Shown: positions 1 through 64,000, counted from the stretch's first letter. The stretch: DNA of 64,000 bases from Streptomyces sp. NBC_00094 (GCF_026343125.1 NZ_JAPEMB010000001.1:7817501-7881500); one strand, 5' to 3'. Numbers and translations: made by a program. The notes: a model not told the origin generated them from the letters alone.

Positions 1-696
1 GTAGCCGGCAACCTCGGTCATCATCGGTGCGATGTAGGTGATCGCGGCGAAGACACCGCCGAAACCGAGGACGGTCATCGCCATGGCGAGCAGTACCTGG
101 GGGTTGCGGAACGCCCTGAGCTCCCGGCCCAGCCGGGCACCCTCGGGGCGGGGCATGGCGGGTACGAGCCTGACGATGCCGAGCAGGCCGATCACACCGA
201 GCACGGCGACGATCGCGAAGGTGGTGCGCCAGCCGACCGCCTGCCCGATGAAGGTGCCGAGCGGCACGCCGACGATGTTGGCGACGGTCAGTCCGGTGAA
301 CATGGTGGCGATGGCGCCGGCCTTCTTGTCCGGGGCGACGAGGTCGGCGGCGACGACGGACCCGATGCCGAAGAACGAGCCGTGGGCGAGCGAGGCGATC
401 ACGCGGCCGGTCAGCATCATCCCGAAGCTCGGGGCGAGGGCGGAGAGCACGTTGCCGAGTACGAACAAGCCCATCAGCAGCATGAGCATGCGCTTGCGGC
501 TCACCTTGTTGCCGAGAACGGTCAGCAGCGGTGCGCCGACGACGACGCCGAGTGCGTAGCCGGTGACCAGTAGGCCCGCGGTGGGGATGGAGACGCCGTA
601 GTCGGCGGCGATCTGGGGCAGCAGCCCCATGATCACGAATTCGGTCGTGCCGATTCCGAAGGCCCCGACTGCGAGAGCGAGTAGTGCGAGCGGCAT
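1..696 (-). CDS. MFS drug-efflux transporter, DHA1/AraJ-like (C-terminus beyond window)
   Basis: The reverse strand is open from an ATG at 696 to the window edge, giving 232 codons of a hydrophobic protein. Near the start it reads GIGTTEFVIMGLLPQIA, typical of AraJ/Cmx-type major facilitator exporters, followed by TM segments and the cytoplasmic loop NKVSRKR between TM2 and TM3. About 6-7 of the expected 12 TM segments are visible; the rest lies outside. GGAAGGGG precedes the start. It is downstream of, and codirectional with, a MarR gene, with a terminator and an operator-like dyad between. I infer a drug or metabolite exporter controlled by that MarR; the substrate is unknown. Confidence 0.9.
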   Translation of the reverse strand, partial: MPLALLALAVGAFGIGTTEFVIMGLLPQIAADYGVSIPTAGLLVTGYALGVVVGAPLLTVLGNKVSRKRMLMLLMGLFVLGNVLSALAPSFGMMLTGRVIASLAHGSFFGIGSVVAADLVAPDKKAGAIATMFTGLTVANIVGVPLGTFIGQAVGWRTTFAIVAVLGVIGLLGIVRLVPAMPRPEGARLGRELRAFRNPQVLLAMAMTVLGFGGVFAAITYIAPMMTEVAGY

Positions 697-745
697 GGGC
701 TCACCCCTTCCTGGTTGCTTGAGCGAGCTCCTAGCGTGCTCTCAC

Positions 746-773
746 AATAATTGCATGCGCGTGTTAAATGCAA
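746..773 (-). promoter_or_regulatory. Promoter and MarR-type dyad operator of the MFS gene
   Basis: On the minus strand, TTGCAT (773-768) and ATTATT (751-746) lie 16 bp apart and resemble -35 and -10 boxes. TTGCAT at 751-756 and ATGCAA at 768-773 form a dyad with an 11-bp spacer that overlaps this promoter. The arrangement suits a MarR dimer repressing the exporter. Assignment to the adjacent MarR protein is inference. Confidence 0.5.
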
Positions 774-829
774 ACGCGGGCATGCCGTGCGATCTGGGAG
801 TGGGCGTGCGCGGTGCGCGCGACAAAGAA

Positions 830-860
830 CCCCCGTTCGGGCGTAGAGCTCGAACGGGGG
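830..860 (-). terminator. Intrinsic terminator after the MarR gene
   Basis: CCCCCGTTCG (830-839) and CGAACGGGGG (851-860) form a perfect 10-bp stem with an 11-nt loop. Read on the minus strand the stem is followed by TTCTTTGTC, a weak U-rich tail. It lies 43 bp past the MarR stop codon and before the MFS promoter, so the two genes probably have separate transcripts. Confidence 0.6.
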
Positions 861-903
861 TTGGGGTGTCGCCGACGGGGCGGCGGGCGGATGGGGTGTG
901 GCG

Positions 904-1371
904 TCAGGCGCGCTGCGCCGGTACGTCGACGGCCTCGACCGCCGCGACCAGGGAGGCCAGCTCGGGGTTCTCGGCGGCCTCGTCCAGTGCCCGGCGAAGA
1001 GCTGCGTCATTGGTCGGCCGGGCCTCGTCGAGGAGCTTCCGGCCGTCCTCGGTCACATTGGTGTAGATGCCGCGCCGGTCGGTCGGACACAGGTACCGGG
1101 ACAGCAGCCCGCGGTCCTCCAGGCGGGTGACCAGGCGTGTCGTGGCGCTCTGGCTCAGGACGACCGCGTCGGCGACCTGCTTCATCTGCAGATGCCCGCC
1201 TTCGTCGTCGTGCTGCCGGCTGAGCACGTCGAGCAGCGAGTACTCCCGCACGCTCAGATTGTGCCCGGACTGCAGGGCGCGCTCGATGCGCGACTCGATC
1301 CGGCCGTGCAGGAGGGAGAGTGCGCCCCAACCGCTGGCGAGTGCGGTGAGCGCGGGGTCCGTGGCGGTCAT
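904..1371 (-). CDS. MarR family transcriptional regulator
   Basis: A 155-residue winged-helix protein. The core LSVREYSLLDVLSRQ, then QVADAVVLSQSATTRLVTRLEDRGLLSR (recognition helix) and the wing DRRGIYTNVT are typical of MarR. The ATG at 1371 is chosen because GGAAGGAG lies about 10 nt upstream and the length fits the family; the frame is open further upstream, but that part is low-complexity and looks non-coding. The gene precedes the MFS exporter in the same direction, with a terminator and a dyad operator between them. Probable ligand-responsive repressor of the exporter. Confidence 0.9.
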   Translation of the reverse strand: MTATDPALTALASGWGALSLLHGRIESRIERALQSGHNLSVREYSLLDVLSRQHDDEGGHLQMKQVADAVVLSQSATTRLVTRLEDRGLLSRYLCPTDRRGIYTNVTEDGRKLLDEARPTNDAALRRALDEAAENPELASLVAAVEAVDVPAQRA

Positions 1372-1852
1372 GGGATTCCGGTCTCCTTCCAGTGGTCTGC
1401 GAACCCAGGATACGCCACCGGAGCAAAAATCGGCTAGAGCGTATAGGGCGCGGCTGCAAGCATGTGGGGGTGCCCTGGGGCTGGGGGGCGTCGGGGCCGT
1501 CGGGCACGAGGGCGGCGACGGCACCTCACCCGCGGCCAGGTACTTGCCGACACGGCCGCCGCCGACCACGACCGGCCCCGGCTGACCGGACCGGCCGGCG
1601 CCGAAGCCTGCCTCACCGCCCTCGCCCAGCACACCGTCTTCGACGGCCAGGTCGTCACCGACGAAGCCCGCCTGCGCCGCATCATCGCCCGCCTCGCCCC
1701 CTACCTCCGCCACCGGCTCACCGAACAGCGGTCGCACGGAGGAGAACCTGAGCCGGCTACGGCGGGAACACACCGATCTGGACGAACGCCCGATCAGCCA
1801 TTGCGGGCCCCTCATCCCGTCCGGGGGTTCTTCGTTTACCCGCTCAGATCGG
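1372..1852. other. Gene-poor stretch with a decayed coding fragment
   Basis: No intact gene is visible. Around 1530-1730 on the plus strand a frame reads ...DGQVVTDEARLRRIIARL and then continues only after a frame change as EENLSRLRREHTDLDERP. Both pieces have the amphipathic look of real protein but have no start, and I do not recognise the family. Most likely debris of an actinomycete hypothetical gene. Confidence 0.3.
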
Positions 1853-2434
1853 TCAACGGCGCACGCGATAGCGCAGGTGAAGCACCCGGTTGCCCTGAAT
1901 CACCACGTCAGGATCCTCCAACAGGTGCTGCGCCTGGACCGACCCGAAGTAGCGCTTGCCGGACCCGAACACGACGGGTACGACGTCCATGCGCACCTCG
2001 TCGACCAGGCCCGCGGCAAGCACCTGGCCACCGACGTCGCCGGCGGCAACCTCGACCATGCGGTCACCCGCAAGCTCCTGCGCCTTGGCCATGGCTGCCT
2101 CGACGCCGTCGACGAAGTGAAACGGCGCCTCGGGGTTCCAGCCCTCGGGCTTCGGCCGGTGCGTCACGACGACCATGTGGTCCATCCCGCCCGGCGGCTT
2201 TCCGTCCCAGCCGTCCGTCAGATCGAAGACATGGCGGCCGACGATCGTGACTCCGATCTGGTCCCAGTACGGCCGGATGTAGTCGTAGGACGTCTGCGAC
2301 ACCTTCAGCTCGCCGCTCTCGTCCAACGGGACGTCACCGCTGGACAACCAGTCGAACAGCGGTCCGGGCTGGTCATTCTCGTCCGCGACGAAGCCGTCCA
2401 CCGACACCGAGCTGTACATGACCACCTTGCCCAC
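1853..2434 (-). CDS. Dihydrofolate reductase family protein (RibD C-terminal-like)
   Basis: 193 residues with the RibD C-terminal/DHFR-like fold: N-terminal VVMYSSVSVDGFVAD, central GVTIVGRHVFDLTDGW, and C-terminal GLVDEVRMDVVPVVFGSGKRYF. Proteins of this type are NADPH-dependent reductases of usually unknown substrate. The GTG at 2434 is chosen because GAGGAG lies 7 nt upstream; the frame extends to an ATG at 2503, but that extension has no family resemblance. It stands alone among gene fragments. Confidence 0.85.
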   Translation of the reverse strand: MGKVVMYSSVSVDGFVADENDQPGPLFDWLSSGDVPLDESGELKVSQTSYDYIRPYWDQIGVTIVGRHVFDLTDGWDGKPPGGMDHMVVVTHRPKPEGWNPEAPFHFVDGVEAAMAKAQELAGDRMVEVAAGDVGGQVLAAGLVDEVRMDVVPVVFGSGKRYFGSVQAQHLLEDPDVVIQGNRVLHLRYRVRR

Positions 2435-2499
2435 GGGGCTCTCCTCTGCGTTGGGGTGCCCCAAATTAGCGTGTCGTGAGCTGTCGCTCTTGTAAGGAA

Positions 2500-2640
2500 T
2501 CAAGCGGCCGGCAATGGCCAGCAGGCCGGCGCGTGGCCGGGGTGTTCGCGCAGGAACCCTCGCCGGACTTCGACGTACCGGGTCGGCGTGAGCCCGGTGA
2601 ACGCCCGGAACTCGTGGCCGAAGTAGCCTGCGCCACTGCC
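2500..2640 (-). pseudogene. AraC-family regulator, C-terminal fragment
   Basis: The minus strand reads YFGHEFRAFTGLTPTRYVE... and ends at a TGA at 2500. This is the second helix-turn-helix of an AraC protein (the usual F-x-R-x-F-K-x-x-x-G-x-T-P-x-x-Y pattern). About 45 codons remain and the rest of the gene is absent upstream. Non-functional remnant. Confidence 0.6.
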
Positions 2641-2780
2641 GCTACGCCACCAAGTGGATCGCCATCAAGCTCCGCTGGAACCTGAACGTCGACCCGGCCG
2701 AGGTCGACGCCCTTGCAGACGCTCGCGGCCAGCTGCCCGGGGACGATCCTGGAGTTCGAGCCCGCTCCGTAGAACCCGGC
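2640..2780 (+). pseudogene. Unidentified coding fragment
   Basis: The plus frame reads RYATKWIAIKLRWNLNVDPA and EVDALADAR, clearly protein-like, but it begins directly at the edge of the AraC fragment and degenerates after about 2760. The style recalls HNH-endonuclease-type actinomycete proteins, but this cannot be settled. No start codon or ribosome-binding site. Confidence 0.3.
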
Positions 2781-2889
2781 CGTACGCCGCCCGGCCCGCG
2801 CATCGTGGCGAGGACGGCGTACGGAACGTCAGCGCCGGCCCGCGAGGCGCCGGTCGCCGTACGAGCCGCCGTCCGTCGGGCGCGGGGCG

Positions 2890-3227
2890 CTGGTGATCAC
2901 CGGGGTATCGGCCCATCGTCATGCACCCGTTCCCGGGCGGGCCACCTTCTTCGAGGCCCACCCGGTTCCCACCGCCGCCGGGGCGGACGGCCCGGTCCGC
3001 CGCCTGCCTCCGCCCGTGTCGAGGAGCTGTGCTTCGACGCCGGGGCGGACGTCTTCAGGCACTGCGCCCCCGCTTGGGACGGCGAGGACGACCTGTTCGA
3101 CGTCCGCTCGCTCGACGACCTCGCCCTGCTGCCCAACCTGCGGGAGGTCACCTTCGTGGAGGACGGCGTCCTTGCGGTGCCGGACGCGGCGGAGGCCTTC
3201 GCCGCGCGCGGCATCGACACCGACTGA
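2890..3227 (+). pseudogene. DUF6892/LRR-like protein, C-terminal fragment
   Basis: The last ~65 residues (VEELCFDAGADVFRHCAP, then DLFDVRSLDDLALLPNLREV to a stop at 3227) look like the C-terminus of leucine-rich-repeat/DUF6892-type proteins. Upstream the coding signal moves to another frame (ITGVSAHRHAP...), implying a frameshift, and no convincing start exists. Probable decayed gene. Confidence 0.4.
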
Positions 3228-3391
3228 GCCCCCGGCACCCGTTCGTCGTCCGCTGCCCCGGCGGGCCTTCGGGGGCCCAAACCGGTCGGCGGGCCGAGGT
3301 TCACCGGAGACACCTCACGAAGCCAGGCGTCAAGTTGACGTTGCGCAGCAGGCTTGGGCTGTTTGAAGGGAGATGTGGGCATGGCAAGATT

Positions 3392-3424
3392 CGAGGCATG
3401 ACCATCCGAAAGGCCCATGCCTCG
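3392..3424. repeat. Inverted repeat over the start of the 3417 gene
   Basis: CGAGGCATG (3392-3400) and CATGCCTCG (3416-3424) are perfect 9-bp arms with a 15-nt loop. The right arm contains the proposed ATG at 3417, so the hairpin could hide the start in mRNA or act as an operator. Confidence 0.4.
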
Positions 3425-3977
3425 TAAGTCCTCTGGCCGACTCCGACACAAGGCGTCTCATCCCAGCCGACAGTCCCGCTCCAAGGCAGCGGCAGCGTCC
3501 TTCTGGGGCACCCCGGCCTTCACACCTGGAAACGCATTCGGACAGGTGCGCAATGACGCACTGCTCCCGGCGGAGCCGTATGAGGCCTGGGGCCCGCTGG
3601 CCTCCTTGCTCTACGGACACCCGCCTGGCCGCCGAGAACCGTTGATCTATGTGAACTGCACTCGGCTGATGCGGGCGAGCCCGTTCAGCCTCTGGGTGCG
3701 GCTACGAGAGCTGCTTGCCGAGCGCGGGCTGACCATCTCCACCACCGTCCTCGTCTATCTCTTCCCTGATGGGGGCTATGCGGAGACCGGTGTCGTTCTG
3801 TCAGACGGGGGTCGTGTCTACGAGTTCGATATCGGCTACAGCCGGATGAGGGCGGGAAGCGAACGCAACGCCGTCATCGAGAACTGGCACGACATCACGA
3901 GCTCCTGGCAGACTCATCCCTTCCGCTCCGAAATCGCCGACGCGTTCATTTGGCGTCCCCCAGCAAGGCGTACCTAA
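3417..3977 (+). CDS. Hypothetical protein, C-terminus cut by a MITE
   Basis: 186 residues with no family I recognise. The N-terminus is basic (MPRKSSGRLRHK); the middle (FSLWVRLRELLAERGLTIST, then VLVYLFPDGG) and the end (AVIENWHDITSSW) look like a folded globular protein. No signal peptide or TM helix. The stop codon TAA (3975-3977) is formed by the target TA plus the first base of the palindromic element that follows. If the element and one TA are removed, the frame runs on as YLGLAKETIQAS to a TGA at 4175-4177, so the original protein was probably 12 residues longer. Function unknown. Confidence 0.6.
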   Translation: MPRKSSGRLRHKASHPSRQSRSKAAAASFWGTPAFTPGNAFGQVRNDALLPAEPYEAWGPLASLLYGHPPGRREPLIYVNCTRLMRASPFSLWVRLRELLAERGLTISTTVLVYLFPDGGYAETGVVLSDGGRVYEFDIGYSRMRAGSERNAVIENWHDITSSWQTHPFRSEIADAFIWRPPARRT

Positions 3978-4140
3978 GGGCTGTCCCGTAATCCCCGGTG
4001 GATCAGCGCGCGGCGTCAGATGCGGTGCATCGCAAGGCGGAGGGGCGTCCGCATACTGGATGTATGCGGACGTTCCGACAACGCGGCGAGGCGCCGTAGC
4101 TGACGTCGCGCGCCCGCCGGGGATTACGGGACAGCCCTTA
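3975..4140. mobile_element. MITE-like palindromic element with TA target duplication
   Basis: A 166-bp element with perfect 24-bp terminal inverted repeats: TAAGGGCTGTCCCGTAATCC... at 3975-3998 mirrored at 4117-4140. The interior is also palindromic: GCGCGCGGCGTCAG against CTGACGTCGCGCGC with one mismatch, and a central 11-bp arm pair GTCCGCATAC/GTATGCGGAC around a 5-nt loop. It is flanked by TA on both sides, as expected for IS630/Tc1-type insertion. It encodes no protein and would need a transposase supplied in trans. Confidence 0.8.
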
Positions 4141-4185
4141 CCTTGGCCTCGCCAAGGAGACAATTCAGGCCAGCTGATCATCGCC

Positions 4186-4935
4186 TCACGCTGCCTGTGG
4201 CGCCTGCTCCGCGATGGTTGAAAAGGCCGTCTGTTCATCGAATGGTTCACGATGCTGGAGGCAGTGGTGGAGCTGGCCGATCAGGCTGTTGAACACGTTG
4301 CGTAGGGCGGAGGCGTGTCAGTCTCCGCGTTCGTCGCGGCGGTGGCGGTGGCGGTAGCGGGCCATGGCCCCGGGTGACGCGCGAATGGCGGAGAAGGCCC
4401 AGAGATAGCCGGCGTGGTGGGCGACGACCCGGCATAGGCTTTCAGCCCGCGGGCATCGGCGAACCGGTTCCGGTCGTCGCCGAGCTCGGCCAGCACGCGG
4501 GCTCCGAGCTGGGTCCCGAGCCCCGGGAAGCTCAGGATGATCTCCGCGTCCTCGTGTGGGAGGAAGGCCTCCTCTGCGGCCTGGGCGAGGTCGTCCACGG
4601 CGGTGCAGGCAGCTTCCAGCTGGGCGAGGAGCGCGAGCATCTGCTGGCCCAGGGCCTTCTCCACCAGCGGCGGATGGTGAGCCCACTCGGCTCGAAAGAT
4701 CTCCCGGAGCCGCTCGGTCTCGGCCTCGATTCCCCGCCGGCGGCCGGCACGCCGAAGGGCTGCGGCGATCTGGGGGCGGGTCAGGCGGGCGGCGTCGGCG
4801 CCACCTTGAGCAGGGCGAGGGCCTCCGGCCGGCCGGGTCGTCGGTGATGCGGCGCTTGGCCAGCAGCTGGCCAGTCCCGTCGACCATCACGACGTCGTGA
4901 TGGTTCTCGGCCCAGTCGATTCCGCAGTAGATCAA
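4186..4935 (-). pseudogene. IS110-family transposase, decayed
   Basis: The N-terminus MIYCGIDWAENHHDVVMVDG is the DEDD-type IS110 start with its first Asp. The C-terminal part has AAEEAFLPHEDAEIILSFPG, GARVLAELGDD and FADARGLKAYAG (Transposase_20 domain), and the end reads SLIGQLHHCLQHREP before a TGA at 4186. These pieces lie in different frames, and only ~250 of the usual ~400 codons are present, so the middle is deleted and frameshifted. Not active. Confidence 0.85.
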
Positions 4936-5472
4936 AGGGTCCCTCCCCGGAAGGCTCGATGTCTGCGCTGGTCACGAGCGCATGCGGGCCACGCAGCGTT
5001 CTCATTCCAGGCCTCGGCCACGAGGGCCGGACCGCCACCTCACTAGCTGTTCGTGACACCAGCGCGCCGCGCGGGCGCGGTCTACCGTGGGAGCTCGACA
5101 GGCTCGGATAGTTCGAGAGGTCGCCGTGCGACGGGCTCGCACCACAACCACCAACGAGTGAACGATGGCTGAGTGATGACGACCGGCCAGATCAACGCGA
5201 CCCGGTCTCCGGTAAGGCCTCAAGGGCCCGAAACGATCTAGATCTCCGCCCAGATCTGCCCGGCCGTCACCACGCCACACGCCGGAGAAACCTCACCCAG
5301 GCAGCTGGAGCAGTACTCCGGCTGGTTGAGCTGACCGGGCTGCTAAGAACGAATTAGTACCGGTCCAAGCCCGCTTTCCAGCGACGCTGCTGCGTGAGCC
5401 AGTGCACGTAGCGCGGTATTAGCGCCGTGAAGAGCGATGGCGAAGTATGTCGTCCGGGTTGATGTCGAGGCC
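4936..5472. other. Flank of the IS110 remnant and short coding debris
   Basis: No intact gene. The 4936-5280 stretch lies 5' of the transposase start; in IS110-group elements this non-coding end carries the bridge RNA, but I could not identify a defined end or RNA fold. At 5354-5440 the minus strand ends a frame with ALIPRYVHWLTQQRRWKAGL before a TAA, a likely C-terminal fragment of an unknown gene. Confidence 0.3.
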
Positions 5473-5979
5473 CTACTCGCCGGTCGTGCCGTCGAGCATC
5501 TCGCGCAGGATGTCCAGGTGGCCGTTGTGGCGGGCCGTCTCCTCGGTGAGGTGGAGGAGGATCCAGCGCAGGTCGACATGGAGGCCGTCGCGGATGGCTC
5601 GCTGGGCCTGCTTGTCCAGGCCGTTCCCGGCGACCAGTTCGCGGTAACGGGCGCTCTGTTCGGCGTACTCGTCGAGCAACTGCGTGAGCGGGAACTCGAC
5701 GGCGATGCGCATCTCGCGGTCGGGGTCCTCCTCCGTCCAGGGGCCCTGGTCTTCCTCGCCGAGGAACACCACCTGGAACCAGTAGTACTCGACCCAGCGG
5801 AGATGGTTGATCACTCCGCTCATGGTCATCAGCGGCGAGCCCGGCAGGAGCGCCTTGCGGGCGTTCTCCGCCGAGACGCCATGGCACTTGGCACGGGCGG
5901 TGGCACGTGCGTAGTCGAGAAACGTGGTGAGCTGGGTGCGCTCGTCCCACGCGGACGGCGTGTCGTCGATTCTTGTCAT
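5473..5979 (-). CDS. DinB family protein (DUF664, mycothiol-transferase-like)
   Basis: 168 residues of a four-helix-bundle DinB/DUF664 protein. Visible features: the N-terminal TTFLDYARATARAKCHG, the first metal His in GVINHLRWVEYYW, and the paired His motif HLTEETARHNGHLDILREM near the C-terminus, which matches the usual three-His metal site. Relatives are metal-dependent thiol transferases or of unknown function. The ATG at 5979 fits the family length. It stands alone between remnants. Confidence 0.85.
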   Translation of the reverse strand: MTRIDDTPSAWDERTQLTTFLDYARATARAKCHGVSAENARKALLPGSPLMTMSGVINHLRWVEYYWFQVVFLGEEDQGPWTEEDPDREMRIAVEFPLTQLLDEYAEQSARYRELVAGNGLDKQAQRAIRDGLHVDLRWILLHLTEETARHNGHLDILREMLDGTTGE

Positions 5980-6125
5980 CGCGCGAAGCGTCCCCGATCA
6001 CCGCGCCCGATGTCGAGGCATTTAACGGCGGGCCCAACCTGCCCACCAGCTCCTAGTCCGGTGGTCGCCACAGCCGGTCAGCGCCGGTGGGCCGCCCGGC
6101 AAGATCCGCCGGACAGACCCTAGGC

Positions 6126-6890
6126 GCCCTGGGCTCAGTGTCCGGACGCGGCTCATCCTCAGCTACGCCGGATTCTCACCGTTGCGGGCGTCCTGCTGCC
6201 GGCCGTGGTGTGGGGCTTCCTCCTGCGATTCATCCCCGATGACCCCCGGGGCCTCCTCGGGATCTCGCCCAACGGCTACTTCCTCGTGCGTACCTTCGCC
6301 CCGGCGGCGGCGATGGGCTTCCTGCTCCTGCCCGGTCTCGTCGAGGGCCGGCTCCTCGCCGGCCGAATGCGGGCGCTGCTCACCTGGATCGAGGCGGCAG
6401 TCCTGTGGGCGTGGAGCGGTTCGCCTCCCACCGGATCCGGAGGGAGGGCCCGGCGTGACGAGTTCCGCGAACTCGCCGACGCCTTCGGCATCATGCTCGA
6501 CCGGCTCGCCTCGCACGTCGCCGAACGTCGCGGCATTGCCCTCGACGTCACCGACGGCCCGGCACCGGCCTCCGGCTCGGCGGAACTCCTGCTGCGTTTG
6601 GTGACGAACCTCGTCCGGAACGCCGTCGTCCGAACCTCCCGGCGGCGGCACGGCGACGGCCCACACCGAACCCTTCCTGCGCGGCTATGGCCGCGTCCGC
6701 ACCGGCGAACATGCCGACATCGGCCTCGCCTTCGTCCACAGCATCGTCCGCGCCCACCGGCACCCCCGCCACCCGCACCCCGCCCACCGGCGGCCTCACC
6801 GCCACGATCCGCCTCCCCGAGGCCCCCGAAGGAAACGCCTCGGGGCGGAAATATCCGGCTCGCCGGTTACTTCCCACGTGCTTGTCCACC
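6126..6890 (+). pseudogene. Two-component sensor histidine kinase, degraded
   Basis: Kinase pieces appear in order but in shifting frames: a membrane-entry SVRTRLILSYAGF, TM-like VVWGFLLRFIPDD and AAMGFLLLPGLVEGRLL, a HAMP/linker DEFRELADAFGIMLDRLA, an N-box-like LLLRLVTNLVRNAVV, a G-box-like FLRGYGRV...DIGLAFVHSIVRAH and a tail PTGGLTATIRLPEA. The phosphoacceptor-His helix is missing and there are at least three frame changes. Remnant of a VanS/EnvZ-type kinase. Confidence 0.6.
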
Positions 6891-7061
6891 GGTCAGCCGT
6901 TAGTGGCACGTTATCGAAACGACAGCAGGATGCGGGATGCTCACGAAAGGCCTGTCGCCCTACGGGGAAGAAGCTCCGCCTCTTCGTCCTCCTGAAGATT
7001 ATCAAACCCCGTACGAGGCATCGAGGACAGATATGCGTGAACGCTTTCTTGGAGACTTTGC

Positions 7062-9617
7062 GTGAGAGATTACGTTGCGAAGAGGGCCGGGTGGCACAGA
7101 GTTGTCGCCCTGCTCACGACACTCATAGCCATGACCGGAATTCTCGCCGTCCTGGCCCCTGGAACGGCATGGGCGCTGGATGACGACACGGACAACCCGG
7201 CCTACCGGTCGCTGGGAAAGGCGAACAATCCCGACTGGATGAAGGGTATCGACGGTGAGACGCCGCTCGGCTGGCTGTCCGTGCCCGGCACCCACGACAC
7301 GCTCTCGATCCGCGGCGGCGACAGTACGTACACGCAGCAGAACGGCGGCCCCAGCGCCCAGACGCTCGCCGCTCAGCTCCAGGCGGGCATCAGGTCCATC
7401 GACATCCGCGTGCGGGCCATCGGTGGAAGTTTCACGATCCACCATGGCGCGGTGTACCAGGACGCGAACTTCGGCGATGTCCTCAAGGTGCTGAACGACT
7501 TCCTGTCGGCGCATCCCTCCGAAACAGTCATGATGCACATGCGGGCCGAGTGCGACAACAGCAGCGAAGCCATCGAAGTCTGCAATGACGAACCGCAGAG
7601 TACGACCGACGCGCAGCGCGCCGCGATTTTCCGCACGTACATCGACGGAGACCCGAACGCCAAGAGATTCTGGGGGCCGTCGGTCAGCGGGACGGGTCAG
7701 GCTGCCGTTCCGAAGTTGAGTGAAGTACGCGGAAAGATCGTCCTGGAGCGCTTCCGAAATATAGGTGAGGACAGCGGCAAGTACGGCATCGACGGCGGTC
7801 GCCTCTCCATCCAGGACGACTGGAAGGTAGCGACCATCCTCCCCGGTGACATCGACGCGAAGGTCCAGAAGGTCACGGACCACCTCACCGCGGCGGACAA
7901 CGACAACGACGCCTCACGTATCTACGTGAACCACACGAGCGGCTCCAGCGCCTTCGCCTATCCCAAGGCCGTCGCGGACCGGGTGAACGAAAAGGTTCTC
8001 GGGCCGCTGGGTGAAGTGAAGAACCGTACCGGCGAAGTCATGATGGACTACCCCGGCTACGCCATGATCAATACGATCATCGCCGCCAACCGGCCGTGGG
8101 ACGGCCTCACTTGGCAGGTGCCCCGACTCACGGTCATGCCGCTGGGTGATTCGATCACCTTGGGCGTGGGCAGCACCACCCGGACCGGTTACCGGCCCGC
8201 CCTGGCGGAGAGACTCGTCAACCGTTCGGGCGGCGTGGTGGAGTTCGTGGGTTCGATGGTCGACGCCGATGGCGTGACACGCCACGAGGGGCATTCGGGC
8301 TGGCGCATCGACGAGTTGCAGGCGAACATCGAGACCTGGCTGGCTGCGGCGAAGCCCAATCTGATCACGCTGCACATCGGCACCAACGACATGAACCGCA
8401 ACTACCAGGTGGCGACCGCGCCCCAACGGCTGGCTGCGCTCATCGACCAGATCCATGCCGCCTCGCCCGACACCGTGGTCGTGGTCGCCACCCTTGTGCC
8501 GGCCACCGACCCCGCGGTCCAGGCCCGGATCGACACCTACAACCAGGCGATCCCGGGGATCGTCCTGGACCGCTTCCAGCGGGGCTACAAGATCCAGCAG
8601 GTCGGCATGGGCTCATTGACCACGGACGACCTCAACGACAACCTGCATCCCAACAACAGCGGCTACGCCAAGATGACGAACGCGTTCATGCGCGGCATCG
8701 GGGAGGCCGCCGGCAAGGGCTGGATCAAGGAGACCGTCGAGGTCAAGCCCGCGCCGCCGCGCCAGGGAGCCGACTCCGGCGACTACGACGTGGACATCAA
8801 CGGCGACGGCCGGGCCGACTATCTGGTGGTGGACGACAACGGGGCCGTCCGCGCCTGGCTCAACACGGCCAATCCCACCACTGGCGCCGTCGAATGGACC
8901 GACCAGGGCTTCATCGCCTCCGGCTCCAACGACTGGTCGGCCCATCAGGTCCGCTTCGCCGACGTCGGCGGCGACGCCCGCGTCGACTACCTGGTCGTGG
9001 ACCCCGCCAACGGGGCGGTCCGCGCCTTCGTCAACATGGGCGGCGACGGCCGCGGCGGCTGGCAGGACAGGGGCTTCATCGCCACCGGGTCCAGCGGGTG
9101 GACCGGCGACCAGGTCCGCTTCGCCGACGTCGGCGGCGACGCCCGCGCCGACTACCTCGTCGTCGGCCCCAACGGCGCCACCCGCGCCCTGCTCAACACC
9201 ACCGACGTCACGACCGGCGTCATCAAGTGGACCGACCAGGGCGTCATCGCCTCCGGCTCCGCTGCGTGGACCGGTGGCCAGGTCCGCTTCGCCGACGTCG
9301 GCGGCGACGCCCGCGCCGACTACCTCGTCGTCGGTGACCAGGGTGCCGCCCACGCGTACGTCAACACCGGTGGAAACGGCCGTGGTGGCTGGTCGGACCA
9401 GGGCGTCATCGCCACCGGCTCCTCCCTCTGGCTCGCCGGCCAGATCCGTTTCGCCGACATCAACGCCGACGGCCGCGCCGACTATCTCGTCCTGGACGAC
9501 AACGGCGCCATCCGCGCCTACCTCCACACCACCAGCACGACCGGCACCGTCAAGTGGTCCGACCAGGGAGTGATCGCCGCCGGTACCGGAGCCCCCGGCT
9601 ACCGCGTCCGCATCTAG
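7062..9617 (+). CDS. Secreted PI-PLC-X / SGNH hydrolase / FG-GAP repeat protein
   Basis: 851 residues with a signal peptide (about 1-39, ending AWALD) and three modules. Residues ~55-345 are a phosphatidylinositol-specific phospholipase C X domain, with VPGTHDT (His78) and FTIHHG (His127/128) as the catalytic His pair. Residues ~355-560 are an SGNH/GDSL hydrolase: GDSIT with Ser364, GTND with Asn442, and Asp526-x-x-His529 in DNLHPN. Residues ~575-851 are FG-GAP/VCBS-type repeats (DINGDGRADYLV). The GTG at 7062 has GGAG 7 nt upstream. It probably attacks phospho-diester and acyl/acetyl-ester substrates outside the cell; the substrate is unknown. Both catalytic modules look intact. Confidence 0.85.
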   Translation: MRDYVAKRAGWHRVVALLTTLIAMTGILAVLAPGTAWALDDDTDNPAYRSLGKANNPDWMKGIDGETPLGWLSVPGTHDTLSIRGGDSTYTQQNGGPSAQTLAAQLQAGIRSIDIRVRAIGGSFTIHHGAVYQDANFGDVLKVLNDFLSAHPSETVMMHMRAECDNSSEAIEVCNDEPQSTTDAQRAAIFRTYIDGDPNAKRFWGPSVSGTGQAAVPKLSEVRGKIVLERFRNIGEDSGKYGIDGGRLSIQDDWKVATILPGDIDAKVQKVTDHLTAADNDNDASRIYVNHTSGSSAFAYPKAVADRVNEKVLGPLGEVKNRTGEVMMDYPGYAMINTIIAANRPWDGLTWQVPRLTVMPLGDSITLGVGSTTRTGYRPALAERLVNRSGGVVEFVGSMVDADGVTRHEGHSGWRIDELQANIETWLAAAKPNLITLHIGTNDMNRNYQVATAPQRLAALIDQIHAASPDTVVVVATLVPATDPAVQARIDTYNQAIPGIVLDRFQRGYKIQQVGMGSLTTDDLNDNLHPNNSGYAKMTNAFMRGIGEAAGKGWIKETVEVKPAPPRQGADSGDYDVDINGDGRADYLVVDDNGAVRAWLNTANPTTGAVEWTDQGFIASGSNDWSAHQVRFADVGGDARVDYLVVDPANGAVRAFVNMGGDGRGGWQDRGFIATGSSGWTGDQVRFADVGGDARADYLVVGPNGATRALLNTTDVTTGVIKWTDQGVIASGSAAWTGGQVRFADVGGDARADYLVVGDQGAAHAYVNTGGNGRGGWSDQGVIATGSSLWLAGQIRFADINADGRADYLVLDDNGAIRAYLHTTSTTGTVKWSDQGVIAAGTGAPGYRVRI
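8945..9490 (+). repeat. Internal repeats coding FG-GAP blades
   Basis: Near-identical copies of GTCCGCTTCGCCGACGTCGG begin near 8948, 9115 and 9283, and more diverged copies lie at about 8800 and 9448. The period is about 166-168 bp (about 56 residues), one beta-propeller blade. High identity between the middle copies suggests recent duplication or gene conversion. Confidence 0.75.
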
Positions 9618-9635
9618 GAACCGCTCCGCTCCGAC

Positions 9636-9675
9636 CGCTCGCCCCGCCGGCTCCCCGGCGGGGCGAGCGTTTCTT
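9636..9675 (+). terminator. Intrinsic terminator of the phospholipase gene
   Basis: CGCTCGCCCCGCCGG (9636-9650) pairs perfectly with 9655-9669 around a 4-nt loop and is followed by TTTCTT. It lies 19 bp after the stop at 9617. Confidence 0.85.
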
Positions 9676-9704
9676 CCGGATCACCCTGCCGGCCGGGCAG
9701 CGGC

Positions 9705-10505
9705 TCACTCCGGCGGGTGGGTGCGTAGCCACTCGGCCCAGGTGATGGTGCCCCGGTTGCCATCGGGACAGGTCAGGTCGCGGGCCGCCCGCTCGACCGC
9801 GGACGGTACCGGGACACGCAGGAGGCGTCGCTGCCTGCCGCGGATCTGCTGCCACGTCGCGAGGAGTTCGCCGAGCGTGAGCACCTCCGGACCTCCGAAG
9901 TCCACGCACTGCCCGCCGGGACCTTCGACGACGCGTCTGGCGAGGTAGTCGGCGAAGTCGCGCGAGTCCGCCGGCTGGGTCCGCAGATCGGTGGGCAACG
10001 GCACTACGGGCAGCCGGGCCGCCTTGCCCAGCATCCGGTCGGTCAGCCAGTGGAACTGGGTGGCGCGGAGGATCGACCAGGGCACCTGCCCGGCTCGTAC
10101 CAGCTCCTCGGCGGTGTGCTTGACGCGCATGTACGGGATGCGGGCCCGGTCGACGCCGACGATGGACACGTAGGCGAAGTGGGTCACCCCGGTGTGGACG
10201 GCCGCGGCGAGGAGTCGGCGGGTGCCGTCGACATCGACCTCCGGCGGGCTGCGCCAGAAGTCGACCGGCAGGAGAAAGCCTCGTCTGGCAGCCGGGGAGA
10301 GCGTTGCCGCGTGAACGATGACCTGGGACCCGGACACCGCCGCCGTTATCCCCTCGCCGGTGGCGAGGTCTCCTCGGATCCACTCCACATCCGGATCCGA
10401 TCCCGGTGAACGGGCGAGCACGCGCACGTGGTGCGACGGCTTCAGCCGGGCGACCACGTCGCGTCCCAGATGCCCGGTACCGCCCGTGACCAGCACGGTT
10501 GCCAT
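9705..10505 (-). CDS. NAD(P)-binding SDR/NmrA-like oxidoreductase
   Basis: 266 residues of an atypical short-chain dehydrogenase. The N-terminal Rossmann motif VLVTGGTGHLG is followed by RGDLATGEG and a central HFAYVSIVGVDR. The usual YxxxK is replaced by YMRVKHTAEELV (Tyr-x-x-x-Lys spacing is present as YMRVK). C-terminal VPWSILRATQFHW is typical of the NmrA/YwnB-like group. The ATG at 10505 has GGAGGTG 6 nt upstream; the open frame to 10574 is ignored. It lies 97 bp downstream of, and codirectional with, the baeRF-like gene. Substrate unknown. Confidence 0.85.
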   Translation of the reverse strand: MATVLVTGGTGHLGRDVVARLKPSHHVRVLARSPGSDPDVEWIRGDLATGEGITAAVSGSQVIVHAATLSPAARRGFLLPVDFWRSPPEVDVDGTRRLLAAAVHTGVTHFAYVSIVGVDRARIPYMRVKHTAEELVRAGQVPWSILRATQFHWLTDRMLGKAARLPVVPLPTDLRTQPADSRDFADYLARRVVEGPGGQCVDFGGPEVLTLGELLATWQQIRGRQRRLLRVPVPSAVERAARDLTCPDGNRGTITWAEWLRTHPPE

Positions 10506-10602
10506 CGGCAGCACCTCCGGATCGAGCACCTCGGTCCCCTGCTTCACTGTCTCACCCTGGTGGGTCACCGGCATTCGCGCGGCGCCCGGACCCGTCTCTC
10601 CC

Positions 10603-11703
10603 TCACCTGCCCGACGACCTCGCGTCGGCGTACCGCAGCAAGGCGCCCACGCCCTCGTACAGCCTCAGCTCGCTCTCCGGTACGACGACCAGCTCGGCAC
10701 GGGTGCCGACGAGGGCCCGGACAAGGGCGTCGTCGGCGCGTTCCTCGCGTGGCGCCCGTACACCGAAGGACGTCAGCTCCGCCTCGGTCAGGGCGAGCTG
10801 GGTGGGCTGGGAGCCCACCCAGAGCCGCGGTGAGGACCCGGGCGGCCGGTTCAGCAGCAGTGCTGCCACCTGGCCCCGCTGGAGGGCGGCGACGGTGGCG
10901 GCCAGACCCTCCGCCACGGGCCCGTTCAGGGCACGCCGACCGATGAAGACGTCCACGAGCTCCCGGTCGTGCGCGGCCATGTGGCCGCGGAAGACGCCGT
11001 CGAGCTGCGGCTCCAACAGGGCGCGTCCGGTGTCGGTGGGGGTCGGGCCGCTCACGCGTACGATCTTGTCCCGCAGGGCGTGCGGCAGGCGGCGGATCAG
11101 TACGTTGCACGCCCACTCGTCCCCGCCCACGACGACGGCGTCGGCATGGGCGCGCCGCGCCCGTTCGTCCAGCCGGTGGCCGAGCCGGACGCAGGTGCGA
11201 TGCCAGGTCGCCACCGCGACCCTGCGGCGCAGCCGCTCACCCGGGGTGACGGTGGACGTGGGCCAGGTGCCGGTCTCCGCCTCCAGCGCCACCCAGCCGT
11301 GGGTCTCGGCGGTCGGAAGGCCGCCGTAGTGGACGACCACGGCCATGTACGGGATCTCCGGAACGTGCTGGGTGACCAGGGGCATGGCGTCCGGCAGGGT
11401 GCTGTACCGCGCGGAGTCGTGCTCGGGTGGCTCGGGAAGCTCCCCGTCCAGGACGAGCGTGCCGTGGGCGGCGAAGATGGCCTGCCCGTGCACCCCCGGA
11501 ACTTCTGCGTCGGCGCCGACCACCTCCTCCAGCACGTTCGTCAGCGCCTCGTCCGCGCCCTGACGGGTCAAGCTCTCCCGCAGCCGCTCCCAGCGCAGCG
11601 CGATCGCCCGCTCGGGATGCTCGACGTCCCGGGAGGTGTCCAGATACACGGAGGCGTACGGGCCCGGCTCTGCGTAGAGGGGCTCAAGGAACGACAGCCT
11701 CAT
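10603..11703 (-). CDS. baeRF/Vms1-type release-factor-like protein (Rv2629-like)
   Basis: 366 residues resembling the bacterial archaeo-eukaryotic release factor family 2 (mycobacterial Rv2629 group): an N-terminal FLEPLYAEPGPYASVYLDTS, the middle ERLRRRVAVATWHRTCVRLG, and the eRF1-like GGDEWACNVLIRRLP followed by VRALVGTRAELVVVPESE. Family members are proposed ribosome-associated tRNA/peptidyl-tRNA hydrolases or stress factors. The ATG at 11703 has GAGGAG 6 nt upstream. Function of this copy is inferred only. Confidence 0.75.
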   Translation of the reverse strand: MRLSFLEPLYAEPGPYASVYLDTSRDVEHPERAIALRWERLRESLTRQGADEALTNVLEEVVGADAEVPGVHGQAIFAAHGTLVLDGELPEPPEHDSARYSTLPDAMPLVTQHVPEIPYMAVVVHYGGLPTAETHGWVALEAETGTWPTSTVTPGERLRRRVAVATWHRTCVRLGHRLDERARRAHADAVVVGGDEWACNVLIRRLPHALRDKIVRVSGPTPTDTGRALLEPQLDGVFRGHMAAHDRELVDVFIGRRALNGPVAEGLAATVAALQRGQVAALLLNRPPGSSPRLWVGSQPTQLALTEAELTSFGVRAPREERADDALVRALVGTRAELVVVPESELRLYEGVGALLRYADARSSGR

Positions 11704-11822
11704 CGCCACTCCTCGTCGACGGCCCCCCACCTTCGATGATGCCCGAGACCAGTCGTCGGAGGCACTCACGGCATCCGGTGCGCGAGACGCCGTCGATCAC
11801 CGGACGGCGGGATACTGCGGCC

Positions 11823-12022
11823 ATGAGGGTAGCGGTGATGACAGCCGGGTCGCGTGGGGACGTAGCGCCGTACACCGGTCTCGGGCACGGGCCTTGACCG
11901 CAGCTCTGAAAGAGGTGACCAGCGAGCCGGTCTACCGCCGTCGTGCCCTGGCACTCTCCGAACGGATCCGGAGCGAGGACGGGGTCGCACCGGTCGTCGC
12001 CGCGGTGCGCCGGGATGGCGGG
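11823..12022 (+). pseudogene. Glycosyltransferase (UGT family), internally deleted
   Basis: The start reads MRVAVMTAGSRGDVAPYTGL, the classical N-terminus of UDP/erythromycin-type glycosyltransferases, but a TGA follows after 24 codons. In another frame directly after it comes VYRRRALALSERIRSEDGV, the usual C-terminal helix of the same family. About 300 codons between them are missing. Remnant of a deletion. Confidence 0.7.
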
Positions 12023-12060
12023 GAGCCGGAGCGGCCAACGGCCGAAGGCGTCGCCGAGCA

Positions 12061-14739
12061 TCACCGGTCGTTGCCCGATGTGCCGGTGAGAAGTGGCTGT
12101 TCGGTCCAGATGACCTTGCCGTCCGCGGTGTAGCGGGTGCCCCAGCGGCCGGCGAACTGGGCCACCAGGAACAGGCCCCGTCCGCCCTCGTCGGTGGTCG
12201 CCGCGCGCCGCAGGTGTGGAGCGGTGCTGCTGCCGTCCGAGACCTCGCAGATCAGGGCGCGGTCGCGGATCAGACGTACGCGGACGGGCTCGGCGGCGTA
12301 GCGGATGGCGTTGGTGACAAGCTCGCTGAGGATCAGCTCGGTGGTGAACGACTCCTCCTCCAGACCCCATTCGGCCAGCGTGCGGGCGACGGCGGCGCGA
12401 ACCTGCCCGACGGCCGACGGTTCGGACGCGACGTCCCAGGCGGCTGTACGGGCGCTGTCGACCGCACGCGTGCGGGCGACCACCAGTGCGATGTCGTCCG
12501 AGGGATGCTCGGGCAGCAACGCGTCCAGAACCGCGCCGCAGGTCTGCTCGGGCGTGCGGCCGGGGTGCGCCAGAGCACGCCGCAGCAGTTCCAGCCCTTC
12601 GTCGATGTCGCGGGTGCGGTCCTCCACGAGACCGTCGGTGTAGAGCACGAGGCTGCTGCCCTCGGGGAGTCGTATCTCGGCTGTCTCGAAGGGGAGTCCG
12701 GAGAGCCCGAGGGGTGGTCCGCCCGGTACGGCGGCGAACGCCGCGCTGCCGTCGGGGTGCACGACGGCGGGCTCGAGGTGGCCGGCGCGGGCCATCGTGC
12801 ACAGCTGGGAGCCCGGGTCGTAGAGCGCGTACAGACAGGTGGCACCCGTGACCGGCGCGATGTCGCCGTCGCCGCTCTCGTCCTGGTCGATCCGAGTGAC
12901 CAGTTCGTCGAGGTGCCACAGGAGTTCGTCGGGCGACATGTCCAGGGAGGAGAAGTTGTGGACCGCGGTGCGCAGCCGGCCCATGGTGGCGGCGGCGTGC
13001 AGCCCGTGGCCGACCACGTCCCCCACGACGAGCGCGACGCGGGCGCCGGGCAGCGGGATGACGTCGAACCAGTCTCCGCCGACACCGCCGCTGCCCGCGT
13101 GCGCGGGCAGGTAACGGTGGGCCACGTCGAGCGCGTTCTGCTCCGGCAGGGCGCGGGGGAGCAGGCTGCGCTGCAGGGTGACCGCCATGGTGTGCTCGCG
13201 CGTGAAGCGCCGGGCGTTGTCGATGGTGACCGCCGCACGGGCGGCCAGTTCCTCGGCGAGTGTCACGTCGTCGTGCTCGAACGGCTCGGGCTTGCGCGAC
13301 CGCCAGAACGTGACGACACCCAGGATGACGCCGCGGGCACGCAGCGGAGCCGCGATCATCGAATGGATGCCGGCCTCGACAAGTCCCCTGGCCCGTTCGG
13401 GGTCTTGAGCCTGCCAGCCGGAGAAGGCGGTCATGTCCGCCTCCAGGACCGTCTCGCCCGAGCCGTAGCCGAGGCTCTGCGGGGTGGACGGGACGAACTG
13501 GATCAGTTTTCCGGGCGGGTAGAGCGGTGTGTCGTCCCGGATACCCCGGAACGCGACACGGCGCATCGCCGCACCGTCCTGCGACGGCTCCTCGCCCCGC
13601 AGGACCGGGTCGGCCAGGTCGACGGTGACGAAATCGGCGAACCGGGGGACGGCGAAGTCCGCCAGCTCCTGGGAGGTCCGTTCGACGTCGAGGCTGGTAC
13701 CGATCTCCCATCCGGCGGTGAACAGCAGTTTCAGGCGTTCCTGCGCCACATCGGCCCGGCCGGTGACGGCCTGCAGTTCGGTGGTGTCCCGCAGCGTCGC
13801 GACACAGCCGGACGGCCCCCCTCCGGGGTCGGTCGGCCGCTGGTTGACGGCGAGCAGCCGGTCTCCGGCCAGGTGCACCTCGTCGGTGGCCGAGCGTCCG
13901 GAAGTCAACAGCCGGGCGATGTCCGGGGCGAGTCCCAGCTCATGGGCGAGCAGGCCCTCCGCCTCCGGGCTCAGACCGAGCAGCCTGCGGGCCTCGTCGT
14001 TGGCCAGCGCCAGCCGACCGTCGCCGTCGAGGATCAGAACGCCTTCGCGCACGGCGTGCAGTACCGCGTCGTGGTGCTCGTACATGCGGGTCATCTCGGC
14101 GGGCCCCAGGCCGTGGGTCTGGCGGCGCAGCCGCCTGCCGACCAGAGCGGTACCGAAGGTGGCGACTGCCAGCGCGGCCGCCGCGGCACCGAGCAGCAGG
14201 GGCAGCTGATGCTCGACGACACCGCTCACCGCTTCGAGCGTGACCCCGGCGGACACCAGAGCGATCACGTCGCCCTCGGCGTCGGTCACGGGGACGACGG
14301 CGCGGGTGGACGGGCCGAGGGTGCCGGTCACGGTCTCCCTGACGATCCCGCCTGCTGCCGCAGGGCCGATCGTGCCGATGTAGTGCTTTCCGATCTGTGC
14401 CGGATCGGGGTGGGTGATGCGGATCCCGTCCTTGGTCATCACCACGAGGAAGTCGACGCCGGACGCCTTTCGCGCTTCCTCGGCGCGTGGCTGGAGCTCC
14501 GCGGTCGGGTCGGGACCGGCCAGGACCTCCTCGATGCCCGGCGCGCTGGCGAAGGTCTCGGCCACGGCGAGGGACCGGTTGCGCGCTTCCCGCTCGCTGT
14601 CGGCACGGGACTGCAGGACGAGAGCAACCACGGCGGCGACGACGAGGAGCACCACGATCGCCGCCTGTAGGGAGAAGACCTGGCGGGCGACGGTGCGGAC
14701 GCTCAACGCGGAGCGCAGGCGGCCGAGGAGTCCGGCCAT
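12061..14739 (-). CDS. Membrane sensor SpoIIE phosphatase with RsbW-like kinase domain
   Basis: 892 residues. TM1 (about 22-44), an extracytoplasmic Cache/CitA-like sensor (about 45-178, SGVDFLVVMTKDGIRITHPD), TM2 (about 179-202), PAS (about 215-330), GAF (about 360-510), PP2C/SpoIIE phosphatase with metal Asp residues in GGDWFDVIPL, VVGDVVGHGL and DDIALVV, and a C-terminal HATPase with the N-box ELILSELVTNAIRYA. Such proteins sense small ligands and switch anti-sigma/antagonist partners by dephosphorylation. The ATG at 14739 has a weak ribosome-binding site. No partner sigma or anti-anti-sigma gene is adjacent. Signal unknown. Confidence 0.9.
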   Translation of the reverse strand: MAGLLGRLRSALSVRTVARQVFSLQAAIVVLLVVAAVVALVLQSRADSEREARNRSLAVAETFASAPGIEEVLAGPDPTAELQPRAEEARKASGVDFLVVMTKDGIRITHPDPAQIGKHYIGTIGPAAAGGIVRETVTGTLGPSTRAVVPVTDAEGDVIALVSAGVTLEAVSGVVEHQLPLLLGAAAAALAVATFGTALVGRRLRRQTHGLGPAEMTRMYEHHDAVLHAVREGVLILDGDGRLALANDEARRLLGLSPEAEGLLAHELGLAPDIARLLTSGRSATDEVHLAGDRLLAVNQRPTDPGGGPSGCVATLRDTTELQAVTGRADVAQERLKLLFTAGWEIGTSLDVERTSQELADFAVPRFADFVTVDLADPVLRGEEPSQDGAAMRRVAFRGIRDDTPLYPPGKLIQFVPSTPQSLGYGSGETVLEADMTAFSGWQAQDPERARGLVEAGIHSMIAAPLRARGVILGVVTFWRSRKPEPFEHDDVTLAEELAARAAVTIDNARRFTREHTMAVTLQRSLLPRALPEQNALDVAHRYLPAHAGSGGVGGDWFDVIPLPGARVALVVGDVVGHGLHAAATMGRLRTAVHNFSSLDMSPDELLWHLDELVTRIDQDESGDGDIAPVTGATCLYALYDPGSQLCTMARAGHLEPAVVHPDGSAAFAAVPGGPPLGLSGLPFETAEIRLPEGSSLVLYTDGLVEDRTRDIDEGLELLRRALAHPGRTPEQTCGAVLDALLPEHPSDDIALVVARTRAVDSARTAAWDVASEPSAVGQVRAAVARTLAEWGLEEESFTTELILSELVTNAIRYAAEPVRVRLIRDRALICEVSDGSSTAPHLRRAATTDEGGRGLFLVAQFAGRWGTRYTADGKVIWTEQPLLTGTSGNDR

Positions 14740-14788
14740 AGTCCATGTCTAGCACCGGCCCGAACGGCGGGCGAGCGGGCTGCCCGGG

Positions 14789-14822
14789 CACGGAACGGAC
14801 CGGCCCACGGAACGGACCGGCC
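14789..14822. repeat. 17-bp tandem duplication upstream of the phosphatase
   Basis: CACGGAACGGACCGGCC occurs twice head to tail (14789-14805 and 14806-14822) in the divergent region between the phosphatase and the small gene at 14901. Possibly a regulator site or simple slippage. Confidence 0.6.
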
Positions 14823-14900
14823 CACGGGCACGTACCGCGCTGTGGGGCCGGCGGACGCCTCCCGGGTGCGATGCGCACCGAGGGTGGTGACACTGGTGCC

Positions 14901-15101
14901 ATGGCGCACAAGGTATTGCTGGAAGGCGGGCCGGACGACCTCCCCGAGCGGATCGTCACGGTCGAGACCCCCGGCGAGGACGTGAAGATCCCGCACCTCG
15001 GCGGATACGAGCACTTCAGGGAGACCGAACGCCGGCACGACACCGCGGAGGGAACCCTGCGGGTGTACGAATGGTGGGAGCGTACGGAGATCGCCGAGTA
15101 G
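14901..15101 (+). CDS. DUF5988 family small protein
   Basis: 66 residues: VLLEGGPDDLPERI at the N-terminus, GGYEHFRETE in the middle and RVYEWWERTEIAE at the end, matching the layout of actinomycete DUF5988 proteins (GGP...YEHF...W..RT..AE). No signal peptide or TM helix. It is divergent from the 892-residue phosphatase. Members often sit near natural-product or signalling genes; no function is known. The ATG at 14901 fits the family start. Confidence 0.7.
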   Translation: MAHKVLLEGGPDDLPERIVTVETPGEDVKIPHLGGYEHFRETERRHDTAEGTLRVYEWWERTEIAE

Positions 15102-15272
15102 GGCGGCCGGACACACGCCGTGACGGGTGTCGTGGACTCGGATCACGTCACCGAGTCGATTCGCCCGGTACGTGCGTCCCGGTCTTCACCGAACCGGCAG
15201 GCCGGTCCGCCGACGGGAGCGGACCGCGATCGAGGCTGGAGAGCAGTTCCGCCGGCCGGTCGGCGAAGACTG

Positions 15273-16124
15273 TCAGCCCTTGCGGACCTCGCGCGGTGCG
15301 TGGCTGTAGTGGGCATGGCCGCGTTCGAGCGCGACGAAGGTCAGTCGAGCGTTGTCGAGCAGGGGGGAGAGGTCTCCGTCGACCACTCGCGTCGAACCGG
15401 AGACGATCACCTCGCGGAGTGCCGGATGGTCCGCGACAGGGGCGAGCGAGGCGATGTCACCGCTGTTCTCCAGCTCAAGGCGGTGCAGGAGAGCGAGACC
15501 GGAGACAAAAGCGATCGCGTCGGTCCTCGCGGAGAGCAGGGATACGTCCTCCAGTGCCGCGGCCCCGGCCAGCAGCTCGGAACGGGCGAGCCGGCCGTCG
15601 TAGAGGCGGAGTTCCCGCAGGGCCGGGAAGAGCGCGGCACCTTCCATGTCGGTGACGTGCTTCCGGCTCGCTTCGAGGCGGAGCTTCCGCAGGGCCGGCT
15701 TGGGCCCGAGCGCGGAAAGGGATGCTCCCTTCCACTCCGGCAGGACGAGGTCGTCGAGGGAGGCGAGCAGGGAAAGGGACCGGGCCACGACCGGCCACGG
15801 GGCCTCCAGCTCCCGGAGCTCCGGCAGCCCGGCCAGGTCCAGCTCCTGGGTGGCGGACGCGGGCAGCCGCAGGCGTACGAGTCCGGGGCATCGCGTCACC
15901 GGGGAGAGGTCCGGGACACCGCTCAGGACGCGGAGACTGCGCAGTCCGGCAAGGTCGGTCAGGAAGGCGAGGTCGACGGCGGGACCGGTCTTCCGGCGTG
16001 CGGGCGCTCCGATGACCAGCCCGTCGCACGTACCGTCCTCGAACCGCTCGGTATATGCGGGATCCCACGGTTCGTCGGTCACGAACATCTCGGACCACCC
16101 GTCGCGCCGTCGGGCGATCTTCAT
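15273..16124 (-). CDS. Leucine-rich-repeat-like hypothetical protein
   Basis: 283 residues with irregular ~22-25-residue repeats of Leu pattern (LAGLRSLRVLSGVPDL, CPGLVRLRLPAS, LPELRELEAP, FPALRELRLYDG, LHRLELENSG, HPALREVIVSG), so a short LRR solenoid. No signal peptide or TM helix: cytoplasmic binding protein, partner unknown. GGAGGAG precedes the ATG at 16124. A strong hairpin with a U-tract lies in the leader (16142-16182), so expression may need read-through or anti-termination. Confidence 0.6.
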   Translation of the reverse strand: MKIARRRDGWSEMFVTDEPWDPAYTERFEDGTCDGLVIGAPARRKTGPAVDLAFLTDLAGLRSLRVLSGVPDLSPVTRCPGLVRLRLPASATQELDLAGLPELRELEAPWPVVARSLSLLASLDDLVLPEWKGASLSALGPKPALRKLRLEASRKHVTDMEGAALFPALRELRLYDGRLARSELLAGAAALEDVSLLSARTDAIAFVSGLALLHRLELENSGDIASLAPVADHPALREVIVSGSTRVVDGDLSPLLDNARLTFVALERGHAHYSHAPREVRKG

Positions 16125-16141
16125 GCGTACTCCTCCGGGAA

Positions 16142-16182
16142 TAGAAGAAAAAGGAGGTGGGGACGTTCCGTCCCCACCTCCT
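16142..16182 (-). terminator. Strong intrinsic terminator in the leader of the LRR-like gene
   Basis: AGGAGGTGGGGACG (16152-16165) and CGTCCCCACCTCCT (16169-16182) make a perfect 14-bp stem with a 3-nt loop. On the minus strand it is followed by TTTTTCTTCTATT and then, within 18 nt, by the start of the gene at 16124. No minus-strand gene lies directly upstream that it could end, which suggests attenuation or insulation. Confidence 0.7.
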
Positions 16183-16250
16183 CTCCGTCAGCAGTACGGA
16201 GGCGCCCCGCCCGTGTCGTGTCGTGGCCGTCCGGACCGGACCGAGCGCAC

Positions 16251-16266
16251 TGCGGTCGCGACCGCA
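16251..16266. promoter_or_regulatory. Perfect 16-bp palindrome upstream of the PAS-SpoIIE gene
   Basis: TGCGGTCGCGACCGCA is fully self-complementary and ends 18 bp before the ATG at 16285. It is placed to act as an operator or to occlude the leader. Confidence 0.5.
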
Positions 16267-16284
16267 CGGAAGGATGATAGGACC

Positions 16285-18681
16285 ATGGAAGGGCTACCTT
16301 TCACTCCTCCCGCCGGGGCGGACGAAGGCGGGCACCTCGGTCCGCCCCCGGCCGCTATCGCCCTGATTGCCGCAGACGGAGAGCTCGTCGGGTGGAGTAG
16401 TGAGGCCGAGGCCCTCCTGGGATATCCCGCTTCGGAGGTACTGGGACGCCGGGCGGCGGACCTGCTCGTCACCCCGCACGCCGATCGCGACGGATCGGAG
16501 GAGCGGCGACCGGATCAGCGACTGTGGTTCGGTGGGACACCCAGTGCCGTCGTGGACGCGCGCCACCGTAGCGGACACACCCTCCGTGTGGCAGTGGCTC
16601 TGCGCCCCCTGGCTCCCGCCTCCGACGGGGACTCCACCGGCCGGGCCCCCACCGCCGTCCTCATGGCCACCGAGCTGGAGGGACTTCGCTGGTGGGAGAC
16701 CCGACAGGCGATGCTGCAGGGGCTCGTGACCCAGTCACCCGTGACACTGACCATCTACGGCCCCGGCGCGCGCCTCTTGTGGGCCAACGCATCCAGTGTC
16801 CAGGAGCTCGGCGGCGACCTCGCAGCATCGCTGGGCCGCTCCATGACCGAACTCTTTCCCGGCGATGTCCTCACCACCGAGCATCTGGCGTCGGCCGAGG
16901 ACTTCGTCCAACAGATCCTCGAGACCGGTGAGCCGGTCATCGACGTGCATTTCCGAGGGCGCGCCCCGGCCGACCCGCGGCGTGAGCACGTCTGGTCCTC
17001 GTCCTACTTCCGACTGCTGGACGGCCGGGGAGAGCCGGTGGGCGTGTGCGAACAGTCCATCGACGTCACCGACCACTACCGTGCGCAGCAGCGCCTCGCT
17101 CTCCTCGCGGAGGCCGGTGCACGGATCGGGGCGACACTCGACCTGTCCGTGACGGCAGCGGAGCTCGCCAAGATCGTCGTGCCGCAGTACGCCGACGCCG
17201 TGCTGGTCGACGTGGCGGCAGAGGTGCTCGAAGGAGAGGAACCGAAGCCCGTCACGGCATGGGACCTGGTGCGCGTGGCCGATTCCGACGGAGAACCCTC
17301 TCGGGTGGGCGAGCAGGTCGCGTACGCCACCGGATCGTCGCAGGCCGAAAGCCTGGCAGGGGGCCGTGCGACCGCGGACGCCGTGGTCGCGCCGACACGG
17401 CTGTACGTCCCGCTGATCGTGCGGGGGACGCCATTGGGTCTTGTCACCTTCGTGCGGGGCGAGGACTCGGAACCCTTCGGCGACGATGATCGGGCGGTGG
17501 CAGAGGAGCTGGCGTCGCGGACCGCCGTGTGCATGGACAACGCCCGGCGGTACCGGCGAGAGCGCACCGCAGCGTTCATGCTCCAGCGCAGTCTGCTGCC
17601 ACGGTCGCTGCCCGAGCTGAGCGCGGTCGAGGCGGCGAGTCGCTACCTGCCCGCCGACAGCCACCTCGGCGCCGGCGGCGACTGGTTCGACGTCATTCCG
17701 CTGTCCGGCGCACGTGTCGGACTCGTCGTGGGGGACGTCGTCGGCCACGGGCTGGGAGCCGCTGCCACGATGGGGCGCCTGCGCGCGATGGTGCGCACCC
17801 TGGCCGAGCTGGACCTCGCGCCCGACGAACTCCTGGCCCGGCTGAACGATCAAGTCGGCAAGGACGCGTCGGACCAGAAGGTGCAAGGCTCGGAGGGCAG
17901 TGGCGCCGTCGGAGCGACGTGTGTCTACGGGGTCTACGATCCAGCTTCTCGAACGAGCACCTGGGCGGCGGCGGGACACCCGTCGCCGGCTGTGGTGCAG
18001 CCGCACGGCCCCGTCAGCTTCCTTCGTCTGCCACCGGGGCCTCCTCTGGGCGTGGGACGGCTTCCGTACGAGGGCGCGGAAGTGACGCTCGCCGCAGGAA
18101 GCCTGGTCGTTCTGTTCACCGACGGCCTCGTGGAGGCGCGGGGGCAAGGCATCGACGTGGGGTTGGGCCGCTTGGCGGCTGTACTCGGGGAGCAGCGAGG
18201 ATCGTCGTCCGACCTGTTGTGCGCCCAGATCGTCGCGGAGCTGGTGCCGGACCATGTGCGGGACGACGCGGCGCTCCTTGTCGTGCGCACCCGTGCGCTG
18301 GACGCACGCCAGGTGGCGGCCTGGGAGCTGCCCTCGGACCCCGCGCTCGTCGCACGCGCACGTTCGATGGCCGCGGAACAGCTTGTGCGGTGGGGACTGG
18401 ACGATCTGGCGTTCACCACGGAACTGGTGGTCAGTGAACTGGTCACCAACGCGATCCGTCACGCCTCCGGCCCGATCGGTCTGCGCTTGATCCGGGACCG
18501 TTCTCTCATCTGTGAGGTCTCCGACTCGCAGCACACCTCACCCCATGCCCGCTACGCAGGCAACGACGAGGAGGGCGGACGTGGACTGTTCATGGTCGCC
18601 CAGCTCACCGAGCACTGGGGTACGCGTTACATGCCGACGGGTAAGACGATCTGGGCGGAACAGGCCTTGCCCGTGCCTTGA
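16285..18681 (+). CDS. PAS-PAS-GAF SpoIIE phosphatase with RsbW-like kinase domain
   Basis: 798 residues, soluble. PAS 1 (about 20-130, ADGELVGWSSEAEALLGYP), PAS 2 (about 145-270, ending EQSIDVTDHYRAQQ), GAF (about 280-430), PP2C/SpoIIE (GAGGDWFDVIPL, VVGDVVGHGLGAAAT, DDAALLVV) and an HATPase with VSELVTNAIRHASG and EEGGRGLFMV. It shares layout and wording with the 892-residue protein at 12061-14739 but has no membrane sensor. Probable intracellular stress-signalling switch acting on an antagonist protein. The ATG at 16285 is chosen because the domain layout starts there; the frame is open far upstream without coding signal. Confidence 0.9.
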   Translation: MEGLPFTPPAGADEGGHLGPPPAAIALIAADGELVGWSSEAEALLGYPASEVLGRRAADLLVTPHADRDGSEERRPDQRLWFGGTPSAVVDARHRSGHTLRVAVALRPLAPASDGDSTGRAPTAVLMATELEGLRWWETRQAMLQGLVTQSPVTLTIYGPGARLLWANASSVQELGGDLAASLGRSMTELFPGDVLTTEHLASAEDFVQQILETGEPVIDVHFRGRAPADPRREHVWSSSYFRLLDGRGEPVGVCEQSIDVTDHYRAQQRLALLAEAGARIGATLDLSVTAAELAKIVVPQYADAVLVDVAAEVLEGEEPKPVTAWDLVRVADSDGEPSRVGEQVAYATGSSQAESLAGGRATADAVVAPTRLYVPLIVRGTPLGLVTFVRGEDSEPFGDDDRAVAEELASRTAVCMDNARRYRRERTAAFMLQRSLLPRSLPELSAVEAASRYLPADSHLGAGGDWFDVIPLSGARVGLVVGDVVGHGLGAAATMGRLRAMVRTLAELDLAPDELLARLNDQVGKDASDQKVQGSEGSGAVGATCVYGVYDPASRTSTWAAAGHPSPAVVQPHGPVSFLRLPPGPPLGVGRLPYEGAEVTLAAGSLVVLFTDGLVEARGQGIDVGLGRLAAVLGEQRGSSSDLLCAQIVAELVPDHVRDDAALLVVRTRALDARQVAAWELPSDPALVARARSMAAEQLVRWGLDDLAFTTELVVSELVTNAIRHASGPIGLRLIRDRSLICEVSDSQHTSPHARYAGNDEEGGRGLFMVAQLTEHWGTRYMPTGKTIWAEQALPVP

Positions 18682-18685
18682 CGGC

Positions 18686-19777
18686 TCACGGCGTGTGCAG
18701 GCGTACGGCCAAGGCGGCGATGTCATCGTCGAGGCTGCCTCTGCTGTGACGGAGGAGGTCGTGGTGCAGCGCCGTGAGCAGATCACGGGGAGGTGTGGGG
18801 GGCTGTCGGCGCATCCACGCTGTCAACGGGAAGAACTCACCGTCCCGGGCGCGGGTTTCGGCGATCCCGTCCGTATAGAGGAGGAGAAGTTCTCCGGGAG
18901 CGAAGTCGAAGGCGTCCGCACGGTACTGGTCGCCGAGCATTTCCGCGAGGCTGAGCAGAGGCGAGGGGACGGACGGCTCGAGGGTGCGCACCTCCTTGAG
19001 GCTGTGGATCAAGGGCGGGGGGTGTCCGCAGTTGACGATGGTGATGTGGCTGCCTTGATGCGGGATCTCGACGAGCAGCGCGGTGGCGAAGCGTTCCATC
19101 GGCGCCTCGGGTGGATGGGCGGCGTTGTGCCGGGCGCAGCTCGCGTCGAGCTTGCGGGCGACGTCGGCCATGGAGGCCTCGCCGTGTGCCGCCTCCCGGA
19201 AGGCGTTGACGATCGCCGCGGCCGCCCCCACCGCCGGCAGGCCTTTGCCCCGCACGTCGCCGATGAGCAGCCGTACTCCGTACGGCGTATCGACCACCTC
19301 GTAGAAGTCCCCGCCGATGCGGGCTTCCGCGGCGGCCGCGAGGTACAGCGATTCGATCTCGACGTTCCGGAAACGGTGCGGCAGGGGCCGCAGTACCACC
19401 TGCTGGGCCGCGTCGGCGACGAGCCGTACCTGAAAGAGCGTGCGCTCCCGTTGAAGCCGGACATGGCTTCCGTATGCGGCGGCCACGGTGACCGCGATGA
19501 TTCCCCCGCACGTCCACCACGTCCCGAGATCGGGGAAGACGAAGCTGAGGCCGATCATCAGAAGGAGGCAGACGGTCCCGAGGAGGACAGTCGGGAGGAC
19601 CGGCCACATGGCGGCGGCCAGAGCCGGCGCCGCGGGCAGGAGGCGGCTGAAGGCCATCTCCGGCGGAGTGGCGTAGGCCAGGCTGGCGATCACGACGGTC
19701 AGAATCACCGGCGACAGCCGCACGAGCCTGCCGTAGCCGTAGCTCCGACGGAGCCGCGGCCGTCCGGACTCGATCAT
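18686..19777 (-). CDS. Membrane-bound PP2C/SpoIIE phosphatase
   Basis: 363 residues: three to four N-terminal TM segments (LSPVILTVVIASLAYA, VLLGTVCLLLMIGLSFVF, CGGIIAVTVAAAYG), then a SpoIIE catalytic domain with ARIGGDFYEVVDTPYG, LIGDVRGKGLPAVGAAA, VNCGHPPPL, LLLYTDGIAETR and DDDIAALAVRL. No kinase domain. The ATG at 19777 (MIESGRPRL) is preferred because it precedes the membrane part; a start ~33 codons upstream is possible, and both have weak ribosome-binding sites. It converges on the PAS-SpoIIE gene with only 4 bp between stops. Confidence 0.85.
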   Translation of the reverse strand: MIESGRPRLRRSYGYGRLVRLSPVILTVVIASLAYATPPEMAFSRLLPAAPALAAAMWPVLPTVLLGTVCLLLMIGLSFVFPDLGTWWTCGGIIAVTVAAAYGSHVRLQRERTLFQVRLVADAAQQVVLRPLPHRFRNVEIESLYLAAAAEARIGGDFYEVVDTPYGVRLLIGDVRGKGLPAVGAAAAIVNAFREAAHGEASMADVARKLDASCARHNAAHPPEAPMERFATALLVEIPHQGSHITIVNCGHPPPLIHSLKEVRTLEPSVPSPLLSLAEMLGDQYRADAFDFAPGELLLLYTDGIAETRARDGEFFPLTAWMRRQPPTPPRDLLTALHHDLLRHSRGSLDDDIAALAVRLHTP

Positions 19778-20199
19778 GAATCCCAGAGTATCCGCGAGGG
19801 GCTCGCTCAGCGACGTGACAAGTGGGCTCCGCGTGTGACAGAGCCCGCCGGCGGGCTTGCGAGGGCGCGACCGCATGATTCGTCCTTGACTCGCGGAAAC
19901 GGGGCGGTCACGGACGGTGTCATCGAGATGCGCTCGTCGCGCGGCAGTGACCGCTGGCTGAGCGGTGCGACTGTCCCCGCGGGCGTGAAGACGCTCACCG
20001 AGCTCTCCGCGCCCGCCAAGGCGACGGTCCGCGACGTCCTCGACATCGCGGTGTGCTCCCCGTAGGGCTGGGCGCAGTGGAACGTCGGCGACCCGGAGGG
20101 CGAAGACGTCCACGTCGCACCATCGGGCGGCCGCTATGCCGGGAACGAGGCGTGGGCCGGTAGCCGGCGAACTCGATCGGTCAGGTCCTCTTGATCGGA
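19778..20199. other. Gene-poor interval with a possible degraded plus-strand gene
   Basis: The plus strand from 19928 reads MRSSRGSDRWLSGATVPAGV to an in-frame TAG near 20065 and then continues in the same frame as GWAQWNVGDPEGEDVHVAPS to about 20155. This could be one gene with an internal stop, or chance. I do not recognise it. No other feature seen. Confidence 0.25.
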
Positions 20200-21087
20200 T
20201 CAGGCCGAGATGCGGGTCCCTGCGCCGCCGACCCTGATCCGCCGGTCGCCCGCCCGCAGTTCCACCGTCAGGACGCCAGGACGTCCCATGTCCTCCCCTT
20301 GGTGGAGGGTGAGGACCGTCGCCTCGGGCACGAGTCCGAGCTCACGGGCGTACGCGCCGAAGGCGGCCGCCGCCGCCCCGGTCGCCGGGTCCTCCACCAC
20401 ACCGCCCACCGGGAACGGCCCGCGGACGTGAAAGACCTCCGCAGAGGCGCGCCAGACCAACTGCAGCGTCGTCAGGTCGAGCCGGTGCATCAGGGCCTCC
20501 AGGCGGGCGAAGTCGTACGCCAGGCGGGCCAGGCGCTCTCGGCTCGCGGCGGCAAGGATCAGATGACGGGCGCCCGCGAAGGCGATGCGGGGAGGCAGGG
20601 CGGGATCGAGGTCGCCGGCCGGCCAGTCGAGCGCGGCGAGTGCCTCTGCCAGGTCATCGGCCGCGACCTCCTCGATGTGCGGCTCGACGCTCGTGAGCGT
20701 GGCCCGCAGTACCCCGCCCTCCCGCGTCACGGTGACCGGCACGGTCCCGGCACGCGTGGTGAACACCAGATCGCCGGGGCCGATGCGCTCAGCGAGGGCC
20801 ACCGCCGTCGCGACGGTGGCGTGACCGCAGAAGGGCACCTCCGCCTTGGGGCTGAAGTAGCGGATGGTGTACGTGCGCCCGGCGTCCGATGCGCCGGAGC
20901 CCGCTCCCTCGAACGGCGCTGTCAGGAACGCGCTCTCGCTGTAGCCGACTTCGGCCGCGATCGCCAGCATCTCCTCGTCGCCGAGGCCCGTGGCATCGAG
21001 GACGACTCCAGCGGGATTGCCCCCCTCGGGATCGTCGGAAAAAGCGGTGTAACGCAGGACGCCGGGGGTTTCCCGTACGGAGTTCAT
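20200..21087 (-). CDS. PhzF family phenazine-biosynthesis-like isomerase
   Basis: 295 residues of the PhzF/YddE fold (diaminopimelate-epimerase-like double domain). Visible: FSDDPEGGNPAGVVLDA, VGYSESAFLTAP with the catalytic Glu, IRYFSPKAEVPFCGHATVATA, and the second-lobe motif GVVEDPATGAAAAAFGAY. Family members are isomerases; without other phz genes, phenazine synthesis is not implied. The ATG at 21087 is preferred because the conserved start RYTAFSDD follows closely; a GTG at 21162 is possible and neither has a strong ribosome-binding site. Confidence 0.85.
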   Translation of the reverse strand: MNSVRETPGVLRYTAFSDDPEGGNPAGVVLDATGLGDEEMLAIAAEVGYSESAFLTAPFEGAGSGASDAGRTYTIRYFSPKAEVPFCGHATVATAVALAERIGPGDLVFTTRAGTVPVTVTREGGVLRATLTSVEPHIEEVAADDLAEALAALDWPAGDLDPALPPRIAFAGARHLILAAASRERLARLAYDFARLEALMHRLDLTTLQLVWRASAEVFHVRGPFPVGGVVEDPATGAAAAAFGAYARELGLVPEATVLTLHQGEDMGRPGVLTVELRAGDRRIRVGGAGTRISA

Positions 21088-21197
21088 GCCGGGAGAACGG
21101 CGCGGAGCCCCGAGGTAGTTCCCCGGGTCCGGGGACCGTCCCGGAGCTCCGTGCCCGGACACGACCTACGGCGGTGCACCATCGACAGGGTCGTGAG

Positions 21198-21238
21198 GAA
21201 GCCGGTTCCTCCCCGCGACAGGGGGAGGGACCGGCTTC
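21198..21238 (-). terminator. Hairpin terminator after the ABC operon
   Basis: GAAGCCGGTTCCTCCCC (21198-21214) pairs with 21222-21238 over 17 bp with one G-U-type mismatch and a 7-nt loop. It has no U-tract, as is common in Streptomyces. It lies 22 bp after the ATPase stop at 21260. Confidence 0.65.
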
Positions 21239-21259
21239 CGCGATCCGCGGGAGACGGCG

Positions 21260-22003
21260 CTAGGAACGGTCGAGTGCGCGGGCGAGGAAGCGCCGCGTGG
21301 CCTGCTCCCGCGGAGCGGTGAGCACCTGCTCCGCGGTGCCCTGCTCCACGATCACGCCGCCCTCCAGGAAGCAGACCCGGTCCGCGACCCGCCGGGCGAA
21401 GTCCATCTCGTGGGTGGCCATCAGGATGGTCAGGCCGCGCCGCTTCAGGTCGGCGACGACGTCCAGGACCTCGCCGACCAGTTCGGGATCGAGGGCCGAG
21501 GTGATCTCGTCGAAGAGCAGCAGCTCCGGCTCGGTGGCCAGGGCGCGGGCGATCGCCGCCCGCTGCTGCTGTCCGCCGGAGAGCCGGTCGGGGTGTTCGT
21601 GCACCTTGTCCGCGAGCCCGAGGCGGTCGAGCAGCTCGCGGGCCGAGGCCTCGGCCTTCCTGCGCGGGACGCCGTGGACCTGGCGCGGCGCGAGCGTGAT
21701 GTTGTCCAGCACGCTCAGATGCGGGAAGAGGTTGTACGCCTGGAAGACGATGCCGATCCGACGGCGGGCGACGTCGGGGTCGAGACGGGGATCGGTCAGC
21801 TCGGTCTCGCTCAGGTGGACGGTCCCGTCGTCGACGACCTCCAGCAGGTCCACACAGCGCAGCAGGGTCGACTTGCCCGAACCCGAGCCGCCGATCAGAC
21901 AGACGACCTGGTGCTCGGCGACGTCCAGGTCGATCGAGCGCAGCACCAGCCGCTCCCCGTACTGCTTGCGGAGGCCGCGGATGCGCAGCAGCGACTCGCT
22001 CAT
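21260..22003 (-). CDS. Polar amino acid ABC transporter, ATP-binding protein
   Basis: 247 residues of a GlnQ/TcyC-type ATPase. Walker A GGSGSGKST (about 38-46), Q-loop VFQAYNLFPHLSV, signature LSGGQQQR, Walker B LLLFDEITSALDP (Ile in place of the usual Pro of DEPTSALD) and switch His in ATHEMDFARRVAD. The ATG at 22003 overlaps the permease stop by 4 bp. Last gene of a binding-protein/permease/ATPase operon. The Cys-containing leader upstream of the operon points to cyst(e)ine or another sulfur amino acid as substrate (inference). Confidence 0.9.
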   Translation of the reverse strand: MSESLLRIRGLRKQYGERLVLRSIDLDVAEHQVVCLIGGSGSGKSTLLRCVDLLEVVDDGTVHLSETELTDPRLDPDVARRRIGIVFQAYNLFPHLSVLDNITLAPRQVHGVPRRKAEASARELLDRLGLADKVHEHPDRLSGGQQQRAAIARALATEPELLLFDEITSALDPELVGEVLDVVADLKRRGLTILMATHEMDFARRVADRVCFLEGGVIVEQGTAEQVLTAPREQATRRFLARALDRS

Positions 22004-22908
22004 CGGCCCGCCCCCGCCCAGGTGCGCTGCGCCGCCCGCCGCTGGAGCCGGTCGGCGAAGCGGGTCAGCGGGATGGTCACCGCGATGAACAAGAGGGCCG
22101 CTCCCAGGTACGGGGTGTAGTTGAAGTCGTAGTCCGCCTTGATCTGCGCGGCCCGCAGCGCCTCGAGCGGACCGAGGACGGCGACCAGTGCCGTGTCCTT
22201 CTGCAGGGCGATGAAGTCGTTGAGCAGGGGCGGCAGCACGTTGCGCACGGCCTGGGGCAGGACGACGTGCCGCACGGTCTGCCGCTCGTTGAGGCCCAGG
22301 GCCCGGGCGGCGTTCCGTTGGGCCGGGTGGACCGAGTTCAGTCCCGCCCGGAACACCTCGGCGACGTACGCGGTGTAGGAGAGGGTGAGGGCGATCACGC
22401 CGAGGATCCAGGGCTCGGAGGGGGTGCCCTGCAGTTGCAGCGCCGGTAGTCCGAAGCCGACGAGGAAGATCAGCAGCAGGGTCGGTACGCCGCGGAAGAC
22501 GTCCACGTAGACCGTGGCGGCGAGCCGCAGCGGCTGGAGACCCGGTGCGCGGGTCACCCGCACCAGGGCGATCAGCAGTCCCAGGACGAGGATCAGCACC
22601 TCGGCGACGAGGAACATCTGGATGTTGAGCCAGAAGCCCCGGAGGAGGTCGGGGAAGGCGGAGCGGAGCTCGGCGCCGTCGAAGAACAGACTGTCGACGC
22701 GCTCCCAGCCCGGTGAGGCCACCGCGGCCGCGCCTACCGCCACCAGGCCGAGCAGGGTGCAGAGGGTGGAGACCCAGGTGTGGCGGCGTTTGCGGGAGCG
22801 GCGGTACCGCTGCCGCTCCCGTTCGTGGTCGCTGGGCCGGTAGTCGGTGTCGTACGTGCCCGGAGAGGCGGCCGACCGGTCCGGTACGGCTGTCTTGCCG
22901 ATGTCCAC
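22000..22908 (-). CDS. Polar amino acid ABC transporter, permease
   Basis: 302 residues of the HisM/GlnP permease type. The cytoplasmic N-terminus is long and charged (to ~45), followed by TM segments from TLCTLLGLVAVGAAAVA, the family start FWLNIQMFLVAEVLILVLGLL, the YVDVFRGVPTLLLIFLV segment, and the EAA-like loop NAARALGLNERQTVRHVVLP. It begins 10 bp after the binding-protein gene and overlaps the ATPase start. Forms the membrane channel of the operon. Confidence 0.9.
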   Translation of the reverse strand: MDIGKTAVPDRSAASPGTYDTDYRPSDHERERQRYRRSRKRRHTWVSTLCTLLGLVAVGAAAVASPGWERVDSLFFDGAELRSAFPDLLRGFWLNIQMFLVAEVLILVLGLLIALVRVTRAPGLQPLRLAATVYVDVFRGVPTLLLIFLVGFGLPALQLQGTPSEPWILGVIALTLSYTAYVAEVFRAGLNSVHPAQRNAARALGLNERQTVRHVVLPQAVRNVLPPLLNDFIALQKDTALVAVLGPLEALRAAQIKADYDFNYTPYLGAALLFIAVTIPLTRFADRLQRRAAQRTWAGAGR

Positions 22909-22918
22909 AGCCGGCCCG

Positions 22919-23794
22919 TTATCGCTTCAGCTCGGGGACGTTCGCCGAGGCGGAAAGCCACTGCGTGGTGAGCCTGGCGAGAGTGCCGTCGGCCTTGAGT
23001 TCGTCGAGGGCCTGGTTGACGCACGAGGTGTACCCGCTGTCCTTCGGCAGCAGCAGACCGAACTTCTCGGGGGTGCCGCCCGCGTAGCCGAACTGGCCGA
23101 CGATCTCGCCGTTCTCCAGCTCCGCCCCGGCCAGGTAGAAGACGGTGGGCAGGTCGGTGACGATCGCGTCGATCTGACCGTTCCGCAGCGCGGTGACCTC
23201 GTCCTTGGTGGTACTGAAGACGCTCGGCTGCTTCGAGGGCTTGATCTGGTCGAGCACGGCCTGGTAGCTGGTCGTCGCGACCTGCACGCCGATCTTGGCG
23301 TCCTTGAAGGCGCTCAGGGACGTGGCCTTCGCGAACGCGGATCCGTCGAGTGCCAGGATGGCCTGATTGGCCGTGTAGTAACTGGTGGAGAAATCGACGG
23401 CTTTCGCGCGCTGCGGCGTGATGGAGATCTGGTTGATGTCGAAGTCGAAAGCCTTGGGGCCGGGGGCGTACGAATGGGCGAAAGGCTCGACGACCCATTT
23501 CACCTGGTCGCGTTCGAAGCCCAGCTTTTCGGCCACTGCATAGGCCACGGCGCTTTCGAAGCCTTTTCCGTTCGACGGGGTGTTGCTGTCGAACCACGGT
23601 TCATAGGCCGGGGAGTCGGTCGCGACGGTGAGCCGGCCGCGCTTGTGGAGGCTCGGGCTGTCGGTCGTGCACAGGGCGGCGTCCTTGGCGCCGGCCGCTG
23701 CGGGGGTGTTCTGCGGCTGCGGCGCGCAGCCGGCCGCCGCCAGCGCGACGAGGGCGGCGGCGGAGGCCGCCAGGGATATGCGGGTACGGGACAT
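22919..23794 (-). CDS. Amino acid ABC transporter, substrate-binding lipoprotein
   Basis: 291 residues. An N-terminal signal with lipobox LAAAGC (Cys23) marks a lipoprotein. The body is a SBP_bac_3 domain: RGRLTVATDSPAYEPWF, GFESAVAYAVAEKLG, DFDINQISITPQRAKAVDFS, LRNGQIDAIVTDLPT. The ATG at 23794 with AAGGA upstream is chosen; the frame extends to 23965 over the leader region and would mask the signal peptide. First structural gene of the ABC operon, 59 bp after a 24-residue Cys leader. Confidence 0.9.
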   Translation of the reverse strand: MSRTRISLAASAAALVALAAAGCAPQPQNTPAAAGAKDAALCTTDSPSLHKRGRLTVATDSPAYEPWFDSNTPSNGKGFESAVAYAVAEKLGFERDQVKWVVEPFAHSYAPGPKAFDFDINQISITPQRAKAVDFSTSYYTANQAILALDGSAFAKATSLSAFKDAKIGVQVATTSYQAVLDQIKPSKQPSVFSTTKDEVTALRNGQIDAIVTDLPTVFYLAGAELENGEIVGQFGYAGGTPEKFGLLLPKDSGYTSCVNQALDELKADGTLARLTTQWLSASANVPELKR

Positions 23795-23853
23795 CAGAGG
23801 TCCTTCGGGAGAAGTCCGGGAAAGGTACGGGAAAGAGGGCCGGTGCTGTGCGC

Positions 23854-23928
23854 TCAGCGACACAGATCGGCCGCACAGCGCACGTTGTCCACGTGGAGGC
23901 GGCGTACCAGCAGGAGAGTTCCGGACAT
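23854..23928 (-). CDS. Cysteine-containing putative leader peptide of the ABC operon
   Basis: A 24-codon ORF (MSGTLLLVRRLHVDNVRC..., ending LCR) with Cys codons at positions 18 and 23. The LLLVRRLHVDNVRC wording is that of actinomycete putative leader peptides found ahead of sulfur uptake and metabolism genes. It ends 59 nt before the binding-protein start. Too short for a protein function; its translation probably senses cysteine supply through charged tRNA-Cys and adjusts downstream expression. The mechanism is inferred. Confidence 0.8.
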   Translation of the reverse strand: MSGTLLLVRRLHVDNVRCAADLCR

Positions 23929-24004
23929 GCTTTTCAGCATTCCGGCTCACGGAGACCGGCGTCAATCGGGAAGACCGTTGCCGGGGTAACGCGTTGATAA
24001 CATG

Positions 24005-24841
24005 TCAGCTGGTGAGATGGAATACCCGGTCGCCTTGACGCAGTCCGAATGCCTCCGCCGCGGAACCGCCGCGGACCACCAGTTCGGCGAATCCGACCCC
24101 GGAACTCCCGACGGTGATTCCGGGCTCGCCGAGCGGGACGTCGGGGAGTCGGTCGTAACAGCGCACCCGGATGTCGCGGCCGTCGAGCCGGTTGCGCACG
24201 AGAAGGCTCTCGGCGGTGTCGTAGCCGGGCAGTTCGGCGGCCGGGCGGTCCAGCTTGCAGTTGCCGAAGTTGTCGACGACGGCGATCCGCACGTCGTCGG
24301 CGACGGACGGGCGCACCGCTGTCGGCTGCGCGGGAACGGGGTGGCCGTCCACCAGCCAGCGGGCCAGCAGGGGCGCGTACCAGAGGCTCCGGAACTGGGT
24401 CCGTACCATCTCCTCGATCTCGGCCGGCGTCAGCTCGGCCCAGTCGTCGGCGGCGGCTTCCAGCACTTCGCGGACATCGGTGACCTGGACCTCCGTCAGA
24501 CCCAGGTAGGTCGCCAGCGGGGCGAGGACCCGCTGGTTCAGCGTGCTGACGACCAGGTGGTTCCCGTGGCGGAAGGAGCAGAAGGGCACGCCGTTGGGCC
24601 AGTGTCCGTCCCTCGGTGCGATGTTGACGAGGACCACGACCGGTCGGCTCGGGCCGCCGATCAGGTCCGTGGAGCGGAGCAGGTCGAGCAGGGTGAGGGC
24701 GGCGGCGCCCTCCGGGTCCGGTCCGCCGAGCGGCAGGACGGTCGGCGTGGAGCCGAAGAGGGCGGCGATCCGGGTGGACTGGCGAGCGAGCGCGTTGGGG
24801 TCGGCGCAGTCGGTCAGGGAGACGACCGGGGGAAGAGGCAT
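24005..24841 (-). CDS. SAM hydrolase / DUF62 (SAM hydroxide adenosyltransferase-like)
   Basis: 278 residues. The N-terminal domain has VVSLTDCADP (family TD motif), VLVNIAPRDGHWPNG and NHLVVSTLNQRVLAP; the C-terminal barrel has RIAVVDNFGNCKLD and GSSGVGFAELVVRGGSAAEAFGL, as in DUF62 proteins. Known members split S-adenosylmethionine to adenosine and methionine, or act as halogenases; no halogenase-specific evidence is seen. The ATG at 24841 (GAAG upstream) is chosen over the open frame to 24982, which crosses the terminator. It is preceded by a Met-rich leader and attenuator, and followed codirectionally by the Cys leader and amino acid transporter. Confidence 0.75.
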   Translation of the reverse strand: MPLPPVVSLTDCADPNALARQSTRIAALFGSTPTVLPLGGPDPEGAAALTLLDLLRSTDLIGGPSRPVVVLVNIAPRDGHWPNGVPFCSFRHGNHLVVSTLNQRVLAPLATYLGLTEVQVTDVREVLEAAADDWAELTPAEIEEMVRTQFRSLWYAPLLARWLVDGHPVPAQPTAVRPSVADDVRIAVVDNFGNCKLDRPAAELPGYDTAESLLVRNRLDGRDIRVRCYDRLPDVPLGEPGITVGSSGVGFAELVVRGGSAAEAFGLRQGDRVFHLTS

Positions 24842-24932
24842 GGCGGTACTTCGCCCTTCTGTCGAGGGAGACACGGGGTGGGTGGGGTTCGAGGTGCAGG
24901 GGTCGACATGCTCGGTGGCGGGCCGGGACGAC

Positions 24933-24966
24933 AAAAAAACGGACCCTCCGTCTCCGGAGGGTCCGT
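24933..24966 (-). terminator. Attenuator terminator upstream of the SAM hydrolase
   Basis: A perfect 12-bp stem (24939-24950 with 24955-24966, core GGACCCTCCG/CGGAGGGTCC, loop TCTC) is followed on the minus strand by seven T residues. It lies between the Met-rich leader ORF and the hydrolase start 92 nt downstream, which is the classical position of an attenuator. Confidence 0.85.
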
Positions 24967-24991
24967 CGCGTCCTGCGCGCACACGGCTTCG

Positions 24992-25057
24992 CTAGCGAAG
25001 CGCCTCCGGGGGCGGGGGCATCATTCGCATCATGGCGAGGGTGGCGGTGTGCTGCAT
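24992..25057 (-). CDS. Methionine-rich leader peptide
   Basis: A 21-codon ORF, MQHTATLAMMRMMPPPPEAL plus Arg, with five Met codons (four within MMRMM) followed by four Pro codons that could slow ribosomes. It ends in a 16-bp palindrome (24986-25001, GCTTCGCTAGCGAAGC) and is followed by a strong intrinsic terminator. The CCGGAGG spanning its PPE codons can pair with CCUCCGG of the terminator 5' arm, giving a possible antiterminator. I infer transcription attenuation responsive to Met-tRNA charging. Confidence 0.7.
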   Translation of the reverse strand: MQHTATLAMMRMMPPPPEALR

Positions 25058-25282
25058 GAGGTGGACGCTAGCACCGGGTGGAATCGCCGCAGGCGCCGTT
25101 CCACATAGTGGACATGCTTTTCCGGTCGCTTGCTTGATGGGGCGGGTCGCTCAGCGCTTTTGCGAGCCGTGACCGGCGAGCGCTCGCGGTGAAAGCCGTC
25201 CGCCGGCCGGTGGCCGAGAGCCCGGACGGCGCGGCCGGGTAGCCGAAACGACCGTCCTCGGGTCGGCCGGGAACCGCGCCGA

Positions 25283-25306
25283 GGGCGGGGCCGCGGGGCC
25301 CCGCCC
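25283..25306 (-). terminator. GC-rich hairpin after the GH31 gene
   Basis: GGGCGGGGCC (25283-25292) and GGCCCCGCCC (25297-25306) form a 10-bp stem with a 4-nt loop, 13 bp past the GH31 stop. No U-tract. The rest of 25058-25318 holds nothing recognisable apart from the promoter side of the Met leader. Confidence 0.5.
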
Positions 25307-25318
25307 TGACTGTCGGGT

Positions 25319-27601
25319 TCAGGCGGGGTACGGCAGGTCGGCCTCCGAGGTGCCGGCCGGCCGGGCGTGCACGGTTGCGTGAGGGCTGCCGATCCGCAGC
25401 TGCCAGGCGTACGGGCTGTCGGTGGTCACCCGGAGGCGGTCGCCCGTGCGGTGCAGGTGGAAGTGGGCGATCTCGCCAGGGCCGTCGGTGCGCGGGATCA
25501 CGACGGTGCGCTCCGCGCCGTCCGCGAAGGCGTGGACCCGCAGTTCGACGCCGTCCGCCCAGGCCGAGACCGGGTGCTGGTCGTCGGCGGCCAGCGCGAT
25601 GACCGAGTCCGGGCGGGCCAGCAGCGGCAGGGTGTGGAAGTCGTACTGCTCACGGGCCCAGCGCGGACCGGTGACCTGGGCGCCCGTCAGCACATTGGTC
25701 CATGTGCCTTCCGGCACGTAGTACTCGACTGTGCCGTCGTCGGTGAAGACCGGGGCGACGAGCAGGTCGTCGCCGAGCATGTACTGCCGGTCGACCGTGG
25801 CGGCGGCCGGGTCGTCGGGGAACTCGAGCACCATGGCGCGCATCACGGGGACGCCGGTGGCGTGCGCCTGCTGGGCGGCGCGCTGGAGGTAGGGGGCGAG
25901 GCGGTGCTTGAGCAGGGTGAACTCTCGGGTGACCTCGACGGCCTCCTCGCCGTAGTCCCAGGGCACGCGGTACGACTTGCTGCCGTGCAGGCGGCTGTGC
26001 GAGGAGAGCAGCCCGAACTGCACCCAGCGCTTGAAGACGGTGGGAGTGGGGGTGCCCTCGAAACCGCCGATGTCGTGGCTCCAGAAGCCGAAGCCGGACA
26101 GGCCGAGGGAGAGGCCGCCGCGCAGCGACTCGGCCATGGCGTTGAAGTGGGACTCGCAGTCGCCGCCCCAGTGGACCGGGTACTGCTGGCCTCCGGCGGT
26201 GGCGGAGCGGGCGAAGAGCAGCGCCTCGCCCTCGCCGCGCTCGGCGCGCAGGAGGTCGAAGACGGCCTGGTTGTAGAGGTGGGTGTAGTAGTTGTGCATC
26301 CGTTCCGGGTCGGAGCCGTCGTGCCAGACGACGTCGGTGGGGATGCGCTCGCCGAAGTCGGTCTTGAAGCAGTCCACGCCCTGGTCGAGCAGTGTCCTCA
26401 GTTTGCCGGTGTACCAGTCGCGGGCGGCGGGGTTCGTGAAGTCCACCAGGGCCATGCCGGGCTGCCAGAGGTCCCACTGCCAGACGCTGCCGTCCGGGCG
26501 CCGCACCAGGTAGCCGTTTCGCATGCCCTCCTCGAACAGCGCCGACTTCTGCGCGATGTACGGGTTGATCCAGGCGGAGACCCGCAGCCCCCGCTCCTTG
26601 AGGCGGGCCAGCATGCCGGCCGGATCGGGGAAGGTGTCGGAGTCCCAGACGAAGTCGCTCCACTGGTAGCCGCGCATCCAGAAGCAGTCGAAGTGGAAGA
26701 CGCTCAGCGGGATGCCGCGTTCGGCCATGCCGTCGACGAAGCGGTTGACGGTGGCTTCGTCGTAGTCGGTGGTGAAGGAGGTGGTCAGCCACAGGCCGAG
26801 CGCCCAGGCCGGGGGCAGGGCGGGGCGGCCCGTGAGGGCGGTGTAGCGCTCGAGGATCTCTTTCGGGGTCGGGCCGTGGACGACGAAGAACTCCAGGGAC
26901 TGGTCCTCGACGCTGAACTGGACCTGGCCGACCGACTCGGAGCCGACCTCGTAACTGACCTTCCCGGGGTGGTTGACGAAGACGCCGTAGCCGCGGTTCG
27001 TCAGGTGGAAGGGGACGTTCTTGTACGCCTGCTCGCTGCTGGTGCCGCCGTCCGCCTGCCAGATGTCCACGACCTGGCCGTTCCGGGTGAACGGCGTGAA
27101 CCGTTCGCCAAGACCGTAGACGAACTCGCCGACTCCCAGGGAGAGTTGTCCGAGCATGAAGTGCCGGCCGTCGGCGTCGGTGGCGAAGCCGGTCCCGCGC
27201 TCGCCCACGGAGGTCAGCACCCGACCCTCGGCGGTGAACTCCAGGCGCCACGGCTCGGCGGTGTCCACCCGCAGTGAGAGCTCACCCGCACTGAGCTCGA
27301 CCACCGTGCCGTCCCGGTGCACCTTCCCGGCATCCGGTTCCCCGCCGGGCAGCGCGAACTCCGGCCCCCGGTGCACCGAACCGGCGTGGTGGGTGGCACG
27401 TACCCCGATCACGCCCTCGGCAGGTGACCAGCACTCGATCGTCAGCAGCGGACTGTTGAGCATGCCGCCGCGACTGCGCACATGCTTCACCGGCGCGTAG
27501 AGGGTCATCCGGTGCTCGTCGGCCCGGACGTCGGCGACCTCGGTGGCGTAGCGGGCGGTGACGCCCGGACGCATCAGCCAGTAGCCGTCGGTGAACTTCA
27601 T
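25319..27601 (-). CDS. GH31 alpha-xylosidase (YicI-like)
   Basis: 760 residues. N-terminal GH31 beta-sandwich, then the barrel with the nucleophile Asp415 in DCFKTDFGERI and acid/base Asp481 in VHWGGDCESHF, positions nearly identical to E. coli YicI (Asp416/Asp482). FHFDCFWMRGYQWSDFVWD and SHDIGGFEGTPTP are family hallmarks. Predicted to release alpha-xylosyl residues from xyloglucan oligosaccharides or isoprimeverose; cytoplasmic, no signal peptide. The ATG at 27601 overlaps the GH1 stop by 4 bp, so translation is coupled. LacI-type operators lie upstream of the pair. Confidence 0.9.
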   Translation of the reverse strand: MKFTDGYWLMRPGVTARYATEVADVRADEHRMTLYAPVKHVRSRGGMLNSPLLTIECWSPAEGVIGVRATHHAGSVHRGPEFALPGGEPDAGKVHRDGTVVELSAGELSLRVDTAEPWRLEFTAEGRVLTSVGERGTGFATDADGRHFMLGQLSLGVGEFVYGLGERFTPFTRNGQVVDIWQADGGTSSEQAYKNVPFHLTNRGYGVFVNHPGKVSYEVGSESVGQVQFSVEDQSLEFFVVHGPTPKEILERYTALTGRPALPPAWALGLWLTTSFTTDYDEATVNRFVDGMAERGIPLSVFHFDCFWMRGYQWSDFVWDSDTFPDPAGMLARLKERGLRVSAWINPYIAQKSALFEEGMRNGYLVRRPDGSVWQWDLWQPGMALVDFTNPAARDWYTGKLRTLLDQGVDCFKTDFGERIPTDVVWHDGSDPERMHNYYTHLYNQAVFDLLRAERGEGEALLFARSATAGGQQYPVHWGGDCESHFNAMAESLRGGLSLGLSGFGFWSHDIGGFEGTPTPTVFKRWVQFGLLSSHSRLHGSKSYRVPWDYGEEAVEVTREFTLLKHRLAPYLQRAAQQAHATGVPVMRAMVLEFPDDPAAATVDRQYMLGDDLLVAPVFTDDGTVEYYVPEGTWTNVLTGAQVTGPRWAREQYDFHTLPLLARPDSVIALAADDQHPVSAWADGVELRVHAFADGAERTVVIPRTDGPGEIAHFHLHRTGDRLRVTTDSPYAWQLRIGSPHATVHARPAGTSEADLPYPA

Positions 27602-28530
27602 GGGGTGGATTCCTCCGTCCGCGCGTGGTGCGCGGTGATCAGGCCCCGGTACCAGTCGTAGCTGTCCTTGGGCGTTCGGGTCAGGCTGGTGTAGTCGACG
27701 TGGACAAGGCCGAAGCGCCGGCCATAGCCGCGCGCCCACTCGAAGTCGTCGAGCAGGGACCACGCGTAGTAGCCGCGTACGTCCATCCCGGCCGTGAGGG
27801 CGTCGGCGGTCAGGTGGTCGGCCAGGTAGGCGATCCGGTCCGAGTCGTGGACCCTGCCGTCGGGGGCGACGGTGTCGTCCTCGGCGGAGCCGTTCTCGGT
27901 GATCCAGACCGGTGGGAGCCGCGGGTAGCGGGCGTGGAGGTCCAGGAGGAGCTCCGTGAGCGCGGCCGGGACGACGGGCCATCCCATGGTGGTGTGCCTG
28001 GTCCCGTACGGGTCCGGCTCGGCGACGCCGATGTCGACGGCGGTGCGGAGTTCGGGGTCGTCCGTACGGTGGAGTGCGGCGGCGATGGTCACCGGCCGGT
28101 AGTGGTTGGTGCCGAGGAAGTCCAACGGCTCGCCGATCACCTCCAGGTCACCGGATCGCCGCCAGGGGCCGTCGGCGAGGCCGCTCCAGGTCTCCGCCTC
28201 GTGCCCGGGGTAGCACCCGGCGAGGAGCGGCCCGGTCCGGACCTCGTTGTGGAGAACCTCGGCGCGGCGCAGCGCGGCGAGATCCTCGGGTCGGTCGGAG
28301 GCGGCGTGGAGCCGGTCGAGGTTGAGCGTGATCCCGACCTCCCGGGCGCCCGCGGCGCGCAGCTCCCGTACCGCGAGACCGTGGGCGACCAGCAGATGGT
28401 GGGCGGCCGACAGGGCTCCGCGGCCCTCCTGGGCGCCTGCGATCTGGTACGCGGCGGTCGCGGCACCGAAGCGGAAGCCGGCGGGCAGGGCGGGGAACGG
28501 GCGCAGGGTGGGCCCGGATGCGTCGGACAC
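27598..28530 (-). pseudogene. GH1 beta-glucosidase with internal in-frame deletion
   Basis: 310 codons; GH1 enzymes have ~450. The N-terminus PAGFRFGAATAAYQIAGAQEGRG jumps straight to AAHHLLVAHGLAVRELR, normally ~150 residues further on. The lost part includes the acid/base motif (T-x-N-E-P). The nucleophile motif WITENG and the C-terminal GYYAWSLLDDFEWARGYGRRFG are intact. The frame is kept, so a protein may be made, but it should not be a working glycosidase. The GTG at 28530 has GAGGTGG upstream. Its translation may only serve coupling to GH31. Confidence 0.75.
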
Positions 28531-28566
28531 GGCCACCTCAACGAGAGGGAGAGACGGTTTCGATGG

Positions 28567-28580
28567 GTGAAGCGCTTCGA
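28567..28580. promoter_or_regulatory. LacI-type operator, site 1
   Basis: The palindrome GAAGCGCTTC (28569-28578), extended as TGAAGCGCTTCGA, has the central CG and symmetric half-sites of LacI/GalR-family operators. It lies 38 bp upstream of the GH1 start, where it would block transcription of the GH1-GH31 pair. The regulator gene is not in this window. Confidence 0.65.
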
Positions 28581-28686
28581 CGCTCCCACCGCCCAAGTTG
28601 CGATGTCAATGCCTGGTAGGAAAGAACGCCCCCATGTCCACGGCCTCTTGTTTCGCCGTGAGTACCTCATTACCTCGCATCTCCAG

Positions 28687-28700
28687 GCGAAGCGCTTCGA
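28687..28700. promoter_or_regulatory. LacI-type operator, site 2
   Basis: CGAAGCGCTTCG (28688-28699) repeats site 1 exactly 120 bp away and shares the following GACG. It lies 58 bp before the start of the truncated GH42 gene on the plus strand. The two sites serve divergent promoters and could allow looping. Confidence 0.65.
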
Positions 28701-28757
28701 CGATCCGTGATCCGCCGAGGGGGCGGCCGGAACCCCTACGTCTCTGAAGGGCCCCGC

Positions 28758-28925
28758 ATGACCGATCTGCCCGCGCGCGTCCTGTTCGGCGCGCCGCCTA
28801 CTACCACGAGTACCAGCCGCCCGAGCGGCTCAAGACCGACCTCGATCTCATGGCGGAGGCGAAGTTCCCCGTCATCCGCGTCGGCGAGTCGGTCTGGTCC
28901 ACCCGGGAACCTTCGAGCGGCCGGT
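28758..28925 (+). pseudogene. GH42 beta-galactosidase, N-terminal fragment
   Basis: After an ATG at 28758 the plus strand reads MTDLPARVLFG and then, after a one-base frame change, AYYHEYQPPERLKTDLDLMA and FPVIRVGESVW, the start of a GH42 beta-galactosidase. It ends near 28925, just before repeat A. The next bases (to ~28965) read SNNQQWKLVEVAGS, like the end of a ricin-type lectin module, so two unrelated gene ends may be joined here. Confidence 0.65.
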
Positions 28926-29022
28926 TCGAACAACCAGCAGTGGAAGCTCGTCGAGGTGGCCGGGTCTGCTGACGCTGCAGCGCTGACGACGTGGCACCGC
29001 ACCCGGCCCCGGTGCGGCCAAG

Positions 29023-29175
29023 CTGCAGGCGACTGGTCCGCGTATGGCCCGGATCTTGGTCGGCACGGAGTGGGCCCTGACCGATGGCCCATGGCGGCGG
29101 CGAGCCGGCACAAACGAGGGGCGGGTCGACAGGTCTCCACGGAGCACGCCTCGATCCAACGCGCCACGAGAGAGA
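29023..29175 (+). repeat. Direct repeat A bounding the RiPP island (left copy)
   Basis: About 153 bp, beginning CTGCAGGCGACTGGTCCGCG and ending ACGAGAGAGAG, matches 38795-38949 with scattered mismatches and a few indels (roughly nine in ten bases by eye). Same orientation in both copies. It has no clear coding sequence. The 9.8 kb between the copies holds the SARP gene and the RiPP-like operon. Confidence 0.8.
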
Positions 29176-29288
29176 GGTTGTCGTCACCGAGCCGCCAACT
29201 CCGCCGTGGCTACCGGACCACAACCACGGTTGCAGGAAGCAGGCAGCTGCACGATCATGAAACTTCACTGGGCGAGGCGGGGGTAGCA

Positions 29289-32258
29289 GTGAAGTTCGGC
29301 GTATTGGGGCCGCTGACCGTATGGGACGACGTCGGCGAGATACGTCCTATCGTCCAGCCGAAGTCGAAGCTGCTGTTGGCGGCACTCCTGCTCGAACCGA
29401 ACGGCATCGTGTCGGTGGACGCAGTGAAGGAGATCATGTGGGGCGAGAAGCAGCCACCCACGGCCACCGCCTCCTTGCATAACCACGTCGGACGGCTCAG
29501 ACGCGCTCTCGGCGGGGGCGATGGTGATCGCATCCGCTCTACCCGGTACGGGTTCGAGATCCAGGTCGGGGACGGGGAGCTGGACGGCGAGTCGTTCGCA
29601 CGGCATCTGTCCCGCGCTCAGCGTGCCCTGGGCGAGGGAGACTGGAGGACAGCGAACGAAGAGGCGGCGTCGGCGCTGCGGCTGTGGCGCGGCTCGCCGC
29701 TTGCCGACCTGCCTTCCTTCGACGGTCATCTACGGGTCGTCTCCTATCAGGAACAGCGGCTGGAAGCCCTGGAATGCCGCTTCGACGCCCTCCTGCGGCT
29801 CGGTCGACTCGATGGTCTGGCCACGGAACTCGGAGCCCTGGCGAAGGAGCATCCGCTGCGGGAGGCCTTCCACCGGCAACTGATGCTCGTCCTCGACCGC
29901 ACCGGCCGCAAGGCGGAGGCGATCCTCGTCTTCCACGGCCTGCGCGAAACCCTCGTCGAGGAACTGGGTGTGGAGCCCGGCCCCGCAATCCAGGAGGTGA
30001 ACCAGGAGATCCTCTCGGCGGAGGCACGCAGGGAACAGCCCAACCCGGACGCCGAACCTCCGGCGAGGCTGCCAACGGTGCCACGCCCCGCCCAACTGCC
30101 AAAGCCGCCCACTGAGTTCGTGGGTCGTACGGACGAGATCGCAGCCATCCGCGCCGCGCTGACGGGGCAGCGCGCCCACACCGCCGTCGCCATCGTGAGC
30201 GGTATGGCGGGTGTCGGTAAGACCGGCCTCGCTCTGCGTGCCGCGGACGGCCTGCGTGCCGCCTTCCCCGACGGACAGCTGTTCCTCAATCTGCACGGGG
30301 CAACCCCTGGAGTACCGCCCCTGGACCCGTCCCAGGCACTCACCGCGCTCCTCTGCGGGCTCGGCCTGGAAGCCCGTTCCGTGCCCGTTGATGTGCAGGC
30401 TGCCTTTGCACGGCTGCGCTCGGTCCTGGCGGGCACGCGCACTCTTCTGGTGCTGGACGACGCCGCTTCGGCGAGCCAGGTCCGGCCCTTGCTGCCGGCG
30501 GCGCCGGGCTGTGCCGTGCTGATCACCAGCCGACTGCCACTCGCCACGCTCGACCCCACCCTGCGCACGCCGCTCGCCTTGCTGTCCTCCGCGGAAAGCG
30601 CCCAGTTGTTGGCGAGGGCATCCGGCCGCACCTGGACCACCGCTGACGACGACGTCATGGGCGAACTCGTAGCGCTGTGCGGCCGACTGCCACTCGCACT
30701 GCGGGTGACGGCGGCTCGACTCGCCACGCGCCGTGTCCTGACGGCCCGGAATCTCGTGGAGCGCCTTGCCGCTCAGGAACAGCGCCTCGACCACTTCGAA
30801 CTCGACGATCTGAGCGTACGTCGCTCGCTCGGCGTGGCCCACGCCACTCTGCGCGCTTCCGATGCCCCACGTGATCAGAACGCGGGACTGGCCCTCGTCA
30901 GGATCGGAGCGCTGGACCTGCCCACCTATCCGACCTCCCTTGTCGCCCGACTTATGGGCACCAGTGAGCGGGATGCGGAAGAGGCCCTCGACCGACTGGT
31001 GGAAGTCGCGCTCCTCGAAGACGTCAGCGACGGCAGATACTCGGCCCACGCTCTTGTCCGCGACTTCGCCCGCGAGCTCGCCCGCCGGGACGACGAGCAG
31101 GAAGAATGTGCCGCGGCGGTCATGCGAGCGCTGTCCTGGTACATCGCCAAAGCCGGACGTGCGGCGACGGCTCTCCGGCACTTGATCCAGAGCACGGTCG
31201 TCCGCGCCTGGGAGGACCGGGGGGCTGCTCCGTTCCTCAGCCCCGCCGACGCATTAGCCTGGGCGGACCAGGAAAGAGAGAACCTGCTGTTCCTCGCTGC
31301 GCAGGGTGGCGATGGCCCCATGGACCGCGCTCAGGCCCTGGAGCTGATGGAGGCGTTGTTCCCCTATCTGCATGACCGTGGACGGATCGAGGAGATGAAG
31401 AGTCTCGTCCACGGCGCCATCAGCCTCTCTCGGTCACATGGAGATGTGACGGCGCATTGCCAGGCGCTGCTGAACCTGGGAAGGACCTACTACACGGCCG
31501 GCCATCTCCACGATGCACTGCTTCTGATCGACGAGGCCATCGTGGTGGGCGAGGGGCACCACGAACCCGCCGCGATGGTGACGATGCTGGGCAACCGGGC
31601 TGCTCTGCTGAAGGAACTGGGGCGTGCCGCGGAGGCGCGTACGGCGCTCGACCAGTGCCTTGCCCTGCGGACGGAGCAGCTCTCGCCCATGCGGGAAGCC
31701 ATCCTTCTCGGGCATCAAGGCTACGTGGCTGAACTCCACGACCTCCGGCTGGCCGTCCGCTATCACCGCCAGAGCCTGGAGGTCGCCGAGCGGATCGACT
31801 ACCCCCTCATCCAGCAGGTCGCCCTGTGCAACCTGGCGCACGCTCATCTCGCGCTGCACGAGGCGGACATCGCGCTGGTCCACTTCGCTCGGGGACTCGC
31901 CGTCGTCTCCGATACGTCGCACTGGAACGCGGAGCGGGAGATCCGGCTCGGAGAGGCTCGTGCCCTGCGCGCTCTGGGGCGACTGGATGCCGCTCACGGG
32001 GCATGCGAGACGCTGCGCACCCTCGCCGAGGAACGCGGCGACCTGTACGCGACGGGGCTCGCCGATCACGAACACGGGCACATCCTCCGGGCCTTGGGGG
32101 ACGAGCCGAGCGCTCAGGAGCGGTGGAAGAGCGCGCTGTGGACCCTTGCCAGGACCGACGCGCCCGTACTCGAAGAGCTTCGCCTTCTGGTCAAGTCGAA
32201 CTCCCTTCCCGCACCGAGACCTCCGGCGTCTGCGCCGGAGCCGGTCTGCTCCGCGTGA
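29289..32258 (+). CDS. SARP-family activator with NB-ARC and TPR domains (AfsR-like)
   Basis: 989 residues. OmpR-type winged helix (about 1-95: VKFGVLGPLTVWD, TASLHNHVGRLRRALG), bacterial transcriptional activation domain (about 100-245), NB-ARC ATPase (about 275-560: P-loop GMAGVGKTGLAL, Walker B LLVLDDAASA, GLPL-like CGRLPLALRV) and C-terminal TPR repeats (about 700-960). The GTG at 29289 is chosen since the SARP fold starts there. It faces the RiPP operon and overlaps the MFS 3' end by 68 bp. It probably binds the heptamer repeats upstream of the precursor gene. Confidence 0.9.
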   Translation: MKFGVLGPLTVWDDVGEIRPIVQPKSKLLLAALLLEPNGIVSVDAVKEIMWGEKQPPTATASLHNHVGRLRRALGGGDGDRIRSTRYGFEIQVGDGELDGESFARHLSRAQRALGEGDWRTANEEAASALRLWRGSPLADLPSFDGHLRVVSYQEQRLEALECRFDALLRLGRLDGLATELGALAKEHPLREAFHRQLMLVLDRTGRKAEAILVFHGLRETLVEELGVEPGPAIQEVNQEILSAEARREQPNPDAEPPARLPTVPRPAQLPKPPTEFVGRTDEIAAIRAALTGQRAHTAVAIVSGMAGVGKTGLALRAADGLRAAFPDGQLFLNLHGATPGVPPLDPSQALTALLCGLGLEARSVPVDVQAAFARLRSVLAGTRTLLVLDDAASASQVRPLLPAAPGCAVLITSRLPLATLDPTLRTPLALLSSAESAQLLARASGRTWTTADDDVMGELVALCGRLPLALRVTAARLATRRVLTARNLVERLAAQEQRLDHFELDDLSVRRSLGVAHATLRASDAPRDQNAGLALVRIGALDLPTYPTSLVARLMGTSERDAEEALDRLVEVALLEDVSDGRYSAHALVRDFARELARRDDEQEECAAAVMRALSWYIAKAGRAATALRHLIQSTVVRAWEDRGAAPFLSPADALAWADQERENLLFLAAQGGDGPMDRAQALELMEALFPYLHDRGRIEEMKSLVHGAISLSRSHGDVTAHCQALLNLGRTYYTAGHLHDALLLIDEAIVVGEGHHEPAAMVTMLGNRAALLKELGRAAEARTALDQCLALRTEQLSPMREAILLGHQGYVAELHDLRLAVRYHRQSLEVAERIDYPLIQQVALCNLAHAHLALHEADIALVHFARGLAVVSDTSHWNAEREIRLGEARALRALGRLDAAHGACETLRTLAEERGDLYATGLADHEHGHILRALGDEPSAQERWKSALWTLARTDAPVLEELRLLVKSNSLPAPRPPASAPEPVCSA

Positions 32259-33408
32259 GCACATGGCCCAGTCCGATCAGGACCGGCACGGCTCCGGCCG
32301 CGAACATGAGGGCTCGAGCGTGATCCATCCCGGCCGCGGCGCCGGAGGCATATCCCAATAGGATGGCCAGCTTGGCCAGGAAGGCGAAGGCCGCCCACGC
32401 CCGGCCCTGGGTCTCGGACGAGGCGCGTTCTGCGATCACCACCGCGACCGATGCGTTGAACGCGCCGTTCGCGGCACCACCGATCAGGAAGGCCAACGCG
32501 ACCGAACCTCCGGTGAGAGGCAGCAGCGTGGGCGCTGCGATGACCGCGCCCATCACGCAGGCGGACGCGCCGAGCAGGCGTCCGCCGGCGTCGCTTGCTC
32601 GGTCGACCGGTACGCGCAGACTTCCCAGCAGCAGCCCCAGGGACCAACTGGCGATCGCCACGGAGTACCAGGTGTTGCCGAGTCCAAGTCCGTGCTGCAA
32701 GTAGAAGATGCCGACGACGCCTTCAAGAGAGGTCCCCAGAATCACCACGAAGATCAGGAAAACGCCCTGACGCCCGAAGACCTCCGGTCGAAGGAGCACA
32801 CCGAAGCCGGTCCACCGCTCGGGCCGAGCACGTGCGGATCCGCGGAACCGAGGCCGGCGGACGGATCCGCGGAGGGCGACCAGGCTGCACAGCACCAGTA
32901 CCAGGAACGACGCGGAGTTGACCAGCAGAAGCGTCGACCTGTTGAGCCAGGAATAGCTCAGGCCCGCGAGCATGAGCCCGATGACTCCGGCCATGCCGTC
33001 CAAGGAGGTGCGCCGTCTGACCGACCGGCCGCGCCGCTCCACCGGTGACAACTCTCGGAGCAGTACGGAGCCCATGGGACCGACGATGCTCTGTGCCGCG
33101 CTGGAAGCTGCGATCAGGGAGACGATGGGCCAGACCGTATCGACCTGCGATAGGGCGGCGAAGCACAGGGCCTGGACGACTAGTGCTGCCGACCACCAGA
33201 GAGGGTTCCCGTAGCGATCGGTGAGGTATCCGCCTATCAGGCCCAGGACGAGGGATGGCAGCAGTTGGGCGAGAAGAATCGCTGCCATCAAGGCGGTTGA
33301 CCCCATGCTTGCCGCGTACAGGGCGAAGGCGAGGGCGGCGGACTTGTCGCCCAGCGAGGAGACGAAGGTTCCGGTCAGAAGGACGTTCACGCGCCGGGAA
33401 GGATTCAC
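32191..33408 (-). CDS. MFS transporter, probable RiPP exporter
   Basis: 405 residues, 12 predicted TM segments. N-terminus GTFVSSLGDKSAALAFALYA, loop GGYLTDRYGNPLWW (the MFS G-x-x-x-D-R motif between TM2 and TM3), a second half from LIFVVILGTSLEGVVGIF and the final GHVLTRSRP. The GTG at 33408 overlaps the methyltransferase stop (GTGA). Last gene of the operon; the 3' end runs 68 bp into the convergent SARP gene. I infer export of, or self-protection against, the modified peptide. Confidence 0.85.
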   Translation of the reverse strand: MNPSRRVNVLLTGTFVSSLGDKSAALAFALYAASMGSTALMAAILLAQLLPSLVLGLIGGYLTDRYGNPLWWSAALVVQALCFAALSQVDTVWPIVSLIAASSAAQSIVGPMGSVLLRELSPVERRGRSVRRRTSLDGMAGVIGLMLAGLSYSWLNRSTLLLVNSASFLVLVLCSLVALRGSVRRPRFRGSARARPERWTGFGVLLRPEVFGRQGVFLIFVVILGTSLEGVVGIFYLQHGLGLGNTWYSVAIASWSLGLLLGSLRVPVDRASDAGGRLLGASACVMGAVIAAPTLLPLTGGSVALAFLIGGAANGAFNASVAVVIAERASSETQGRAWAAFAFLAKLAILLGYASGAAAGMDHARALMFAAGAVPVLIGLGHVLTRSRPAPAQTPEVSVREGSST

Positions 33409-34241
33409 CGTGTGTCCAGCGTGACGTGCATGAGGCGCACGGGCCAGCCCTTCGCACCACCATCGGCGACGTACATGGTGTCGGCCCGCGTGCAGCGGTG
33501 TCCCGCTGCTTCGAGGACGGCCTTGACAGCGGATTCCGTCCACACACGTTCGATGTGGTTTCCCAGGACCCCTGGCCATTCCTCTCCGGTGATGCCTCCC
33601 TCCAGGAAGACGTTGTGCAGCAGTTTGTGTTCGGACCTGATGTAGTGGATGCCTCGCCAGACGATCCGGTTCCTCCCGGAAGGAGCTCGGAAGGTATATG
33701 GCTGCACAACATGATCGAACGCGGGAAACTTGTCGATGACCTCGTCCGAGAAGACGGAGAGGAGGACGGATTTGGGCCCCTCGAAGGACTTCGACAGATT
33801 GCGCATCAGTGTGATCAAGGAATCGCTGTCTCGGAAAGAGTTGACTGTGACGTTGCCCATGACGAAGGCGGTCCGTCGGTCGAGCGATTCCAATGAGAAT
33901 GGGTGGAGAACATCCATGAGGCGGGTCTCGATCCCGGTTGCGGGAGAGTCCCTGAGTAGCTCCTCGAAGATGGACAGGGGACCCTGGACAGAGTCGAGAC
34001 CGATGTAAGTGTCGTATGCTCCGGCGAGGGCGAAGGCGAGGCGTCCGGTTCCGCAGCCGACGTCGACTATCCGCTCGATCTTCAGGCTCTCGCAGGCGCG
34101 TACCAGAGCTGCGACGTCCCAGGTCTGAACCGATGACATGGGGTGGTCCCAATACGCAAACGCGTCGTCGAAGAAGGATACTTGGCGGGGTGCCGGTTCC
34201 AGTGCGGCGATGCCGCGGAACATGCCGAAGAATCGGTTCAT
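33405..34241 (-). CDS. SAM-dependent methyltransferase (RiPP cluster)
   Basis: 278 residues. Class I methyltransferase fold: motif I IVDVGCGTGRLAFAL, motif II-like YDTYIGLDSVQG, then ETRLMDVLHPF and TAFVMGNVTVNSF. No radical-SAM CxxxCxxC. The ATG at 34241 overlaps the stop of the second HExxH gene (ATGA). The frame extends upstream to 34571, but that overlaps the neighbour and has no homology pattern. Likely tailors the modified peptide; target atom unknown. GC content is visibly lower than in the core genes on the right. Confidence 0.85.
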   Translation of the reverse strand: MNRFFGMFRGIAALEPAPRQVSFFDDAFAYWDHPMSSVQTWDVAALVRACESLKIERIVDVGCGTGRLAFALAGAYDTYIGLDSVQGPLSIFEELLRDSPATGIETRLMDVLHPFSLESLDRRTAFVMGNVTVNSFRDSDSLITLMRNLSKSFEGPKSVLLSVFSDEVIDKFPAFDHVVQPYTFRAPSGRNRIVWRGIHYIRSEHKLLHNVFLEGGITGEEWPGVLGNHIERVWTESAVKAVLEAAGHRCTRADTMYVADGGAKGWPVRLMHVTLDTR

Positions 34242-35287
34242 CCCTGCACCCCGGCCCGAATGTAACGCGCGATGTCCGGTTGAATACCGTGCGACCGGGC
34301 ATGGAAGAGGACCTTCATCAAGGCGTCGCCGAGCCATTCCGTGAATGCTTCGGACTCGGGGCCGGTATGCGCCCCCACCATGGCAGTGCCGGCGACGTGG
34401 GCGAAGAAGTGGGCGCGCGCAATGTACTCGGACACCTTTTCGGGCGTGGTATCCCCTGAGCCCATGGCATGGAGGGTCAGGTGGAAGAGCGAAAGGTGCG
34501 TGTAGACATGCAGCGTGGACAGCACGCGGACGGAATCCATCTGCCTCGGCCCTTCGGGCGTGGGATTCCACGGAATGTTGAGGAAGGGGCCGCTGGTCGG
34601 TGTGTACTGCGGTGGCAGAAGCCGCCGGACGAGTAGGAGATCGCCGAACTTCTGGTGCAGCGTCTCATGCAGAAGAGACTCGGCCAGATAGACCGGATCC
34701 CTCAGTATTCGCTCGTTGACGACGATGGTGAGAGGCGTCGGTGTGAGGTATGCGGAGTCAAAGGTACCGGCCAGGATCAGAACATTGCCGGAGAAGGGAA
34801 GGGTTTCGGTGGCGACCCGCCCCAGCGCCGACGAGAGAAATTCTTTTGCCTCGTCGATCCTCTCCTGCTGGAAGAGTGAAGGATCGAATTCTGGCGTTTC
34901 GGCCCCGTATCCTTCGGCCCGAAGGTCATGCACCGCTTCCTCGGTGATCCAGCGGATATCCTGATCGCTGGCAGGAGTGTCGATTCCGAGAACCCGCAGC
35001 GAAACAGAGAAATCCGCATCCGCTGTGAGGGGCGACGAAGGGGCCAAGGTGGCGGTGAGGGCCTGATCGCGGGTTGCCGAGGGTGCGCCGCGCAGCACCT
35101 TCTCAAGTTCCGCTCTGAGTCGCGCCTTGCGTGCGGAAGTCGGAACTCTCGAATAAGTGAGATTCTGCTTTCCTGGCGGAGTCAGCAACTCGGTGAGTCC
35201 GTCGAAAAGCGCGTCGGAATCGCTGCGGATCGATGGCCCGTCGCCGTAGGGCCCGTTCGCCAGATGCTCGACGATGTGGTGGATCAC
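34238..35287 (-). CDS. HExxH-motif peptide-modification protein 2
   Basis: 349 residues. The helix AESLLHETLHQKFGD contains His207-Glu208-x-x-His211, and STLHVYTHLSLFHL (His260, His264) follows about 50 residues later, matching the paralogue upstream. It resembles the mod_HExxH family annotated as alpha-ketoglutarate-dependent HExxH peptide beta-hydroxylases; an HExxH protein could also be a metallopeptidase. Stop and start codons overlap both neighbours by 4 bp. No signal peptide, so it should act on the precursor in the cytoplasm. No close identity to copy 1 beyond the metal region. Confidence 0.75.
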   Translation of the reverse strand: MIHHIVEHLANGPYGDGPSIRSDSDALFDGLTELLTPPGKQNLTYSRVPTSARKARLRAELEKVLRGAPSATRDQALTATLAPSSPLTADADFSVSLRVLGIDTPASDQDIRWITEEAVHDLRAEGYGAETPEFDPSLFQQERIDEAKEFLSSALGRVATETLPFSGNVLILAGTFDSAYLTPTPLTIVVNERILRDPVYLAESLLHETLHQKFGDLLLVRRLLPPQYTPTSGPFLNIPWNPTPEGPRQMDSVRVLSTLHVYTHLSLFHLTLHAMGSGDTTPEKVSEYIARAHFFAHVAGTAMVGAHTGPESEAFTEWLGDALMKVLFHARSHGIQPDIARYIRAGVQG

Positions 35288-35589
35288 TGCGCGCTCCCAG
35301 AGCGGATGAGATTTCCCGACTTGAGGTCTCCGAGGATCTCGTTGAAAATTCCGGTATCCTTCGGTGCACCGTGTTGCTCCCGCGCTTCCTGGTACGCTGC
35401 GCGGGCCGCTTCGATGTTGCCGCGATGCCGCACCAGCAGCGCCAGAACCGCAGCCGTCCCGGCGCCGAGCAGGACGGCGGAGACGGGCTCGACTGTGAAG
35501 GCCAGCACATGCCTTCCCGTGGAAAGCCTGGCGATGCGGTGGACGTTCACGTGGACGTCCTCGTCGGAGACGATGGTCGGGCCGGTCAT
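35284..35589 (-). CDS. Small single-TM protein of the RiPP operon
   Basis: 101 residues. N-terminal ~30 residues are soluble (VSDEDVHVNVHRIARLSTGR), one TM helix follows (about 34-54, EPVSAVLLGAGTAAVLALLV), and then a charged helix RGNIEAARAAYQEAREQHGA. I do not recognise the family. Its ATG (35589) overlaps the stop of HExxH protein 1, and its stop overlaps the start of HExxH protein 2. The position suggests a membrane anchor or scaffold for the two enzymes (speculative). Confidence 0.7.
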   Translation of the reverse strand: MTGPTIVSDEDVHVNVHRIARLSTGRHVLAFTVEPVSAVLLGAGTAAVLALLVRHRGNIEAARAAYQEAREQHGAPKDTGIFNEILGDLKSGNLIRSGSAQ

Positions 35590-36602
35590 GACTCCCCCTG
35601 GATGATGTGCTCTTCGGTCAATGGGTAGGCATGGCCGCTCGGCATGCTTTTGAGGGCTTCGGTCAACTGGCAGACCAGGGCGTTGCCGTCGACGGCCAGC
35701 GCCCGCGAGAACCTCTGATCGGCGAGGGCCGCCATCATGAAGGATGCACGCGCCGCGCATTCACGGGCTCGCTCGATGCTCTGCGGCGTACCCATGGCGG
35801 CGTTCAGCAGGGCGATGTGCGTGTACACGTGACCGGCCGACAGCAAACGCCAGGCATCGAACTCGCGCCGTCGCCGGGGCGGATACCAAGGCAGCGACAG
35901 CCTGAACCGTTCGGCGGTGTCGAGGGCTGGAGCGAGGAGCCAGCGAATCTGTCGAAGCGCGGCAGACTTCTCGTGTAGGGACTCGTGCAGGATCGCTTCC
36001 GCCACCCGGCCGGTGTCCTTGAGGAGGAGCTCGTCGTTCACGACGATCGTCTCGGGAAGCTGCATGAGGTACATGCTCTCGATGGGCGACCGGTGCACGA
36101 GTACCAGGTGGACCAGGGGCAGTGTCGTGCTCGAAATCAGAGGGAGGTGGTCCCGCACCGTGATGAGCCCCGACCGCAGGGCGGCCAGCGCGGCATCGGG
36201 CAGCGTGGGGGATGCGGCCCGGCCCAGGGCGTTCTGGGTCATCGCCGACTGGAAGAGATGGTCGAAGGCGTCGAAGCCGTGACGGGGGGAATAGTCCAGC
36301 GCCCACAGTCCAGGATCGAGCCGTTGGCCGGAGTCGTACGCGGGTGGCGTGCGGACGTGATCCGGGGTATCCGGAGGGGTACACCCCACGCCGGCCGCGG
36401 CGTGATTGACCTTGGCTCTCCAGACGACCCGCTCGATGGCTCCCGCCACGCTTGAGTCCGGGCCCGGCCGTCCGGTGACGGGAATCCTGGCCGACTCGGC
36501 CACGCCCTGACACCAGGTGTCGACGTCGGACAGGAGACCATCACTCGCGACCGGTCCCGAGGAGAGCAGCGAGTCAAGGTCTTCGATCAGCCGGATACCC
36601 AT
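35586..36602 (-). CDS. HExxH-motif peptide-modification protein 1
   Basis: 338 residues. AEAILHESLHEKSAAL carries His206-Glu207-x-x-His210, and SAGHVYTHIALLNA (His258, His262) provides a possible third ligand. TIVVNDELLLKDTGRVAEAI before the motif matches TIVVNERILRDPVYLAES in the paralogue. Best fit is the HExxH peptide beta-hydroxylase type found in RiPP clusters (Fe(II)/alpha-ketoglutarate); a peptidase role is not excluded. The ATG at 36602 lies 16 bp inside the end of the 2OG oxygenase gene; the frame to 37211 is rejected because it overlaps that gene. Confidence 0.75.
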   Translation of the reverse strand: MGIRLIEDLDSLLSSGPVASDGLLSDVDTWCQGVAESARIPVTGRPGPDSSVAGAIERVVWRAKVNHAAAGVGCTPPDTPDHVRTPPAYDSGQRLDPGLWALDYSPRHGFDAFDHLFQSAMTQNALGRAASPTLPDAALAALRSGLITVRDHLPLISSTTLPLVHLVLVHRSPIESMYLMQLPETIVVNDELLLKDTGRVAEAILHESLHEKSAALRQIRWLLAPALDTAERFRLSLPWYPPRRRREFDAWRLLSAGHVYTHIALLNAAMGTPQSIERARECAARASFMMAALADQRFSRALAVDGNALVCQLTEALKSMPSGHAYPLTEEHIIQGES

Positions 36603-37270
36603 GATGTCTCCTGAAGGCCCAGTGTGAGGAGGACGGCCTCTTCGCCGGGACCGAGGGGGGTTCTGCCATGCGGAGTCTCGGCCGCATGGAACCAGGCAGC
36701 CTGGCCGGGCGCGAGGTCGTAGCCGGTGACGACGGAGCTCGACTGGACGAAGTACGTGGCCGAGAACCTCTTGGCGTGCTCCGGCCTGACTCGCTTCAGG
36801 CAGAGCAGGAGGTTCAGCGGGAACCGGTTGGCGTTGTCGACGTGCAGGGGGATGAAGTCGCCCTCCTCGTAATAGAGAAAGGAGCAGAGGTACTTCGCGT
36901 GGATGCTTCGTCCGTAGAGCTCCTCGACGGACTCCCTGACGCGTGCGGCATCCAGCCGGCCGACTACCTCTGGCGGGCACGCGGAGATGGTTCGGCCGTA
37001 GCGAACCTGTGCCTCCGCGCGAGCCGAGGACGCGAAGTCGACCATCTCGGCCAGGAATTCGGCATCGGCGAACCCGGGCCGAAGGACGATCGGCTCGAAC
37101 AGCCTTGAGGTGGCCGTTGAGTCGGCGGCGCAGTCGATGAGAATGCGGCTCGGCGTTTCGGGGCGCGGCAGCAGGCCGCGCGGGGTGAGGGGCATGAGGA
37201 TCCGAGACCACTCGTTCGTCCTCTGCTCGGCCTCTCTCAGGACGGCTCCTGAAGCATCTGCGTTCTGCAT
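36587..37270 (-). CDS. 2OG-Fe(II) oxygenase (RiPP cluster)
   Basis: 227 residues. Jelly-roll dioxygenase of the prolyl-4-hydroxylase-like group: LYYEEGDFIPLHVDNANRF gives His143-x-Asp145, and AETPHGRTPLGPGEEAV gives distal His201 and the 2OG-binding Arg203. Asp/Pro/Tyr-containing segments of the precursor are plausible targets. The ATG at 37270 has GGAGGGTG 8 nt upstream; the frame upstream to 37402 is ignored. First enzyme gene after the precursor, separated by a hairpin at 37308-37343. Confidence 0.8.
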   Translation of the reverse strand: MQNADASGAVLREAEQRTNEWSRILMPLTPRGLLPRPETPSRILIDCAADSTATSRLFEPIVLRPGFADAEFLAEMVDFASSARAEAQVRYGRTISACPPEVVGRLDAARVRESVEELYGRSIHAKYLCSFLYYEEGDFIPLHVDNANRFPLNLLLCLKRVRPEHAKRFSATYFVQSSSVVTGYDLAPGQAAWFHAAETPHGRTPLGPGEEAVLLTLGLQETSWVSG

Positions 37271-37307
37271 GTGATCACACCCTCCGGCTTCGAACTCCAC
37301 ACTTGTC

Positions 37308-37343
37308 GGGCACGCCCCCGCCGTCTCCGGTGAGGGCGTGCCC
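37308..37343 (-). terminator. Hairpin between precursor and oxygenase genes
   Basis: GGGCACGCCC (37308-37317) and GGGCGTGCCC (37334-37343) form a perfect 10-bp stem with a 16-nt loop and no U-tract. It is placed to lower transcription of the enzymes relative to the precursor, or to stabilise the precursor mRNA. Confidence 0.55.
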
Positions 37344-37456
37344 GAGTACCCCGTGTCCTGCATTGGCCAGTGGCCGAACCCGTCGGCGCGGTGCGAGGTC
37401 ACGCTCTGACCGCTTGACCCCGCCGGTTCAACTCGCGATACGGGTTTCCGGACTGG

Positions 37457-37597
37457 TTACGCCGGGTCCGGGTACTGGGCCTGTGCGCGCAGGTCGGGAG
37501 CGGAGATGGTCACCATCGTGGACTCGGCGTCGCCCTCGAGGAAGGCGAGCTCCATCAGCTGGTCGATGTCCACCATGTTGGAGTCGTTGTTACCCAT
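37457..37597 (-). CDS. Putative RiPP precursor peptide
   Basis: 46 residues starting MGNNDSNMVDIDQLMELAFL, acidic, without a signal peptide or TM helix. The leader-like helix DIDQLMELAFLEGDAEST is followed by a short tail ending APDLRAQAQYPDPA, where Asp, Gln, Tyr and Pro are possible oxidation sites. AAGGAGAG lies just upstream of the ATG, and SARP-type repeats lie ~90-150 bp upstream. It is too short for the ORF threshold used elsewhere. First gene of the operon. The function is inferred from position, size and RBS strength. Confidence 0.8.
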   Translation of the reverse strand: MGNNDSNMVDIDQLMELAFLEGDAESTMVTISAPDLRAQAQYPDPA

Positions 37598-37687
37598 GAT
37601 CTCTCCTTATGAACGATGGCTGTGGTCCGTCGGCTCTTCCGTCGGACGGTGGCCTTGAGGAGAGTCTGGAGCGCGGGATCAACGCTT

Positions 37688-37747
37688 CTCCAACCTGTGA
37701 CTAACAGCGTCACTGCTTATGCGGCCGGCCTCCAACAGGCCACTAAC
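37688..37747 (-). promoter_or_regulatory. SARP-type heptamer repeats of the RiPP promoter
   Basis: On the minus strand, GTTAGTG-4 bp-GTTGGAG (37747-37730) and GTTAGTC-4 bp-GTTGGAG (37705-37688) are two pairs of direct heptamers. The period within each pair is 11 bp, and the pairs lie 42 bp (four helical turns) apart. SARP regulators bind heptamers at 11- or 22-bp spacing just upstream of the -10 region. The precursor start is 90 bp downstream. Confidence 0.75.
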
Positions 37748-38257
37748 GTCGATCCTTCCTGACGGACCGTCGGTTCTTCCGGTGGACCGTTTCGCGTTCG
37801 TGGGCTGATCACGGTCATGGCGACAGGCTGGCTGCCGCGTCTGGTGGGCGCCGGGGTTCCACGGCTCCGGGCGGGATGGGCGCTCGTCGGGAAAGCTCGA
37901 AGGCGCTGCTGATCACGTCGATGCAGGGCCAGTTGGCGGGCCAGGCGGAACGTGTGGCGATGGCTGGTGCTGACCAGCTGGGCGGCAGCGTCCCGGTCGG
38001 TAAACGAGCCCGTGACGTCCTGGTCGCAGGCTCAGATGGACATCACGGGCGGCACCACTCGCAGTCGGTCAGCCCCTGGTTGAGGCCGAGCAGCACGCTC
38101 GCGGCGACGATCCAGCCCCAGGACGGCGCCCACGCGAGCGCGAAGGACACGGGGGCGCTGGCCAGGCCGGAGGCGTCGGTGCTGATGAGGGGACGGTGGC
38201 GCCTCGGGCCGAGGTCGGGCTGGGCTTGACCTCCTCGCGTCGGGCTGACCGGCCCGG
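37748..38257. other. Gene-poor interval right of the RiPP promoter
   Basis: No convincing gene. A plus-strand frame at 37876-38229 is open but composition-driven and has no recognisable motif. Near 37768-37795 the bases around GACGGACCGTCGG/CCGGTGGACCG are weakly palindromic. Likely degraded DNA between the RiPP operon and the cysteine desulfurase fragment. Confidence 0.3.
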
Positions 38258-38480
38258 TCAGTGCGCGGCAGCTGCCCGGGTGAGGACAGCCGCCGCCGTC
38301 TCGATGTCGCCTGGGGCGGTCCAGCGACCCGGCGTCAGCCGCAGGGCACCGAGCGCCCGCTCCGCGGACAGGCCCATCGCGGTCAGGACGGGTGAAAGGG
38401 TGGGGGTGCCGCTGTGGCAGGCCGAGCCGGTGGAAGCAGCGATCCCGTGGGTGGCGGCGAGGAGCCCCGGCGGCCTATGG
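38258..38480 (-). pseudogene. Cysteine desulfurase, C-terminal fragment
   Basis: The minus strand reads LLAATHGIAASTGSACHSGT, with the NifS/IscS active-site Cys loop SACHSG, then LSPVLTAMGLSAERALGALR and a normal C-terminus to a stop at 38258. Everything upstream of the Cys loop is replaced by the duplicated dehydrogenase tail. Only ~75 of ~380 codons remain, so it is non-functional. Confidence 0.7.
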
Positions 38481-38531
38481 CACGACGTGGGCGCGGGCGC
38501 GGAAGTACGCCTCCGGGGTGAGCCGGAGTTT

Positions 38532-38744
38532 TGGTCCGTGACTGGTCCGGAAGCGCTGGTCAGGAGTGGGACACCGGTGGGATGAACTGGGAGGTCCGGC
38601 GTAAAGCTACCCCCGATATGCGGGGTGAGTGAGAGGCGCCTGACGGGCAAAAGCCCAGGTCAGGCGCCTCTTTTCGTGCCCCTGGAAGAAGCCGAGCTTC
38701 TTCGGCGAGTAGCTGACCAGCAGGTTCTTCGAGTGCTGGTGGTA
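38532..38744 (+). repeat. Direct copy of aldehyde dehydrogenase 3' end and terminator (copy 1)
   Basis: Matches 44456-44670 in the same orientation, beginning TGGTCCGTGACTGGTCCGGA and including the hairpin GAGGCGCCTGAC/GTCAGGCGCCTC and the last ~20 codons of a dehydrogenase ([14 protein letters not shown] on the minus strand). In this copy the stop codon is changed to CAG. The central ~40 bp differ. The two copies flank the DUF4097/ABC/two-component block. Confidence 0.85.
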
Positions 38745-38794
38745 CGCGCCTCGCATGGCCTCTGACCAGCGGAAACGGCCACGACTCGACCCGG

Positions 38795-38949
38795 CTGCGG
38801 GCGGCTGGTCCGCGTATGGCCCGGATCTTGGTCGGCACGGAGTGGGTCCCTGACCGATGGCCCGTGGCGGCGGCGAGCCGGCACACAACGAGGGGCGGGC
38901 CGACAGGTCTCCACGGAGAATGCCTCGATCCAACGGGCTACGAGAGAGA
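38795..38949 (+). repeat. Direct repeat B bounding the RiPP island (right copy)
   Basis: About 155 bp matching repeat A (29023-29175) in the same orientation, starting CTGCGGGCGGCTGGTCCGCG. It starts 51 bp after the end of the dehydrogenase-tail copy 1. The adjacent 38950-39192 stretch contains no gene I can recognise. Confidence 0.8.
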
Positions 38950-39192
38950 AAATCGCCAGGGCTAGGATGCGGTCTGTCGGCGCCTGAGACCGATCAGGCC
39001 GTCGGGGGAGCGGAAGAATGCCATCCACTTATTCAATCAGGTGCTCGAATCTCGGCGCAGTCCCGCACGGCGACCGTACTTCAGTAGGTGGCCCGGCTGA
39101 GGTGGGCAGCAGGGCACCCAGCGAGACGATCATGTCCTGTAACGTCGCACGCCCCACTGGCGCCGACCCAGGGAGCATTTGCGGTACAGCCA

Positions 39193-39954
39193 TCAAGGCG
39201 CCTCCCCCTTGCCGATGACGATGTCTCCGTTACGGGTGTGAATCCTCACGGCATGGTCACTTGTGTCGTCTTTCGTGACATCCATTGTGATGTCGCCCTT
39301 CTTGGCGGCCGTGTCGACTGCGTACGTCGCCTCCGGCAGGCCGAGCCGAACGTCGCCGTCCTGGCTTCGCACATCGACGAGGTCAGGTGCGGAGACGAAG
39401 TTCAGCTCGTTGTCGCCGTTCCGTGAGGCGACGGTGACCGACCTTGCGGAGATCCTGTCGCCTTCGATGGTTCCATCGCGGCCTTCCAGATCCAGATGGG
39501 GCCCGCTGAGGTCCGACAGCCGCATGTCGCCGGCTTTGGCCGAGAAGTCTGCGGTGAAGCCCGTGGCTTCAACAAGACCCTTGTCGTTCTCGGCAGTGAT
39601 CGCGACGTCGCGCGGTACCTTCACGGTGTACTTCGCGCCGCAGTTGACGGAGAGGCCCGTGCAGTCCAGCGAGAGCGTGAGAACGCCCCCTTCAAGCTTC
39701 CATCCGGATTCTATTTCGCCGCCAACTTTCGTACCGCTGACCTGCCGCGTCACCCGAACGCCCTTGACATCGGCGGCTACGAGTTCCAGGTCGGCGGAGT
39801 CGGACTTCACGGTCAGGCTGTCCCCACTGAAATCAAACATTTTCGATTCCACGACTGTGTTCGCCGGGGCACCGTCCGGACTGCATCCCGTGGCTGCGAC
39901 AGTGAGGATCGCGACACCCCCGAGGACGAGCACAGCGTGAGGCCTAATTCCCAT
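39193..39954 (-). CDS. DUF4097 family lipoprotein
   Basis: 253 residues. Signal peptide with lipobox VAATGC (Cys24), so anchored outside the membrane. The body is a DUF4097-type beta-helix with repeated short strands: SDSADLELVAADVKGVRV, NDKGLVEATGF, KAGDMRLSDLSG, RNGDNELNFV, SQDGDVRLGLP, KKGDITMDV, RNGDIVIGKG. Such proteins often sit with envelope-stress regulators. AAGGA precedes the ATG at 39954. Codirectional with and 176 bp downstream of the FtsX-type permease gene, so it may belong to the same output set of the two-component system. Confidence 0.85.
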   Translation of the reverse strand: MGIRPHAVLVLGGVAILTVAATGCSPDGAPANTVVESKMFDFSGDSLTVKSDSADLELVAADVKGVRVTRQVSGTKVGGEIESGWKLEGGVLTLSLDCTGLSVNCGAKYTVKVPRDVAITAENDKGLVEATGFTADFSAKAGDMRLSDLSGPHLDLEGRDGTIEGDRISARSVTVASRNGDNELNFVSAPDLVDVRSQDGDVRLGLPEATYAVDTAAKKGDITMDVTKDDTSDHAVRIHTRNGDIVIGKGEAP

Positions 39955-40130
39955 TGATTCATTCCTTCATAGTTCTGGACATGCAGGTGACGCATGCCGT
40001 TCATGGTGGTGGTTGGTTCAAAGGGCGCGATCGCATCGGTGGCGAGTTCGTTCCGTGGCGTCAGCAGGCAACCTGAATACCGGGCGGGGGATTCTGCTGT
40101 CGCGGCGACCGGTACGGACGTCGCCCTGCT

Positions 40131-41471
40131 TCACGAGCGCAGAGCCCGGGCTGCGACCGTGCGTGACACACGGGCGGCTTGGAGAGCCAGAGCGAGGCAG
40201 GTGGTCACAAGCGTCACGCCGGCGAGCACGCCGAGAGTCGCCCAGGGGAGGCCGTCCAGAACCCGGACGACGCTGATCTTGGCGCCCACGGCGATAGTGG
40301 CACTCGTCACCGCGATGGAGATCGCACCGAAGATGATCGCCGTCCCCGCGTAGATCACTCCCTCATAGATCGTTGATCGGGTGACCACGCCCGGTCGCGC
40401 ACCGGCGACCGCCACGATGGCGGAATCACGTGTGCGTTCCCGCCCGACCAGAGCGATCACAGCAAGGCCGCCGACCCAGGACACGACGAAGACCCAGCCC
40501 AGCACGACCAGGACATCGTCCAGCCCGGCGGCGCTTCCGGGCATGACGTTCCCCATGACCATGAAGAGTCCGACGAACGACAAGGAGAGGGCGAAGGGCA
40601 GCACCGTGGCGACGCTTCTCGCCGCGCGGGTGCGGCACGATTGCACGGCAAGGTGCCAGGCGACACCGCGCGAGGGCAGGAGTGCGGTCCAGAACCTCAT
40701 CAGAGGTGTGAGCACCCACGGCCCCATCAGCAGCAACAGGCAGATGAGAAAGAGGTCGCCGGCGAAAGCGAAGGCCGTCCGCTGTGCGATCCCGCCTTCG
40801 AGTTCGAGTCCCAGCCCGGGAATCCACATCCCGACCACACCGGCGAGGAGGCAGAGGGCGAGAACGCTGCGCGTGACGCCGGGCCGCGCCGGTGGATCAG
40901 AGAGGTCTCGGAACGCGCGCATCTCCGGTGTCTTGGCGGCGCGGCGCGTGACTCCCCAGCCGCCGAGCAGACACGGAACCACTCCGGACAGCACGCTCGC
41001 CCCGACGTGCCAGAGCTGGAATCCGGCCGTGGCTCCGTGCAGGTCGAGTCCCGTGGTCGTCCACTGTGAGAGCGTGGTGCTCGCGACAAGAGGGGCCAGC
41101 GGTACTGCCAGCGCGCCGGCTGCAGTGCCGAGCACGATCAGTTCCGTGCGCAGAATGGATCTGATGCGATTGCGCGGGATCCCGAGGATCGCCCACAGGG
41201 CGTGATCGCGTCGCTGGGTCGTCAAGGTCAGTCCGACGGTGGATGCGACGATGCCCACGGCGGCAAGCACGGTGAAGAAGACGATGTTGCCGCCGAGTGC
41301 GATCGACGCGGAGACCATCCGCGCATCACCCGCCGCCCGCGCTGCCGAGACGGCGGTGAACATGGCGATGACCGAGCCCGCTGCGCATGCCGCACCGACC
41401 ACTGCGCACAGGAACGTCCACAACCACATGGACGCCTGCATCCGAATGTCCGACAGGACAAGTCGCATCAC
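40131..41471 (-). CDS. FtsX-like ABC transporter permease
   Basis: 446 residues, about 8-10 TM segments. N-terminal TM after MMRLVLSDIRMQASMWLW, an FtsX-type core LTTQRRDHALWAILGIPRNRIRSI (the QRR...A.LRA..G loop), and a second FtsX half GRERTRDSAIVAVAGARPGVV with three C-terminal TM segments. Partner of the ATPase with which it overlaps by 4 bp. Probable peptide-sensing, resistance or lipoprotein-handling exporter of the MacB/BceAB superfamily. Confidence 0.85.
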   Translation of the reverse strand: MMRLVLSDIRMQASMWLWTFLCAVVGAACAAGSVIAMFTAVSAARAAGDARMVSASIALGGNIVFFTVLAAVGIVASTVGLTLTTQRRDHALWAILGIPRNRIRSILRTELIVLGTAAGALAVPLAPLVASTTLSQWTTTGLDLHGATAGFQLWHVGASVLSGVVPCLLGGWGVTRRAAKTPEMRAFRDLSDPPARPGVTRSVLALCLLAGVVGMWIPGLGLELEGGIAQRTAFAFAGDLFLICLLLLMGPWVLTPLMRFWTALLPSRGVAWHLAVQSCRTRAARSVATVLPFALSLSFVGLFMVMGNVMPGSAAGLDDVLVVLGWVFVVSWVGGLAVIALVGRERTRDSAIVAVAGARPGVVTRSTIYEGVIYAGTAIIFGAISIAVTSATIAVGAKISVVRVLDGLPWATLGVLAGVTLVTTCLALALQAARVSRTVAARALRS

Positions 41472-42247
41472 GACGCCTGCTCACCCGCTTCGTCCTCCGA
41501 CTGCGCCGCGAGGACGGCATCGCTCACCGCGTGGGAGTCGCCACCAGGAATGACGGCGTGCACTCGCCCGGACCCCAGCACCACGGCCTGGTCAGCACGT
41601 GCGGCCGCATGAGGATCGTGTGTGACCATGAGGACCGTGGTTCCCTGCGCGGGAAGTGCCTGCAGCCAATCGAGCACGACGTGACCCGACTTGAGGTCGA
41701 GCGCGCCGGTCGGCTCGTCGGCGAAGACGATCCGCGGCTGATTCGCGACGACCCGGGCCACCGCGACGCGCTGGCGTTCCCCTCCGGAGAGCCGGTCGGG
41801 GCGCCGCCGCGCGTGCTGGGCGATACCGAGCCTCGACATGGCGTCGCCGACCCTCGACCTGGGTACCCGATGGCCGGCGAGTCGCGCCGGCAGGGCGATG
41901 TTGTCCTCGACCGTCAGCGAGCTGACGAGGTTGTACTCCTGGAAGATGAATCCGACGTTCTCACTGCGGAATGCGGCCTGCTTGCGAGGGGGGAGCGACA
42001 GGACATCCGTTCCCAGGACCTCGATGGAACCCGCGGTCGCTTGCTCCAGACCAGCCATGCAGAGCAGGAGCGTCGACTTGCCCGACCCGGAGGGGCCGAC
42101 GATGGCGGTCAGCCGGCCTTCGGGAATGTCCAGGTCGATATCGTGCAGGACGCGCGTCGTCTCGCGTCGGCGGCCCGGGGCGGGGAAGTCCATATGTAGG
42201 CCGCGCAAACGGATGCACGGCACGGAAGCGGCAGCTGAGATAGGCAT
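41468..42247 (-). CDS. MacB/LolD-type ABC transporter ATP-binding protein
   Basis: 259 residues: Walker A VGPSGSGKSTLL, Q-loop IFQEYNLVSSLTVEDNIALP (typical of the MacB/LolD group), signature LSGGERQRVAVARVV, Walker B IVFADEPTGALD and switch His VTHDPHAAARAD. The ATG at 42247 is chosen; the frame to 42535 crosses the divergent promoter. Divergent from the sensor kinase, with a perfect 22-bp palindrome between. Overlaps the permease by 4 bp. Confidence 0.9.
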   Translation of the reverse strand: MPISAAASVPCIRLRGLHMDFPAPGRRRETTRVLHDIDLDIPEGRLTAIVGPSGSGKSTLLLCMAGLEQATAGSIEVLGTDVLSLPPRKQAAFRSENVGFIFQEYNLVSSLTVEDNIALPARLAGHRVPRSRVGDAMSRLGIAQHARRRPDRLSGGERQRVAVARVVANQPRIVFADEPTGALDLKSGHVVLDWLQALPAQGTTVLMVTHDPHAAARADQAVVLGSGRVHAVIPGGDSHAVSDAVLAAQSEDEAGEQAS

Positions 42248-42300
42248 GCATCGAGCTAAGCAGGGCGCGGCGGGAGCCACACGGGTGTCTGCACTGCTTG

Positions 42301-42322
42301 AAGGTAGACCTAGGTCTACCTT
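42301..42322. promoter_or_regulatory. Perfect 22-bp palindrome between ABC operon and two-component system
   Basis: AAGGTAGACCTAGGTCTACC plus TT is fully self-complementary. It lies 53 bp upstream of the ATPase start (minus) and 24-34 bp upstream of the kinase start (plus). Best candidate for the operator of the adjacent NarL-type regulator or another repressor, controlling both directions. It is AT-richer than its surroundings. Confidence 0.7.
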
Positions 42323-42355
42323 TTGCGCGATCCGCAGTATGCGACAATGGCGGGC

Positions 42356-43534
42356 ATGGCGCAGATTCGTATTGCCCGGAGGGTGCTGACGGAATGCATC
42401 GCGGCAATGGCTTTTCCGATTCTGCTGCTTTCCATTCTCGTCGCGCCGGTCTCGGCCCCGGTGGTGGCGGAGACGGACCGTTCGAGAGCCCGGTGGTGCG
42501 GCGTCGAGACGATGCCCCTGAAACCCTCGGACCACAGCTGGGCAAAGTGGGTGGTACTCCGGCTGCGTTCACGGTCGATGTGGCGCACCGACCTCCCGGT
42601 TTTCGTGACCGCCGTACTCCTGTCCGCACTGTCACTGCTGGTGGCCTTCTTCGGATTCATCGGCGCTGCCGCGTTGGTGTTCTCCCCCGTCTTCTGGCTC
42701 TTCGGTATCGCTGCGCAGGTCGGTCCATTCACCCCTGAATCCGTTGGGGAAACGCTCCTGGCGATGCCCGCAGGCATCGTTCTCGGCGTGGTCACCACTA
42801 CCGTACTGACCGGCACATCATTTCTTCGCGACTTTCTCCTGCGCGCCTTCTCCAGAAACCGGGACCCGGATCTGCTCGCGAAACTGGAGGAGCTCCGGAC
42901 CAGTCGGGCTTCGCTGACAGCGGCCTTCGAATTCGAGCGACAACGCATCGAACGCGATCTGCACGACGGCGCCCAACAGGAACTCGTCGCCGTCGTCATG
43001 CGTCTCGGGATGCTGGAAGCCACGGCCACGGCCACGGCCGCAGCCGCCGACCAGGAACGAATCGTGCGGCTGGCACGGCAGGCCCAGGCTCACGCGGAGC
43101 GCGCACTCGAACGGCTGAGGGACACGGTGCGCGACATCCATCCCCGTGAACTGAGCGACCTCGGTCTCATCGCCGCCGTCCGAGAGCTGGCCGCACGATC
43201 ACCTTTGCGGGTCGAACTGACCAGCACCGGCGATGACGCCCAGCTTTCGTCACCGACTGCGACCGCCGTATACTTCACGGTGTCCGAAGCCCTGACGAAC
43301 ATCTCGAAACACGCAGGTGTGGGAAACGCTCGGATCGACCTACGATGCGCCACGACAGACGTACACGTGCGTGTGCACGACGATGGTGTCGGCGGTGCGA
43401 GAATCGACACGGGCTCCGGGCTCGCCGGACTGCGCGAGCGAATGCGAAGCGTCGGCGGGAATCTCGAAATTCTCAGCCCACCGGGTGGCGGGACGCTGGT
43501 TGTAGCGTCCGCTCCCAGCCAACCCCCATGGTGA
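42356..43534 (+). CDS. Two-component sensor histidine kinase (HisKA_3)
   Basis: 392 residues. TM helices at about 12-37, 82-118 and 133-155 (short extracytoplasmic parts), then the HisKA_3 dimerisation helix FERQRIERDLHDGAQQELVA with His203 as phosphoacceptor, and an HATPase with VSEALTNISKHAGV, DDGVGGARIDTGSGLAGLRERM and GGGTLVVA. NarX/DesK-type kinase, partner of the regulator 36 bp downstream. ATG choices 42347 and 42356 both lack a ribosome-binding site; the transcript may be nearly leaderless. Confidence 0.9.
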   Translation: MAQIRIARRVLTECIAAMAFPILLLSILVAPVSAPVVAETDRSRARWCGVETMPLKPSDHSWAKWVVLRLRSRSMWRTDLPVFVTAVLLSALSLLVAFFGFIGAAALVFSPVFWLFGIAAQVGPFTPESVGETLLAMPAGIVLGVVTTTVLTGTSFLRDFLLRAFSRNRDPDLLAKLEELRTSRASLTAAFEFERQRIERDLHDGAQQELVAVVMRLGMLEATATATAAAADQERIVRLARQAQAHAERALERLRDTVRDIHPRELSDLGLIAAVRELAARSPLRVELTSTGDDAQLSSPTATAVYFTVSEALTNISKHAGVGNARIDLRCATTDVHVRVHDDGVGGARIDTGSGLAGLRERMRSVGGNLEILSPPGGGTLVVASAPSQPPW

Positions 43535-43570
43535 TAAATTGAAGCAGGACGTTCCCCGGGGAGGGGGGTC

Positions 43571-44236
43571 ATGAGAATTGTTCTGGCAGATGACAGCGTG
43601 CTGATAAGGGCCGGCATCCGGGAAATCTTGACCTCCCACGCTCATGATGTCATCCGCGAATGCGAGGACGCCGACGAACTGGTTGCCGTAGTCGACGAGC
43701 TGGTGCATGCCGGAGCCGCCCCGAACATGGTGATCACGGATGTCCGCATGCCCCCCAAAAACACCGACGACGGACTGCGTGCCGCGATCGATCTGCGCTC
43801 CCGTCACCGGGACCTGCCGGTGTTGGTTCTCTCCGCCTACGTCACGGGCCCCTATGTGAGGGAGCTTCTGAACGGCCCGGGTGCCGACGGAGCCGTCGGA
43901 TACCTGCTCAAGGAGAAAGTGGGCAGAGTCGCCGACTTCCTGCGAGCTGTCGAGACGGTCTCCGCAGGTGGCGTCGTGATCGACCCCGAGGTTGTTCGCC
44001 ACGTCACCCGCGCGGACTCGCCACAGGGGCCGCTTGCCCGGCTCACCGCTCGGGAAAGGGAAGTGCTCGCCCACATGGCCGAAGGGCACTCCAACGCAGA
44101 AATCGCGGCGGAGCTGTTTCTTTCCGGCGCTGCCGTGAGTAAGCATGTGGCGAACGTTTTCGTGAAGCTCGGCATGCCTCCCGACGAGGACAATCGGCGC
44201 GTCAAGGCCATTCTGGCCTGGTTCGAATACAATTGA
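43571..44236 (+). CDS. NarL/LuxR-family response regulator
   Basis: 221 residues. Receiver domain MRIVLADDSVLIRAGIREIL with Asp57 in MVITDVRMPP, the Thr/Ser-Lys positions in VLVLSAY and GYLLKEKV, then a LuxR helix-turn-helix LTAREREVLAHMAEGHSNAEIAAELFLS...KHVANVFVKLGM. GGGGAGGGGG precedes the ATG. Pairs with the upstream kinase. The divergent ABC operon and DUF4097 gene are the likely targets, through the 22-bp palindrome (inference). Confidence 0.9.
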   Translation: MRIVLADDSVLIRAGIREILTSHAHDVIRECEDADELVAVVDELVHAGAAPNMVITDVRMPPKNTDDGLRAAIDLRSRHRDLPVLVLSAYVTGPYVRELLNGPGADGAVGYLLKEKVGRVADFLRAVETVSAGGVVIDPEVVRHVTRADSPQGPLARLTAREREVLAHMAEGHSNAEIAAELFLSGAAVSKHVANVFVKLGMPPDEDNRRVKAILAWFEYN

Positions 44237-44237
44237 G

Positions 44238-44455
44238 GATTGGCCCCGGGTACCGTCCAGCAGCGCCCACAGCTCCGTGAGCCTTGCGTCGGTGCCGCAG
44301 GTTTTGGGAGGGCTCTCAACACGTGTCGGCCCCAGAATCCTGTTCCCTACGAGCTCGTAACACGATCTTGTTGAAGCGTCCCGGTCGGCCGTGACCGGAT
44401 CGAGCAGTCCATGGAGGAGTGGGGCCGCGTCAGCCGGGGCGAGGCGTCTGGGGGG
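44238..44455 (-). other. Possible degraded minus-strand coding fragment
   Basis: The minus frame here reads LAPADAAPLLHGLLDPVTAD and DARLTELWALLDGTRG, protein-like but without a start that fits or an identified family. It ends near the response-regulator stop. Could be a remnant left at the island boundary. Confidence 0.25.
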
Positions 44456-44558
44456 TGGTCCGTGACTGGTCCGGAAGAGCTGGTCAGGAGTGGGATACCG
44501 GTGGGATGAACGGGGAGTTTCGGCGCAAACGAGACCCTTTTCTCGGCAAGGCAAACGA

Positions 44559-44600
44559 GAGGCGCCTGACGGGCAAAGGCCCAGGTCAGGCGCCTCTTTT
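44559..44600. terminator. Terminator of aldehyde dehydrogenase (bidirectional)
   Basis: GAGGCGCCTGAC (44559-44570) and GTCAGGCGCCTC (44585-44596) form a 12-bp stem with a 14-nt loop. TTTT follows on the plus strand, and a mixed TCGTTTG tail follows on the minus strand. It ends 11 bp past the dehydrogenase stop. Confidence 0.8.
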
Positions 44601-44607
44601 CGTGCCG

Positions 44608-46131
<1,524 letters not shown>

Positions 46132-46174
46132 CGGCATGGCCTCCCTCGGTGCGCCGGCCGTCCCTGGCCGGCGC

Positions 46175-47593
46175 TCACCGTCGAGTCTGCGGACCCGAAC
46201 GTTGCAATCCCGTTGCATCGCAGGCCAGTTCCGCCTCCAGGGAGTCGAGCCGGGCGCGTACGGGAGGGAGTTGGGACGCCGGGACGGCCGTGCACAGTGC
46301 CCGCCAGATCGCGATGTCCTCCTCGCCCCACGTGCTGTACGCCCAGTCCGCGAGCAGCCCCGGATCGCCCCGCTCCACCAGCGCCGCCCGCAGCCGGTCC
46401 GCCAGCCGCTCCCGCAGCCGTACGACCCCGGGGGCGAGCGAGGCCGGCAGCAGCGGGCCCGCGTACTCGGCGGCCGCCGCCGAGACGGCCCCCGAGGCGA
46501 GCCGCCGGTCGACCGTCGTGAAGTCCGCGTCCACCACGCCCTCCAGCCGGTACGGGCGCGACCGCAGCACGTCGGGGCCGAGCAGCGCGCGGAGCCGGGA
46601 CAGCTCCGCCCGCAGCGTCACCGGGGTGACCGACTCGTCCTCGTACAGCAGTGTCAGGAGCTCGTCGCCGCCCACCCCCTCCGGGCGGTGCGCGAGGACC
46701 ACCAGGATCTCGCTGTGACGGCGGGACAGACGGACCCTCCGCCCGGCCATCGAGACCACCGCCTCGTCGCGACCGAGCGCGGAGAGTCGGAGCCGGCCCG
46801 CCTGCGCGGGCGGCCCGAGCAGCGCCAGCTGGGACTCGGCCGCGCGCGCCACGGCCTGGACGAAGCCGAGGCTGTGCGGGTGCGCGAGCCGCTCCCCGCC
46901 CGTGATGTCGACCGCCCCGAGCACGCGCCCGCTGTACGGGTCGTGCACGGGAGCGGCGGCGCACGTCCACGCCCGCACCGGCCGCCGGAAGTGCTCGGTG
47001 GCCACGACCTGCACCGGCCGGTCGACGGCGATCGCCGTGCCGGGCGCGTTCGTCCCGGCCGCCGACTCCGACCAGCGGGCCCCGGCCACGAAGTTCATCG
47101 CGCGGGCCTGGCGCAGGGTTGTCGGATGGCCCTCCACCCAGAGCATCCGCCCGGCGGCGTCACACACCGCGAGCAGATGCTCCCCGTCCGTCGCGTACGC
47201 CCCCATCAGCTCCCGGATCACCGGCATCGCCGCCGCCAGCGGATGACCGTCCCGGTGCGCGGCCAGCTCGTCCTCGTCCAGCTCGACCCGGGCCTCGCCC
47301 TCCTGGCTCACCCTTGCCCGTACGGAACGGCGCCAGGAGGCGGCGACCAGAGGCCGCATCGGATCCGGGCGGCCGGGATCGCGGTTGGGGTGGGGTTGGG
47401 GGCCGGGCCCGCCGTCGCGGCCGGGGCTATGGCTGTGGTCGCGGTCAGGGCTTGGGCTTGGGCTGGGGTCGCGGTCGCGGTCAGGGGCGGCACCTGCCCT
47501 CGCCCCCTCCGTCGACTCCGCACGGCCCCGACCCACTGTCCCTGCCACCCACGCATCGCTCAACTCGGCCTCCCCGTCGAGGTCGTCCTGCAC
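46175..47593 (-). CDS. GAF-domain transcriptional regulator (AcoR-like)
   Basis: 472 residues. Residues 1-80 are a low-complexity [19 protein letters not shown] linker. Then comes [14 protein letters not shown], a GAF domain ([63 protein letters not shown]) and a C-terminal winged-helix part [20 protein letters not shown] plus [13 protein letters not shown]. No AAA+ sigma-54 domain. The style is that of AcoR-type regulators linked to alcohol/aldehyde dehydrogenases. The ATG at 47593 is uncertain; the real start may lie near 47360. Confidence 0.8.
47387..47476 (+). repeat. G-tract repeats in the regulator linker
   Basis: On the plus (template) strand, GGGGTGGGGTTGGGGGCCGG and GGGCTTGGGCTTGGGCTGGG fit the pattern of four G-tracts with short loops. 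They code for the Pro/Ser/Asp-rich linker of the regulator. Possible G-quadruplexes or simple-repeat slippage. Confidence 0.45.
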
Positions 47594-47696
47594 GTCGGGC
47601 TCATCGTCGTGCGCACCCGGGCCGCCGACAAGCGCCCCGGCAGCCCGGCATATGCACCCTGTCCGGGACCCGCCCCCGGCCCCTCACGTACAGTGG

Positions 47697-47803
47697 GGCT
47701 CGGGCCGTGACTGGCGCTTGAGGTGGATCACCACCGGGGAGCGGCCCCGGTGGACCGCACCCGATCGGGGCGGCCGTGCCGCTGCCGTGCGCCTGGGCGA
47801 ACC
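47697..47803 (+). ncRNA. ZTP riboswitch (pfl motif) upstream of folD
   Basis: The plus strand reads GGGCCGTGACTGGCGCTTGA, GGTGGATCACCACCGGGGAG, then CG, a GC-rich variable stem, and TGCGCCTGGGCGA. These match the pfl consensus: GUGACUGGCG, the GGUGGA/CCACC stem, GGGGAGCG and the 3' CGCCUGGGC. The motif ends 31 nt before the folD start, the usual place. ZTP/ZMP, a sign of 10-formyl-THF shortage, would raise folD expression. Confidence 0.85.
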
Positions 47804-47833
47804 ATCCGTCAGAGACGACGCCCAGGAGCAGCA

Positions 47834-48688
47834 ATGTCCACCAGCACCGCCACCCTCATGGACGGCACCGCCCTCGCCCGCCGTACGGTCGAGGAGACCG
47901 CCGCCCGCGCCGCCGAGGTCACCCGCCGCACCGGCGTCACGCCGTGCCTCGCGACCGTGCTGGTCGGCGCCGACCCGGCATCCGTGACCTACGTGAAGAT
48001 GAAGCAGAACCGCTGCGCGAAGGCCGGAATCCGCTCCAGGCACGTCGAACTGCCCGCCGCCACGACGACCGAGGAGCTCGTCGCCGCGATCACCGCGCTG
48101 TCGGAGGACCCCGAGGTCCACGGCATCCTGCTCCAGCACCCGGTCGGCCCGCACATCGACGAGCGCGCCGCCTTCGAGGCCATCGCCCCCGAGAAGGACG
48201 TCGACGGCGTCACCATGGCCTCGTTCGCCGCCATGGGCTTCGGGCTGCCCGGCTTCGTCTCCTGCACGCCCGGCGGCATCATGCGCCTCCTCGACGCGTA
48301 CGAGGTCGAGCTGAGCGGCAAGCGGGCCGTCGTCGTCGGCCGCAGCGCGATCCTCGGCAAGCCGGCCGGTCTCCTCCTCCTCGGCCGCGACGCCACCGTC
48401 ACGTACTGCCACTCCCGTACCCAGGAGCTCTCCTCCGTCATCCGCGAGGCCGACATCCTGGTGGCCGCCGTCGGCAAGCCCGCCTTCATCAAGGGCGAGG
48501 ACATCAAGCCGGGCGCCGTCGTCATCGACGCCGGTTACAACCCGGGCAACATCGGCGACGTCGACTTCGCGTCCGCCGCCGAGCGCGCCTCCCTCATCAC
48601 CCCGGTCCCCGGCGGTGTCGGCCCCATGACGATCGCCGTGCTGCTCGCCCAGACGGTCGAGGGCGCTGAGCGCCAGCTGGGTCTGTAG
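47834..48688 (+). CDS. folD: Methylene-THF dehydrogenase / cyclohydrolase FolD
   Basis: 284 residues. Catalytic segment SVTYVKMKQNRCAKAGI (Tyr...Lys), GILLQHPVGPHIDE, the KDVDGVT signature, and the NADP-binding VVVGRSAILGKPAG, ending TPVPGGVGPMTIAVLLAQT. Makes 10-formyl-THF from methylene-THF for purine and formyl-Met synthesis. GGAG lies 7 nt before the ATG. Controlled by the ZTP riboswitch just upstream. Confidence 0.95.
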   Translation: MSTSTATLMDGTALARRTVEETAARAAEVTRRTGVTPCLATVLVGADPASVTYVKMKQNRCAKAGIRSRHVELPAATTTEELVAAITALSEDPEVHGILLQHPVGPHIDERAAFEAIAPEKDVDGVTMASFAAMGFGLPGFVSCTPGGIMRLLDAYEVELSGKRAVVVGRSAILGKPAGLLLLGRDATVTYCHSRTQELSSVIREADILVAAVGKPAFIKGEDIKPGAVVIDAGYNPGNIGDVDFASAAERASLITPVPGGVGPMTIAVLLAQTVEGAERQLGL

Positions 48689-48715
48689 GAGCGGGGCCGT
48701 AGGGAAAGGGGAGGG

Positions 48716-48741
48716 CATTGTCCGGGCATGCTCGGACAATG
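48716..48741. promoter_or_regulatory. Inverted repeat after folD
   Basis: CATTGTCCG (48716-48724) and CGGACAATG (48733-48741) are perfect 9-bp arms around GGCATGCT, which is nearly palindromic itself. It lies between folD and the next codirectional gene. No U-tract, so an operator is as likely as a terminator. Confidence 0.5.
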
Positions 48742-48833
48742 TGTCATCGGTGATGGTCACGATTCCGTACAGGCCTTGGCCAACGGTCCCGGATCACTCG
48801 CCACACGGCCGTCGACAGGGAACCCTGGTCCCT

Positions 48834-49805
48834 GTGCCGCACCAACCGACCGTCAGCCCGCCGCCGGACTCCGGGCCTGGCGCGTCCGGCCCGGACGATG
48901 CCCCGTTCTCGTCAGGCCCGACGAACGCCTCCGTGTTCGTGTCCGCGCCCCACTCCGCCGAGCGGGCCGCCGGCGTGGCGTGGCCGCGTGTCGTGCGCCT
49001 CGGGGCGCCCCGGCCCGGGCCTGCCGCGCGCCGCGCGCGGTGGTTCGGCGTCCCGCTCGTCCCGCTGCTCCTCGCCGCCCTGGTCGTGGGCGGCTTCACG
49101 GCCGTCGGCGGCTGGGGCGACCACGAAGGAGCCGCCTACGGGGAGCCGGGGGGCGGCCCGGAGGCCGTACCGGCCCCGGCCGTCACCGAGCAGGACGCCG
49201 CGGGGACGCGTACCCCGAAGGCCGACGCGCCGCCGACCGGCGCGCCGGTGACGGGCACTCCCGCGGGCGACACGCCGACGAATACGCCGACGAGCACGCC
49301 CGAGGGCGGCGCGACGGCCGCGGCGACGGAGAAGGGCTCCGACCCGCAGCAGGGGGAGAGCGCCTCGCCGGACTCCTCCCGTACCCCGAGCACCGCCCCT
49401 GCCACGACCAGGCCGGCGGCCTCCACGGCACCGACGGGCACGCGGCCGCCCGCCCGGCCCGTCTCCTTCGAGGCGCTGCGCGTCGGCGACTGCTTCGACA
49501 TCGACCGCGACACGCCGGGCACCGCCCTCCGCCGCTCCTGCAACACGCCGCACGACGCCGAGCTCGTCGCCCGGCCACGCCTGACCGGTTCCTACGCCGA
49601 CGACCAGCGGGTGCGCGAGGCGGCGACGGAACTCTGCCGCGTGCCGCTGCGCGACAAGGCCGCCCTGCAGCCGCTCGGCACGCGGTGGACGACCTTCGTC
49701 CAGTACCCCTACCGCACCAGCTACCTGCTGGGCTCGGACACCGCCGCCTGCAGCCTGGCCGCCCGTTCCGCGAGCGGCGACAAGCTCACCGCCCGCCTCC
49801 GGTAG
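48834..49805 (+). CDS. Septum-formation-like membrane protein
   Basis: 323 residues from a GTG at 48834 (AGGGAA upstream; a GTG at 48741 is an alternative). A Pro-rich cytoplasmic N-terminus, one TM helix (LVPLLLAALVVGGFTAVGG), a long extracellular Pro/Thr/Ala-rich linker (TPTNTPTSTPEGG), then a C-terminal domain like the Septum_form domain: FEALRVGDCFDIDRD, RSCNTPHDAELVAR, and four Cys likely in two disulfides. Found widely in actinomycetes; molecular role unknown. The 3' end overlaps the SWIM gene by 20 bp, tail to tail. Confidence 0.75.
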   Translation: MPHQPTVSPPPDSGPGASGPDDAPFSSGPTNASVFVSAPHSAERAAGVAWPRVVRLGAPRPGPAARRARWFGVPLVPLLLAALVVGGFTAVGGWGDHEGAAYGEPGGGPEAVPAPAVTEQDAAGTRTPKADAPPTGAPVTGTPAGDTPTNTPTSTPEGGATAAATEKGSDPQQGESASPDSSRTPSTAPATTRPAASTAPTGTRPPARPVSFEALRVGDCFDIDRDTPGTALRRSCNTPHDAELVARPRLTGSYADDQRVREAATELCRVPLRDKAALQPLGTRWTTFVQYPYRTSYLLGSDTAACSLAARSASGDKLTARLR

Positions 49806-51207
49806 CGCCCCCGGCCCGGGTGGTCCCGAAGCTCCCGCCGGCCCCGCCGGCCGGCGCGGTGTCGGTCGCCAGCGCCGCCGCCAGGGCAGACGCCGGGTCG
49901 CGGTCCGCCGGGCCCGCGGGGGACCAGCGGGCGCCGGCCTTGCGGTACGGCCACCAGCGGCCGTCCGTCCCGAGGCGCAGCTGCGCCTCGGCGCCCACCA
50001 CGGTCCAGCGCGCACCGGCCGTCCGTCGCAGCACGGGCCGCTCGTCGTCCTCCCAGGCCTCCGCGAGCCGCGCCGCCGCGCGGGCGAGGGTCTCGGCGTC
50101 CGGCGTCCACTCCTCCTCCAGTACGGCGAGGGCGGCGCTGCCCCCGAACCGCCACGCGCGCGTGGCCACGTCCAGCTCCGCCCGCGTCCTGCCCGAACCG
50201 ACGGCGAGCCGCGCCGCGATCCAGGACTCGGGGGAGCCCGCCGCGAGCCGCGCCGCGTCCTGAGCGACCGTCAGCGACGGCTCCACGGACTCCGGCCCGC
50301 CGAAGCCACCGGCCGACGACACGCCCCGGTCGGGAACGGCCGGTGCGCCGCCTGCCCCGAGGACCGCGACCAGCATCCGGTGGGCGCGTGCCGCCGCGTC
50401 CCTCGCGAGGTACTCCAGCGCCGTCGGGTCGACCCCGGGCTCCGGCTCCGTCTCCGTGTCCAGGGACGGCGGTTCGCCCGGCGCGGACGGGGCCGGCGCG
50501 GGAGCGGGGAGGGGCGGCAGGATGTCGCGCGCGGCGTACGCCTCCGCCGCCGACACGCCCGGCAGACCGCCCGGACCCTCCGGCCCGGCCTCCGCCCGTC
50601 CGCCGGGTGCCGAAGGCACCGCGGCCCGCCGCGCGCTGCGCTCCTGGAGCTGGTCGAGGAGGGTCCGTTCGCCGCGCCCCCGCATCAGCAACAGCACGAA
50701 GGGGTCCTCGTCGAGCAGCCGTGCCACCTGGTAGCAGAGCGCCGAGGTGTGCGGACAGTGGTCCCACGCCTCGCACCCGCACTCCGGATCGAGATCGCCG
50801 ATCCCGGGCAGCAGATCGAGACCGGCCACCGCCGCGTCCTCCACCAGGTGCGGCGGCATCTCGCGTTCGAGGAGCGCCGCGATGTGCCCCGCGCTGTCCA
50901 CGGCCAGGTCGAGCAGCCGCTCCCACTCCTCCTCCGAGAACTCCCGCACCAGCACGTCGCTGCGGTGCGCCGTACCGTCGCGGTCCTTGACGATCGCGGT
51001 GATCCGGCCTGGCCGCACCGACACGGCACCCACCGCGCCCGCGCGCGCGTGCCGCCGCCCGGCCTTGAGCTGCTGGCCGTCGAGCGCCGTGTCCTCCAGC
51101 GCCTTGAGCCACGCCCGGCCCCACCAGGTCCTGGTGAACGCCGCGCCCTTCGCGGGCGGCAGCGCCTCGAAGGTCCGCTCGTCGCCCCCGTGTCCGTACC
51201 CGCTCAT
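49786..51207 (-). CDS. SWIM zinc-finger protein
   Basis: 473 residues. N-terminal FEALPPAKGAAFTRTWWGRAWLKALED is typical of the partner of actinomycete SNF2 helicases. The SWIM motif is PECGCEAWDHCPHTSALCYQ (Cys-x-Cys-n-Cys-x-His). The middle and C-terminus are Ala/Pro-rich with helices such as RFGGSAALAVLEEEW. The ATG at 51207 (GAGGGG upstream) overlaps the helicase stop by 4 bp. Probably binds nucleic acid or protein with the helicase. Confidence 0.85.
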   Translation of the reverse strand: MSGYGHGGDERTFEALPPAKGAAFTRTWWGRAWLKALEDTALDGQQLKAGRRHARAGAVGAVSVRPGRITAIVKDRDGTAHRSDVLVREFSEEEWERLLDLAVDSAGHIAALLEREMPPHLVEDAAVAGLDLLPGIGDLDPECGCEAWDHCPHTSALCYQVARLLDEDPFVLLLMRGRGERTLLDQLQERSARRAAVPSAPGGRAEAGPEGPGGLPGVSAAEAYAARDILPPLPAPAPAPSAPGEPPSLDTETEPEPGVDPTALEYLARDAAARAHRMLVAVLGAGGAPAVPDRGVSSAGGFGGPESVEPSLTVAQDAARLAAGSPESWIAARLAVGSGRTRAELDVATRAWRFGGSAALAVLEEEWTPDAETLARAAARLAEAWEDDERPVLRRTAGARWTVVGAEAQLRLGTDGRWWPYRKAGARWSPAGPADRDPASALAAALATDTAPAGGAGGSFGTTRAGGATGGGR

Positions 51208-54185
51208 CGTTCGTCCCCTCGCAGCCGTACGAGCTCCGCCAGTTCCGCGTCGGTCAGTTCGGTCAGCTCCGGCGGGGTGTCCCCGCCCGTCCCGAGAACG
51301 GCGTCGGCCAGTTCCCGTTTGCGGTCCAGCATGGCCGCGATCCGGTCCTCGATCGTGCCCTCGGCGATCAGCCGGTGCACCTGCACCGGACGGTCCTGAC
51401 CGATCCGGTACGCGCGGTCGGTCGCCTGCGCCTCGACGGCCGGGTTCCACCAGCGGTCGTAGTGCACGACATGCTCGGCACGGGTCAGGTTGAGCCCCGT
51501 TCCGGCCGCCTTGAGCGAGAGGAGGAACACGGGCACGTCACCGGCCTGGAAACGCGCCACCATAGCCTCGCGCTCGGCGACGGGCGTACCGCCGTGCAGG
51601 AACTGGGTCCGCACGCCCCGCGCCGCGAGATGCGCCTCCAGGATCCGGGCCATCCCCACGTACTGGGTGAAGACCAGGGTGCTCGCGCCCTCGGCGAGGA
51701 TCGTGTCGAGGAGTTCGTCGAGCAGCTCCAGCTTGCCCGAACGCCCCTCGATCCTCGGACGGTCCTCCTTGAGGTACTGGGCGGGGTGGTTGCAGATCTG
51801 CTTGAGACCGGTCAGCAGCTTCACGACGAGGCCGCGGCGCGCCATCCCGTCGGCCTCGGCGATCGCCTCCAGCGTCTCGCGGACCACCGCCTCGTAGAGA
51901 CCGGCCTGTTCCGGCGTCAGGGAGACGGTCCGGTCGGTCTCCGTCTTCGGCGGCAGCTCGGGCGCGATGCCCGGGTCCGACTTGCGGCGACGCAGGAGGA
52001 ACGGGCGGACCAGCGCGCCGAGCCGCTCGGCGGCGGCCGGGTCCCCGCCGCCCTCGACGGCGGCGGCGAAGCGGGTACGGAACGCCCCGAGGCTGCCGAG
52101 CAGGCCCGGTGTCGTCCAGTCGAGGATCGCCCACAGCTCGGAGAGGTCGTTCTCCACCGGTGTGCCGGACAGTGCCACGCGCGCGCGTGCCCCGATCGTC
52201 CGCAGCGCACGCGCGGTCGCCGAGTACGGGTTCTTGACGTGCTGTGCCTCGTCCGCGACGAGCAGTCCCCAACTCCGGGCGGCGAGCCGCTCGGTGTCGA
52301 GCCGCATGGTGCCGTACGTGGTGAGGACGAAGCCGCCGTCGGCGAGGCCGCCCAGGTCGCGCGTGGCGCCGTGGAAGCGCCGCACGGGCGTGCCGGGCGC
52401 GAACTTCTCGATCTCCCGCTGCCAGTTGCCCATGAGCGAGGTCGGGCAGACGACGAGTGTGGGCCCGGCGGAGGCCGGGTCGGTCTGCCGGTGCAGATGG
52501 AGCGCGATGACCGTGATCGTCTTGCCGAGGCCCATGTCGTCGGCGAGACAGCCGCCGAGGCCGAGCGAGGTCATCCGGTGCAGCCAGTCGAGCCCGCGCA
52601 GCTGGTAGTCGCGCAGGGTCGCGGTGAGCGCGGCGGGCTGCGCGACCTCCGGACGGCCGCCCTCGGGGTCGGCGAGCCGCTCCCGCAACCGCTCCAGCCA
52701 GCCGGACGCGGCCACCTCGACGGGACGGCCGTCGATCTCGGTCCTGCCGGTGAGGACCGCGGACAGGGCGTCCACGGGTGTGACCTTGCGGTCCTGCTGG
52801 GCCTGGGCGCGGAGCACCTCGGCCGGGTCGACGAGGACCCAGCGGTCGCGAAGCCGGACGAGGGGCCGGCCGGCCTCGGCGAGCCGGTCGAGCTCGGCCC
52901 GGGTCAGCTCGTGCCCGCCGACCGCGAAGCGCCAGTTGAAGGCGAGCAGGGCGTCGGCGGAGAGGAAGGAGGGCAGCGAGCCGCCGGGGCCGCGGCCTTC
53001 GCCCGGTGTGTCGCCGTCGAGCGGGGACGCGGCGCCGTCGTCGACGGGCGTGTCGCCGATTCCGTACCGCGCGCCGTTCTGTTCGCCCTCCGTGACGGAG
53101 GGGCCGATCACGGCGTGGGCGGTCAACCGGTCGGAGAGCTCGCGCGGCCAGTGGACCTGGACGCCCGTCGCCGCGAGGGCCCGGGCCGCGGGGCCCAGGA
53201 GCTCCGCGACCTCCTCGTCGGCCAGCTCCACGGTGTCGGGCACGGCAGCCGTGAGGAGCGGGGCCAGGGGCGGCCAGGCGCGGGAGGCGCGCCGGAGCGC
53301 GAGGAGCGTGTCCATCCGGGCGCGCGGGCCGAACGCGCCCGCCGTCGTACCGGCACCCGCCCACACGTCCGCCGCGTCCGCGACGAGCGTGGGGTCGGCG
53401 ACGCCGTGGAGCTGGAGCACCGCGCGGAAGGCGGGGGCCTCGCTCGCCTCGGCGGTGAAGCCGGGGAGTTCGAGCCGGATCGAGAGCCGGACGCCCGCGT
53501 CGTGACCCGCCGCCACATCGGCGGCCCAGCCCCGCTGTTCGGGAATCGACTGCGGCGCGTCGGCCGCGAAGGCGGGCCCGCCGGCCGCGAGGGAGGCCGC
53601 CGGGCTCCGGGGCAGGGTGTCCGCGACCGCGTCCGCGAACGCGCGGAGCAGCGCCTCGGGCTCGGGCAGGAGCAGAGGTTCGTCGTCGGAGAGCGGTACG
53701 GCGTGGGCGCTCGGCGGCATCGAGGCGGCGAGGGTGCGCAGCCGCGCCAGCTCCTCCGGACCGAGCGGACCGGCCCGCCACGCGTCGTGGTCGCCGGGCG
53801 TCAGACCGGGCAGCACGAGGCCGCGCGCGACGAGGTCCAGGGCGAGGAGGGAGGCGGCGCCCCAGAAGGAGGCGGCCGGCGAGGCGGGCTCCGCGAACCG
53901 GGCGCGGGTGAGCAGCGGCAGGGCGTCCCGTACGGAGAGCGTGTGCGCGGGGACGGTCACGGGCCGGAGGCTGTCGCCGTCCACGACGGTGAGCTCGACG
54001 ACGGTGAGCTCGACGTCCGTGGGGACGCCGTCCGGCAGGGGATCGCCCTCGGGTGACCAGAAGGCGACGCGGCCCGCGCGCGGCGGATCGGCGGGGAGGA
54101 AGACGGCGGAGTGGAGGGTGAGTTCCTGGGCGGGTTCGCGGGTCGAATCATCGGGTTCGTGCGACAGCGACAACGCATTCCTCAA
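51204..54185 (-). CDS. SNF2/DEAD-box helicase (bacterial SNF2 type)
   Basis: 993 residues. The N-terminal half has a SNF2_assoc-like region; residues ~470-990 are a complete SNF2 ATPase: LADDMGLGKTITVIALHLH (motif I), VVCPTSLMGNWQREI (Ia), LLVADEAQHVKNP (II, DEAQ), ALSGTPVENDLSELWAI (III), FLLSLKAAGTGLNLTRAEHV and DRAYRIGQDRPVQVHRL (V/VI). ATP-driven translocase on DNA, often with the SWIM protein encoded 4 bp downstream. Only a TTG at 54185 starts the frame near the family start; no strong RBS is visible. Confidence 0.88.
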   Translation of the reverse strand: MRNALSLSHEPDDSTREPAQELTLHSAVFLPADPPRAGRVAFWSPEGDPLPDGVPTDVELTVVELTVVDGDSLRPVTVPAHTLSVRDALPLLTRARFAEPASPAASFWGAASLLALDLVARGLVLPGLTPGDHDAWRAGPLGPEELARLRTLAASMPPSAHAVPLSDDEPLLLPEPEALLRAFADAVADTLPRSPAASLAAGGPAFAADAPQSIPEQRGWAADVAAGHDAGVRLSIRLELPGFTAEASEAPAFRAVLQLHGVADPTLVADAADVWAGAGTTAGAFGPRARMDTLLALRRASRAWPPLAPLLTAAVPDTVELADEEVAELLGPAARALAATGVQVHWPRELSDRLTAHAVIGPSVTEGEQNGARYGIGDTPVDDGAASPLDGDTPGEGRGPGGSLPSFLSADALLAFNWRFAVGGHELTRAELDRLAEAGRPLVRLRDRWVLVDPAEVLRAQAQQDRKVTPVDALSAVLTGRTEIDGRPVEVAASGWLERLRERLADPEGGRPEVAQPAALTATLRDYQLRGLDWLHRMTSLGLGGCLADDMGLGKTITVIALHLHRQTDPASAGPTLVVCPTSLMGNWQREIEKFAPGTPVRRFHGATRDLGGLADGGFVLTTYGTMRLDTERLAARSWGLLVADEAQHVKNPYSATARALRTIGARARVALSGTPVENDLSELWAILDWTTPGLLGSLGAFRTRFAAAVEGGGDPAAAERLGALVRPFLLRRRKSDPGIAPELPPKTETDRTVSLTPEQAGLYEAVVRETLEAIAEADGMARRGLVVKLLTGLKQICNHPAQYLKEDRPRIEGRSGKLELLDELLDTILAEGASTLVFTQYVGMARILEAHLAARGVRTQFLHGGTPVAEREAMVARFQAGDVPVFLLSLKAAGTGLNLTRAEHVVHYDRWWNPAVEAQATDRAYRIGQDRPVQVHRLIAEGTIEDRIAAMLDRKRELADAVLGTGGDTPPELTELTDAELAELVRLRGDER

Positions 54186-54494
54186 ATTTGACTACCTGGG
54201 GACCGAGCCGCCGAGGTTACCTCACGCGATCGCCCGGATGTGCGCAGGAATGGCGTGATTCACGCCACATGGGGGAGCGGGGTGTGGGGGGTGGGGTTCC
54301 CCCTACCCCCGCACCCCGGGACGCCCCCCGGCCGGGACGGGTGGTGACGCCATGGCCCCGGGCGATCACGGATCCGTACGTTTTCGGTAGGCGACACGGC
54401 CTGGCCCGACGGCCCCGCCCTACCGCCCCGCCGCCCTACCGCCCTACCGTCCCGCCCCACCGCCCCGCGCCACCGACAGAATCCGGAGCCCGCC
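54186..54494. other. Divergent intergenic region with a 17-bp palindrome and C-rich repeats
   Basis: No gene. TGGCGTGA-T-TCACGCCA (54251-54267) is a perfect interrupted palindrome, a good operator candidate for the helicase or desaturase gene. From 54408 to 54475 the plus strand repeats CCGCCCTACC-like units, which code for nothing evident. Confidence 0.5.
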
Positions 54495-55592
54495 ATGCCC
54501 CAGGCCACCCTCCTGCCCCCGGCAGTCGCCCCCGCCGTGGCGTCCGCCCGCACCCGGGGCGGCAGCGAGTTCTCCCCCCTCCTGAGGACGGTCAGGGAAC
54601 AGGGCCTGCTCGAACACCGCCCCGGCTGGTACGCCCGCGGCATCGCCGTCAACCTCCTCGGCATCGCCGCCGTCGTCGCCGGACTGGCCCTCATCGGACC
54701 CTCCTGGTGGGCGCTCCTGCTCGCCGTCCCCCTCGCGCTGCTCTCCGCCCGCGCCGCCTTCGTCGGCCACGACGCCGGGCACGCCCAGATCACCGGCAAC
54801 CGCAGGGCGAGCCGCGTCATCCAGCTCGTCCACGCGAACCTCCTCCTCGGCATGAGCCGGGAGTGGTGGAACGACAAGCACAACCGCCACCACGCGAACC
54901 CCAACCACCTCGACAAGGACCCGGACGTCGCGGCCGACATCCTCGTCTTCGCCGAGCACCAGACCACCGGCCGCAAGGGGCTGCGCGGGTTCCTCACCCG
55001 CCACCAGGCCTGGCTGTTCTTCCCGCTGACGACCCTGGAGGGCATCGCCCTCAAGGTGTACGGAGTCCAGGCGCTGCTCGCGAAGGACGGCCCCTGCCGT
55101 ACCCGGAAGGAGCGGCTCGTCGAAGGCGCGCTGCTGCTGGCTCACTTCGCCGGCTACACGGCCCTGCTCCTCACCTTCCTCAACCCCCTCCAGGCCCTGG
55201 TCTTCGCCCTCGTCCACCAGATGCTGCTCGGCGTCCACCTGGGGATGGCCTTCGCCCCCAACCACAAGGGGATGGAACGGCCCGACGAGCACGCCGACGG
55301 CGACAGCTGGGGCCACCTGCGCCGCCAGGTGCTCACCTCGCGCAACATCCGTGGCGGCGCCCTGACCGACTGGTTCCTCGGCGGTCTCAACTACCAGGTC
55401 GAGCACCACCTCTTCCCGAGCATGCCGCGCCCCCACCTGCGGCTGGCCCAGCCGGCTGTACGCGCCCACTGTGCCGCGCTGGGCGTGCCGTACACCGAGA
55501 CCGGCTTCGTGGAGTCGTACCGCCAGGCCCTCGGGCACCTGCACGAGGTGGGCGAGCCCCTGCGGACGGAGCGCGCGGAGGGCGCCGAGTAG
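54495..55592 (+). CDS. Membrane fatty acid desaturase
   Basis: 365 residues. The three His boxes of acyl-lipid desaturases are seen: HDAGH in RAAFVGHDAGHAQ, HNRHH in WNDKHNRHHANPNHLDKDPD, and QVEHHLFPSMPR. TM pairs lie at about 50-90 and 165-235. Di-iron enzyme that introduces double bonds into membrane acyl chains; regiospecificity cannot be told. The ATG at 54495 is preceded by CCGGAGC at -10. A palindromic operator candidate lies 230 bp upstream. Confidence 0.92.
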   Translation: MPQATLLPPAVAPAVASARTRGGSEFSPLLRTVREQGLLEHRPGWYARGIAVNLLGIAAVVAGLALIGPSWWALLLAVPLALLSARAAFVGHDAGHAQITGNRRASRVIQLVHANLLLGMSREWWNDKHNRHHANPNHLDKDPDVAADILVFAEHQTTGRKGLRGFLTRHQAWLFFPLTTLEGIALKVYGVQALLAKDGPCRTRKERLVEGALLLAHFAGYTALLLTFLNPLQALVFALVHQMLLGVHLGMAFAPNHKGMERPDEHADGDSWGHLRRQVLTSRNIRGGALTDWFLGGLNYQVEHHLFPSMPRPHLRLAQPAVRAHCAALGVPYTETGFVESYRQALGHLHEVGEPLRTERAEGAE

Positions 55593-55701
55593 GGTCGGAG
55601 ACGGTCACACGCGGTGTGATCATCGGTCCGGGGTGGTTCGGGCGAGGCCGGTCCGCCGCCCGGAGCGACCGAGCAGCAGCGGAGAAGGGGAGCTCCTCAG
55701 C

Positions 55702-56247
55702 ATGAGCAGCGGCACCGTCCAGACGGTCAGCAGCAACGGCACGTACTCGTTCACCAAGCCCAACCGGGAGGGCATCACCCTCCTAGCGGGCCTCGGGGTG
55801 GAGGGCGACGTCCACGCGGGAGTGACGGTCAAGCACCGTTCGCGCGTCGCCCAGGACCCGACCCAGCCGAACCTGCGTCAGGTCCACCTCATCCACGCCG
55901 AGCTCTTCGAGGACGTGGCCGGCGCCGGCTTCGAGGTGGCCCCCGGCGACCTCGGCGAGAACGTCACGACCCGGGGGATCGACCTCCTCGGCCTGCCCAC
56001 CGGCACCCTGCTCCACCTGGGCGCCGAGGCCGTCGTGGAGGTCACCGGACTGCGCAACCCGTGCGCGCAGATCGACAACTTCCGGCACGGACTGCTCAAG
56101 CAGGTCCTCGGCCGCGACGAGAACGGCGAGATCGTGCGCAAGGCGGGCATCATGGGGATCGTGCTGACCGGCGGTGAGGTACGGCCCGGTGACACGATCC
56201 GGGCCGAGCTGCCCGAGGGGCCGCACCGCCCCTTGGAACGGGTCTGA
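55702..56247 (+). CDS. MOSC domain-containing protein
   Basis: 181 residues of a stand-alone MOSC domain. LGVEGDVHAGVTVKHRSRV at the N-terminus, QVHLIHAELFEDVA, GDLGENVTTRGIDL, and the catalytic Cys in GLRNPCAQIDNFRHGLL. MOSC proteins handle sulfur or molybdenum-cofactor-linked reactions (e.g. hydroxylaminopurine detoxification). GGGGAG lies 12 nt before the ATG. An inverted repeat TCACAC-GCG-GTGTGA (55605-55619) lies just after the desaturase stop and may be this gene's operator. Confidence 0.88.
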   Translation: MSSGTVQTVSSNGTYSFTKPNREGITLLAGLGVEGDVHAGVTVKHRSRVAQDPTQPNLRQVHLIHAELFEDVAGAGFEVAPGDLGENVTTRGIDLLGLPTGTLLHLGAEAVVEVTGLRNPCAQIDNFRHGLLKQVLGRDENGEIVRKAGIMGIVLTGGEVRPGDTIRAELPEGPHRPLERV

Positions 56248-56270
56248 CCCCGCTCCTCCGTCACGCGTGC

Positions 56271-57248
56271 TCAGGAGGGGCGCACGGCCATCGCGTCCAG
56301 CGCGTCGAGGAGCGAGGGCAGCCGCGGTCCCCTGGCGACCGGCAGCACCTCGCGCGGCAGCTCGTCGAGCAGGACGAAGGCCATGTCGTCGGTCCGCGCC
56401 ACGAGCGACCAGCCCGGCCCGTCCGCGCGCAGCATCCGCGCACCGCCCTCGGCCCCGCCGGCGGACCGCACCCGGCCCACCGGCGGCGGCTCCTCCAGAT
56501 AGCCCCGGAGCTCGCTCAGCGCCTTCCGTACTCCGTCGTACGGATCGGGTACGGCGGCGGGAGAGGCGCTCGCGCCCGCGTCGGGAGCCGGACCCGATTC
56601 CGGGGCGGACGCCGTACCCGATCCCGGGTCCGAAGCCGTACCCGGAATCGGGACCGAAGCCGCACCGGAGTCCGAGTGCGACGCCGCACCCGACCCCGAA
56701 GCCGCGCCCGGGGCGCCGTCACCCGGTGTCTCGTCGTTCACCTGGGCGCGCCAGGCCGCCCACTGGAGCGCCACCTCGTCCGCGCCGAGCCGGCGCTGGG
56801 CCGGCCCCCACTCGTCACCGGACGGCGGAACCAGCGGGGCGGGGTCGCCCTCCTCCGGCTCCGGGTCGTGCGGGGCGGGGACGCCCGGCGCGGCGGTGGC
56901 CAGGGCGAGGGGCCAGCCCGGCAGGCCGGCCACCACGGAGTTCTCGTCGGGGGAGAGGTCGTACGCCATGCCGCAGTCCCAGGAGGAGATGGCCACCGCG
57001 ACGAGCGACACGTCGTCGACGACGACCGTCCACCGCGCGCCGAGCCCGTCCTGGCCGAACACGAGCCCGTACCCGTCCGCGTAGGGCTGGAGGCCCAGCG
57101 CCGCACAGGCCGCGGGATAGTCGTCACCGAGCACGCTCGGGAAGCGCGCGGGCGTCAGCAGCGCCGCGGTCAGCACAAAGAGCGCGTCGGCGTCGGCCTC
57201 GGCATCGCCTGCGGCACCGGCCTCGGCGTTCGGGTCCGTCCCACCCAC
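56271..57248 (-). CDS. Hypothetical actinomycete protein
   Basis: 325 residues, acidic. N-terminal ALFVLTAALLTPARFPSVLGDDYPAAC, then WTVVVDDVSLVAVAISSWDCGMAY, a low-complexity Gly/Ser/Ala/Pro linker of PGTASDPGSGTAS type (about 190-245), and a C-terminal ALSELRGYLEEPPPVGRV and MAFVLLDELPREVLPVARG. No signal peptide or TM helix. I do not recognise a family. The GTG at 57248 has GGGAGG upstream. Probably cytoplasmic; function unknown. Confidence 0.65.
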   Translation of the reverse strand: MGGTDPNAEAGAAGDAEADADALFVLTAALLTPARFPSVLGDDYPAACAALGLQPYADGYGLVFGQDGLGARWTVVVDDVSLVAVAISSWDCGMAYDLSPDENSVVAGLPGWPLALATAAPGVPAPHDPEPEEGDPAPLVPPSGDEWGPAQRRLGADEVALQWAAWRAQVNDETPGDGAPGAASGSGAASHSDSGAASVPIPGTASDPGSGTASAPESGPAPDAGASASPAAVPDPYDGVRKALSELRGYLEEPPPVGRVRSAGGAEGGARMLRADGPGWSLVARTDDMAFVLLDELPREVLPVARGPRLPSLLDALDAMAVRPS

Positions 57249-57330
57249 GGCAGCCTCCCCATCTGGTCGTCGGCGCACCTTAACCAGTGAGTAACCCGCG
57301 CGTCGAGGGTGTTCGTGGCGGAGAAATCCC

Positions 57331-57639
57331 TCACTCGTCCCTGAGGCCGAGGAGCGATCGGGCCACGGCGCCCGGCGACTCGTCCCGCTCCCGGGCGAGG
57401 GCGATGAGGGCCCGGCAGGCGAGCTCGGTGACGCCGAAGGAGAGCGCGCCGGGGGAGACCCGGCTCGCCGCCTCCTCCGCCCGGACCTGGTCGTCCTCGG
57501 CGCACGCGGTCACGTACACCGCCGCCGCCTCGAAGAGGTTGTGCCCCTGCCGCGCGCGCGGGGGCGCGGGTGCGGCGGTCGCGGGCGCCCGCCGGGCGGA
57601 GGGGAGGAGCTTGCGCAGTCGTTCCGATACCCGTGCCAT
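57331..57639 (-). CDS. Small helical hypothetical protein
   Basis: 102 residues from an ATG at 57639 (GGAAGG upstream). Basic N-terminus MARVSERLRKLLPSARR, then helices NLFEAAAVYVTACAEDDQVRAEEA and ELACRALIALARERDE. No domain recognised. Codirectional with the 325-residue gene, 82 bp upstream of it. Function unknown. Confidence 0.6.
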   Translation of the reverse strand: MARVSERLRKLLPSARRAPATAAPAPPRARQGHNLFEAAAVYVTACAEDDQVRAEEAASRVSPGALSFGVTELACRALIALARERDESPGAVARSLLGLRDE

Positions 57640-57778
57640 CGCCCGCCGCCTTCCCCGGGCACGACTGCCCGGCACCTCCACCGTAGACAGCGAAGTGCCG
57701 GGACAGAAGGGGGCGTTGGGATCGTTCCGGCCGGCGGACGACGTAGGGCCGGTCCGGCCCCGATCCGCCGGACGGCCC

Positions 57779-59959
57779 CTACGCGCGCGCGTAGACCGCC
57801 GTCAGGGTGTGTCCCTCCCCGTCGAAGCTGACCGCCGTCTCCCCCTGGGAACGCTCCTCGTCGCCGCCGTAGGGCTCCCCGTCGAGCATCCAGTCCACGA
57901 ACACGTACCCCGGGTCGGGCACGGCCGTGGCGATGACCGTGTCGCCGTCCGAGTACGGTCCGTCCTGCGAGAGCGAGACGGTGCCGCGGCCGCCCTCGCA
58001 CGCGACCTTCAGCGCGTGGCGCCGCTGCTCGAACACCGCGGTGAGCTCCATGTCCTCGGTGCCGACATCGATGCCGACGGTGTCGTCGTCACCGGCGCTC
58101 GACCCGTCGAGCCGCCAGCCCGAGAAGTCCCAGCCGACGGCGGGCACGGCCTCGTAGAGGAGGTCGGCGCCCTCCTGCTCGGCGCGCTTGGCGGGGCTCT
58201 GCTTCACGGTGCCGCTGCCGCTGGTCTTGGTGGTGACGGCCGACGTCGGGGTGGCGCCCTTCTTGAAGAGGGCCACCAGGGTGTGGTCGCCGGCCGGAAC
58301 GCGGAAGCCTGTCGCCCCGCCCTTGGCGGCCTTGCCGTCGAGCTTCCAGCCGCTGAACACGTACCCCTTGGCGGCCACCGCCGAGTGGACGGTGGCGGTG
58401 CCCGGCGGGTACGGGCCGGGGATCGCGGGCTCGACGGTGCCGGCGCCCGCGGGCGACACCGAGGAGGTGACCGCGCACATCGCGTCCGAGGTCTTGGCCG
58501 CGCGGTACGCGGCGACGGCGACGCCCGTCCTGCTCAGCACGTCGGAGGAGTCCGCCTGGTTCGGCTTGCCGAGCGGGATGCCGATCGGCTCGCCGCGGTA
58601 CTTCTGCTTCGGGTTGGAGAAGTGGTTGATCCGCGTGCAGGTCCCCTTGGTCGACTTGCGGCAGCTGGACTCGTACGCCATCAGGGACGACCAGTCGCCC
58701 TTGGCCGGGAAGTAGCCGGTGGCGCCGTTCTCGGGCTGCACGGGCTGGGTGACGCGGTCGTGGTCGGCGCTCAGGTTGTGGCCGATCTCGTGGCCCATGG
58801 AGTAGTTGCCGATGGCCCCGCGTCCGACGACGCTGTAGCCCCAGGCGGCCGTGGACGGGCCGGGCTCGGGCGGGGTGTAGCCGAGGCCGCCGGCGGCGCG
58901 CCCGGCCGCCATCACGGAGACCAGGTCGGCGCCGTACTGGTCGCGCAGCTGCGGGACGGTGTCGGCGACCCCGTCCGTGGGCAGGGCGATCGCGCTCAGC
59001 AGCTTGTTCGTGACACCGTCCAGCGAGGCCGGGACGGTCACGAGGGTGGTGCCGACCAGCCGCAGGCGCACCTTGGTGCCGCTGGCGGAGAAGGCGTCGT
59101 TGGCGAGGGCGACGCCCTTGGCGGCGAGGGCCTTGATCTGCGCGTCGCCGCCCGCCTCGGTGCGGGCGCCGGGGGTGTACCCGACGAGCGTGTCGATGAG
59201 GGCGTACCCCTTGCCACCCTTGCAGGCGGCGGCCGCCGCGGCCTTGAGCGCGGCCCGGGTGTCGTTCTCGGCCTCGACGGCGGTCGCCCTGTCGCCGAGT
59301 TCCGCGGCGAGCGCGGCGGCCGGGGGTTCGAGCGTGGGCCCCTCGTCCTCGTCGGTGAGGGGGGTGAGCTGAGCGATCGTCACCCGGCCGGGCCCCAGCG
59401 GCTCGATGGCGTACAGGTCGCCGCCCAGCATGAACTGGCCGCTCAGGATCTCGTTGCCGGGCGTCTTGTCGCAGCCGCCGTCCAGGGTCAGGACGATGTC
59501 CTGGTCGGCGGTGCCGGCGACCGTCCCGTGCCAGACGAGGGTGGAACCGACGGTCGAACGGGCTTCCTCGACGGCCTGTACGGTCACGTCGCCGAAGAGG
59601 GGAAACGTTACTTCTCGGCCGTAGCCGCTGCCGCACACGGGGGCGAGCGCGGCGGGCATGACGCGGGCGACGCGGCCCCTGACGTGCTGCGCCCCGAAGT
59701 CCTCGGCGGCGTCCCCCTCGGTCGCCCGCGCACCCGCGCCCGGGTCCGTACGAGGGCGGGTGTGCGCCGTGATCCGTTCGCCGCTGTCCGGGCTCAGCGC
59801 CCCCGCAGCCACGGCCTCCCGCACGTCTCGTTCGTACGCGGCCGTCCCGGACGACCCGGCCTCACCACCGTCCCGCGCCGGGGCGAAGCCGGTCACGGTG
59901 GTGACCCCCAGCGCCATCGCGCCGAGGGCCACACCGCCCGTCCATCTGTAGCGGGCCAT
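57779..59959 (-). CDS. Secreted zinc metalloprotease (reprolysin-like) with InlB-type repeats
   Basis: 726 residues. Signal peptide (about 1-25, GVALGAMALGVTTVTG), a prodomain, then a zincin domain with HEIGHNLSADHD (His390, Glu391, His394, His400 of HExxHxxGxxHD, where Ser replaces Gly) and a Met-turn SSLMAY. Three C-terminal ~75-residue B-repeat-like modules (GYVFSGWKLDGK, VGWDFSGWRLDGS, PGYVFVDWMLDGE). AGGAGGAAGAG precedes the ATG. Exported protease with adhesion-type repeats; substrate unknown. Confidence 0.88.
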   Translation of the reverse strand: MARYRWTGGVALGAMALGVTTVTGFAPARDGGEAGSSGTAAYERDVREAVAAGALSPDSGERITAHTRPRTDPGAGARATEGDAAEDFGAQHVRGRVARVMPAALAPVCGSGYGREVTFPLFGDVTVQAVEEARSTVGSTLVWHGTVAGTADQDIVLTLDGGCDKTPGNEILSGQFMLGGDLYAIEPLGPGRVTIAQLTPLTDEDEGPTLEPPAAALAAELGDRATAVEAENDTRAALKAAAAAACKGGKGYALIDTLVGYTPGARTEAGGDAQIKALAAKGVALANDAFSASGTKVRLRLVGTTLVTVPASLDGVTNKLLSAIALPTDGVADTVPQLRDQYGADLVSVMAAGRAAGGLGYTPPEPGPSTAAWGYSVVGRGAIGNYSMGHEIGHNLSADHDRVTQPVQPENGATGYFPAKGDWSSLMAYESSCRKSTKGTCTRINHFSNPKQKYRGEPIGIPLGKPNQADSSDVLSRTGVAVAAYRAAKTSDAMCAVTSSVSPAGAGTVEPAIPGPYPPGTATVHSAVAAKGYVFSGWKLDGKAAKGGATGFRVPAGDHTLVALFKKGATPTSAVTTKTSGSGTVKQSPAKRAEQEGADLLYEAVPAVGWDFSGWRLDGSSAGDDDTVGIDVGTEDMELTAVFEQRRHALKVACEGGRGTVSLSQDGPYSDGDTVIATAVPDPGYVFVDWMLDGEPYGGDEERSQGETAVSFDGEGHTLTAVYARA

Positions 59960-60181
59960 CTCTTCCTCCTGTTTCCCGGGGCACTTGTTCCGCGTGCACC
60001 TGGTTCACCTGCAGAAACTGGAGGGAGAGTTCCGCGTGTAGGCGACATGATCACCCGATCATCAGGAGAATCACCCTGGACGACGGGGTGTCCGGCCCGT
60101 CTGTCCTCCGCCTGGCGGCGCCGCCCGCCGCCTCGGCGTCCCGGTGCGGGGCGTCGGTGCGGGGGACGTCGCTGCGGTGGC

Positions 60182-60781
60182 TCAGCCCTCGCGGACGGCC
60201 AGTGCCAGGTAGCGGGTGTCCTCGTCCACGTAACTGACGAGCCGCCAGCCGGCCTCGGCGAGCAGCGGGCGCAGCACGGGCTCGGCGCGCAGGTCGTCCG
60301 GTGTGATCTGCCGGCCGTGGCGGGCCGCGAGGGCGGCACGCCCGATGGGGTGGAACAGCGCGAGGCGGCCGCCCGGACGGACGGCCCTGGCGAGTTCCGT
60401 CAGGCCGGCGACGGGCTCGGCGAGATGCGAGATGAGTCCCGCCCCGAACACGGCGTCGAGCGCGCCGTCGCGGACCGGCAGCCGGCCGACGTCGGCGAGC
60501 AGGAGGGTGCCGTGACCGCCGCGTCCCGCCCGTACGGCCTCGGTCAGCATCTCGGGGGTCAGATCCGCGCCGAGCACGGTGCCGGACGGGCCGACGGCCT
60601 CCCTGAGCGGAGTCAGGGCCCGGCCGGTCCCGCAGCCGGCGTCGAGCACCGCGTCGCCGGGGCGCAGCCCGATCTCGGTCACGGCGGCGGCGTACGCCGG
60701 TCCGTCGTCGGGGAACCGGCTGTCCCAGTCGGCGGCGCGAACACCGAAGAACTCTCGGACATGCGTGGGGTCATCGCTCAT
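60182..60781 (-). CDS. SAM-dependent methyltransferase
   Basis: 199 residues of the Methyltransf_11 type: motif I AVLDAGCGTGRALTPL, GADLTPEMLTEAVRAG, LLLADVGRLPVRDGALDAVF and LARAVRPGGRLALFHP. The ATG at 60781 is chosen (a GTG two codons upstream is possible); the frame to 60868 lacks homology. Divergent from the MHYT gene. Substrate unknown. Confidence 0.85.
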   Translation of the reverse strand: MSDDPTHVREFFGVRAADWDSRFPDDGPAYAAAVTEIGLRPGDAVLDAGCGTGRALTPLREAVGPSGTVLGADLTPEMLTEAVRAGRGGHGTLLLADVGRLPVRDGALDAVFGAGLISHLAEPVAGLTELARAVRPGGRLALFHPIGRAALAARHGRQITPDDLRAEPVLRPLLAEAGWRLVSYVDEDTRYLALAVREG

Positions 60782-60932
60782 GCGCACATGATTCCGCACT
60801 CGGAGGTGTGAACGTTCTGTGTGCTCGTTCGAACGCGGTGTGATCGTTCGGGACCATCTCTCTGTCATATTCCATCAGCTTTCGAAATGCGCCCCTGGTG
60901 CGCCCCCCGGTGCGCACTAGCGTCCCTGAGCC

Positions 60933-61760
60933 ATGGGACACCTGGACCACGCCACCTTCGGCTGGCTGACACCCGCGCTGTCGTACGCGATGGCCTGCAT
61001 CGGCGCTGCCCTCGGGCTGCGCTGCACCGTACGGGCGCTCGACGCGACCGGCCGGTCACGGCGGAACTGGCTGCTCACCGCCGCCTCCGCGATCGGCACC
61101 GGCATCTGGACGATGCACTTCGTCGCGATGCTCGGCTTCGGCGTGACCGGAACCGACATCCGCTACAACGTTCCCCTGACCATCCTCAGCCTGGTGGTCG
61201 CCATGGCCGTCGTCGGCGTCGGTGTCTTCGCCGTCGGCTACGGGCGTGACCGGATCCGTTCGCTCCTGATCGGCGGACTGACCACGGGCGTCGGCGTGGC
61301 GAGCATGCACTACATGGGCATGGCCGCCCTCCGGCTGCACGGCGAAGTCCGGTACGACCCCCTGATGGTCGCCCTCTCGGTCGTGATCGCGGTCGTCGCC
61401 GCGACCGCGGCACTGTGGGCGGCCCTCAACATCCACGCACCGGCGGCGGTGGCGGTCGCCTCGCTCGTGATGGGCGCGGCGGTCAGCAGCATGCACTACA
61501 CGGGCATGTTCGCGGTGCGGGTCGAGGTCGTCCCGTCCGCCGCCGGTCTCCCCGGCGCCACGGTCATGCAGTTCATCTTCCCCCTCGCCGTCGGACTCGG
61601 CTCCTACCTCTTCATCACCGCCGCCTTCGTCGCCCTCTCCCCGACGGCGGGCGAACGGGCTGCGTACGCCTCGGCCGAGCGGCTCACCGAGCCGGACGAG
61701 CGTGCGGTCGACGTCGCACCTCCCGGGTTCCGTACCGCCGAAGCCGCCCGCCGCCACTGA
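60933..61760 (+). CDS. MHYT-domain integral membrane protein
   Basis: 275 residues with seven TM helices and three MHYT motifs: GIWTMHFVAML, VASMHYMGMAAL and VSSMHYTGMFAV, proposed to bind copper and sense O2, CO or NO. The C-terminus is cytoplasmic with no GGDEF/EAL domain. The ATG follows GTCCCTGAGCC. Codirectional with and 133 bp upstream of the conservon-type sensor kinase. Role in signal input to that kinase is a guess. Confidence 0.9.
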   Translation: MGHLDHATFGWLTPALSYAMACIGAALGLRCTVRALDATGRSRRNWLLTAASAIGTGIWTMHFVAMLGFGVTGTDIRYNVPLTILSLVVAMAVVGVGVFAVGYGRDRIRSLLIGGLTTGVGVASMHYMGMAALRLHGEVRYDPLMVALSVVIAVVAATAALWAALNIHAPAAVAVASLVMGAAVSSMHYTGMFAVRVEVVPSAAGLPGATVMQFIFPLAVGLGSYLFITAAFVALSPTAGERAAYASAERLTEPDERAVDVAPPGFRTAEAARRH

Positions 61761-61775
61761 CCCGACCGCCCCCCC

Positions 61776-61862
61776 CCGCACGCAGGACCCACCAGCGCGA
61801 AGAACCCACCGCACGCAGGACCCACCCGCACGGGACCCACCCGCACGCAGGACCCACCGCAC
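61776..61862 (+). repeat. Short tandem repeats between MHYT and kinase genes
   Basis: CGCACGCAGGACCCACC-type 16-17-bp units recur about four times with small gaps, after a nine-C run. They encode nothing evident. Such runs are prone to assembly error and slippage. Confidence 0.6.
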
Positions 61863-61893
61863 CAGAGACCGATGCAGCCGGAACGAGGAGGCC

Positions 61894-64000
61894 ATGCGAA
61901 CTCCCCGCAAGACCAAGGACGCCGAGGCGACGGCGCCGCCGCCGGCGGCCGCGCGCGGACGCCGGGCACACGCCGGGCCGCCCGCCGACGAACCGGGGCC
62001 GCACACCCCCGAGGCCTTCCCGACCACCGGGCGCACGGCCGGACAGCGCACCCCCGCCCCTGGCACGCACGCCGCCGGCACGCACGCCGTGGGAACCCCC
62101 GGCGCCCGAACCCCCGTCGCGCCGCGGGGCGGCCGCGCCACGCGACACGGTCTGCGTCCCCGTACGGTCCGCGCCAAGATCGTCTCGCTCCTGATGGTCC
62201 CCGTCGTCTCGCTCCTCGCCCTGTGGGGCTTCGCCACCGTCACCACCGCCCAGGACGTCGCGCGGCTCCGGCAGCTCCAGCGCGTCGACGCCGAGATCCG
62301 GGAACCCGTGACGGCCGCGATCGACGCGCTCCAGGCCGAGCGGCGCGCCGCCGTACGCCAGGTCGCGGCGCCCGGCACCGCCCGTACCGCCGAACTCAAG
62401 GACCGGATACGGCGCACGGACGCGGCCCTCGACCGCCTCCGGCTCGACGGCGAGCACACCGTCGGCGACACCGGCGACCTGCCCGGCGACGTCCCCGAAC
62501 GGGTGGGCGCCTTCGTCGGCACTGTCGAAGGCCTCGCCCGGCTCCGCACCGCCGCCGTCGACGGGCGCGCCGACGGGGACCAGGTGTACGAGGAGTACAC
62601 CGCCGCCGTCTCCGCGGGCTTCGCCGTCGGCGGCTCCCTCACCGGCATCCAGGACCCCCAGCAGGGGTCCGACGCGCGCGTGCTCCTCGAATTCGGCCGC
62701 GCCGGCGAGATGCTGTCCCGCGAGGACGCCCTCCTCGGCTCCGCCCACCTCACCGGACGGCTCACCCCGGAGCGGCTCCGCGCCTTCGCCGGGGCCGTCG
62801 AGACCCGGCGTACCCTCATCGCCTCGGCAACCGTCGACCTGCCCGCCGACGCCCGTGCGGCCTGGGACCGGCTCGCGGCGGGCCGCGACCACACCCTCCT
62901 CGTCCGCGCCGAGGACCGCGTCCTCGCCGCCGCGGCCGGCCGGCCCGCCGCCCAGGCGGTCACCTCCGCCGAGTGGGACGACACGTCGGCCGCCGTACGG
63001 AGCGGACTCACCGCGATCGAGACCGACGCGCGCGGCGCCGCGGCCGACCGCGCCGATCCCTTCGCGGGCGGCGTCCTCAGCATGGGCGGCGCCGCGGTGC
63101 TGCTCGGCCTCGCCGCCGTCGCCGCCTCCCTCGTCATCTCCGTCCGCATCGGCCGCGGCCTCGTCGTCGAACTCGTCAGCCTGCGCAACACCGCCCTCGG
63201 GATCGCGCGCCGCAAACTCCCCGCCGCCATGCGCCGGCTCCGCGCCGGCGAGGAGATCGACGTCCAGGCCGAAGCGCCGCCGGGGCCCGACTCCCAGGAC
63301 GAGATCGGCCAGGTCGGCGAGGCCCTCACCACCGTGCACCGCGCGGCCCTCTCCGCCGCCGTCGAACGCGCCGAACTCGCCAGCGGCATCTCCGGCGTCT
63401 TCGTCAACCTCGCCCGCCGCAGCCAGGTCCTCGTCCACCGCCAGCTCAACCTCCTGGACAGCATGGAGCGGCGCGCCGACGACCCCAACGAACTCGGCGA
63501 CCTCTTCCGGCTCGACCACCTCACCACCCGGATGCGTCGCCACGCCGAGAGCCTGATCATTCTTTCCGGCGCCGCTCCCGGCCGTGCCTGGCGGATGCCC
63601 GTCCCTCTCACCAACGTCGTCCGCGCCGCCGTCTCCGAGATCGAGGACTACGCGCGCGTGGAGGTGCGCCGGTTGCCCGAGACGGCCGTCGTCGGTGGCG
63701 CCGTCGCCGACCTCACCCACCTCCTCGCCGAACTCATCGAGAACGCCGCGCAGTTCTCTCCGCCCCACACGAAGGTGCGCGTCAGCGGCGAACCCGTCGG
63801 CAACGGATACGCCCTGGAGATCGAGGACCGCGGGCTCGGCATGGGCAAGGAGACGCTCGCCGAGGCCAACGCCCGCATCGCCCAGTCCGAGGCCCTCGAC
63901 CTTTTCGACAGCGACCGGCTCGGCCTCTTCGTGGTCAGCAGGCTCTCGTCCCGCCACGACATCAAGGTCCAGCTGCGGACCTCGCCGTACGGCGGCACGA
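61894..64000 (+). CDS. NIT-domain sensor kinase, conservon CvnA-like (truncated by window end)
   Basis: 702 codons visible, open at the 3' end. A disordered N-terminus (~1-90), TM (KIVSLLMVPVVSLLALWGF), an extracytoplasmic NIT-type domain (~115-385), TM (SMGGAAVLLGLAAVAASLVIS), a HAMP-like linker, then the helical region SGVFVNLARRSQVLVHRQLNLLDSMERR and an HATPase with LAELIENAAQFSPP, DRGLGMG and GLFVVSRLSSRH. This wording is that of Streptomyces conservon kinases, which precede roadblock, DUF742 and GTPase genes. GAGGAG lies upstream of the ATG at 61894. Confidence 0.9.
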   Translation, partial: MRTPRKTKDAEATAPPPAAARGRRAHAGPPADEPGPHTPEAFPTTGRTAGQRTPAPGTHAAGTHAVGTPGARTPVAPRGGRATRHGLRPRTVRAKIVSLLMVPVVSLLALWGFATVTTAQDVARLRQLQRVDAEIREPVTAAIDALQAERRAAVRQVAAPGTARTAELKDRIRRTDAALDRLRLDGEHTVGDTGDLPGDVPERVGAFVGTVEGLARLRTAAVDGRADGDQVYEEYTAAVSAGFAVGGSLTGIQDPQQGSDARVLLEFGRAGEMLSREDALLGSAHLTGRLTPERLRAFAGAVETRRTLIASATVDLPADARAAWDRLAAGRDHTLLVRAEDRVLAAAAGRPAAQAVTSAEWDDTSAAVRSGLTAIETDARGAAADRADPFAGGVLSMGGAAVLLGLAAVAASLVISVRIGRGLVVELVSLRNTALGIARRKLPAAMRRLRAGEEIDVQAEAPPGPDSQDEIGQVGEALTTVHRAALSAAVERAELASGISGVFVNLARRSQVLVHRQLNLLDSMERRADDPNELGDLFRLDHLTTRMRRHAESLIILSGAAPGRAWRMPVPLTNVVRAAVSEIEDYARVEVRRLPETAVVGGAVADLTHLLAELIENAAQFSPPHTKVRVSGEPVGNGYALEIEDRGLGMGKETLAEANARIAQSEALDLFDSDRLGLFVVSRLSSRHDIKVQLRTSPYGGT

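Follow-up and report, generated by a model that had tools for sequence, protein, structure and literature searches.

A translationally coupled locus of about nine kb in Streptomyces sp. NBC_00094 very probably encodes a RiPP pathway, and it is likely to represent an undescribed family in which a RiPP recognition element (RRE) presents a six-residue core, AQAQYP, to HExxH hydroxylases; the chemistry and product proposed below are those we infer. The window, meaning the whole 64,000-nucleotide stretch analysed, covers bases 7,817,501-7,881,500 of an 8.19 Mb assembly (two contigs) and lies near a chromosome end. A short conserved precursor gene is found beside modifying enzymes, the arrangement by which RiPP clusters are recognised. 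The first-pass annotation had read the locus as RiPP-like, and this reading is supported by the conservation of the precursor, by an RRE-type protein and by a plasmid-borne copy of the cluster. No description of AQAQYP or of the cluster was found in the open-licence literature, where absence proves little; as far as the literature searched shows, the family appears undescribed.

The locus, its relatives and the precursor

The features of the region, in window coordinates, are as follows.

29018..29175, plus strand: direct repeat, left copy, flanking the SARP gene and the cluster
29289..32258, plus strand: AfsR/SARP-type regulator (BTAD, NB-ARC and TPR; Pfam/NCBIfam domains)
32191..33408, minus strand: MFS exporter (MFS_1, E 4.9e-26, Pfam), in five of five clusters
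33405..34241, minus strand: SAM-dependent methyltransferase (Methyltransf_25, E 1.8e-6, Pfam)
34238..35287, minus strand: HExxH-2, alphaKG-HExxH-like (HETLH ... HVYTH), a separate clade, in four of five clusters
35284..35589, minus strand: probable discrete RRE, 101 aa, modelled as strands followed by three helices
35586..36602, minus strand: HExxH-1, alphaKG-HExxH-like (HESLH ... HVYTH), a paralogue of HExxH-2, in five of five clusters
36587..37270, minus strand: 2OG-Fe(II) oxygenase, prolyl-hydroxylase type (HVD...HGR), from motif and model
37306..37345, minus strand: RNA hairpin between the precursor and the first enzyme gene (14+3 bp stem, region z = -4.1)
37457..37597, minus strand: precursor, 46 aa, MGNNDSNMVDIDQLMELAFLEGDAESTMVTISAPDLR-AQAQYP-DPA, with acidic leader and invariant core, conserved in five clusters
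38790..38949, plus strand: direct repeat, right copy, 94% identical to the left copy

On the minus strand the gene order is precursor, 2OG oxygenase, HExxH-1, 101-residue protein, HExxH-2, methyltransferase and MFS exporter. Each gene named in the first-pass annotation is present where it had been placed, and the start/stop overlaps described from HExxH-1 onward are exact: HExxH-1 starts 16 bases within the 2OG gene, and the four junctions that follow are four-base ATGA or GTGA overlaps. The gap between the precursor and the 2OG gene is about 190 bases, with the strong hairpin inside it, and the related cluster of Glutamicibacter nicotianae (below) has a perfect 15-bp hairpin at the equivalent site (z = -7.5). 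A hairpin between precursor and enzyme genes is a usual device for producing precursor in excess over enzyme, and the hairpin at 37306-37345 is probably a partial terminator with this role. The region has no Rfam matches or tRNAs, and no consensus promoter or terminator was found in it.

The AfsR/SARP-type gene is convergent with the MFS gene, the two overlapping end to end by 68 bases, and no match to this gene lies near the cluster in the loci of the four relatives. Of the earlier proposal that the operon is under a SARP activator, the adjacency stands, and with adjacency as the only link SARP control of the cluster is no more than a possibility. The flanking direct repeat is about 158 bp long, and a genome search gave these two copies only. 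Since repeat-related sequence is also present at 44399-44669 and in two related genomes, the repeat may be an IS remnant. That the cluster had inserted at the repeat was considered and rejected: the two related genomes have the repeat without shared flanks, and no empty site was seen.

The same cluster is found in Amycolatopsis xylanica, in two further genomes of the window's genus (G101 and G1179) and on plasmid pGnpA106 of Glutamicibacter nicotianae, in the following orders.

A. xylanica: MFS (opposite strand), 2OG (frameshifted reading), HExxH-1, RRE, HExxH-2, methyltransferase, precursor
G101: HExxH-1, RRE, precursor, HExxH-2, degraded methyltransferase, MFS; without 2OG
G1179: as G101, with the methyltransferase intact; without 2OG
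Glutamicibacter: precursor, 2OG, HExxH-1, RRE, methyltransferase, MFS; without HExxH-2

Searching 296 genomes of the genus, together with a collection scan, yielded G101 and A. xylanica; 395 genomes of the family yielded G1179, and plasmids searched by tblastn with the 2OG protein yielded the Glutamicibacter copy. No further full member came from three more samples (395 genomes of the class, 297 of the Amycolatopsis family and a second draw of 393 from the genus), several of the draws overlapping, so the AQAQYP cluster family appears to be rare. Across the five clusters the enzymes are only about 25-40% identical. The plasmid-borne Glutamicibacter copy is independent, lies in another family and adds evidence beyond that of the first-pass annotation. 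The A. xylanica 2OG gene (L018, 6063-6668) is read in two frames with two shifts, reflecting decay or an assembly error, and the G101 methyltransferase (L019, 7450-8060) is in pieces in different frames beside an intact precursor and two intact HExxH genes.

The small ORF at 37457-37597 carries a ribosome-binding site, AAGGAGAG. In all five clusters the precursor C-terminus reads P-[DE]-[ILV]-x-AQAQYP and then 1-4 residues (APDLR-AQAQYP-DPA, SPEVR-AQAQYP-DPNH, QPDVE-AQAQYP-R, IPEIQ-AQAQYP-AVS and VPDIQ-AQAQYP-RMV). P34 and A38 to P43 are invariant, and the leaders share mainly their acidity. The Glutamicibacter precursor is a separately annotated 40-aa gene. Lack of conservation of this ORF had been named at the outset as grounds for giving up the RiPP reading; the ORF is instead kept in four of four related clusters with its AQAQYP end invariant, and because of this conservation it is more than a chance frame. 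Outside the precursors, AQAQYP occurs in no other reading frame among 1.4 million codons of compared sequence, and 50 shuffles of each relative's locus gave zero occurrences. The core DNA pattern has a single site in the 8.19 Mb home genome, namely the precursor, and a longer core pattern searched in 148 genomes of the class matched the home genome alone. This invariance and absence elsewhere are strong evidence, at the level of sequence, that AQAQYP is the core peptide.

In four clusters the 2OG gene seemed to go with a core followed by a PDP tail, the gene being present alongside PDPA and PDPNH and absent alongside AVS and RMV. The link was dropped because Glutamicibacter has the 2OG gene and yet a bare R as its tail.

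The HExxH pair, the candidate RRE and the accessory enzymes

Pfam matches at this locus are limited to the methyltransferase, the MFS protein and the SARP, and the remaining assignments draw on more sensitive profiles, motifs and models. The two diverged HExxH proteins with a common HVYTH motif were confirmed as paralogues, being 40% identical over 139 aa (E 5e-19). HExxH-2 matches TIGR04267, the NCBIfam model of alphaKG-HExxH-type peptide beta-hydroxylases, with 34 bits (E 2.8e-8), below the curated cut-off of 40 bits; HExxH-1 gives nothing at E 1 and its G1179 counterpart nothing at E 0.001. Every HExxH protein of the five clusters falls short of this cut-off, the relatives scoring 17-36 bits (best 36/40). 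Several comparisons nevertheless point to the same family. Firstly, hhalign against accepted alphaKG-HExxH members (five proteins, of which the four tested are all above the TIGR04267 cut-off) gives a probability of 99.8 and E 1.9e-28 over 327 columns. Secondly, a six-protein HExxH profile matches the ChlH crystal structure 8s5f (E 3.1e-6), in an alignment that covers HExxH, PW and the final His of HVYTH. Finally, no HExxH protein matches a Pfam peptidase family; matches to such families only had been named at the outset as grounds against the RiPP reading. H206, E207, H210 and H262 are invariant, and the proteins appear to form a divergent branch of the alphaKG-HExxH enzymes.

In a phylogenetic tree HExxH-1 and HExxH-2 form two clades (support 84/84 and 100/98, respectively), and the order within both is (window, A. 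xylanica),(G101, G1179); the long-branch rows L028 and L029 group together in a position that is not trusted. Because both clades branch alike, the second HExxH gene predates the split of the four clusters. As judged from the tree, the pair is old, with both copies retained in four clusters and the first copy only in Glutamicibacter.

The 101-residue protein, first described as a small membrane protein, is not one, its hydrophobic stretch being the first helix of the RRE model; it is better explained as an RRE or PqqD-type winged helix. An AlphaFold2 model built from four sequences (pLDDT 71, moderate confidence) finds as its best PDB folds TbiB1 with leader (Z 8.5), lasso B1 (7.9 / 6jx3), TbtB, MccB and MibB, followed by PqqD (6.9), CteB, LynD, TruD, ThcOx and McbB, so that nearly all of the list consists of RREs or PqqD. 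A Z of about 8 alone is no proof of fold identity, and the Foldseek E-value is weak (0.24). The sequence itself has no Pfam PqqD match and reaches a profile-profile probability of 0.2 against PqqD relatives. Homologues of 87-116 aa with little sequence identity adjoin HExxH-1 in five of five clusters, bearing out the co-occurrence that had been proposed as a check, and PqqD-type proteins lie beside HExxH genes in related clusters (Pfam PqqD, E 3e-15 in L044 and E 8e-4 in L020). Since the fold list agrees with the operon position and with the PqqD domains of related HExxH clusters, the modelled protein is probably an RRE that acts as a leader-binding subunit.

The 2OG protein matches nothing in Pfam (E 1) or NCBIfam, 2OG-FeII_Oxy included, so the first-pass assignment stands on fold and catalytic residues and not on the Pfam match. 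The HxD...H...R motif (H143, D145, H201, R203) is invariant with Glutamicibacter and a third cluster, and structures similar to the model include P. putida P4H (E 9e-8) and other 2OG oxygenases (Z 15), with moderate confidence in the core and no confident modelling of the N-terminal 58 residues. Among all plasmids, the sole match to the methyltransferase is in the Glutamicibacter cluster, and the A. xylanica protein is 41% identical; it appears to be a cluster-specific family.

Known systems and neighbouring cluster types

Known substrates of alphaKG-HExxH enzymes are His, Asp, Phe, Gln and Pro, which are beta-hydroxylated (PMC13060819). PflC and PosC of Pseudomonas beta-hydroxylate Gln runs and cut at Ala (PMC12636437). 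Like the AQAQYP cluster, the PflC/PosC system has an HExxH enzyme that acts on the precursor C-terminus, conserved Gln and Ala, and no cluster protease; unlike it, it has a long nitrile-hydratase-like leader, an MNIO-nitroreductase partner, a GNAT protein and one HExxH enzyme, and no separate RRE protein or methyltransferase is listed. ChlH and other fused radical SAM-alphaKG-HExxH enzymes (8s5f) are homologous to the cluster's HExxH proteins over the HExxH...PW...HL region. ChlH is described as a radical SAM fusion with a cyclophane substrate (Morishita et al. 2024, as cited in PMC13060819), whereas the AQAQYP cluster lacks radical SAM genes and its two HExxH genes stand alone. The biphenomycin clusters bip/bpm (PMC12707348, PMC12257519) likewise have a precursor of ~40 residues with a very short C-terminal core, here FRF, and an HExxH-type beta-hydroxylase beside another oxygenase, but their biaryl ring is made by an MNIO, a radical SAM enzyme, an arginase and a TldD peptidase, none of which is present in the AQAQYP cluster.

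Four uncharacterised clusters from Streptomycetaceae and Pseudonocardiaceae combine HExxH and SPASM radical SAM enzymes (L072 7929-13089, L073 6206-8844, L031 5131-10417 and L047 6148-9000) and look like a related RiPP group. L031 and L072 also have B12 radical SAM enzymes, and some of the four carry MFS genes. Their precursors contain ...VQPE[IV]R[ST][AG]AQYALMPSM... or a variant, which aligns with the PDLRAQAQYP region, and the seven aligned precursors all agree at one Gln column and two Pro columns. The two groups share the precursor pattern P-[EDS]-[IVL]-R-x-x-[AS]-Q and homologous HExxH enzymes; the SPASM clusters differ in having radical SAM enzymes instead of the RRE, second HExxH and methyltransferase genes, and in a core that runs on as AQYALMPSM. 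We read this as a common substrate logic, as far as sequence comparison can indicate.

Other HExxH loci were seen in passing. L020 (8536-11484) and L070 (6059-10062) combine an HExxH gene with a PLP decarboxylase-like gene and a precursor-like ORF of 56 aa, to which L020 adds a PqqD-like protein; they are possibly a further RiPP type. In L030 (7526-15469), an HExxH gene lies between two P4H-like 2OG oxygenase genes, followed by an M13-type peptidase-like protein, a TPR protein, an aldo-keto reductase and an MFS gene, and the locus is a candidate oxidised-peptide cluster. In L029 (8973-10538), the HExxH protein has a PqqD-looking C-terminal extension without a Pfam match, and a SARP-type regulator and a 71-aa ORF adjoin it.

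Proposed pathway and alternatives

The RRE protein would bind the leader and present the precursor C-terminus to the HExxH enzymes. HExxH-1 and HExxH-2, with Fe(II) and alpha-ketoglutarate, would then place hydroxyl groups on the beta carbons of core side chains. AQAQYP contains two Gln, two Ala and one Pro, and the likeliest targets are the glutamines, with Gln41 first because, besides Pro, it is the sole residue of the hexapeptide that the precursors of the related radical SAM clusters also retain. We judge the chances that the HExxH pair hydroxylates Gln to be about even. Where present, the 2OG oxygenase may oxidise the peptide further, perhaps at the conserved Pro43; the methyltransferase would cap it and the MFS protein would export the product. 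The operon recurs in five genomes, and the losses in individual members speak against this pathway, among them the degraded methyltransferase and absent 2OG gene of G101, the frameshifted 2OG gene of A. xylanica and the missing HExxH-2 of Glutamicibacter.

None of the five clusters was seen to contain a leader peptidase or other protease gene, and the core would be freed by a protease from elsewhere or by the HExxH enzymes themselves. The HExxH proteins could in fact be mainly processing enzymes that cut the backbone as PflC does, oxidatively at Ala or by hydrolysis, to release or trim the core, with hydroxylation a minor activity. Ala occupies positions 38 and 40 in the core, two HExxH enzymes could split two jobs, and in PflC/PosC Ala directs oxidative backbone cleavage while the neighbouring Gln is hydroxylated (PMC12636437). 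However, only one enzyme pair is known to cleave and the other characterised members hydroxylate (PMC13060819), and RiPP clusters commonly do without a protease. We consider this reading unlikely, if worth keeping in mind.

A side-chain cross-link or ring, for example with Gln, Tyr or Pro joined oxidatively, would be a different outcome from simple hydroxyls. AQAQYP is fully fixed, Tyr included, as expected of a defined scaffold; HExxH occurs together with radical SAM enzymes and AQY precursors in related clusters; and PMC12636437 cites an alphaKG enzyme that cross-links Cys and Tyr in a RiPP. Known alphaKG-HExxH enzymes nevertheless hydroxylate or cleave, and such a product is decidedly unlikely. 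We give similarly little credence to a protease-free family in which the two paralogues divide the work, one hydroxylating or cross-linking AQAQYP and the other cleaving the backbone. If this were true, a discrete RRE and HExxH enzymes would build and release a tiny, heavily oxidised, methylated peptide by a protease-free route without radical SAM, YcaO or lanthionine chemistry.

It is very improbable that the HExxH proteins act as genuine zinc peptidases and cut off the leader, leaving oxidation of the core to the 2OG oxygenase alone. HExxH is the classic zincin motif and the clusters otherwise have no dedicated protease, but the profiles match alphaKG-HExxH hydroxylases and no peptidase family, and two clusters with the core and both HExxH genes have no 2OG gene. 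That the small ORF is spurious and the enzymes act on a small molecule is hardly credible: 2OG oxygenases and methyltransferases are common in many other pathways, but the ORF has an invariant end in five clusters, among them the annotated Glutamicibacter gene, and every cluster has an RRE-type protein.

As a RiPP family in which an RRE would present AQAQYP to HExxH hydroxylases, these clusters offer a small set of parts that lends itself to testing: besides a short precursor and a separate RRE, it needs a single HExxH enzyme in Glutamicibacter and two in the window's genus and Amycolatopsis. That alphaKG-HExxH enzymes are oxygenases is a recent recognition, and substrates are known for few of them. 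The family could show whether a free-standing RRE serves HExxH enzymes and what a duplicate enzyme adds, and its six-residue core is a search target for culture extracts. With their related precursors, the radical SAM clusters point to a wider, unrecognised group of AQY-type RiPPs.
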